This document shows, piece after piece, positions 1 through 33,508 of a stretch of DNA of 33,508 nucleotides. Below the pieces are notes generated by a model. It did not search any database and was not told the DNA's origin. It saw only the letters and a program-made list of their open reading frames with translations. Position 1 is the stretch's first letter. Every line of letters begins with the position of its first letter. The DNA comes from Candidatus Nitrotoga sp. HW29. Its GTDB lineage: Bacteria; Pseudomonadota; Gammaproteobacteria; Burkholderiales; Gallionellaceae. The stretch is from assembly GCF_924101635.2 (NCBI RefSeq), contig NZ_CAKMAA020000080.1, positions 1 to 33,508 on the forward strand. The letters run 5' to 3'. The position numbers were made by a program, and so were the translations under genes.

Positions 1-396
1 TAGAAAGGGCGTTATATAAAGCACGTTAATTGATAGTGAGCGTTATTTACTAACGTGCATGTGTTACATTGAAATGAATCCTGTACGTGCTGGGATGATG
101 ACACATCCTGGCGATTACCCTTGGTCGAGTTATCGTGCCAATGGGCGAGGGAATGCGGATGGATTAATTGTTCCGCATGAGTTGTACCAAAATCTTGGTC
201 GCACGAATGAAGAGCGTCAGGCTACTTATTGGCAGTTGTGCCAGGCACAGCTTACCAATGCGGATGTAGCGGCTATTCGTAATGCAACAAACAAAGGATG
301 GGGTTGGGCGATAGCTGCTTTTGCGCGAAGGTGGCGGCACTCACGGAGCGACGGGCAATGCCGTTGCCACGAGACAGGCCGAAACGTGAGAGGTAA
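1..396 (+). pseudogene. REP-associated tyrosine transposase (Y1/IS200-like), 3' part, decayed
   Basis: This is the C-terminal half of a REP-associated Y1 transposase. The segment CYIEMNPVRAGM followed by YPWSSYRANG, LIVPHELYQNLGRT and ATNKGW is typical of the family. Translation in three frames shows at least three lesions. At 1-15 the family segment WEGRY reads stop-K-G-R-Y, so TGG has apparently become TAG. Around 14-17 one extra base separates GRY from STLIDSERYLLTC. Near 302-303 a base is missing, and the real C-terminus (LGDSCF...PLPRDRPKRER) continues in another frame to a TAA at 394-396. The open frame 59-406 therefore has a false start and a false C-terminus. The 5' part lies outside the window. 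I am confident of the family; whether the lesions are real or assembly errors cannot be told here, but three of them favour a dead gene. Confidence 0.85.
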
Positions 397-470
397 ATTA
401 AATTGAATCTGGCCCAATTCCCCACAATTCCCACCCTATCAACGCCACAACCCAAAATGGAGGTTCAAAA

Positions 471-905
471 TTGAATTACTATGCGATCATTCTCGGCCTT
501 TTCATCATCGCCGGATTTGTGGCCGTCCTATGGGGCTGGTCCATTATTGCCAAGGCACGAAAAACGCTGCGCTGGCCCATGGTGGAAGGCACCATTGAAC
601 AATCCGCGCCCACGTCAGAGGCCGACGATCTACTGCCACACATCCTGTTCAGCTACACGGTGGCTGCGTACACTTATCAGCGTACCCTGGCGTTTCCAAG
701 TGGCACCAACCCTTCGCCGGAACTCGCCACCAGCTATGCCAAAAAATACCCTGCCGGTGCCAAAGTATCAGTCTATTACAACCCAAACCAGCCTGATCAG
801 GCCACCCTTGAGCCCGGCCTGGCCAAAGGCGACTGGATGATACCTTTCTTGGGAGTCACCGCAATGGCTTTGGGGATCTACGCCCTGTTTTTCAGCAACT
901 ATTGA
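471..905 (+). CDS. DUF3592 membrane protein
   Basis: Hypothetical inner-membrane protein of 144 residues. It has a hydrophobic helix at about residues 4-26, a soluble beta-rich middle (VEGTIEQS, LPHILFSYTVAAYTYQ, GAKVSVYYNPNQPDQATLEPG) and a second helix at about 120-141. The motif VSVYYNPNQPDQATLEPG and the flanking helices are characteristic of DUF3592. The start is TTG at 471, supported by a GGAGG ribosome-binding site at 459-463; the ATG at 457 runs into a stop and the ATG at 481 is in another frame. The function of the family is unknown. It stands alone between the transposase remnant and sdaA. Confidence 0.85.
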   Translation: MNYYAIILGLFIIAGFVAVLWGWSIIAKARKTLRWPMVEGTIEQSAPTSEADDLLPHILFSYTVAAYTYQRTLAFPSGTNPSPELATSYAKKYPAGAKVSVYYNPNQPDQATLEPGLAKGDWMIPFLGVTAMALGIYALFFSNY

Positions 906-1023
906 CTCTAGACCGGACATCATTCTTGTGTTGCCTGCACAAAGGTCTTACCCGGCAATATTATTGCGAGACAGTGCCTTTTCATTGTTGCTCGCGTAAT
1001 ATAGAAGCCCAAAGGAGCAAGTC

Positions 1024-2400
1024 ATGTTTATAAGCGTTTTAGATCTTTTCAAAATCGGAATCGGCCCGTCCAGTTCACACACCGTCGGCCCCATGGTAGC
1101 CGCAAAAGAATTTATCGGTTGCGTCGAAAAATATTTTTCGTTACATCCATACATCCGGGACAGTCACATCCGCTGTACCCTCAAGGGCTCTTTAGCGTTT
1201 ACCGGCAAGGGCCACAGTACTGATCGCGCGATTGCCCTGGGGCTGCATGGCTACACAGCAGCTGGCCTGGCGGGTGCAAATGTCGATAGTTTGGTTGAAC
1301 GCATCTGGGACAAAGGTTTGATTACAGTGAGCGATCAACTATCCATTCTGTTTGCTCCAGACCAGCATATCGTCTTCGACCGTGGCGCACCATTGCCACA
1401 GCACCCTAATGGCATGATTTTTGAACTGATAAGCTCATCCGAAAAAACATTGCTGAGCGAAACTTATTTTTCTATCGGTGGCGGCTTTATCAGCACTCTG
1501 GCAGAAATCTCAAAACTGGTTGCACCGCTCAAAATGGAACCCGCCAAGTCCTGCCCCTATCCTTTCGACTCTGCCCGCTCAATGCTGAGGATGGCACGAG
1601 AAAGCAAACTTTCCATTGCCGAAATGAAGCATATGAACGAACTCACGCACCATTCCGAAGAGGCGCTCAATCATGGCCTGGATGCTATCTGGAATGCCAT
1701 GCAAGTTTGCATCAAACAGGGGCTGGTGACCGAAGGCATTCTGCCCGGAGGATTGAATATACCGCGAAGGGCAAAAAATCTACACAATCAACTGATGAGC
1801 GAGCCAACAACAAATATCAACGATTGGCTGTGCGCCTACGCCATGGCTGTGAATGAAGAAAATGCAGCCGGTCACATGGTAGTCACCGCCCCCACTAATG
1901 GCGCTGCTGGAGTCATCCCCGCCGTGCTTTACCAGCTTATGGTCCATGAAAATGGCACAGCAGAACAAGTGCGAAAATTCTTGCTCACCGCCGGTGCAAT
2001 TGGCGGCCTCATCAAACACCGCAGCTCTATCTCCGGTGCCGAAGTGGGATGCCAGGGAGAAGTCGGTTCTGCTGCTTCTATGGCGGCTGCCGGGCTGTGT
2101 GCAGCACGCGGAGGCACACCCGAGCAGATAGAAAATGCTGCGGAGATTGCTTTGGAACACCACCTCGGCATGACCTGCGATCCGGTGAAAGGACTGGTAC
2201 AAGTTCCCTGCATAGAGCGCAACGGTTTTGGCGCGATCAAGGCACACACCGCCGCGTCATTGGCTATGCGCGGCAACGGCCAGCACTTCATGCCTCTGGA
2301 TAGCTGCATCGCTGCGATGAAACAAACCGGGCTGGAGATGTCTACAAAATATAAGGAAACCTCCCTGGGGGGCTTGGCTACAAGCATCACCGAATGTTGA
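1024..2400 (+). CDS. sdaA: L-serine dehydratase (L-serine ammonia-lyase), single-chain iron-sulfur type
   Basis: Converts L-serine to pyruvate and ammonia in the cytoplasm using a [4Fe-4S] cluster rather than PLP. The 458-residue product has the usual single-chain length. It begins with ISVLDLFKIGIGPSSSHTVG, the substrate-site signature of the beta domain, and carries the alpha-domain segments VTAPTNGAAGVIPAVL and GCQGEVGSAASMAAAGLC. The cluster cysteines are visible at C343, C385 and C396, the same numbering as in the E. coli enzyme. A good AAAGGAG ribosome-binding site lies 6 bases before the ATG. It seems monocistronic; no serine transporter or glycine-cleavage gene is adjacent. Confidence 0.96.
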   Translation: MFISVLDLFKIGIGPSSSHTVGPMVAAKEFIGCVEKYFSLHPYIRDSHIRCTLKGSLAFTGKGHSTDRAIALGLHGYTAAGLAGANVDSLVERIWDKGLITVSDQLSILFAPDQHIVFDRGAPLPQHPNGMIFELISSSEKTLLSETYFSIGGGFISTLAEISKLVAPLKMEPAKSCPYPFDSARSMLRMARESKLSIAEMKHMNELTHHSEEALNHGLDAIWNAMQVCIKQGLVTEGILPGGLNIPRRAKNLHNQLMSEPTTNINDWLCAYAMAVNEENAAGHMVVTAPTNGAAGVIPAVLYQLMVHENGTAEQVRKFLLTAGAIGGLIKHRSSISGAEVGCQGEVGSAASMAAAGLCAARGGTPEQIENAAEIALEHHLGMTCDPVKGLVQVPCIERNGFGAIKAHTAASLAMRGNGQHFMPLDSCIAAMKQTGLEMSTKYKETSLGGLATSITEC

Positions 2401-2647
2401 TTCGCGCAAAGATCAATATATTCGCGTTGCATCACAAAATCAGCATGATCTTTCAAAAGCCCAACGCGTTTTCATGAATCAATATGGCTCACTATTAAAG
2501 TGCCATTGCATGAATATAGACTGCATTGGTACAGCGCCATTGATAAACTAATCAATCGCGCTTTGTATCACATCAACCTATGGGAATCGGAAAAACAAGA
2601 CAGACTCAACAAACGATTACAACCTATTATTATTTTCAATAAGCTGT
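2401..2647. other. Intergenic region between sdaA and alr
   Basis: No convincing gene. An 8-base inverted repeat (AAAGATCA ... TGATCTTT, about 2408-2455) lies just after sdaA but has no T-run, so it is a weak terminator candidate. A short plus-strand open frame at 2500-2703 runs into the end of alr and resembles no known protein. Confidence 0.5.
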
Positions 2648-3712
2648 CTAGGCAAGGACGATTGGTACACGCTCGGTCAGCGCACACAGCAATTCATAGC
2701 TAATCGTACCCGCCGCATGGGCTACCTGTTCCACTGGCAACCCTTCTCCCCACAACGTGACGCTGCTACCCACATCTGCAGCCGGCAATACACTTAAATC
2801 CACGGTCAACATATCCATCGAAATGCGCCCCAAAGTGCGCGTACGTTGACCGTCTACCAGTACCGGAGTACCTGTTGGAGCATGGCGCGGGTAACCGTCT
2901 GCATAACCACAGGCAACCACGCCAACACGCATGGGAGAGTCGGCGCGAAAAATCCCGCCATAGCCAACACCTTCGCCCGGACTCAATTTTTGCACCGCGA
3001 TGATGCGGCTTTGCAGTGTCATTACCGGTCGCAGACCCAGTTGCTGCGAGCTATTTTCCACGAACGGTGATGCACCATATAGCATGATACCGGGACGCAC
3101 CCAATCGGCATGGGTTGCAGGATAGCGCAACAGAGCGGCAGAGTTAGCCAACGAGCGGGGCATTCGGTATGGAACGGTCAGCTCATTAAACACTTCCAAT
3201 TGTGCAGCCACCCCTATCGATTCATCCGCATGGGCAAAATGCGTCATCAGCGTGATATCACGTATGACACGATGCTTCTTAAGAATTTGCAGTGCAGTGG
3301 AGAATTTGTCCGGAGAAAAACCCAGACGGTTCATCCCGCTGCTAACCTTGAGCCACACCTCCAAACTGCGACGCCTGGGGTAAGCGTCCAGCATGTCAAT
3401 CTGCTGCTGGCTGTGAATTACACAAGCGAGGTCATACTCGGCCACCAGCAGCAAATCGTCCGGCGTAAAAAACCCTTCCAGCAGCAGAATAGTCTGGCTG
3501 AAACCCGCATCGCGCAAGCAAATCGCATCACGTATATCCAACAATGCAAAACCTTCCGCCTCGTTTAGCGCTTCAGCGGCACGTAATAAACCATGACCAT
3601 ATGCATTAGCCTTGATTACCGCCATGATGCGTGCGCTACTCGCGCGACGTGCGGTTTGAAGGTTGTACTCTAACGCGGAAAGATCAATGCGGGCTTGAAT
3701 CGGACGGGGCAT
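2648..3712 (-). CDS. alr: Alanine racemase
   Basis: PLP-dependent interconversion of L- and D-alanine, supplying D-Ala for peptidoglycan. The 354-residue protein is of normal length. The PLP lysine is K34 in AVIKANAYGHG, and the second catalytic base is Y251 in GEGVGYGGIF. Other family segments include VSSGMNRLGF, HFAHAD, VRPGIMLYGASPF, CGYADGYPR and GRISMDMLTVDL. It is divergent from lplT with 94 bases between the starts, a common betaproteobacterial arrangement. No obvious Shine-Dalgarno sequence precedes the ATG. Confidence 0.97.
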   Translation of the reverse strand: MPRPIQARIDLSALEYNLQTARRASSARIMAVIKANAYGHGLLRAAEALNEAEGFALLDIRDAICLRDAGFSQTILLLEGFFTPDDLLLVAEYDLACVIHSQQQIDMLDAYPRRRSLEVWLKVSSGMNRLGFSPDKFSTALQILKKHRVIRDITLMTHFAHADESIGVAAQLEVFNELTVPYRMPRSLANSAALLRYPATHADWVRPGIMLYGASPFVENSSQQLGLRPVMTLQSRIIAVQKLSPGEGVGYGGIFRADSPMRVGVVACGYADGYPRHAPTGTPVLVDGQRTRTLGRISMDMLTVDLSVLPAADVGSSVTLWGEGLPVEQVAHAAGTISYELLCALTERVPIVLA

Positions 3713-3806
3713 GAATGCAAGACTGGAGGATAAAGTAGGTTACTGTTAATGATAGCAGGCATCCTATTTTCGTGATATAAAACGTGCTCTTTAAAAGCGC
3801 CTCCCA

Positions 3807-5045
3807 ATGAATCGCGGATTTTATATAATACTTGCGGCGCAGTTCTTTTCCGCACTTGCAGACAACGCCCTACTCTTTGCCGCCATCGCATTACTTCACG
3901 AAATGCATGCGCCAGAATGGCATACCCCGATATTGCAAGCAGCATTTGTGGTGTCTTATATCATGTTGGCACCTTTTGTAGGCGCCTTCGCTGATTCGCT
4001 GCCCAAGGGTCGCGTGATGTTCATCAGCAACAGCATCAAGCTATTCGGCTGCATTGCCATGCTGATCGGAATAAATCCGCTCCTCGCCTACGCCGTGGCG
4101 GGCTTGGGGGCAGCGGCTTATTCCCCGGCAAAATACGGCATCCTCACCGAATATTTACCGCCCGACAAATTAGTACTGGCAAATAGTTGGATAGAAGGGT
4201 TAACTGTCGCCGCCATCGTACTTGGCGCAGTAGTGGGTGGGATACTCATCGGCCCAAACATCTCAAGCCAGATGCTGCAATGGTGGGACATACCGATAAT
4301 AGAAACCGGCATTGACTCGGCGCCAAAACTGGCTATCGCCATCATCACTGGTATTTATCTCATCGCGGCACTGTTCAATCTCTACATCCCGCGCGTGCCC
4401 ATCGAGCACAAGCCGTTAAGCCGCAACCCGGGGTTCTTGATAAGTGAATTCGCGCATTGTTTTAAGCTGCTATGGAAAGATCCGCTAGGGCAAGTGTCGC
4501 TGAGTGTCACCACGCTTTTCTGGGGGGCAGGCGCCACGTTACGTTTAATCGTGTTAGCTTGGGCCGTCACCGTACTTCACTATGATATGGGCGAAGCCGC
4601 CAAGCTCACCGCTTGGGTCGCTATCGGCGTCGCTATCGGCTCTGTACTGGCGGCTAAATATGTCCAACTGGAGCATTCGGTGAAAGTGTTGCCAATAGGC
4701 ATCGCCATGGGGTTAATGGTACTGGCCATGCTCCCGGTTACCAGCTCACCCCTTGCCATTGCGCTGCTCATTGTTATTGGCGTAATGGGCGGCTACCTCT
4801 TGGTACCCATGAATGCCCTATTGCAGCACCGCGGCCACTTGCTTATGGGGGCTGGCAGATCAATCGCTGTGCAAAACTTTAATGAAAACATCAGTATTTT
4901 CGCCATGCTTGCATTATTTGCCTTAATGCAAAAATTGGAATTAAGTATCTATACAATTACTTTGGTATTTGGCCTGTTGCTCTCAGGCATCATGACGGTG
5001 TTGTATAGGAAGCACAGGCATGATCAGGATACGGGGCAGATGTAG
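3807..5045 (+). CDS. lplT: Lysophospholipid transporter LplT (MFS)
   Basis: Major-facilitator flippase that moves lysophospholipids across the inner membrane for re-acylation. The 412-residue protein starts with GFYIILAAQFFSALADNALL, the typical LplT N-terminus, and has about 12 hydrophobic helices. Recognisable segments are PFVGAFADSLPKGRVM, YSPAKYGILTEYLP and VPMNALLQHRG. In enterobacteria lplT is coupled to aas, the acyltransferase/acyl-ACP synthetase; no aas is present here, so its partner must be elsewhere. It converges on udg with only 12 bases between the stop codons and no visible terminator. Confidence 0.93.
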   Translation: MNRGFYIILAAQFFSALADNALLFAAIALLHEMHAPEWHTPILQAAFVVSYIMLAPFVGAFADSLPKGRVMFISNSIKLFGCIAMLIGINPLLAYAVAGLGAAAYSPAKYGILTEYLPPDKLVLANSWIEGLTVAAIVLGAVVGGILIGPNISSQMLQWWDIPIIETGIDSAPKLAIAIITGIYLIAALFNLYIPRVPIEHKPLSRNPGFLISEFAHCFKLLWKDPLGQVSLSVTTLFWGAGATLRLIVLAWAVTVLHYDMGEAAKLTAWVAIGVAIGSVLAAKYVQLEHSVKVLPIGIAMGLMVLAMLPVTSSPLAIALLIVIGVMGGYLLVPMNALLQHRGHLLMGAGRSIAVQNFNENISIFAMLALFALMQKLELSIYTITLVFGLLLSGIMTVLYRKHRHDQDTGQM

Positions 5046-5057
5046 CCTACTTTATTC

Positions 5058-5807
5058 TCAAACTAACGCCTGCATCGTAGCAATTGCCAGGCACAGATCG
5101 TCCCATGCTTCGGCTTTTTTCAGCGGGGTTTGCATCAGATAAATTGGATCGTATGTGAAGATGAGTGGTATACCTGTCACCAAAGCATGGGCAGACGAGC
5201 CGCGATAGTCGTGCAGCTTGCCACGCACACCAGACAGCGTGGCACCATGCCCCAATAATAATGCGGCGGTTTCACCCAGAGCCACGATCAGTTTGGGCTG
5301 GATAAGTTGGATCTGGCGTTCCAGGTAAGGCACACATTGGGCAATCTCATCGGCTTCTGGCGTGCGATTACCAGGTGGGTAGCATTTAACGATGTTGGTA
5401 ATATAAACATTGCGACCGCGCTTCAGCTTAATTGCGGCCAGCATATTATCGAGCAACTTGCCTGGTTGCCCCGCAAATGGCTCACCTTGAGCATCTTCAT
5501 CCACGCCCGGCCATGCGCCCACGAACAACCAATCCGCCCGCACATCACCCATACCAAAAACTGTCTGTGTGCAACTCACCCGCAGCTTGCACGCTGTACA
5601 ATTTTTCACCAGTGCCTGTAATTCAGGCCAACTGGAATCACCTGGATTCTGCATGTCTGCTTTTTCCACGACAGACTTGCTGACTATTTGCTCTGTAATA
5701 GGTTGAACAGCTGCAGTTACTTGCTCACGTACAGATTGAGCTTGTTCGCGCCGTTGCCACAGCGGATAGAGATTGAACTCACGCAGTATTGCTTCTTCTC
5801 GATTCAC
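5058..5807 (-). CDS. Uracil-DNA glycosylase, family 4-like (iron-sulfur), with altered motifs
   Basis: DNA-repair glycosylase fold of the iron-sulfur family 4 type, 249 residues with a variable N-terminal extension (about 1-60). The four cluster cysteines are present: C70 and C73 (NCTACK), C142 (NIVKCYPPGNRTP) and C158 (AQCVPYL). Two usually conserved motifs are unusual. Motif A reads GAWPGVDED (residues 97-105) where the family normally has GE(A/G)PG with a functional glutamate. The C-terminal motif reads TYDP (218-221) where TYHP/HPS is expected. Both changes were confirmed from the codons. It overlaps rimI by 4 bases (ATGA) and is last in the tsaB-rimI-udg operon. Repair activity is likely but should not be assumed. 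Confidence 0.88.
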   Translation of the reverse strand: MNREEAILREFNLYPLWQRREQAQSVREQVTAAVQPITEQIVSKSVVEKADMQNPGDSSWPELQALVKNCTACKLRVSCTQTVFGMGDVRADWLFVGAWPGVDEDAQGEPFAGQPGKLLDNMLAAIKLKRGRNVYITNIVKCYPPGNRTPEADEIAQCVPYLERQIQLIQPKLIVALGETAALLLGHGATLSGVRGKLHDYRGSSAHALVTGIPLIFTYDPIYLMQTPLKKAEAWDDLCLAIATMQALV

Positions 5808-6268
5808 AGTAAATATTCCATCACGATTCCGTCTTCGCGCTCATTGCCCACTGAATAATAGCCACGGCGCAGACCAATCTGACGAAACCCGACATCACGA
5901 TAGAGCCCCAGCGCGGCCGCGTTGGAATGACGCACTTCCAGCAACATGCGCCGCATGTTACAACCGCGTGCCATTTCCATGGTTGCACTTAACAGCCTGC
6001 GGCCCAGCCCTTTGCGTTGATATTTGGCGACGATACTGATATTAAGCAAGTGAACTTCATCCACTGCAAACATAGACACAACATAGCCTAATATCTCACC
6101 CTCTGCTTCATACACCTTGCATACATAATTACTGTTCAGTGCATCGGTAAAATTCCCGCCAGACCACGGGCAAGCGTGCACGCGTTGCTCGATGCACACT
6201 ATCTCGGCTACATCTGCGTGACTCATATCACGCAAGACGGTGTGGGTATGCCATGGGGAAAATTTCAT
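5804..6268 (-). CDS. rimI: Ribosomal protein S18-alanine N-acetyltransferase
   Basis: GNAT enzyme that acetylates the N-terminal alanine of ribosomal protein S18. The 154-residue product has the acetyl-CoA loop in VAKYQRKGLGRRLL (R/Q-x-x-G-x-G), followed by LEVRHSNAAALGLYRDVGF, a near-diagnostic RimI C-terminal pattern. Its start overlaps the tsaB stop by 4 bases and its own stop overlaps the udg start by 4 bases, implying translational coupling. The tsaB-rimI pairing is widely conserved in proteobacteria and supports the assignment over other GNATs. Confidence 0.95.
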   Translation of the reverse strand: MKFSPWHTHTVLRDMSHADVAEIVCIEQRVHACPWSGGNFTDALNSNYVCKVYEAEGEILGYVVSMFAVDEVHLLNISIVAKYQRKGLGRRLLSATMEMARGCNMRRMLLEVRHSNAAALGLYRDVGFRQIGLRRGYYSVGNEREDGIVMEYLL

Positions 6269-6939
6269 CGCTCGTTGGTTTTCAACGCTACCTTGTCGCG
6301 TAAATAAAATGGCATGGCTTGCGCCGCGTCCATGCCTTGACCGGCGACAAATAATGGCGCGGCAAATTCTGCAATGGCGCTGGCCTGTGGCACGGCCTGC
6401 GTATCACTACCAATAATTTGCCCGGCATAGCGATTACCCAATACCGCACCGTACATGGCAAAACCACTGCCTGTGCCAAACCATCCAGAGCCTTGAACCG
6501 GCGGAGCCTGTTGCGGCAAACACAAATTCGGCTCGCAAACCGTTACCCATGATCCCGCTCGTTTTTCATATACAGCATGATAGACCTCACCCATGCGTGC
6601 ATCCAGTGCAGCGATTACTTTATCGTGGCCGGCAGCTTGCGCTAATGCTTGTAGCGTACACACTCCCACCACCGGCAAATCCGCTCCCAACGCTAATCCT
6701 TGCGTCACTCCACAAGCGATGCGCACACCCGTGAATGAACCCGGCCCAGCGCCAAATGCAATACCATTTAATTCCGTAAGTTTAACGCCCGCTTCATGCA
6801 ATAAATTATCCAGTATTCCTATCAGCAATTCGGAATGGCGCTGTCCAACCAGCTCGCACCGAGTAACGACATTGCCATCCTGCCATAGCGCAACGGAGCA
6901 GTATTCAGTGGATGTTTCCAGCGCCAATATACGCATCAT
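6265..6939 (-). CDS. tsaB: tRNA threonylcarbamoyladenosine biosynthesis protein TsaB
   Basis: Inactive ASKHA-fold partner of TsaD in making t6A37 on ANN-decoding tRNAs. The 224-residue protein shows the nucleotide-binding-like start ILALETSTEYCSVALW, the family segment GQRHSELLIGILDNLL, and AFGAGPGSFTGVRIA. It is the first gene of a three-gene minus-strand operon (tsaB-rimI-udg). The 99-base gap upstream to ispF is AT-rich and may hold the operon promoter. Two ATGs are in tandem at the start (MMRI); either could be used. Confidence 0.95.
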   Translation of the reverse strand: MMRILALETSTEYCSVALWQDGNVVTRCELVGQRHSELLIGILDNLLHEAGVKLTELNGIAFGAGPGSFTGVRIACGVTQGLALGADLPVVGVCTLQALAQAAGHDKVIAALDARMGEVYHAVYEKRAGSWVTVCEPNLCLPQQAPPVQGSGWFGTGSGFAMYGAVLGNRYAGQIIGSDTQAVPQASAIAEFAAPLFVAGQGMDAAQAMPFYLRDKVALKTNER

Positions 6940-7038
6940 TATTAAAATTTAGCCCATTGAATAATATATTTTTTCTCATTCAAACTTAATTGATGAAAAT
7001 TAAAATGATGAACTAACATAGTCATAATTTATATCGGT

Positions 7039-7512
7039 TCAAACTAACAATAGCGCGACGGCCTGCGCCGCGATACCTTCCCCGCGCCCGCTAAAGCCCA
7101 GCTTTTCAGTGGTGGTCGCTTTCACATTTACAGCATTCACCACCACACCCAAATCAGCGGCAATATTTTCTACCATGCGTGGAATATGTGGTGCCATCTT
7201 GGGTGCTTGTGCAATGATAGTAGCATCCAAATTACCTATGCGAAAACCCGCATTGGTCACCATACGCGCTACTTCACGCAATAAAATACGGCTATCGATA
7301 TTTTTAAACTTTGCATCGGTATCCGAAAAATGTCGCCCGATATCACCCAGAGCTGCTGCCCCCAGCAGGGCATCACAGATAGCGTGCAACAACACGTCAG
7401 CGTCGGAGTGGCCGAGCAACCCCTTATCATGGCGTATCTCCACGCCACCAATAATTAACTTGCGCCCCTCAACCAATTGATGAACGTCAAAACCCTGTCC
7501 AATTCTCATCAT
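7039..7512 (-). CDS. ispF: 2-C-methyl-D-erythritol 2,4-cyclodiphosphate synthase
   Basis: Fifth step of the MEP isoprenoid pathway, forming the cyclic diphosphate. The 157-residue length is standard. Metal ligands D9 and H11 sit in [11 protein letters not shown], and the segments [31 protein letters not shown] and the C-terminal [19 protein letters not shown] are family signatures. It follows ispD directly (ispD stop ends at 7513, ispF starts at 7512), so the two are surely co-transcribed. Confidence 0.97.
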
Positions 7513-8193
7513 TTATTTTCTTTTAGCCAAAAGCAATTCTGCCAACTCAATATCTTGCGGATAAGTTACCTTAAAATTACTGGAACTGCTTGTCACGAGT
7601 TTGGGATGGCACCCCAGCGCCTCGACTGCAGAGGCATCATCCGTTACATTCGAGCTGGTTTGTAGCGCCTGCAGCAGCAACCCCGTGCGAAACATCTGCG
7701 GCGTCTGCGCCTGCCATACTCCCTCACGATTTTCGGTATGCACAATTCGACATTCAGCATCGGCTCTCTTCAAAGTGTCCGCCACTGGGACAGCAAGAAT
7801 GCCGCCGACCTCATCGTCGCGCAATACTTCAATCAAGCGTGCAAGCTGCGTATGGCTCAAACAAGGTCGTGCCGCATCATGCACCAGCAACCAGTCGTCA
7901 AGTTCAAGTTCCGCAGCCATGAGTCCATTCAGCACGCTTTCTGCACGCGTCGCACCACCACAAAATAGCGGCTGCAACTTATCTCCAAATAAGGACCAGT
8001 CATAACCATGCCAATATACGTCATCCGGCGCGAGCACTACAAAAACAGCCTTGACGTCCGAACTGGCACACAATGTTGAAAGTGCGTGATAGATCATCGG
8101 CTGTCCGGCCAGCTGTAAATATTGTTTTGGTAACTCACTGCCCATGCGAGAACCATAACCAGCGGCGGGGACAAGTGCGAAAATTTCAGACAT
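7513..8193 (-). CDS. ispD: 2-C-methyl-D-erythritol 4-phosphate cytidylyltransferase
   Basis: Third step of the MEP pathway, transferring CMP from CTP to MEP. The 226-residue protein has the CTP-binding P-loop-like start [12 protein letters not shown] with PKQYLQL, the [10 protein letters not shown] motif, and the C-terminal [15 protein letters not shown]. Only the fourth step (ispE) lies elsewhere, as is usual. It is head of the ispD-ispF pair; 146 bases separate it from the 3' end of the upstream sulP gene, which is on the same strand. Confidence 0.97.
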
Positions 8194-8339
8194 TGCTTAA
8201 AAAAGAAATATGTATTTATTCACTCAGACCGTCTCAAGCCCGATTATGGACTGCAACATAACCCGAATCTATTTTCATGCATACCCTGAGCTTTAAATTC
8301 ATTGAATGCGTTCCTTATATTTTTAGGCTACAGCCAAAA

Positions 8340-10508
8340 TTAATTAATTTGCTTGGCATCACGATGTGCTAAAAAATCTGCCTGCTGCAATTTAACCAGT
8401 GCTTGAATATCTTTCTCGACAGGCTGATACAGAGGACGGATCTTACGCACGACGATATTGTTCGCGCCTTTCACATCATCCGCACGCAAAGCAACGATGA
8501 CGGGTTTCAGGGCTTCATTAACAAATCTGTTTCGATTAGCAGCAAATTTCTCCGCTAATGTTCTTTCAGCGGGCGTGAGGTTGTTCGCCATGTAGGCCTT
8601 CCAGGTTTGTTCTATTTCTGCAATATTATCTTCAACCTGTGCCGTATTATGGCTAATCACTTCAGGCGTCGGTGTTACCAGAGTAGACGCGACTGCGAGC
8701 CGGTTTTCCAATAGTAATACTTCAATATGCGCCACCTGTTCGAGCGGAATCGTACGATCCTGCTGGGAAATTTTCAGACCTTGCTCGGTCTTGCTCATGC
8801 CGACAATCAATAGCGGCAGAGCACACAGCATCCCAAACAGGAGCGCCAGCTGAACTCGTCCGAACCCATTGACAATGAGCGGGCCTCTGACATGGATCAA
8901 TTCTTCTTCAACGGGTTCATATCCTTTGCTGACTTTTCTGCCCGCAAGGGGGTGATTGGAGAAAGGCTGGAATCGGTCGAAACCCTTCACGATGACTGTA
9001 CCGCCCGTGTGCGTGTAGTCTTCTTCAAAGTGTTTGAGGAATTCCATGAAACTATGGTCAACCAGTTTGGCCTTGGAAAAATCCAGTTCTATTTTTTTTC
9101 CGGTTTTTAATTGGCTAAACGCATTTTTAAAACCCATCAGGTTGGAGAATATAGCAGCGCCCTGAATGGTTAAATGATATTCATCTGCTTTTTCTTTCAA
9201 GGTGTAACGCGCCTTGAACATGCTACGCAGAGGCGCGCCATTAGCAATATGGATGACAAATTTGGCCAGGATGCCTGAGGCGATTCCTATCAGTAGATCA
9301 GTCGCGATAGTTGCGGCAATGGTGATTAAAAAGACCACTAATTGTTCACTTCCAATTTTATAGGTTTTGTGGAACAACGAGGGCGAGGCGAGTACGTAAC
9401 CCACAAATATCAACATGGCTGCCAGCGCGGCGTTGGGAATCATTTCAATCACAGGGATCATCAGGAGCATGGCAACCAACAAGAAAAAGCCATGGAAGAA
9501 ATTGGCCCAGATGGTACGGCCACCAAAGCGTACATTGGCTGAGCTACGTGCGACTTCAGATATCATCGGGAGCCCACCCAATATTCCTGAAACGACATTG
9601 CCTGCCCCAACGGCAGCCAGATCTTTGTTGAAATCCGATTGCCGCTTCCAGGGGTCGAGTCCGTCAATTGCTTTGACAGTCAGCAAGGATTCCAAGCTAC
9701 CGACAGCCAGGAGCATGAAGACATATTTCCAGAACACAAAAGTGGTAATGGCGGAGAAATCGGGGTTATATCCGACTGAAGCCCAAAAATCACCAATATG
9801 AACAAGGGCATGAGCAGGTTGTGTAGTGTTAAAGTTCAGCATGAACGCCGCTGGAATGGCGATAAACAGCACGATCATGGGGGCTGGAATTTTTTTCAAG
9901 AAATTGATTTTTATTTTCGGCATACCGAATAAAATAATCAAACTGATTATGCCAATGATGGCAACCGGTTGATTAGCGTGCATGACAGAGTCGGGAATGC
10001 GTTCCAAAAGTCCAATGGGATCCAGGCCTTTCAACGTAGACGGGTCAATTCCCAGCAGAATATGGATTTGTTTGGAAAAGATGATGATTCCAATGGCCGC
10101 CAGCATGCCGTGCACAGCCGAGTGCGGTATGAAATCACTGAGTGAACCGGCTTTCAAGAAACCTAGAATGATTTGAAGCCAGGAAGCAACGACAATGACA
10201 CCCAGAGCGAGGTGCCATCCTTCCGGGCCACCGCCCAGCTCGGTGACACACCCCGCACAGATGGTAATTAAGCCCGCGGCGGGGCCTTTGATGGTAAGAC
10301 GTGAACCGGCAAAAAAACTGACAAACAAACCTCCAATCATGGCGGTGAGCACGCCCATCGCAGGCGGAAATTCACTGGCTTTCGCGATGCCTAAACTGAG
10401 CGGTAACGCAAGCAGGAAGACTAAAAATCCGGAAATAAAGTCTGATCTGAAGTTTTCCCTTAATCCTGCCACACCCTCTTTGGGAAGAGATGATTGTATG
10501 GAACTCAT
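8340..10508 (-). CDS. SulP-family anion (probably bicarbonate) transporter with STAS and C-terminal 4HB sensor domain
   Basis: Inner-membrane SulP transporter of 722 residues; ordinary SulP proteins have about 500-600. Residues about 20-430 are the transport domain, recognised from FLVFLLALPLSLGIAKASE and FFAGSRLTIKGPAAGLITI. Residues about 445-515 form a cytoplasmic STAS domain (KIELDFSKAKLVDHSFMEFL). After it comes one extra hydrophobic helix (about 552-571) and a roughly 150-residue helical region matching the four-helix-bundle ligand-binding domain of methyl-accepting chemotaxis proteins: DRTIPLEQVAHIEVLLLENR, WKAYMANNLTPAERTLAEKF and RKIRPLYQPVEKDIQALVKL. The protein ends where a chemoreceptor would have its second membrane helix. 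Its place beside dabAB suggests bicarbonate as substrate; sulfate or another anion remains possible. A GGAGC ribosome-binding site precedes the ATG. Confidence 0.92.
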   Translation of the reverse strand: MSSIQSSLPKEGVAGLRENFRSDFISGFLVFLLALPLSLGIAKASEFPPAMGVLTAMIGGLFVSFFAGSRLTIKGPAAGLITICAGCVTELGGGPEGWHLALGVIVVASWLQIILGFLKAGSLSDFIPHSAVHGMLAAIGIIIFSKQIHILLGIDPSTLKGLDPIGLLERIPDSVMHANQPVAIIGIISLIILFGMPKIKINFLKKIPAPMIVLFIAIPAAFMLNFNTTQPAHALVHIGDFWASVGYNPDFSAITTFVFWKYVFMLLAVGSLESLLTVKAIDGLDPWKRQSDFNKDLAAVGAGNVVSGILGGLPMISEVARSSANVRFGGRTIWANFFHGFFLLVAMLLMIPVIEMIPNAALAAMLIFVGYVLASPSLFHKTYKIGSEQLVVFLITIAATIATDLLIGIASGILAKFVIHIANGAPLRSMFKARYTLKEKADEYHLTIQGAAIFSNLMGFKNAFSQLKTGKKIELDFSKAKLVDHSFMEFLKHFEEDYTHTGGTVIVKGFDRFQPFSNHPLAGRKVSKGYEPVEEELIHVRGPLIVNGFGRVQLALLFGMLCALPLLIVGMSKTEQGLKISQQDRTIPLEQVAHIEVLLLENRLAVASTLVTPTPEVISHNTAQVEDNIAEIEQTWKAYMANNLTPAERTLAEKFAANRNRFVNEALKPVIVALRADDVKGANNIVVRKIRPLYQPVEKDIQALVKLQQADFLAHRDAKQIN

Positions 10509-10873
10509 GATATGTTGCTCCTAATTATTGGGCAGAAACTTCCGGCTTGATAGTCGTGGTGCAGGGGATTTTTTACGACGCTTTTAATCATACTGACTGA
10601 TTGTCGATATAAAATATTCGGCGGTTTATCGTCTAGCATGGAGGGATGCCTTTCCTTAATTTAAAGACTGAATTTACCTGACAGTATCGGGTAGCTCACT
10701 GCCAGCATTGCCACCAAATTAATCAAATTTTGCTTCTTCCAAAAGAACATCAAACTATTCATCCAATACCGTAGAACTCTTGGTTTCCTAATTAACACAA
10801 TCAACTTTCACTCCTCTATTAATCACCCTGTTCACCATGGTCTGTGATTGGTAACTCCCACATTCAAATTGAA
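10509..10873. other. Intergenic region between dabB and the SulP gene
   Basis: About 365 bases without a gene. It holds the leader of the SulP gene, with its GGAGC ribosome-binding site at about 10517-10521. Just after the dabB stop is a 13-base palindrome (ATTCAAATTGAAT), which lacks the GC stem and T-run of a terminator. I see no strong promoter match. Confidence 0.5.
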
Positions 10874-12754
10874 TTAAGAAGATCTGCTCGGATGTGCGTG
10901 ATACGTTTTAATATGAGGCCCCAGAAAGATACGCGCGTATATCCTGATAAGTGAAAGTCCAGAAATGACGTAACTTAAGGCAGCGAGAAAGACCAGGCTA
11001 GCCTGATCTTCATGAATGTGAGTAAATATAAGCTCTACGCCAATAAATGTTGGCGTCATTGGGAATGCCATCAGACCTAAACAAGCTAACAAAAAAATAA
11101 AAGCTAATTTAGGATACTCATAAGTGTGACCTTGAAACTGATCTAGAGTGATCTTGTGTTCGTGAGATTTGAGTTCATTCAGGCAAGCGTAGCCCAAGAC
11201 CCCTGAAATAATTACGCCACTTAAATACAAAATAATTTCATTGGTTTTTATATCGCCATTTAACGAAATGGCAAGAGGCCTATACAGGTGCATAACGATG
11301 ACTAAAATCCAACTTAGCAGAGCATCTTTTCTTTCTGCAAATGATTTGAGCAACATCAGCAAACCGATAAATGCAAAAATTTCAGGCAAGTATAGGTATA
11401 CTTCTTTTGGTATTAATTCTTCATTGAACAAGCAGATCAAACCTATAGAATAGGTCGCAATCACAAAAATAATAACTTCTTTTCCTGAGAAAAAATTTAA
11501 TTTTCTACCGCCCCATTTTAATGGGTTCCATAAGAAACGATATACAAAGCTATCCAGATTGAATTCTTTAAGACATAACAAATAAATTGAGTACTCTATT
11601 TTTTTAAGAACTGAATTTCTATCAATGTAATGACGTGGAATAAAATGATAGAACTGCTCGCGAATCATATAGCTTACGACCGAAGGTGAAACCAATAGTT
11701 GATAGGTTCTTAAAAAAGCGTTCCCAGCAAAATGTATTAAAGCAAGGCCGTGAAAACCCAAGGCAACTTCAATAAAAATCAGTCCAATTTGTGCAATTGA
11801 GGAATAGGCTATTTGCGTTTTAACCGATGATTGAACTCGTGCAATTCCTGTGGCGACAATACTCGTCAACAGGCCTAAACATATGATTGTTATTACTATA
11901 GAAGTAATGTGTTCCCAAAAAGGAAATGTTCTTAATAACAGAAATACACCCAGATGAACCGAAAGTGATCCATAAAAAATTGCACTGGATGGAGTAGGAC
12001 CTTCCATTGCTCTTGGAACCCAGGAAGAGAAAGGAAGTTGGCCTGATTTTACCGCGGCAGCAAGTAATACCATCAGCGAAATAAGTACCCCAAGGAGAGG
12101 GTGATTTTGGAGATGCTCGCTAATAAATTGTTTATCGGTTAATTCTGAAAAGCTAATATTTTTACGCCATAAATAATGATTCATCCACATGACAATGAGT
12201 AAGCTCATATCGGCAATACGAAATACCGTAAAAACCTTGAGTGCATTTTTTATAGGCAAATACCGATCTCTATAAAATCCAATCAATAAAAACGAAGAGA
12301 AACCAAGTATCTCCCAGCCTACAAACAGGGTCTCAAAATTCCCTGAAAATATTATTATGTTGTAGCCAATATAAAAGAACAGAATGATGTTAAAAAATCG
12401 CTTGTAACCATTTTCTCGATGAAGATACCACCGGCAATATTGCGTCACCAGAAATGTGAGGGCCGAACCCACAAAAAGGTAAACAGCACTGATTTTATCA
12501 AAATAAAAAGAAACCAAAAACTGGTATTCTTTTGTTTTAAAAAGAATAATTTCACTTCTATCAAGCGTTGGGTGATTATAGAATAGCCATATACCAAGGA
12601 ATACCCAAGAAATAACTAAATGCAAACCCACGGTAATAAGAACAGTCCGTGAGACAGCGTTTTCCATTTTATCCGGGATAAACAGACTAAAAATAAACCC
12701 CACAAATGGTATGAGTATAAAAAATTGAAGTAGTGATGTAAGCAGCAAAGTCAT
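10874..12754 (-). CDS. dabB: DabB, ion-translocating membrane subunit of the DAB inorganic-carbon pump
   Basis: NuoL/MrpA-like membrane protein of 626 residues with many hydrophobic helices. The proton-channel features of the family are visible: the glutamate in LFVGWEILGFSSFLLIGFY, and the lysine in AVKSGQLPFSSWVPRAMEGP followed by TPSSA. Alone it could be read as NADH dehydrogenase subunit 5 or an antiporter subunit. Its position 9 bases after the DabA coding region identifies it as DabB, which is thought to couple cation flux to DabA-mediated hydration of CO2 to bicarbonate. It is AT-rich compared with the housekeeping genes to its left. Confidence 0.93.
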   Translation of the reverse strand: MTLLLTSLLQFFILIPFVGFIFSLFIPDKMENAVSRTVLITVGLHLVISWVFLGIWLFYNHPTLDRSEIILFKTKEYQFLVSFYFDKISAVYLFVGSALTFLVTQYCRWYLHRENGYKRFFNIILFFYIGYNIIIFSGNFETLFVGWEILGFSSFLLIGFYRDRYLPIKNALKVFTVFRIADMSLLIVMWMNHYLWRKNISFSELTDKQFISEHLQNHPLLGVLISLMVLLAAAVKSGQLPFSSWVPRAMEGPTPSSAIFYGSLSVHLGVFLLLRTFPFWEHITSIVITIICLGLLTSIVATGIARVQSSVKTQIAYSSIAQIGLIFIEVALGFHGLALIHFAGNAFLRTYQLLVSPSVVSYMIREQFYHFIPRHYIDRNSVLKKIEYSIYLLCLKEFNLDSFVYRFLWNPLKWGGRKLNFFSGKEVIIFVIATYSIGLICLFNEELIPKEVYLYLPEIFAFIGLLMLLKSFAERKDALLSWILVIVMHLYRPLAISLNGDIKTNEIILYLSGVIISGVLGYACLNELKSHEHKITLDQFQGHTYEYPKLAFIFLLACLGLMAFPMTPTFIGVELIFTHIHEDQASLVFLAALSYVISGLSLIRIYARIFLGPHIKTYHAHPSRSS

Positions 12755-12763
12755 ATTGAAACC

Positions 12764-13078
12764 TTAATTCATTAGGTAGACCGGCAAATTCTCTTTGGTA
12801 GCTTCAACGATATGGAGTGATTCTGCTGCTTTAACTGACTCAATTAAAGTAATGGCATCTGAAATAGAGCCAAGAGTTCTGGTTAATGGACGATAAAGAG
12901 AGAAACCCCCATCTTTAAATAAAGAAATCTCGCGCGTCTCTGGATTGACTGCAACTAGTCGAACCCACTCATTCAAATAAAATTCATAATTTTCTGGTAG
13001 CTGACTGATTGCTCGTAATACAATTTTCAGGAAAATGTTCCACAATAACCAAGAGACGGATAGGATCATGAACTTCAA
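12764..13078 (-). CDS. dabA: Displaced C-terminus of DabA (out of frame with the main dabA ORF)
   Basis: This 104-codon frame is best read not as a separate gene but as the end of dabA. From about residue 19 on (IVLRAISQLPENYEFYLNEW, then VRLVAVNPETREISLF) it has the sequence expected for the DabA/DUF2309 C-terminus, continuing the main frame's LLVIVEHFPE. Its first 18 codons merely overlap dabA in another frame and there is no ribosome-binding site at its ATG. The change of frame lies around 13021-13031, in the bases CCTGAAAATTG on the minus strand. Removing one base or adding two restores an 844-845-residue DabA. The open frame ends 9 bases before dabB. Confidence 0.8.
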   Translation of the reverse strand: MKFMILSVSWLLWNIFLKIVLRAISQLPENYEFYLNEWVRLVAVNPETREISLFKDGGFSLYRPLTRTLGSISDAITLIESVKAAESLHIVEATKENLPVYLMN

Positions 13079-15299
13079 TCATCTGGCTTGGGAGACCTGA
13101 TCTTAAATCACCATCACTACCGTTAGCCACACCAATCAGTCCCATAACATTATGGGGAAGCTTGGTTCCCGCACCTAATTTGTAATTGTCAACCCGCGAG
13201 AAAAAATATTCGAGACTGATCCCTCCCATAACCGGTGCAATCGGTTTCATAACATGAAATAGATATTTGCCTTCAGGGTCTATTCTGTAATCGTAAGAAC
13301 TCATAGACGACCGTCTGTCCAAATAAATATCCTTTGATAAAGTTCGCCTGCCGACGAAACAACTTGCGTTGGTTGAATGATTAAGTTCTTGTCGGGGTTC
13401 GAATAATGAAACCGATCTTTTAAGAATTTCTCTATGGATTTTTTTGGCGCTCAAATTAGTATCAATTGACACCAATCTTCTCGATCTTTCTTTTGAATTT
13501 AAATCCAAGGCCTTAACAAAAACGGGGGTGTTTTTTTTGTGATTTGCCGAATTCACAGCAGAAAGTAAATTCTCATCAAAATAAGTAATCTCATCGCGCG
13601 TCGTATCATGAAGGGCGCCCAGGAATTGCGTTTCTACGGGAATAACTAACCCTCTTGAACTCAACAATGCTCTAACTTCAGGGTGATTAGCCATCACGCA
13701 AAACACTCTTGCATTAACCGAACCGGGTCTACCGCCACAAGCTCCACAGTCATAGGCACAATAATGAGGATTATTAATACTGGTGGCACCATGTCCAACA
13801 ACATAGACAATTGAGGCAAAGTCTTTAATGAGCCCAATACTGGTTAAAATTGTTTCTACTCTTTGAGCCATCTCCTCAATTGTGAATCCCACCTGTAAGT
13901 CGTTTTCTCTGTGGCCCGTATTCTTGTTTTCAATCGTAAGGTTCGAAAGCTTATCCATATGGGCTACTGGCGAAGCCATGGCGGGCATCGAAGAAGGACT
14001 GAAAATATTCAGGGCCAGTTTAAATCCTGACAATAATCCTAGTGTTTGAGTAACGAGCCAGCCTCGAAAAAGAGAATGAGATACTTTAGAAAAATAGGCT
14101 TCTTTCTTCCTCTTTTTTTTGGTTTCTGTTTCCTTGATTAAATATTTTGGTGTAACGGGCGCAGGGCAACATTTGGTATAGAATTTTCCGTGCTCAGGCT
14201 GAAAATAGAATTCAACGCCAAAGAATCCAGGTGTAGCAAAAGTTTCACATTCGGAGTCAATTCTTTCAAGGTAACGACGGAAGGAAAGCTCTCTATCATC
14301 GATACATGTGAACACCTGAAAGCTTTTGTGAAAGGGTACTGTTTCATCCTTCTTTTTTTGCAATTGAATAGCGGCAAGCACCGGGTCATAGTAAGACCAT
14401 TCAAAAGCTTCTTGCCAAATTGAAAGGACTTCATCCAACTCTGTATTAGGAACATCGTCAAAAAGCGCTACCGGTCTGTTTTTTAAATTGCTGCCCATTG
14501 GCAACCAATCTTCTTCAAATTGGACGTCGAGTGCATCAATCTCTAACAAGAGCTCAAAAACGATTAAGTCGTGAATGGATATTTTTTTGGGATTCAACAA
14601 AGATTGCGGTTGATCTTCAACAGTGGACACCATACCCGACCAACCTTGATGCGCAAATTGCTGATCATATAAATATTGCTTATAAAGCGATTTGTCACCA
14701 ACCAGAATTTTTAATAAATCTTCAATTTTACAATTGCCTTTGAGAAGAAGTTCTTTAGCTCTTCTTCTTTTAAAGAAACTTGTAAAACTATTTGCTTCTA
14801 TTTCTCTCATTGAAGAAAGAAAGCCTTTATGCCCAACAGGGAAACCCCATATTGAAATTCCCTGGTCAAGATAACTGCAAAGAATTCTGAAAAGCAGTGG
14901 ATGTACGAATAAATCCAAATCTATGCGGTATTGCTCTTTCCAATTTAATCGCAATAAACCGATTCTTGATGAAATAGAAGTGTCATATTTCTTGCCAAGC
15001 GCATTTTTCATCCATTCATTTACATGCTCTGAACCCTTTCTTTCAGCAATAATTCTTTTTAGAATGTCTTCACGGATACGTGTCGATATATAAAGCAATC
15101 TATAATCTTCTAATTGAAGAGAAACACAATAACCAAATATTTTGGATGCACGACGTATACCATCATGGAATTTAAGATGCTGAAATGCATGTAACGTGTT
15201 GTGATGAATAAAATCTTTTAGCGGGGCCTGACTTGGCAAATAGTGCTTCAACTCATGAAGGACTTCTTGTTCATTAAAAATAGAATTATTTGAATTCAT
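12984..15299 (-). CDS. dabA: DabA, carbonic-anhydrase-like subunit of the DAB inorganic-carbon pump (frameshifted near 3' end)
   Basis: DUF2309 protein that, with DabB, converts CO2 to bicarbonate in an energy-driven, one-way manner at the membrane. The beta-carbonic-anhydrase-like zinc site is intact: C332 and D334 in FTCIDDRE, H503 in VVGHGA and C518 in YDCGACGG; the H-to-C spacing of 15 matches characterised DabA. The N-terminus (LKDFIHHNTLHAFQH) is also typical. The open frame ends early after VIVEHFPENCI; the true C-terminus lies in the next frame down to 12764. This may be a sequencing error, a natural frameshift or a pseudogene; the zinc site is upstream of it. The ribosome-binding site is weak (GAGCTT). 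The long leader holds a promoter and palindrome shared with the RND operon. Confidence 0.92.
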   Translation of the reverse strand: MNSNNSIFNEQEVLHELKHYLPSQAPLKDFIHHNTLHAFQHLKFHDGIRRASKIFGYCVSLQLEDYRLLYISTRIREDILKRIIAERKGSEHVNEWMKNALGKKYDTSISSRIGLLRLNWKEQYRIDLDLFVHPLLFRILCSYLDQGISIWGFPVGHKGFLSSMREIEANSFTSFFKRRRAKELLLKGNCKIEDLLKILVGDKSLYKQYLYDQQFAHQGWSGMVSTVEDQPQSLLNPKKISIHDLIVFELLLEIDALDVQFEEDWLPMGSNLKNRPVALFDDVPNTELDEVLSIWQEAFEWSYYDPVLAAIQLQKKKDETVPFHKSFQVFTCIDDRELSFRRYLERIDSECETFATPGFFGVEFYFQPEHGKFYTKCCPAPVTPKYLIKETETKKKRKKEAYFSKVSHSLFRGWLVTQTLGLLSGFKLALNIFSPSSMPAMASPVAHMDKLSNLTIENKNTGHRENDLQVGFTIEEMAQRVETILTSIGLIKDFASIVYVVGHGATSINNPHYCAYDCGACGGRPGSVNARVFCVMANHPEVRALLSSRGLVIPVETQFLGALHDTTRDEITYFDENLLSAVNSANHKKNTPVFVKALDLNSKERSRRLVSIDTNLSAKKIHREILKRSVSLFEPRQELNHSTNASCFVGRRTLSKDIYLDRRSSMSSYDYRIDPEGKYLFHVMKPIAPVMGGISLEYFFSRVDNYKLGAGTKLPHNVMGLIGVANGSDGDLRSGLPSQMIEVHDPIRLLVIVEHFPENCITSNQSATRKL

Positions 15300-15375
15300 T
15301 TTTATAAGCTCTATGTAGTATTCTTTTTCTCTAAACCGAATGTAGCAATTAAAATTTTTTAACGTGACGCACTGC

Positions 15376-15392
15376 TACTAAAATATTTAGTA
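15376..15392. promoter_or_regulatory. Palindromic operator candidate in the dabA leader
   Basis: TACTAAAATATTTAGTA is a perfect inverted repeat of 7-base arms with a 3-base centre, lying 19 bases downstream of the dabA -10 box. The same arms occur in front of the RND operon at 22017-22032. It is flanked in both places by a conserved AACGTG-CGC block (15361-15370). The position after the start site suggests a repressor site; the regulator is not encoded in the window. Confidence 0.6.
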
Positions 15393-15411
15393 TTTTAAAA
15401 ATGACATAGCT

Positions 15412-15440
15412 AATGTATGTTTAGGGGAAAATCTTGTCAA
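15412..15440 (-). promoter_or_regulatory. Sigma-70 promoter of dabAB
   Basis: On the minus strand a perfect -35 box TTGACA (15435-15440) is followed after 17 bases by TACATT (15412-15417). The leader to the dabA ATG would be about 105 bases. The surrounding 80 bases are nearly repeated before the RND operon. Confidence 0.75.
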
Positions 15441-15497
15441 ACTGAAGCTTGATATATGCCGATCATCAAAACTCGATAATTTTTCATTCATACGTTT

Positions 15498-15989
15498 ATG
15501 ATAATAACCAATACAGCACCTAAAAAAATAGCGATTCGCCTTGCTGAAATTCGTGATGTTTTGGCTATCACTAAATTTAATCAAGCGATGGCTTTCGAAA
15601 CAGAGCAAAAAAAATTAATACCGCAAGTAGTACTAAAAGGCGTCACAAAAATTTTACAAAATTCTAATCTTGGATTTTATGTAATTGCTGAACGTGACGA
15701 GGAAATCATTGGATCACTCATGGTCACTGAAGAATGGAGCGATTGGCGAAATGGTAGGTTTTGGTGGATTCAAAGTGTCTACATCAAGCCAAATGAGCGT
15801 CGAAAAAAAATTTATACCCATTTATATAATTTCGTTAAAGAATCGGCGAACAATAACCCCAGCATTTGCGGGTTTCGTCTTTATGTGCAAAATGAAAACA
15901 TTCTTGCCAAAAACACCTACGAAGCGCTTGGCATGATAGAAACAAATTACCGAATATACGAAGAATTGAAACCAGCAACCCACAAGTAA
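15498..15989 (+). CDS. GNAT-family N-acetyltransferase
   Basis: Acetyl-CoA-dependent acyltransferase of unknown substrate, 163 residues. It begins IAIRLAEIRDVLAITKFNQAM, has a core strand VIAERDEEIIGSLMVTEEWS, the CoA-binding strand IQSVYIKPNERRKKIYTHLY and the C-terminal LYVQNENILAKNTYEALGM typical of GNATs. The usual R/Q-x-x-G-x-G/A loop reads RRKKIY, so it is degenerate. It is AT-rich like dabAB and is divergent from dabA. Its last codons (HK-stop) lie inside a stretch homologous to the DUF5996 gene, so the natural 3' end may have been replaced. Pairing with dabA in other genomes is not known to me. Confidence 0.85.
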   Translation: MIITNTAPKKIAIRLAEIRDVLAITKFNQAMAFETEQKKLIPQVVLKGVTKILQNSNLGFYVIAERDEEIIGSLMVTEEWSDWRNGRFWWIQSVYIKPNERRKKIYTHLYNFVKESANNNPSICGFRLYVQNENILAKNTYEALGMIETNYRIYEELKPATHK

Positions 15990-16082
15990 ATCGTATATTC
16001 AGTAATATTTCGTACTCGTTTTATCAATAAGTACATGACCGTGTGCTTCTTTTTGGAAAGCTTCGACCTTGCCTCACCCGCC
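15983..16082 (+). pseudogene. Fragment of a DUF5996 gene
   Basis: About 100 bases align with bases 23484-23583 of the intact DUF5996 gene, with roughly three-quarters identity by eye. Shared runs include ATTCAG, CTCGTTTTATC, CTTCTTTT and TTCGACCTTGCC, and the gaps (one extra, one missing base) break the frame. The match starts inside the last codons of the GNAT gene and stops abruptly at 16082. Confidence 0.85.
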
Positions 16083-16158
16083 ACAGAGATGGCTTAAAAC
16101 AATTTTTTCTTGTGTTTGTTCAATGTCAAGGCAGGATCGCTACCACTCCAACCCAGTT

Positions 16159-16192
16159 ATAGTTCAAATTATGTACCCTATTTTTGAACTAT
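16159..16192. repeat. Inverted repeat downstream of the RND operon
   Basis: A perfect 10-base inverted repeat, ATAGTTCAAA (16159-16168) and TTTGAACTAT (16183-16192), with a 14-base loop. It lies just beyond the outer-membrane gene stop. There is no T-run in the minus direction, so terminator function is uncertain. Confidence 0.5.
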
Positions 16193-16209
16193 TTCTTCCG
16201 CTTATCCAA

Positions 16210-17658
16210 CTACTCCCACCCTCCACCCAAGGATTTATAAAGATCCACCATTGCGTCAATTTGTTTTTGTTTCGTTTCAATTAAATCTTTTTTGGCATCC
16301 AAGGTATCCCTCTGTGCCAATAGCACATCCAGGTAGTCCACACGGGCAGATTTAAATAACTGGTTAGCGACATCAATTGATCGGGCGAGCGCTTCTACCT
16401 GGCTTGACTTAAGCTGATAGTTTTTGTCGAGATTATCGATGTTTGAAATTTGATTCACTACTTCGGTATAAGCTTTGATAATGCTTTGCTCATACTCATA
16501 AGCTGCCTGAATCTGTCTGGCATTGGCGTTTTTATATTGCGCTATGATGGCATTCTTATTGATCAGTGGCGCCACTAACTCTCCGGCAACAGTAGCCGCC
16601 AATGACTCCGGGGTATTGATCAGGTACTTAAGTGCAAAAGCTTCAAACCCTATTCCGGCGTTTATGCTAAAGGAGGGATAGAAATTTGCCTTAGCCACCT
16701 TTATATTTAATGCCGCTGCCGATAGCTCAAGCTCAGCTTGCCTAATATCAGGCCTGTTTTGTAGTAATTGTGACGGAATACCTGTCTTAAGCACTTTGGG
16801 TTCGAACTCCATAAAGCCACTAGAAACACGCTGGATAGGCTGCGACGTTCTCCCTAACAAAAAATTAATCCGGTTTTCAACAACAACGATATGCTGCTTT
16901 AGTTCGTATACTTTGCTTTTGTTTTTTGCCACTTCTGCTTCATAACGCCTGACAGCAAGTGCAGTTGTTCTTGCATAAAACAAAAGTTGCTTGACCATCT
17001 CCAAACCATTTTGCTGGATACTAATATTTTGCTCTAAATTCTTAAGCTGGTTATCCAAGGCAAGCAATTCATAATACGAATGGGCAACTTCAGCGACCAG
17101 ATTAGTCACTAAAAAGTTTTTGCCTTCTTTTGACGCCATATACTCAAGAACAGCGATTTGTTTCGCATTTCTCAATTTTTTCCATACATCTATCTCCCAG
17201 GTTGAAAATAACCCAAAGTGATAATCGCCCAGATATCTAGGGAAGGCTCGGCCATGGGCTATTGGCAGATTTTCTTCAACAGCGCCATTGCGCGTAAACT
17301 GGCCCTTTTTGTCCCCGCCTACACCGGCACCAATATTTACAAATGGCAAATATTCGCCTCTACGCGCTTGAATTTCATTCTGTGCAACACTAATGCGCTG
17401 CATCATGATATTAATTTCTTTATTGTTAACAACAGCTATGTCTATCAAACTTAATAAATCGGGATCATCGAAAAAATCTTTCCATTTAATACTTGCCGTA
17501 TTGGTTTGTTCCGAATCACCCGCTTTATAACCGGCAGGAAGATGTGTATCTTCTTTTTTGATAACTAACTCAGGCGTAGCACAGGCTTGCAACATCAGCG
17601 CCACCACGCCTAAAGCCATAAACTGAAATGTTTTAGTGTTCGTTGTCATTTGGGCCAT
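16210..17658 (-). CDS. Outer-membrane efflux lipoprotein (TolC/OprM/NodT family)
   Basis: Outer-membrane channel of a tripartite RND pump, 482 residues, near the usual OprM-type length. A signal peptide ends in a lipobox LMLQAC with the modified cysteine at C26, followed by ATPELVIKKEDTHLPAGYK, typical of NodT-type proteins. The repeated helical coiled-coil segments of the periplasmic barrel are visible (IAVVNNKEINIMMQRISVAQ and LLQNRPDIRQAELELSAA). The start at 17658 overlaps the pump gene by 26 bases; M4 (17649) and M14 are alternative starts. It is the last gene of the operon. Confidence 0.93.
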   Translation of the reverse strand: MAQMTTNTKTFQFMALGVVALMLQACATPELVIKKEDTHLPAGYKAGDSEQTNTASIKWKDFFDDPDLLSLIDIAVVNNKEINIMMQRISVAQNEIQARRGEYLPFVNIGAGVGGDKKGQFTRNGAVEENLPIAHGRAFPRYLGDYHFGLFSTWEIDVWKKLRNAKQIAVLEYMASKEGKNFLVTNLVAEVAHSYYELLALDNQLKNLEQNISIQQNGLEMVKQLLFYARTTALAVRRYEAEVAKNKSKVYELKQHIVVVENRINFLLGRTSQPIQRVSSGFMEFEPKVLKTGIPSQLLQNRPDIRQAELELSAAALNIKVAKANFYPSFSINAGIGFEAFALKYLINTPESLAATVAGELVAPLINKNAIIAQYKNANARQIQAAYEYEQSIIKAYTEVVNQISNIDNLDKNYQLKSSQVEALARSIDVANQLFKSARVDYLDVLLAQRDTLDAKKDLIETKQKQIDAMVDLYKSLGGGWE

Positions 17659-20600
17659 AGTGATAAGTTTCGGTTAAAGGATCCAAGTCTTCATGTTGAA
17701 TTAATTTTTTGCCTTCTATCATTTTGGCGAAAATATAATAAAGCCCTGGAATAATAATGACTCCAAACACCGTACCGAAAAGCATTCCACCCAACGCTGA
17801 GGTACCAATTGTTCTGTTGCCGACTGCTCCCGCCCCCGTTGCCATCGCTAAAGGTACCAGTCCGGCTATAAAGGCAAAAGAAGTCATCAAAATCGGACGG
17901 AAACGCTCTTTTGCACCCGCAATTGCCGCTTCTAAAACAGTCATGCCTTGAATTTGCTTCTGGGTTGCAAATTCGACAATCAATACCGCATTTTTGCCAA
18001 GCAAACCAATTAGCATCACCATTCCCAATTGGGAATAAACATCATTGGCAAGCCCTAATCCTTTTAACAATAAGAACGCACCAAAAATACCAGGCGGCAG
18101 CGAACATAGCACGACCAATGGCAACACAAAACTTTCATATTGCGCGGCTAACACCAGGTAGACAAACATGATAACGATCGCGAAAATCAGCAATGCTTCA
18201 TTACCCCGAAGAGCCTCATCAAATGACAAACCTTCCCACGCAACGTCAAACCCCTGTGGCAAAGTGGCCTTCGCAACCTCTTCAACTGCTTTGATGGCCG
18301 CACCAGTGGTATAACCCGCCGCAGGCTCGGCGCGGATCGCCGCCGAGTTATACAGGTTATAACGTGTGATTTCGTTAGGCCCCTGCTTTTTCACCATAGT
18401 CATGAAGGCAGAGTACGGCACCATTTCGTCTTTATCGTTTTTCACAAAATATTTCAACACATCCTCAGGGGAACGCCGGAATTCCGGCAGGGCCTGGGCA
18501 TAGACCTTAAAGAAGTTATTGAAACGAATAAAGCCCTGTTCATAGGTACTGCCGATCATGATGTCCAAGTGATTCATCGCTTTTTCGATGCTAACCCCTT
18601 TTTGCATGGCCAATTTATTGTCGATGACCAACTCGTATTGCGGATAATTGGCCGCATAAAATGTAAACAAGCCGGTCAGTTCCTTACGTTTACGCATCGC
18701 ATCCATAAACGCTTGGTTAATTTTATCGAACTCAAAATAATCCGTGTCTAATGTCTTGTCCAATAAGCGAAACGCCAAACCCGATGCTGCTCCGTATCCT
18801 GGCACTGCCGGAGGTTGAAAAAACTCGATGACTGCGCCCAAGTTATGAGCTTTTTCCTCCAGCTGGTGAATAATACTTTGTACCGAATTTTTACGTTGCG
18901 ACCAATCTTTCAGGTTAATAATACTGGTTCCTGCATTCGATCCACGGCCTTCGGTGAGTATTTCGTAACCGGCTAAAGAAGAAACCGATTGCACCCCTTC
19001 GATTTTTGCTGCGATCCCTTCCAGCTGCTGTGCCACTCTGTTGGTCACTTCGATGGTCGAGCCGGGTGGTGTTTGGATAATCGCATAAATCATTCCTTGG
19101 TCTTCACCGGGAATAAAGCCCTCAGGCAAGGTTTTATCGATCACAAAAATGCCAAAGCTAAATCCGGCCAACACCAAAACCGTAACGATGCGTCGAGTCA
19201 CTGTGACATTCAGCAATTTTATGTAGCGTCCGGTGATCTTTTCGAAAATAAAGTTAAAACCATCGATGAAAAGACTGATTGGATTTTTCCGTTTCGGCTG
19301 GCCGTGAGTGTTTGTAAGTATCATGGCACACAGTACCGGAGCCAACGATAAAGCCACCACTGCCGAAATAATGATCGACGACGCCATCGCGATAGCGAAC
19401 TGTCGATAAAACACCCCAACCGGCCCTGGCATAAACGCAATAGGGATGAACACCGACACCATGACCAATGTAATCGCGATAATGGCACCACCGATTTCTC
19501 CCAACACTTTTCGAGATGCCTGATAGGGACTGCAATTCTCGGCTGCCATTTTTGCATGCACAGCTTCTACCACCACAATGGCATCATCAACCACAATACC
19601 GATAGCCAACACTAAGGCAAACAAAGTGATAAGGTTAATGGAAAGCCCGAACGCAGACATAACGGCGAATGCACCGACCAGCGAAACCGGTACCGCCAGA
19701 ACCGGGATCAAGGTAGAGCGCCAGTCGCCAAGGAAAATAAAGACCACCAAGGAGACTAATATGAAGGCTTCAACCAAGGTATGCAGCACTTTTTCGATAG
19801 ATGCATCAACAAAACGCGACACATCATAATTAATTTCGTATTCCATGCCCTCCGGGAAGGACTTTTGCATTTCCGCCAGCTTTTCCTTTACATTCTTTAT
19901 GACCGTTTGGGCATTCGTACCGTAATTTTGCTTAAGCACGATGGACGCCGAAGGGTACCCGTCTTTATCGGAGAAAATATTATAAAACTCGCTGTTTAGA
20001 TCGACCATGGCGACATCTTTAATGCGCAGAAGCTCGCCTGACGGGGTAGACCGGATAATAATATCTCCATATTCCTCCGGCTTGGTGAAACGCCCTTTAT
20101 AGACCAATACATACTCTTTAGATTGGGCGGACATACCTGTGCTTTGCCCCAGTCGACCCGGACGTCCGATAATACTTTGTTTCCCGATGGCCTCCATCAC
20201 CTCTTCTGACGAGACGCTATAAGCCCGCATCCGTTCCGGATTCAGCCAAATCCGCATCGCATATTGGCGGGCACCCAATATAGTTGCCTGAGCAATTCCA
20301 GTAATTCGCTGAATTTCCGGAATAACATTGACGTAAGCATAATTAAACAGAAGCTTTTGATCGGCGTTTTTGTCTTTGCTGAAGAGGTTGACATACATGA
20401 GCATGCTGGGCTGAACGAAGTTCACGATCACGCCTTCCAACTGCACCAGTATGGGCAATCTGCTCATCATCTGATCCACGCGTGTCTTCACATTAACCAT
20501 CGCGATATTGGGATCGACACCTAAATTGAAATACACCTGAATGGTCGCTTCACCAGCGCTGGTCGCATCCGAAGTAATGTATTTCATACCGGGCACGCCA

Positions 20601-20809
20601 TTGATAGCGCGTTCTAACATAATCAGCGACGATTTCACTAACACATCGGCGCTGGAACCGGGAAACGATATCGAAACCGTAACCCGTGGCGGTGCAATAT
20701 CTGGAAACTGGGAAACGGGCAATGATTTCATTGCTACAAATCCCATGAACAGGAACATCAGCGATAGCACGACCGCCATCACAGGTCGCTTGAGAAAAAT
20801 TTTAAACAT
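17633..20809 (-). CDS. RND efflux permease (HAE1 family)
   Basis: Inner-membrane drug/proton antiporter of 1058 residues, standard for the AcrB/HAE1 family. The N-terminus (FKIFLKRPVMAVVLSLMFLF) and SQFPDIAPPRVTVSISFPG are typical. The proton-relay aspartates are D408 and D409 in LAIGIVVDDAIVVVEAV, and the matching lysine is in MLIGLLGKNAVLIVEFA. The aspartates indicate the hydrophobic-amphiphilic class rather than a heavy-metal pump. Substrates cannot be predicted. It starts 21 bases after the adaptor gene and overlaps the channel gene. Confidence 0.96.
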   Translation of the reverse strand: MFKIFLKRPVMAVVLSLMFLFMGFVAMKSLPVSQFPDIAPPRVTVSISFPGSSADVLVKSSLIMLERAINGVPGMKYITSDATSAGEATIQVYFNLGVDPNIAMVNVKTRVDQMMSRLPILVQLEGVIVNFVQPSMLMYVNLFSKDKNADQKLLFNYAYVNVIPEIQRITGIAQATILGARQYAMRIWLNPERMRAYSVSSEEVMEAIGKQSIIGRPGRLGQSTGMSAQSKEYVLVYKGRFTKPEEYGDIIIRSTPSGELLRIKDVAMVDLNSEFYNIFSDKDGYPSASIVLKQNYGTNAQTVIKNVKEKLAEMQKSFPEGMEYEINYDVSRFVDASIEKVLHTLVEAFILVSLVVFIFLGDWRSTLIPVLAVPVSLVGAFAVMSAFGLSINLITLFALVLAIGIVVDDAIVVVEAVHAKMAAENCSPYQASRKVLGEIGGAIIAITLVMVSVFIPIAFMPGPVGVFYRQFAIAMASSIIISAVVALSLAPVLCAMILTNTHGQPKRKNPISLFIDGFNFIFEKITGRYIKLLNVTVTRRIVTVLVLAGFSFGIFVIDKTLPEGFIPGEDQGMIYAIIQTPPGSTIEVTNRVAQQLEGIAAKIEGVQSVSSLAGYEILTEGRGSNAGTSIINLKDWSQRKNSVQSIIHQLEEKAHNLGAVIEFFQPPAVPGYGAASGLAFRLLDKTLDTDYFEFDKINQAFMDAMRKRKELTGLFTFYAANYPQYELVIDNKLAMQKGVSIEKAMNHLDIMIGSTYEQGFIRFNNFFKVYAQALPEFRRSPEDVLKYFVKNDKDEMVPYSAFMTMVKKQGPNEITRYNLYNSAAIRAEPAAGYTTGAAIKAVEEVAKATLPQGFDVAWEGLSFDEALRGNEALLIFAIVIMFVYLVLAAQYESFVLPLVVLCSLPPGIFGAFLLLKGLGLANDVYSQLGMVMLIGLLGKNAVLIVEFATQKQIQGMTVLEAAIAGAKERFRPILMTSFAFIAGLVPLAMATGAGAVGNRTIGTSALGGMLFGTVFGVIIIPGLYYIFAKMIEGKKLIQHEDLDPLTETYHYGPNDNEH

Positions 20810-20830
20810 GATTTAATCCTGACTGAAAGG

Positions 20831-21934
20831 TTACTCTGTATGCAATTTATTCAACTCTGAGCGAACCTTTTGGGGTGGCCTTAAATCGATCTGAACCTTT
20901 TCTCCAGGATGAACTTTACGTATACCTTCGAGCAAAATCCTGTCAGTCTCCTTCAGACCATCTTTAACAATAAACAACTGTGGCAATTCGGCCTCTACAT
21001 GAATCAGCCTTTGCTCCACTTTGTCTTCTTTATTGATGACATAGACATAGGTCTTATCCATGATTTCGAACGTTGCTTTTTGGGGAATGAGCATGGCCTT
21101 GGGGTAAAGCTTGGCCAATAGAATTGTTCCTGTCTCACCATGCCTGAGAATTTTTTCCGGATTAGCGAACAAAGCACGGAACTGAATATTACCGGAGCTA
21201 TTATGAAAATCACCTACAATTGCCTCAATGACTCCCTTTTGATTAAAAATCTCGCCATCGGCCATTCTCAGCTGCACTTCTTCACCGATTTTATCTTTTT
21301 TTTGCGTCTTAAAATTCAGGTATTGGGCTTCCGGGACATTGAAATAGACCCATAATTGGCTGACGTCAGACAATGTCGTCAACACCGCACCCTCATCGAG
21401 AAGACTGCCGATCCTAACAGCCAAATGATCCATAATCCCTTCAAAAGGTGCTTTGATATCGGTGAATCCCAAACGGGTTTCCGCCATTTTCACTTCCGCC
21501 TTAGCCTTATCTAATTTTGCTTTTGCCAAAGCCAATTCATTGGGCGATACAATATTTTCATCAGCCAAACCTTTGGTATTAAGGTATTCGATGTTCGTGT
21601 TTTGCGCTTCGGCTTGCGCTTTTAGAAGTTCTGCCTGATAAATATTGGGCATAATTTTGAACATGGGCTGCCCCTTTTTTATCAATTGCCCCTCATCCAC
21701 AAAAATACTCTGTAAGTAACCTTTTTCCAAAGAGCGTACCTCAATATGCCTAATTGCCTGAATCTGACAGACATAGTCTTTCATGATAGAAGTATCTTCA
21801 CGGAGCGGTGTAGTTGCCGCATATTTTGAGGCCGCTTCATGTGCCCCATGTGCCTCAGTGTCTGCCTTAGTATGGCATCCACTCAGTAATAAGGCGGCAA
21901 TTAAGCCTAGCGCTACGGGTAATTTAGTCATCAT
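20831..21934 (-). CDS. RND periplasmic adaptor lipoprotein (membrane-fusion protein)
   Basis: Links the RND pump to its outer-membrane channel. The 367-residue precursor has a lipobox LLLSGC with C20 as the lipidated residue. Then come a lipoyl-like half (IEVRSLEKGYLQSIFVDEGQ, LIKKGQPMFKI), an alpha hairpin (about 105-155), the second lipoyl half (FTDIKAPFEGIMD) and beta-barrel/membrane-proximal domains. The ATGATG start allows residue 1 or 2. It is first in the three-gene operon, which contains no regulator of its own; control probably comes from the promoter and palindrome shared with dabAB. Confidence 0.94.
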   Translation of the reverse strand: MMTKLPVALGLIAALLLSGCHTKADTEAHGAHEAASKYAATTPLREDTSIMKDYVCQIQAIRHIEVRSLEKGYLQSIFVDEGQLIKKGQPMFKIMPNIYQAELLKAQAEAQNTNIEYLNTKGLADENIVSPNELALAKAKLDKAKAEVKMAETRLGFTDIKAPFEGIMDHLAVRIGSLLDEGAVLTTLSDVSQLWVYFNVPEAQYLNFKTQKKDKIGEEVQLRMADGEIFNQKGVIEAIVGDFHNSSGNIQFRALFANPEKILRHGETGTILLAKLYPKAMLIPQKATFEIMDKTYVYVINKEDKVEQRLIHVEAELPQLFIVKDGLKETDRILLEGIRKVHPGEKVQIDLRPPQKVRSELNKLHTE

Positions 21935-22016
21935 TATTTATGGCCTGTACGTTCAAAGGGAGCAAAGTATTTTTTAAGAGAATTAAAATTTTTAATATAT
22001 CAACGTGGCGCTCTAC

Positions 22017-22032
22017 TACTAAAAATTTAGTA
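22017..22032. promoter_or_regulatory. Palindromic operator candidate in the RND operon leader
   Basis: TACTAAAAATTTAGTA has the same 7-base arms as the dabA palindrome, with a 2-base centre. It lies 31 bases downstream of the -10 box, 12 bases (about one helical turn) further than in dabA. The flanking AACGTG-CGC-CT block (22002 onward) is also shared. Confidence 0.6.
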
Positions 22033-22063
22033 AATTATTCTTAATTTTTAAAATGGCATGGTG

Positions 22064-22092
22064 AATGTATGTTTATGAAAAACGCTTGTCAA
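22064..22092 (-). promoter_or_regulatory. Sigma-70 promoter of the RND efflux operon
   Basis: On the minus strand TTGACA (22087-22092) is followed after 17 bases by TACATT (22064-22069). Both boxes and spacing are identical to the dabAB promoter, and the upstream sequence (CATATATCAAGCTTC-G) is shared as well. Confidence 0.75.
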
Positions 22093-23001
22093 ACGGAAGC
22101 TTGATATATGACGGAGCATCAATTTTGGATAATTTTTATTTACGCCGGATACTAATGAATGAACAAATATATTTATTTATTCATATATATACAAATTCTC
22201 AAGAACAGATATAGCTTGCCGGAAATCAATACACAGAATTATTTTGCTAATATCAAATTGGCTTACAAACCGATGTTTATGTCAATTTATCAAAGGTTCA
22301 TTTTTATATTACTCTGCCAATTTCTGAGCTGGCGATACGGAGTGTCATAAGATAGTGTGTGGCCCAAACAATATTCGCTATTAACCCAAAATTGTATTGG
22401 GGCAGATACGCTGAACCATCGGAACAAGCAGTCGTGAGCCCGGTATTGGCAGATGCTAGTTATGGCAATGCAACTGCCTTTCATATATATAACTGAATGT
22501 GTATATACTGGTCGGTATGCACTCGATCACTCCGTTTTAGGCGCTAGGACGCTATACCGCTATCAACCCAAACTACACCACACCGGAAAAATCGGTGTTG
22601 ATTATCAAAGTGCATAGACGAATTTATTGGAATTCAGGACTTGAAGTAGAATTTTGGCTAAACTCCACGAAGAAATAATCTGGCGAAAGTTTTTCATCCC
22701 GCCACTCTGCGTATCGCAGCCTGTAGAACGAGCGAGATGATCCGTACTTTGATATCTCCCAAGATGCCGTGTATCTTTTCGGAAATCGGAAAAAAGATTG
22801 ATATTCGTCGAGAAATGTTTGGGTTTGCGTAAAATGACCATTGAAAACTCTCCCCTTTACGGGAACAGATACAAGAATCATTTTTCCAGTATCACAAACC
22901 TTGCCGGAATCTCAATGTTAAATTTACTGATCAACTACACGAAGACCTAATTGATTTTACCTATCGAGCCAACTTGTTGATGCATTTAATGGGAGAAAAT
23001 A

Positions 23002-23943
23002 ATGATTAATTCAAACTTATCGAACAACCCACCCCGCTCCGAACAATGGCCAAGCTTGGCTTTTGAAGCATGGAAGGACACCTACGCGACGCTACACTTA
23101 TGGACACAAATTGTCGGCAAAATCCGGCTTGTCCAAACGCCGTGGGTCAATCACTCTTGGCATGTAACCCTCTATGTAACGACACGCGGCCTAACCACAT
23201 CACCCATCACCTACGGTACACGAACATTTCAAATTGATTTTGACTTCATCGACCACCAGCTCGTGATTCAAACAAGTGAAGGAGCGGTCAAAACGTTGGC
23301 ACTTCAGCCTCGTTCAGTTGCGGATTTTTACAAAGAACTGCTTGCGAATCTGTCCGACCTTGGTATTGACGTCAAAATTCACACAATGCCTAACGAAATA
23401 GCCGACGCCATCCCTTTCGAGAAAGATCATATCCATGCATCCTATGATGCAGAGTATGCCAACCGATTCTGGCGCGTTCTGGTACAAGTAGATCGTGTAT
23501 TCAGGGAGTTTCGTGCTCGTTTTATCGGTAAATCCAGCCCTGTACACTTCTTTTGGGGAAGTTTCGACCTTGCCCTCACCCGCTTTTCCGGACGGCCAGC
23601 CCCCAGTCATCCGGGCGGCGTACCTAATCTGCCCAATTGGGTCGCACGCGAAGCGTACTCGCACGAAGTCAGCAGCTGCGGATTCTGGCCGGGCGGCGGG
23701 CCGGCACCCTACCCCGTGTTTTATGCATATGCTTACCCCGAGCCACAGGAATACAACAAGGCTCTGTTACGCCCCGATGCAGCCACCTACCACCCTATAT
23801 TGCGTGAATTTATCTTGCCATATGATGATGTGCGACTCGCAGAATCACCTGACACAATGCTGCTTGATTTCCTGCAAAGCAGCTACGCGGCAGCTGCCAA
23901 CCTAAGCGACTGGGATCGCCCGGCACTTGAACGGCTTACGTAA
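23002..23943 (+). CDS. DUF5996 family protein
   Basis: Soluble protein of 313 residues with no signal peptide or membrane helix. It begins after the leader peptide-like start with RSEQWPSLAFEAWKDTYATL and HLWTQIVGKIRL, and has WVNHSWHVTLYVTTRGLTT, HFFWGSFDLALTRFSGR and SSCGFWPGGG, which are recognisable as DUF5996. The function is unknown. The ATG has a GGAG ribosome-binding site 7 bases upstream. It appears monocistronic, and its GC content is higher than that of the DNA before it. A fragment of a second copy lies at 15983-16082. Confidence 0.9.
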   Translation: MINSNLSNNPPRSEQWPSLAFEAWKDTYATLHLWTQIVGKIRLVQTPWVNHSWHVTLYVTTRGLTTSPITYGTRTFQIDFDFIDHQLVIQTSEGAVKTLALQPRSVADFYKELLANLSDLGIDVKIHTMPNEIADAIPFEKDHIHASYDAEYANRFWRVLVQVDRVFREFRARFIGKSSPVHFFWGSFDLALTRFSGRPAPSHPGGVPNLPNWVAREAYSHEVSSCGFWPGGGPAPYPVFYAYAYPEPQEYNKALLRPDAATYHPILREFILPYDDVRLAESPDTMLLDFLQSSYAAAANLSDWDRPALERLT

Positions 23944-24086
23944 AAGTATACTCGTACCCAAAACTAAGCCAAAAATAGAACGACAATGCTAAGAATTGTG
24001 GACGGGCATGCCGTACAGAAGGTTACGGTAACCCTCCCAACATCATTTGTCTCTTATGTCACCCTTTCTTTATCCACCTCGTCTTG

Positions 24087-25172
24087 CTAAATAACACCGG
24101 GGATAAACCGGTATTTAACTTTCTGGCAATATTCGTCGTAGGTATCATCCACGCTACGCAGATGATCTTCCTCGGTCAGTGCACGCATATAGTAAATGAC
24201 CGACCAGCCCAACATAGAACCAAACGTCATCAGCGTAGCCGTTAATGAAGTGTGTGTAGCCAAAATTAGCGCCGGTACCAGACCAATCCACCAAGCCAGA
24301 TTTTTACAAACGTATGCCGGATGGCGAATAAAACGATACGGTCCGTGCGCAATAATACCGCGATGGGTGAGATTGCTCGCCTTGAAATTGAGCGCAATGG
24401 AAGCTGACGTGTAAATTGCCATCAGTCCCAGCAATAATGTATTGGCAACCACGTGGAAAGCAGGATGGTCAAACTGCGGAAAATCGGCAGAATACCCGCC
24501 GCCAAATATTTTACCGGTTAGGTCGTTGAAAGGAGGATAACAGGCCAGTGCGACAGTCCAGCCCAAAAGGGTAGGATCAACCGAGCGAATTTCGTTTTTC
24601 AGCGCCGGTAGTTCGATCAGGTAGCCAATGGTAAAAAAAAATACATCTAAAAACAGGATCAGTTTAAACAAAAACCAGAACCCATGATCGTTGAACAACA
24701 ACAACAACCAATCCGTCTCTGGTTTCTCCCAGGTTGCCAATAATTCACTCCCGTGACTCAACATGGAAGCCGTGTGATCAAACAGCCAGACCACCATCAA
24801 CGGGGCAAAAAAAGCTTTCAACAGGACACTGAGCAATCCCAGCCGTTCGTCCGCAGGCAAACCTCTCCGCCAAGTAGTTTGCGGCGAAGTAGCCAACCGC
24901 CTCAGTGCACGCAGACAGAGAATGGACTTGGATATGCCGGGTGATTTTTCACTGAGATAAAACACCAGTAACAAAAATGTGTAGCCCAAGGTAGCTGTCA
25001 GTAATACCTGCCACCGAGTAAAATCTTCAGTAAAAAAGTGTGTTTGCGCAGAAAAATAGCGCTGAAAATATGGAATAGTGGCATAAAAACCACCAACAGC
25101 CGCGATTAGCAGCAATGAACCCGACAGGTTTCTCAGCCGTTGGATAAATATGGGCGTATTGATAATAGTCAT
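24087..25172 (-). CDS. Isoprenylcysteine carboxyl methyltransferase-like membrane protein
   Basis: Integral membrane protein of 361 residues with about eight hydrophobic helices. The C-terminal third has the SAM-binding signature of the ICMT/PEMT group: GIIAHGPYRFIRHPAYVCKN, then ALTEEDHLRSVDDTYDEYCQ and KVKYRFIPG. Such bacterial proteins are annotated as methyltransferases but their substrates are mostly unknown, and the N-terminal two thirds is an added membrane region. It follows the PEP-CTERM gene after a terminator, so it is probably transcribed separately. Confidence 0.82.
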   Translation of the reverse strand: MTIINTPIFIQRLRNLSGSLLLIAAVGGFYATIPYFQRYFSAQTHFFTEDFTRWQVLLTATLGYTFLLLVFYLSEKSPGISKSILCLRALRRLATSPQTTWRRGLPADERLGLLSVLLKAFFAPLMVVWLFDHTASMLSHGSELLATWEKPETDWLLLLFNDHGFWFLFKLILFLDVFFFTIGYLIELPALKNEIRSVDPTLLGWTVALACYPPFNDLTGKIFGGGYSADFPQFDHPAFHVVANTLLLGLMAIYTSASIALNFKASNLTHRGIIAHGPYRFIRHPAYVCKNLAWWIGLVPALILATHTSLTATLMTFGSMLGWSVIYYMRALTEEDHLRSVDDTYDEYCQKVKYRFIPGVI

Positions 25173-25220
25173 GCTGGAATGGCCAAGCTTAAGGCAGACC
25201 GTGCTACCTAACCGGCCATA

Positions 25221-25247
25221 AAAAAACGCGCTTGCGCGCGCTTTTTT
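25221..25247. terminator. Rho-independent, probably bidirectional terminator
   Basis: A GC stem (CGCGC at 25227-25231 paired with GCGCG at 25236-25240, loop TTGC, one bulged C) is flanked by six As and six Ts, so it can end transcripts in either direction. It lies 13 bases past the PEP-CTERM stop. Confidence 0.85.
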
Positions 25248-25259
25248 AATTATATAACT

Positions 25260-25958
25260 TTACTTCTGGCGACGGCGACGTTGACGTATCAGCAATGCCT
25301 GACCAAGTAAACCAACACTCAAGAGTGCCAGCACACCCGGTTCTGGAATAGTATTATTTCCACTGCTGGTCTGACCGCTGCTGCTGGTCTGACCGCTGCT
25401 ACTGGTCTGACCGCTGCTACTCGACGTGGTAAATTCAAACGAACCCTGGCCTGTTTGATACTTGAAGCCGATGGGGGAAATGTCAACCTGGTTACCCCAC
25501 GCTCCTGCGAGCAACATGGTGAAAGTATCACTTGCGCCACCTAAGATTCCACCGTTACCGCCCCCTTGACAGTTCGGGCCGCCGTAGGCGCAAACCTCAA
25601 TCGTTGCCAAGCTGGGAATGGAGGACATCGAAGCGTTGATCATTCCCCCATCACTCACGTCCGAGAAGGTCACGCCAGTGGCATTAGGATCAATACCAAA
25701 ACCAAAAGCGGTGAGTCGGTTCGAAGATAGGCCGGAAGCGTTGGCAAGCGTCACTGCCACGGTCAATGTCGAGCTATTGAAACCACTAAGAGTCAATGAG
25801 CCGTTCCCGGTCAGGCTGCCCGCGGCACTTGAATATGACCAGTTAAAAGCTAAGGGGTTGTTGCTACTTGAAGTGATAACGGTTGCATTACCAATCGTGG
25901 AAAACAGCGCAAATAGCGCCGAAACAGCAGCAACACAATAGGATTTTTTGATTTTCAT
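25260..25958 (-). CDS. PEP-CTERM sorting-domain protein
   Basis: Secreted protein of 232 residues. A Sec signal peptide (about 1-25, KKSYCVAAVSALFALFSTIGNA) leads into a low-complexity beta-rich body. The C-terminus is the PEP-CTERM sorting signal: PEP motif in NTIPEPGVLALL, a hydrophobic helix, then RQRRRRQK. Such proteins are handled by exosortase and often associate with exopolysaccharide. Two cysteines sit in VCAYGGPNCQGGGNGG, a pattern I associate with the 'cistern' subgroup, though I am unsure. A Ser/Gly/Gln/Thr linker encoded by 18-base tandem repeats precedes the sorting signal. Ribosome-binding site AAGGAG, well placed. Confidence 0.93.
   Translation of the reverse strand: MKIKKSYCVAAVSALFALFSTIGNATVITSSSNNPLAFNWSYSSAAGSLTGNGSLTLSGFNSSTLTVAVTLANASGLSSNRLTAFGFGIDPNATGVTFSDVSDGGMINASMSSIPSLATIEVCAYGGPNCQGGGNGGILGGASDTFTMLLAGAWGNQVDISPIGFKYQTGQGSFEFTTSSSSGQTSSSGQTSSSGQTSSGNNTIPEPGVLALLSVGLLGQALLIRQRRRRQK
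25363..25416. repeat. Three 18-base tandem repeats in the PEP-CTERM gene
   Basis: Units 25363-25380 and 25381-25398 are identical (CTGCTGGTCTGACCGCTG) and 25399-25416 differs by one base. They encode the six-residue SSGQTS-type repeat of the linker before the sorting signal. In-frame unit length allows copy-number change without frameshift. Confidence 0.95.
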
Positions 25959-26276
25959 GGTTGATACTCCTTATATTTTAAGACAAGACAGCTATCTTAT
26001 AAGCATTATACGTGCCAACATTTCATGCATGAAATTAACACAATGAATTTATTAATTATTTAATATTTAAATTATATTAAAAATCAAAAATATTTTTTCT
26101 CTGTTCATGCCGACCGTAAAAAATCCCGACAAAAAACCTCCCCTACTATTAAAGGAAGATCAAAAAATGTCAAAGAAGCCAGAGCTTGAACCTTTTCTTG
26201 CTTGGCTATTAACGTAAAAATTTTCGACAAAAAAAGCGCCCCGAAGGGCGCTTGAGCAATCTAGAAAATTTGCTAT
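25959..26276. other. Intergenic region between PEP-CTERM gene and protease
   Basis: About 320 bases, very AT-rich in its left half. It holds the leader of the PEP-CTERM gene with its AAGGAG site at 25968-25973 and the terminator of the protease gene. I found no riboswitch-like pattern here. Confidence 0.5.
26229..26251 (-). terminator. Rho-independent terminator of the protease gene
   Basis: On the minus strand a perfect GCGCCC/GGGCGC stem (26236-26241 with 26246-26251) and a four-base loop are followed by seven Ts. It lies 25 bases after the protease stop codon. Confidence 0.9.
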
Positions 26277-28139
26277 CTATTTATAAACCGTTACGGCCTT
26301 ACTGGTCATGTTATTCGCAGCATCATACACTTGCACAGTTGCACTATGCGCACCTTTAACTATGTTGCGTGTATTCCAGCTATAACTCAAAGCGTTACCA
26401 TAAGCGACGGCAACTTGCTTACCGTCGATACTTAGAATGATTTTGGCTACACTCTGGCTATCGGTGGCCGTTACTTTAACAGCCTGCTTAGTAGAAACTG
26501 TCATATTATCTACCAAATTGAAACTGCTGATTACAGGTGCAACGGTATCACTACCAATGGTTACCGAAACAGTGGGTGAAACGCCTGAGTTACCTGCCGC
26601 GTCATAGGCATAGGCAACAAGGGTGTAAGCGCCGCCCATAAGTGCTGATGTATCCCAGGCAAATGCAAAGGGCGCATTGTCGTCAGTCGCAAACTTTTGG
26701 CCGTTAACATATAACTCAACACGGGTTACGCCAATATTGTCGGAATATTTTACATCAACTGGAACACTCCCGGATACCTTGCTGCCCACCGGTGAAGTGA
26801 TGAGAATATCTGGCGCCTGGGTATCCAGATTAATTGCTGTTTTAATGATTGATTGAGCGGCTGCCACGGCTTTGGCTGCATCAATCCGGCCTGCACCATA
26901 GTAAATATCATAGCCAGCCGCACCCAAATCAAGTGCGGTAGCTTTGAGAATCTGGTCAATATCCGTAGGGCTAATGTTATTGTTGGCCGATATCATCAGC
27001 GCGGCTGTGGCTGCCACAACGGGGCTGGCAAAGGAAGTACCCCAGTTACTGGAATAACCGCCGCCCATGGAAGGAGCGTAAATGCTTACACCGGGAGCGG
27101 CAAGGTCAACATAGTTACCATAACTCGAAAAACTGGCGCGCAGATCGTTACTATCGGTGGCAGCCACGCTCAGCATGGAATCGTCTGCGGCAATATCTAC
27201 AAGCCCGCTGCTATTCCCCGCTGCGACCACTACAACACCTCCTTTACTCCGCATATATTGCGCGGCAGACTGGACGGTGACACTGCCAGAGAGATTATCA
27301 AAACTGCAATTGACAACCTTGGCACCGTGATCTGCGGCCCAATTGATGCCCTGCGCCACGATGCTCCAATATGTCGTACCTTCGGGCGAACCAATGCGCA
27401 CCGGCATAATTTTCGCACCCCATGCAACGCCTGCGCTGCCCATGCTATTGTTGGCTGCCATCGCCGCCGTACCAGCCACCTTGGTACCATGCCCAGTAAC
27501 ATCACTTGTGTTCGAATTGTTATCGTAAACATTCCAACCTGGCACTATATTCGGAGCCAAATCAGGGTGGGTGGCATCAATGCCGGAATCCAAAATCGCA
27601 ATAATCACGCCGCTACCGTTTGCACTATCCCAAGCGGTGGGTGCTTGAATTTTTGGCAGCGCCCAACTACTACTATAGGAGGGATCGGTCACAGATGCTG
27701 CATGGGTAACCGCCATATCCAATTCTACATATTTCAGTCTGGGGTCATTTTTCAGCTCACGCATGACCTCCACTTCATCGGCATCTTCCGGCAGTTCAAT
27801 TATATGAGCATTGAGCTTTTTAAGGTGGATTCTGGATTTGCCATTGTGGGGCTTCAATGCATTCTCAAACTCACCAGCGGTTAAACCAGCGCGTGGTGCA
27901 ATGAGTAAACGGCCTTTTGCCCAACCAACCAAGGGTTGCTTGCCCATTGGCCCGGCATCCTGTACAACCGCCAGCCCTCTTCCCTGGGCCGATGCAGATG
28001 GCGCAGCATGGGTCAAACCAGCACATCCTGCCAGAATGGCGGCCAGAAGAAGCGAACGTGCAAAACTGGGGGTACCGCCCAAACAATCGTAACGATTGTT
28101 GTCAGAAAATTGAACGGGAAATTGATATTGGCGTGACAT
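26277..28139 (-). CDS. Secreted subtilisin-like serine protease (S8) with Ig-like domains
   Basis: Extracellular or surface serine protease of 620 residues from the ATG at 28139. That start is chosen because AAGGAG stands 6 bases before it; an upstream ATG at 28181 lacks a site. After a signal region (hydrophobic core LLLAAILAG, cleavage near THAA; LAGC also resembles a lipobox) comes an inhibitor-I9-like prodomain (about 70-145). The catalytic triad is D184 (AILDSGIDATHPDL), H217 (TGHGTKVAGT) and S369 (GTSFASPVVAA), with oxyanion N309 (AAGNSS). Two Ig-like beta-sandwich domains follow (about 443-528 and 534-620), each with the DxAGN/DAANN turn. It is preceded by a c-di-GMP-I riboswitch, so expression probably follows the sessile/motile switch. 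Confidence 0.94.
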   Translation of the reverse strand: MSRQYQFPVQFSDNNRYDCLGGTPSFARSLLLAAILAGCAGLTHAAPSASAQGRGLAVVQDAGPMGKQPLVGWAKGRLLIAPRAGLTAGEFENALKPHNGKSRIHLKKLNAHIIELPEDADEVEVMRELKNDPRLKYVELDMAVTHAASVTDPSYSSSWALPKIQAPTAWDSANGSGVIIAILDSGIDATHPDLAPNIVPGWNVYDNNSNTSDVTGHGTKVAGTAAMAANNSMGSAGVAWGAKIMPVRIGSPEGTTYWSIVAQGINWAADHGAKVVNCSFDNLSGSVTVQSAAQYMRSKGGVVVVAAGNSSGLVDIAADDSMLSVAATDSNDLRASFSSYGNYVDLAAPGVSIYAPSMGGGYSSNWGTSFASPVVAATAALMISANNNISPTDIDQILKATALDLGAAGYDIYYGAGRIDAAKAVAAAQSIIKTAINLDTQAPDILITSPVGSKVSGSVPVDVKYSDNIGVTRVELYVNGQKFATDDNAPFAFAWDTSALMGGAYTLVAYAYDAAGNSGVSPTVSVTIGSDTVAPVISSFNLVDNMTVSTKQAVKVTATDSQSVAKIILSIDGKQVAVAYGNALSYSWNTRNIVKGAHSATVQVYDAANNMTSKAVTVYK

Positions 28140-28204
28140 GTCAGACTCCTTGGTTATGTTAATAATCTGCTGATAAAGCAAATGAACACATCAAGGACTT
28201 ACAG

Positions 28205-28290
28205 CCTGAGCATTCTGGTAACTCCGCTATCTTTTCCAAGACCGGAAGCTTTGCGTCCCCACCTCACAATGGGTTTGCCTTTTTCAGCTG
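28205..28290 (-). promoter_or_regulatory. Cyclic di-GMP-I (GEMM-I) riboswitch
   Basis: Read on the minus strand, this stretch has the conserved blocks of the class I c-di-GMP aptamer in order. First is AAAAAGGCAAACC (around 28272-28284), then a helix capped by a GUGA tetraloop and GGGGACGCAAAGC (around 28248-28260). Next come CTTCCGGTCTT, a second hairpin, and AGCGGAGTTACC (around 28218-28229). It lies about 70 bases before the protease ATG on the same strand. No terminator lies between; a TCCTTG at 28192-28197 is complementary to the CAAGGA of the ribosome-binding site (28147-28152), so control at translation is plausible. The aptamer call is by recognition of motifs, not by a covariance search. 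Confidence 0.88.
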
Positions 28291-28331
28291 TTGATATAGA
28301 TCGACAATCTTTTGGTAAACTTTAGGGTATC

Positions 28332-28402
28332 AATAAAAAATCCCCATAAAATCTTCCGGGGAAGCATCTTCAAATGCTATCTGCAAAATGGCTCCCCGGA
28401 TA
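28332..28402 (-). other. Alternative hairpins with T-run upstream of the riboswitch
   Basis: On the minus strand CCGGGGA (28395-28401) can pair with TCCCCGG (about 28362-28368), enclosing an AGCAT/ATGCT inner hairpin. Alternatively the same CCCC can pair with a following GGGGA that leads into six Ts, a terminator-like form. The two pairings exclude each other. It may end an upstream transcript or be part of a longer leader. Confidence 0.5.
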
Positions 28403-28855
28403 TTAAAAATTAATCAAAACAGGCCAAGAAGTAACGGCGCAAAATAGATTTCTTTGATCAAGTTAAGAATCCTCTTAAGCCTGCATGGCGCAAACTTAAA
28501 TTGTTATCTTGTTGTCGTCACCGACATAGAAATTTCGTCAGCCTTTAGAATTCCTGAAGTTCATTTATTAATGTCAGCAGTTATCTTTCTTCGAAAACTT
28601 TTCATAAAAAAATATTGGCAAACATGCCAGCGCTTCACTATTAAGCAAAATATGTACCATAATTTATATTTAAAATATAAAACAATATGTTATTAATTTA
28701 TATTTAGTATTTTTATTATGAAATAACGGTTATCACAACGATAAAGTGTCGCTTTTTGTAGACGGCATTACCTTGGATTCACTCACTGTATTGAATAAGC
28801 AATGAAATTTTTGTCGCTGATATAGAATTCTGACAGGCTCTCTTCGAGTAACGTA

Positions 28856-29785
28856 TTATTTTTTATACTTCTGCATCCATTCACTGGCCCGTCGCTGGGC
28901 TTCGACAATTTCTGCTGGCGTCATGAACGATTCCACAATTCCCAACCCACTTCCTATATCTTCATCATCACCCATGCCAGCGATGTTATTGACCCATTCA
29001 CCAGCAACTTTAAACCACTTACCCCCCGCACCAGCAATATTGAACCACTTATGCGCTTCAATATAGTCCCGTGGAACGCCCAAACCCATGTCATACATGA
29101 CACCCAGATTATTTTGGGCCTCGACATCGCCCTGCTCTGCAGCCTTGTTCCACCAAAATATAGCTTGCTGGGAATCTTGAGAAACGCCTATGCCGTTGTC
29201 ATACATGAATCCCAGTTTAAATTGCGCGTGTACAACTCCCTGCTCTGCTGCCTTATCATACCAAGACACAGCCTGCTCATCGTCCTGAACAACGCCGTTG
29301 CCCTCTTCGTACATAACGCCCAGTTTGTATTGGGCCTGCGCAATGCCCTGCTCTGCTGCCTTGCCATACAAAGACACAGCCTGCTTGTAGTCCTGCGTAA
29401 CACCTTGGCCTTTTTCATACATAAGACCTAGCGTGTATTGCGCCAATGCATCTCCTTTCTCTATTGCCTTGTTATACCAATGCAAAGCCTGCTCGTAGTC
29501 TTGTGTAACGCCCTGACCTTTGTAATACATGACGCCCAAATTGAATTGAGCCTCCGCGAAACCCTGATCTGCGACCTTACGATACCAATGCATAGCCTGT
29601 TGATAGTCCTTTTTAATTCCTTGACCATCGGCATACATGCCTGCCAGATAAAATTGCGCTTCCACATGCCCATGCTCCGCAGCTTTTTTTAATGATTCAG
29701 CAGCTTTTGTATAATCTTTGCGGTCGACAAACCTCATCCCCTCCTCAAAGTTTTTTACAACATCTTGAGATGTTAATGCGGCCAT
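28856..29785 (-). CDS. Sel1-like repeat protein
   Basis: Soluble alpha-solenoid scaffold of about 309 residues made of roughly six Sel1 (TPR-like) repeats of 36 residues. Each has the pattern A(E)AQxxLGxMYxxGxGVxxDYxxAxxWYxKAAEQG, for example FAEAQFNLGVMYYKGQGVTQ and DVEAQNNLGVMYDMGLGVPR. A non-repeat C-terminus ends VEAQRRASEWMQKYKK. I start at the ATG at 29785, which has AAGGA 7 bases before it; a GTG at 29812 with GGAG is possible and adds nine residues. No signal peptide is seen. Such proteins assemble signalling or secretion complexes; the partner is unknown here. Confidence 0.9.
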   Translation of the reverse strand: MAALTSQDVVKNFEEGMRFVDRKDYTKAAESLKKAAEHGHVEAQFYLAGMYADGQGIKKDYQQAMHWYRKVADQGFAEAQFNLGVMYYKGQGVTQDYEQALHWYNKAIEKGDALAQYTLGLMYEKGQGVTQDYKQAVSLYGKAAEQGIAQAQYKLGVMYEEGNGVVQDDEQAVSWYDKAAEQGVVHAQFKLGFMYDNGIGVSQDSQQAIFWWNKAAEQGDVEAQNNLGVMYDMGLGVPRDYIEAHKWFNIAGAGGKWFKVAGEWVNNIAGMGDDEDIGSGLGIVESFMTPAEIVEAQRRASEWMQKYKK

Positions 29786-29812
29786 GAAACCGTCCTTCCC
29801 ATTGATAACCAC

Positions 29813-30252
29813 ATAATTTTTCTCCTTGAATTCAATTTAAAGCAAAATGAACAATTACAATATATTGTAGCGCACCTTTCTTCTCGAAAATTATTCCATT
29901 ATATTCAACGATTGTACTGAAAGCGCTATCCTGAAATCAGGATAAAATCCTGTTAACACTATGTCGATTAAGCACCTTCTCATAATGTCATGCATCACAG
30001 ATAATCTGCAAAAACAAAACAGATGGGCAATGAAACAATAGGTCTGGGAATTGCAAAGTATTACAAGCATTAATTTGATTTAAGAAACAAATGCAACAGG
30101 CGATAGAGCAACTCAACTACAAACCACATACATTGCTGAATGTTAAGTCGCAGCATGAAGTAATATTCTGGCTAGATACTGTAATATCCAAAGCCTGCAC
30201 ATTAGCTATGACACTTAAAACTTTAATCCATCAATTCTAAAATAACATCAAC
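29813..30252. other. Intergenic region between Sel1 and GAF-HDOD genes
   Basis: About 440 bases, AT-rich. Apart from a possible insertion-sequence remnant at 30091-30240 I see no gene. The divergent promoters of the two flanking genes must lie here but no clear boxes stand out. Confidence 0.45.
30091..30240 (+). pseudogene. Possible C-terminal remnant of an IS30-type transposase
   Basis: A 49-codon frame reads MQQAIEQLNYKPHTLLNVKS followed by QHEVIFW. This resembles the end of IS30-family transposases (a pattern like LNxRPRKxLGxKTPxEVF). The match is short and no inverted repeats were identified around it, so the call is tentative. Confidence 0.35.
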
Positions 30253-32058
30253 ATGATAGCTCCAGGTATTTCGGTCAATGAGAGAATGCGGATCGACACC
30301 TTGCGGTCATGCAATATGCTGGATACGCCTCCGGAAGAGTGTTTTGATCGCATTACCCGTCTAGCCCAACATCTCTTCAACGTGCCCATTGCCCTGGTCA
30401 GCTTGGTAGACACGGACCGTCAGTGGTTTAAATCACGTATGGGCCTTTCTGTTAGCGAAACGCCGCGCAACATTTCCTTTAGCGGACATGCCATTCTGGG
30501 CGATGGCATCTTCATCGTGCCCGACACGCTCCTCGACAAACGTTTTTATGACAATCCATTGGTTACCGGTGACCCGAGCATCCGCTTTTACGCAGGATGT
30601 CCTTTGGCAGTTTCAAATGGAAGCAAATTGGGCACCCTTTGCTTGATCGATAGCAGGCCACGCATGTTAAACAATGAGGAGCGCAAACTCCTACAAGAAC
30701 TTGCCTGCATGGTTGAGCAAGAAATTACTAAAGTTCAAACGGTAACAAAAAATTCAACCACGATACCTGACCACCCAACCTCCGAAAAACTTGCACAACG
30801 TGCATTGAATGTCCATCAGCATATAAAAAACCCTACACCTTTGCAGCCTAAGGAGAGTTCTATATCTCAAGGTTTGTGTACGTCCTGCGCCTATGTAGGT
30901 AAAATGAAAACCGTTATTAAAGGTAACGTCAAAACCGGAATTATCCTCTGGTTTTGCTTCTTGATTCCGGGTTTAATTTATTCAATTTGGCGTTCTCGTT
31001 CCCGACATGAGGTCTGCCCCATCTGTAATGGGGTAACGATTATTCCGGCTGATTCTCCCCAAGCCAAGCAAATCATTCGTGAAAACCAAACAGCAAAAAC
31101 CCTCGTTACGAGTCACGATTCAAAGCAACCATCGAAACCAGCTATTGAAGTAAATAAAGCAGTTGAAATAACTACACAAACCAACAGCACACCTACCCCA
31201 CCCGGCAGCCAACATATTGAAATAAGACAAACTGTCAAAAATATTGACGCGCTGCCCGCCATGCCGGTCATTGCGCAAAAACTGCTGGCGCTACAGATCA
31301 ATAGTGACGAAAGCGAACGGGAAATGTTAATGCTGATCGAGCAAGACCCGCAAATTTCAGCAAAAATTATCGGGCTATCCAATTCAGCAAAACTTGGCTC
31401 TGCACGAAAACCAACGTCAGTAAAAGAGGCTGCAATCTTGCTGGGCATGAGCCGCGTTAAATCAATTGCGACTGGCATCGCCATCATGTCCTTGTCGAGC
31501 ACCGTATCCACAGATAAATTTAAAGCTCAAGATCTTTGGTTACATAGCTTTGGCATTGCGTTCGCCATGCTCGGCATCACTCGCGCTATGCCCGCAAAGA
31601 TCCGTCCTAATGATGATCAAGTTTTTTTGGCCGGCATACTGCACGACATAGGCTATCTTGCGCTCGCTTTCCTGAATCCAAAACAAAGCGATGACCTACA
31701 TGCCCGCTTGTCAGCAGAGCCCGATCGCCCTGTGCTGAGTATAGAACGGGAAATGCTGGAAATATGCCACGACGAATTAGGTGCAGAGCTAGCGCGCCAC
31801 TGGAGTTTGCCGGATGAAATTATTACCATACTGCGCTACCACCATACCCCGAATGTGGCCGAAGCGGCAGCGGGACGACCCATCGTACACATGATCAACT
31901 TGGCAGAAAAATTACTGGCTTCTTTTGGTATTAATGAACACGTTGATACCCAAATTAGCGACGAGGATTGGGAAGTTTTGGGCATCGATCCGAGTAAAGC
32001 TGAAGAAATTGGGGTTGAAGTAGCTGAACAAGCAGAACAGGCTGCGGCAGTATATTGA
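30253..32058 (+). CDS. GAF and HDOD domain signalling protein with membrane zinc-ribbon
   Basis: Probable signal-transduction protein of 601 residues. Residues about 10-160 are a GAF domain (LDTPPEECFDRITRLAQHLF, GHAILGDG, YAGCPLAVSNGSKLGTLCLI). Residues 207-260 hold two Cys pairs, C209/C212 and C255/C258 with H252, which enclose a hydrophobic helix (about 229-246, IILWFCFLIPGLIYSIW), resembling a LITAF-like membrane zinc-ribbon. A low-complexity linker (about 265-322) leads to an HDOD domain (about 325-550), with IDALPAMPVIAQKLLAL, EQDPQISAKIIGLSNSAKLG and GILHDIGYLAL. HDOD proteins link to motility and stress signalling, often in c-di-GMP circuits, but usually lack enzymatic HD residues. 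The ligand is unknown. The ribosome-binding site is weak. Confidence 0.9.
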   Translation: MIAPGISVNERMRIDTLRSCNMLDTPPEECFDRITRLAQHLFNVPIALVSLVDTDRQWFKSRMGLSVSETPRNISFSGHAILGDGIFIVPDTLLDKRFYDNPLVTGDPSIRFYAGCPLAVSNGSKLGTLCLIDSRPRMLNNEERKLLQELACMVEQEITKVQTVTKNSTTIPDHPTSEKLAQRALNVHQHIKNPTPLQPKESSISQGLCTSCAYVGKMKTVIKGNVKTGIILWFCFLIPGLIYSIWRSRSRHEVCPICNGVTIIPADSPQAKQIIRENQTAKTLVTSHDSKQPSKPAIEVNKAVEITTQTNSTPTPPGSQHIEIRQTVKNIDALPAMPVIAQKLLALQINSDESEREMLMLIEQDPQISAKIIGLSNSAKLGSARKPTSVKEAAILLGMSRVKSIATGIAIMSLSSTVSTDKFKAQDLWLHSFGIAFAMLGITRAMPAKIRPNDDQVFLAGILHDIGYLALAFLNPKQSDDLHARLSAEPDRPVLSIEREMLEICHDELGAELARHWSLPDEIITILRYHHTPNVAEAAAGRPIVHMINLAEKLLASFGINEHVDTQISDEDWEVLGIDPSKAEEIGVEVAEQAEQAAAVY

Positions 32059-32148
32059 TCATCAAATAGCTTCCAATACATTTCACTAATCAGTGTTCAA
32101 TTGTTTCCATTAAGCGAGCAATACCTCTACCAATGCTCAATGCAAGTA

Positions 32149-32556
32149 TTACCAAACACTGCCCTTAAGTTTCTCAATCTCTCTTCGATCGCGTTTGGTC
32201 GGTCTTCCTCTGAAAAAAGTGGGCATGGGCTGTGCTTTTAACTCATCAGATTGAGCTTTCCTCCGCAAGAAACTTTCTTCCGTCTCTTTATACAGCATCT
32301 GTGCTTGAGAAGCTGGCCCTCGGTTACTTGAAAGCGCTAATACTTCTACTAAGAATTGGTATGGCCCAATACGGATAGAAAGCATATCGCCTATTGCTAC
32401 TGATTTTGCAGGCTTAACACGTACACCATTACATAAAACCTTGCCGCACTCTAAAGCATCTACAGATAAAGATCGTGTTTTGAAGAAACGTGCAGCCCAT
32501 AGCCATTTATCTATGCGAAATTTAGCGTTATCATTTTTTTCGTCAAAGGTATTCAT
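32149..32556 (-). CDS. hslR: Ribosome-associated heat-shock protein Hsp15 (S4 domain)
   Basis: RNA-binding protein of 135 residues that binds stalled 50S subunits carrying peptidyl-tRNA. The S4 fold is clear: FRIDKWLWAARFFKTRSLSV, GKVLCNGVRVKPAKSVAIGD and MLSIRIGPY. The basic tail with FRGRPTKRDRREIEKL is characteristic of HslR and separates it from other S4 proteins. It converges on the HDOD gene and is divergent from the tRNA; no partner such as yrfG or hslO is adjacent. Confidence 0.94.
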   Translation of the reverse strand: MNTFDEKNDNAKFRIDKWLWAARFFKTRSLSVDALECGKVLCNGVRVKPAKSVAIGDMLSIRIGPYQFLVEVLALSSNRGPASQAQMLYKETEESFLRRKAQSDELKAQPMPTFFRGRPTKRDRREIEKLKGSVW

Positions 32557-32982
32557 AAATTATGAAGTTGAAGGATAGAAAACCAAGACAGCGTTCCAAG
32601 CAATTAATTTAGTTGCCAGCCCAAACTGTCGATTAAATTTATTTCTTTAAATCGTGCTCAAACCAATACAGGCTAGATTAATTTATTATAGATTTCTTAT
32701 TGGGATCATTAAGAACTCCATAATACACTTTAAAATTCCGCTCTTAATTTTTTGGCTGTAATTACAAACGACCCACTATTAATGTAATTAAATGATTATG
32801 TAGTATTCTTTCTCTTGTTTCAAAACCTCACAACCAAAAAATTGAAAAAATAATTATTCAATAAAAACTATAACATAGCACAATAATCCGACACAACAAT
32901 TCACCAAGGCTCGGATTTCTAAACAGAAAAAATTGACAATTTCCTTATTCTCCCTACAATCCACTTCTCAGATTTATCTTGC
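32557..32982. other. AT-rich intergenic region upstream of tRNA-Lys
   Basis: About 425 bases, very AT-rich, no protein gene seen. The right end holds the tRNA promoter. Confidence 0.55.
32933..32960 (+). promoter_or_regulatory. Promoter of tRNA-Lys
   Basis: Perfect -35 TTGACA (32933-32938), a 16-base spacer and TACAAT (32955-32960), ending 22 bases before the tRNA. Confidence 0.8.
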
Positions 32983-33058
32983 GGGTTGTTAGCTCAGTTG
33001 GTAGAGCATCGGACTCTTAATCCGTTGGTCGAGCGTTCGAGTCGCTCACAACCCACCA
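32983..33058 (+). tRNA. tRNA-Lys (anticodon CUU)
   Basis: A complete 76-base cloverleaf with encoded CCA. The acceptor arm GGGTTGT pairs with ACAACCC. The D arm is AGCTCAGTTGGTAGAGC. The anticodon loop is CTCTTAA, giving CTT (CUU), and the T arm GAGCG-TTCGAGT-CGCTC is perfect. The discriminator base is A. Confidence 0.96.
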
Positions 33059-33102
33059 ATAAAATCAATCTATTACCGTCACATTACAGAATTCACAATT
33101 TA

Positions 33103-33124
33103 ATTTAGTAGACCTATAGTAGAC
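33103..33124. repeat. Repeat near tRNA fragment, left copy
   Basis: ATTTAGTAGACCTATAGTA followed by GAC. It contains AGTAGAC twice at an 11-base period and resembles the stretch starting at 33264 on the other side of the tRNA-Met fragment. Confidence 0.5.
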
Positions 33125-33175
33125 TTTGTAAGTAAACTAACAGAGGCGATTCGTTTGTAAAATTTTTGAATATCT

Positions 33176-33222
33176 GACTCATAATCCTTTGGTTCGGGGT
33201 TCAAATCCCTGACCACACACCA
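33176..33222 (+). other. 3' half of a tRNA-Met (CAU), likely attachment-site remnant
   Basis: From the anticodon loop (CTCATAA, anticodon CAU at 33180-33182) to the CCA end (33220-33222) this is a normal tRNA. It has an anticodon-stem 3' arm, five-base variable loop, T arm CGGGG-TTCAAAT-CCCTG, acceptor 3' strand ACCACAC, A and CCA. The 5' half is missing: upstream bases cannot form the anticodon stem beyond two pairs, and no GTGTGGT acceptor strand is present. Such 3' halves are typical of integrase attachment sites. Confidence 0.8.
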
Positions 33223-33230
33223 ATATATCA

Positions 33231-33265
33231 ATAGGTTAGCCATTAATGCGCTAACCTATTTTTAT
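33231..33265 (+). terminator. Rho-independent terminator
   Basis: Perfect 10-base stem ATAGGTTAGC / GCTAACCTAT with a 9-base loop, followed by TTTTATTT. It lies 8 bases after the tRNA-Met fragment and would end the tRNA-Lys transcript. Confidence 0.85.
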
Positions 33266-33267
33266 TT

Positions 33268-33290
33268 AGTAGCCGTATAGTACGGCTACT
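33268..33290. repeat. Perfect 10-base inverted repeat
   Basis: AGTAGCCGTA and TACGGCTACT separated by three bases. It has no T-run. Together with the preceding ATTT it partly repeats 33103-33124. Confidence 0.7.
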
Positions 33291-33508
33291 GAGTGCGCTT
33301 AAGGTGTTACTGTACTTTTATTATTAAGCATAACCTTGTAGTGCAGCGTGGAGGCACTGAAAGCCGTGCGCTGGTCAAGTCTAGACCACACAGCTAGCTC
33401 TTGTGATGGTTAGGTCACAGACTTGCTATGCAAGACTGTGGAGTGTTATTTACAAAGGCGGATTCAAGTTCGAAGTGCAACAACTGATGCTGGCTTGGTA
33501 TAGCGCAT
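33291..33508. other. Window end: structured non-coding DNA, possible mobile-element end
   Basis: No gene seen. Around 33416-33442 a hairpin with arms CACAG-A-CTTGC and GCAAG-A-CTGTG stands out. A stretch GGCGGATTCAAGTTCGAAGTG (split here as GGCGGATTC and AAGTTCGAAGTG, about 33458-33478) followed by CAAC resembles the terminal repeat of some IS30-type elements, but this is from memory only. Confidence 0.35.

Follow-up and report, generated by a model that had tools for sequence, protein, structure and literature searches.

A SulP-type anion transporter encoded with dabA and dabB in Candidatus Nitrotoga ends in a receptor-type four-helix bundle

SulP/SLC26 proteins are dimers, and regulation of these anion transporters is usually thought to be cytoplasmic, acting through the STAS domain. 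In full length, BicA and SLC26Dg are not known to have an extra transmembrane (TM) helix or a periplasmic C-terminal domain. In receptors with a four-helix bundle (4HB, or TarH) domain, excerpts of PMC10735184 describe the attractant signal of Tar as helix 4 sliding into TM2 and state that, when ligand binds to MCP2201, helix 1 moves like a piston and dimerization changes. Here we describe a protein that joins a SulP transporter to such a bundle in Candidatus Nitrotoga, which excerpts of PMC10734462 present as a nitrite-oxidizer genus in the Gallionellaceae. Our searches of openly licensed papers turned up no account of a SulP that carries a TarH or 4HB domain, in agreement with the original prediction, made from the sequence alone, which knew of no SulP of this kind. 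Both domain families are known, and the SulP-4HB architecture is new and is conserved in part of one genus.

The gene lies in the window, by which we mean the whole analyzed stretch of 33,508 nucleotides from Candidatus Nitrotoga sp. HW29. The following features of the gene were recognized.

8340..10508, minus strand: sulP-4HB fusion gene, 722 amino acids (open reading frame, Pfam, full-length orthologs)
9321..10451, minus strand: SulP transmembrane domain, PF00916, residues 20-396 (Pfam, 192 bits)
8934..9209, minus strand: STAS-like domain, residues 434-525, expected to be cytoplasmic (AlphaFold secondary structure and alignment with SLC26Dg; Pfam STAS models below cut-off)
8850..8933, minus strand: variable linker, residues 526-553, with a largely conserved GPLIVNGFG (alignment)
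8796..8849, minus strand: additional membrane helix corresponding to TM1 of receptors, residues 554-571 (Kyte-Doolittle, AlphaFold, alignment with receptor-type proteins)
8346..8744, minus strand: four-helix bundle TarH/4HB domain, residues 589-721 (Pfam, AlphaFold, purifying selection)

The original prediction had read the end of this protein (window 8343-8873, minus strand; residues 546-722 of the reading frame at 8340-10508) as one more membrane helix and a chemoreceptor-type 4HB domain behind SulP and STAS, and that order was borne out by Pfam (PF00916, PF02203, and PF12729) and by STAS-like secondary structure in the AlphaFold model. The transporter part matched Sulfate_transp (PF00916) with the above score against a cut-off of 23. 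Residues 546-722 taken alone exceeded the cut-off of the family that had been proposed, 4HB_MCP_1 (PF12729; E = 7.1e-18, 65.2 bits versus 27), but their best family was TarH (PF02203; E = 5.3e-30, 105.1 bits, cut-off 25.2); within the whole 722-residue protein, TarH was found at 554-710 (99.9 bits) and 4HB_MCP_1 at 568-709 (61.3 bits). Across the window's genome, PF12729 was above its cut-off in five places, four of which covered the full profile, the fifth being the fusion (profile positions 27-168). The STAS region is divergent, with a top STAS-type Pfam score of 14 bits, below cut-off; strands and helices alternate over residues 434-525 in the AlphaFold model, as in STAS, and the alignment of the fusion SulP with SLC26Dg reaches residue 510, within this region.

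The closest solved relatives by sequence are 6ki1 (BicA) and 5da0 (SLC26Dg). The fusion shares its transmembrane fold with both, and its STAS-like region resembles that of SLC26Dg (the 6ki1 chain comprises the TM domain only). None of the NCBIfam SulP models was at cut-off (126.7 bits versus 880 for the BicA equivalog NF050096), and on such sequence scores the fusion SulP is a BicA homolog, not an equivalog. A Foldseek search with the fusion model placed SLC26Dg and AtSULTR4;1 on top, with BicA also in the list; the best 50 of 766 matches were transporter folds and do not address the 4HB on its own. No solved 4HB relative that could serve as a pocket template was found by sequence search.

Folding of the full protein, as had been proposed, yielded the extra helix (551-573 in the AlphaFold model, 554-571 by Kyte-Doolittle) followed by helices at 589-611, 615-640, 646-675, and 679-721. 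Three loci were left out of the folding alignment A1, namely, L051, L055 (a stop at the chosen coordinates), and L056 (dropped with L055). Mean pLDDT per block was 79-93 over residues 591-700 and 76 over 701-710, and it fell below 50 at the extreme end. It was also below 50 over the linker and TM stretch (527-587), and hence the model does not predict where the bundle sits with respect to the transporter. The linker is variable, with 8 of the 23 positions from 526 to 548 invariant among the nine fusion sequences described below. The flanks of the extra helix have no clear charge bias and do not fix the topology; by logic only, a single helix after a cytoplasmic STAS domain would place the 4HB in the periplasm. 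The protein ends just before the hydrophobic stretch that forms TM2 in receptors (alignment, by eye), as had been read from the sequence. It thus shares TM1 and the four-helix bundle with 4HB/TarH chemoreceptors and sensor histidine kinases but is joined behind a transporter and lacks TM2; no Pfam match to an MCP signaling, HAMP, HisKA, or HATPase_c domain was found in its 722 residues. Lacking TM2 and HAMP, the fusion cannot use the known receptor mechanism in its usual form, a consequence that the original prediction left out of account. A promoter and terminator scan gave scores under the shuffled mean for both.

Full-length fusions were found at nine places in seven genomes among the matches listed from 158 family genomes, all in the genus of the window. 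The carriers, 7 of 19 Candidatus Nitrotoga genomes, are the window's own (G000), G095 and G103 with two copies each, G096, G108, G109, and G110; the eight other proteins are 81-95% identical to that of the window, and none of the nine reading frames has an internal stop. Restriction to one genus could be taken to favor a join that arose by chance or in assembly and that has no function. We consider this barely credible: the nine intact copies, together with the fact that two carriers (G095 and G103) are single-contig genomes, rule out the artificial joining that the original prediction had named as one way to refute it, and dN/dS values far below 1 (Nei-Gojobori) rule out a pseudogene tail. 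The joined 4HB part is real and is kept by selection. Beyond the family, no fusion was seen in 399 genomes sampled from the order (E<=1e-46 was reached in 25, at most two candidates scored per genome, so that others could escape), in 369 genomes sampled from the class (34 at E<=1e-60, at most three candidates per genome, with the same reservation), or in 72,556 plasmid records (73 matched, none covering 80% of the query). Among 28 loci that were read, 17 had a longest frame of >640 amino acids, and the 10 of these run against Pfam contained no TarH and one carbonic anhydrase.

Between the window's gene and the eight other fusions, dN/dS was 0.07-0.16 for the 4HB (seven unsaturated comparisons), 0.05-0.13 for the STAS region (all eight), and 0.04-0.06 for the TM core (seven); four of the comparisons with N. 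fabula, for the 4HB and the core, had saturated dS. Some other pairs had higher 4HB values (0.24 for BS-M5 and 0.28 for the two G095 copies). Among five species compared for both domains, 9 of 10 pairs gave a lower dN/dS for the fused 4HB than for a native receptor-type one, and only the window's own species with M5 went the other way (0.160 versus 0.112); the native set consisted of the histidine kinase L001 and its presumed orthologs L109, L112, L115, and L140, the last of which is long-branched and of uncertain orthology. Judged by these substitution patterns, the fused 4HB is under purifying selection. Helix 1 is the most conserved helix of the bundle: 19 of its 24 positions do not vary among five fused sequences, compared with 11 of 24 among five native ones; helix 4 has 24 of 34 versus 18 of 34, and helix 3 of the fused domain has 20 of 30. 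With so small a sample, the contrast between fused and native helices is only suggestive.

This pattern bears on whether the 4HB might be purely structural and sense no ligand, serving to lock the transporter dimer or to dock it to partners, DabAB for example. The dimeric state of SulP/SLC26 proteins, the loss of the canonical signal path with TM2, and the prominence of helix 1 would all suit such a role, although the conservation of helices 3 and 4 goes beyond the apparent need of a pure dimer surface, and we regard a structural 4HB as rather unlikely. For MCP2201, excerpts of PMC10735184 describe a dimer interface in which helix 1 takes part.

The fused 4HB is 44-58% identical to 41 receptor-type 4HBs of the family (among the matches listed), so the predicted kinship with receptors holds, but "chemoreceptor type" is too narrow a label for a domain type that chemoreceptors share with sensor histidine kinases. 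The receptor-type proteins L001, L035, and L036 align with the fusion from TM1 to helix 4, with TM1 poorly conserved except for its GMSK end. Pfam assigned the four other 4HB proteins of the window's genome to sensor histidine kinases with PAS domains (L001, L002, and L003) and to one chemoreceptor with an MCPsignal match (L004); L034, L035, and L173 from other genera are likewise chemoreceptors, and the sequence of L036 ends ahead of its effector end. The idea that the native relatives are all chemoreceptors is ruled out by the kinase domains of L001, L002, and L003 among these eight relatives. Since both kinds occur among the relatives, the donor of the fused 4HB may, from its sequence, be either a chemoreceptor or a sensor histidine kinase.

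In a tree of 50 4HB sequences, the nine fused domains form one clade (100/100 support) on a long stem (0.79), with 15 of 47 inner branches under 80. The 41 receptor-type rows (25 from Nitrotoga) comprise 35 from the matches listed and six others, most of them represented by about 1 kb of sequence each with the effector end out of view; L004 is absent, having no BLAST match at 1e-5. A search with the 4HB alone gave matches at E<=1e-38 in 5 of 399 genomes of the order (the window's own, one other Nitrotoga genome, and three of families f15 and f16). This distribution is consistent with a donor from the Gallionellaceae or a group close to them, and another donor is possible.

The kinases also raise the prospect of a cosensor, in which pairing of its 4HB with that of a native histidine kinase (or chemoreceptor) would let the transporter report the state of transport to that protein. 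The window's genome offers three kinases whose 4HBs are 46-54% identical to the fused domain; mixed 4HB dimers are not known to be typical, however, and the long branch between fused and receptor-type domains speaks against pairing, and we consider a cosensor quite unlikely. Cosensing by a transporter and a kinase is known from DctA and DcuS (excerpts of PMC4280142 and PMC8307970).

Two further genes of the window precede the fusion gene on the same strand.

10874..12754, minus strand: dabB, upstream partner, 626 amino acids (Proton_antipo_M, 127 bits, by Pfam; same gene order in six other fusion genomes)
12984..15299, minus strand: dabA, at the head of the operon (Pfam match to PF10070, 671 bits; frame break near codon 758 in the window's assembly)

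DabA and DabB are encoded by adjacent genes in the window, and the order dabA-dabB-sulP on one strand recurs in all seven fusion genomes. The original prediction had asked whether the architecture tracks with dabAB, and it does: all 7 fusion genomes, and none of the 12 other Nitrotoga genomes, contain a DabA of the window's type. Among those 12, a distant DabA (35-38% identity) occurs in seven, and the remaining five have none at E<=1e-30, three of the five being less than 90% complete. The fusions group in the SulP tree as a single clade (SH-aLRT 97) distinct from 14 Bacteroidota rows. Inner branching is the same for SulP and DabA (near-duplicates L044, L046, and L051 omitted from both trees): N. 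fabula is outermost, BS goes with M5, and the window's own species goes with G095 and G103. This agrees with vertical inheritance of the two genes together. The fusion is probably a DabAB-linked anion transporter, for which the gene neighbors suggest bicarbonate as the substrate. Within dabA (window 12767-15299), residues 1-758 and 756-844 of an 844-residue ortholog match in two different frames, reflecting a real frameshift or an assembly error. An RND efflux operon (HlyD-type adaptor, AcrB-type permease, and NodT-type outer-membrane channel; window 16210-21934) adjoins dabAB.

SulP relatives elsewhere differ in what follows STAS. At 17 Bacteroidota loci, the SulP part is 54-71% identical to the fusion; seven of these SulPs (523-534 amino acids) stop after STAS, and 10 (730-738 amino acids) bear a different C-terminal domain of about 200 amino acids. 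The dabA-dabB-sulP order and strand are kept at six of the 17 (L041, L045, L046, L047, L054, and L056, the last with a split dabB), seven others have dabA or dabAB arranged differently, L055 has a dabB fragment, and L048, L052, and L057 have neither gene on the stretch read. Within the same order as the window, the SulP of G452 (71% identity over 527 amino acids) has the dabA-dabB-sulP order and stops right after STAS, as does that of G395 (66% identity), with no dabAB on the 17.8 kb read. Thus, the dabAB-linked SulPs of the Bacteroidota and G452 often share the operon of the fusion yet end after STAS or, in the Bacteroidota, carry another domain, and none of the six Bacteroidota SulPs run against Pfam (of the 17 loci) had a TarH match. 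In Nitrotoga itself, three SulPs are fused to a C-terminal carbonic anhydrase (PF00484, about 129 bits) and lack any match to TarH.

L062, 1881-4037 and 5267-7423: SulP-carbonic anhydrase fusions, a pair within 6 kb in one genome (Pfam)
L063, 2662-4818: SulP-carbonic anhydrase fusion (Pfam)

These resemble the SulP-4HB protein in being C-terminal additions behind STAS but add an enzyme rather than a TarH/4HB domain. The SulPs compared thus end after STAS or continue into the Bacteroidota domain, a carbonic anhydrase, or a 4HB, so their C-terminus is a variable slot, in which the 4HB was seen only in Nitrotoga. The domain of about 200 amino acids (L041, 9576-10178, and nine similar Bacteroidota loci) is accompanied by dab genes on the stretch read in 8 of 10 cases; two examples tested alone had no Pfam match, and an AlphaFold model (mean pLDDT 84.5) gave a single Foldseek match at E<=0.001, to mycobacterial TtfA (6t84; E = 1.1e-4, TM score 0.69 by query length). 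In other orders of the class, six SulPs of 753-779 amino acids (L186, L187, L189, L190, L194, and L199) have a long C-terminal region without a Pfam domain.

In the two genomes with two fusions, the second copy is flanked on one side by the gene of a Crp-type regulator and on the other by TM_HPP, which is disrupted in G103.

L059, 7040-9196: second sulP-4HB copy in a single-contig Nitrotoga genome
L061, 7152-9308: second sulP-4HB copy in the other single-contig Nitrotoga genome

This copy lies not with dabAB but upstream of genes with Pfam molybdopterin oxidoreductase and 4Fe-4S matches, which we take, by recognition, to be nxrA-nxrB. Over their first 1.9-2.0 kb, the two copies of a genome differ at 0-3 per 100 nucleotides, whereas copies of G095 and G103 differ from each other at about 5 per 100; copies closer within than between genomes bear a mark of gene conversion, by which the sequences appear to be homogenized within each genome while the 4HB end escapes. 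Given where the second copy lies, a link of the substrate or signal to nitrite oxidation is conceivable. The transported anion could then be nitrite, nitrate, or another anion instead of bicarbonate, with the 4HB sensing an anion of nitrification, and a near-identical copy next to TM_HPP and upstream of putative nxrA-nxrB would agree with this, as would the periplasmic location predicted for Nitrotoga NXR (excerpts of PMC6050957). The recurrence of the dabAB linkage in Nitrotoga, G452, and the Bacteroidota argues the other way, and no SulP lies on the contig of the window's genome that carries the matching regulator, HPP remnant, and AraC genes (L174). We find this combined reading, another anion with a 4HB that senses it or a related one, distinctly unlikely.

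Tentatively, with a chance that we put just short of even, we hypothesize that the product of this gene, part of a dabA-dabB-sulP inorganic-carbon operon, is an anion transporter of the SulP/SLC26 type, with bicarbonate as its most likely substrate, which acquired a receptor TM1 and 4HB behind its STAS-like domain once, before the fusion-bearing species split, as a periplasmic module that influences transport. The added helix would place a 4HB on each subunit in the periplasm of the homodimer, where the two could pair as in receptors, and ligand binding or pairing would bias transport via helix 1, the added TM helix, and the linker that leads to STAS. With TM2 absent, helix 4 has no connection to the membrane, so a signal would have to pass through helix 1 and the TM helix or through pairing; the helix 1 piston and altered dimerization of MCP2201 make a helix 1 route possible in the fusion. 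A more specific version, possible but somewhat doubtful, is that the periplasmic 4HB binds a small anion (dissolved inorganic carbon, nitrite or nitrate, or an organic acid) and gates the DabAB-linked SulP through helix 1/TM1 and STAS without TM2, possibly also pairing with native 4HB histidine kinases so that one sensor would serve both transport and gene control.

That selection keeps a receptor domain, predicted to be periplasmic, on this transporter points to a widespread nitrite oxidizer whose carbon uptake could answer a signal from outside the cell. The fusion is also a natural chimera for asking whether a 4HB can signal through helix 1 alone. Further, the C-terminus of dabAB-linked SulPs is suggested to be a slot for modules, filled by nothing, by another domain, or by a 4HB, with carbonic anhydrase taking this place in other SulPs.
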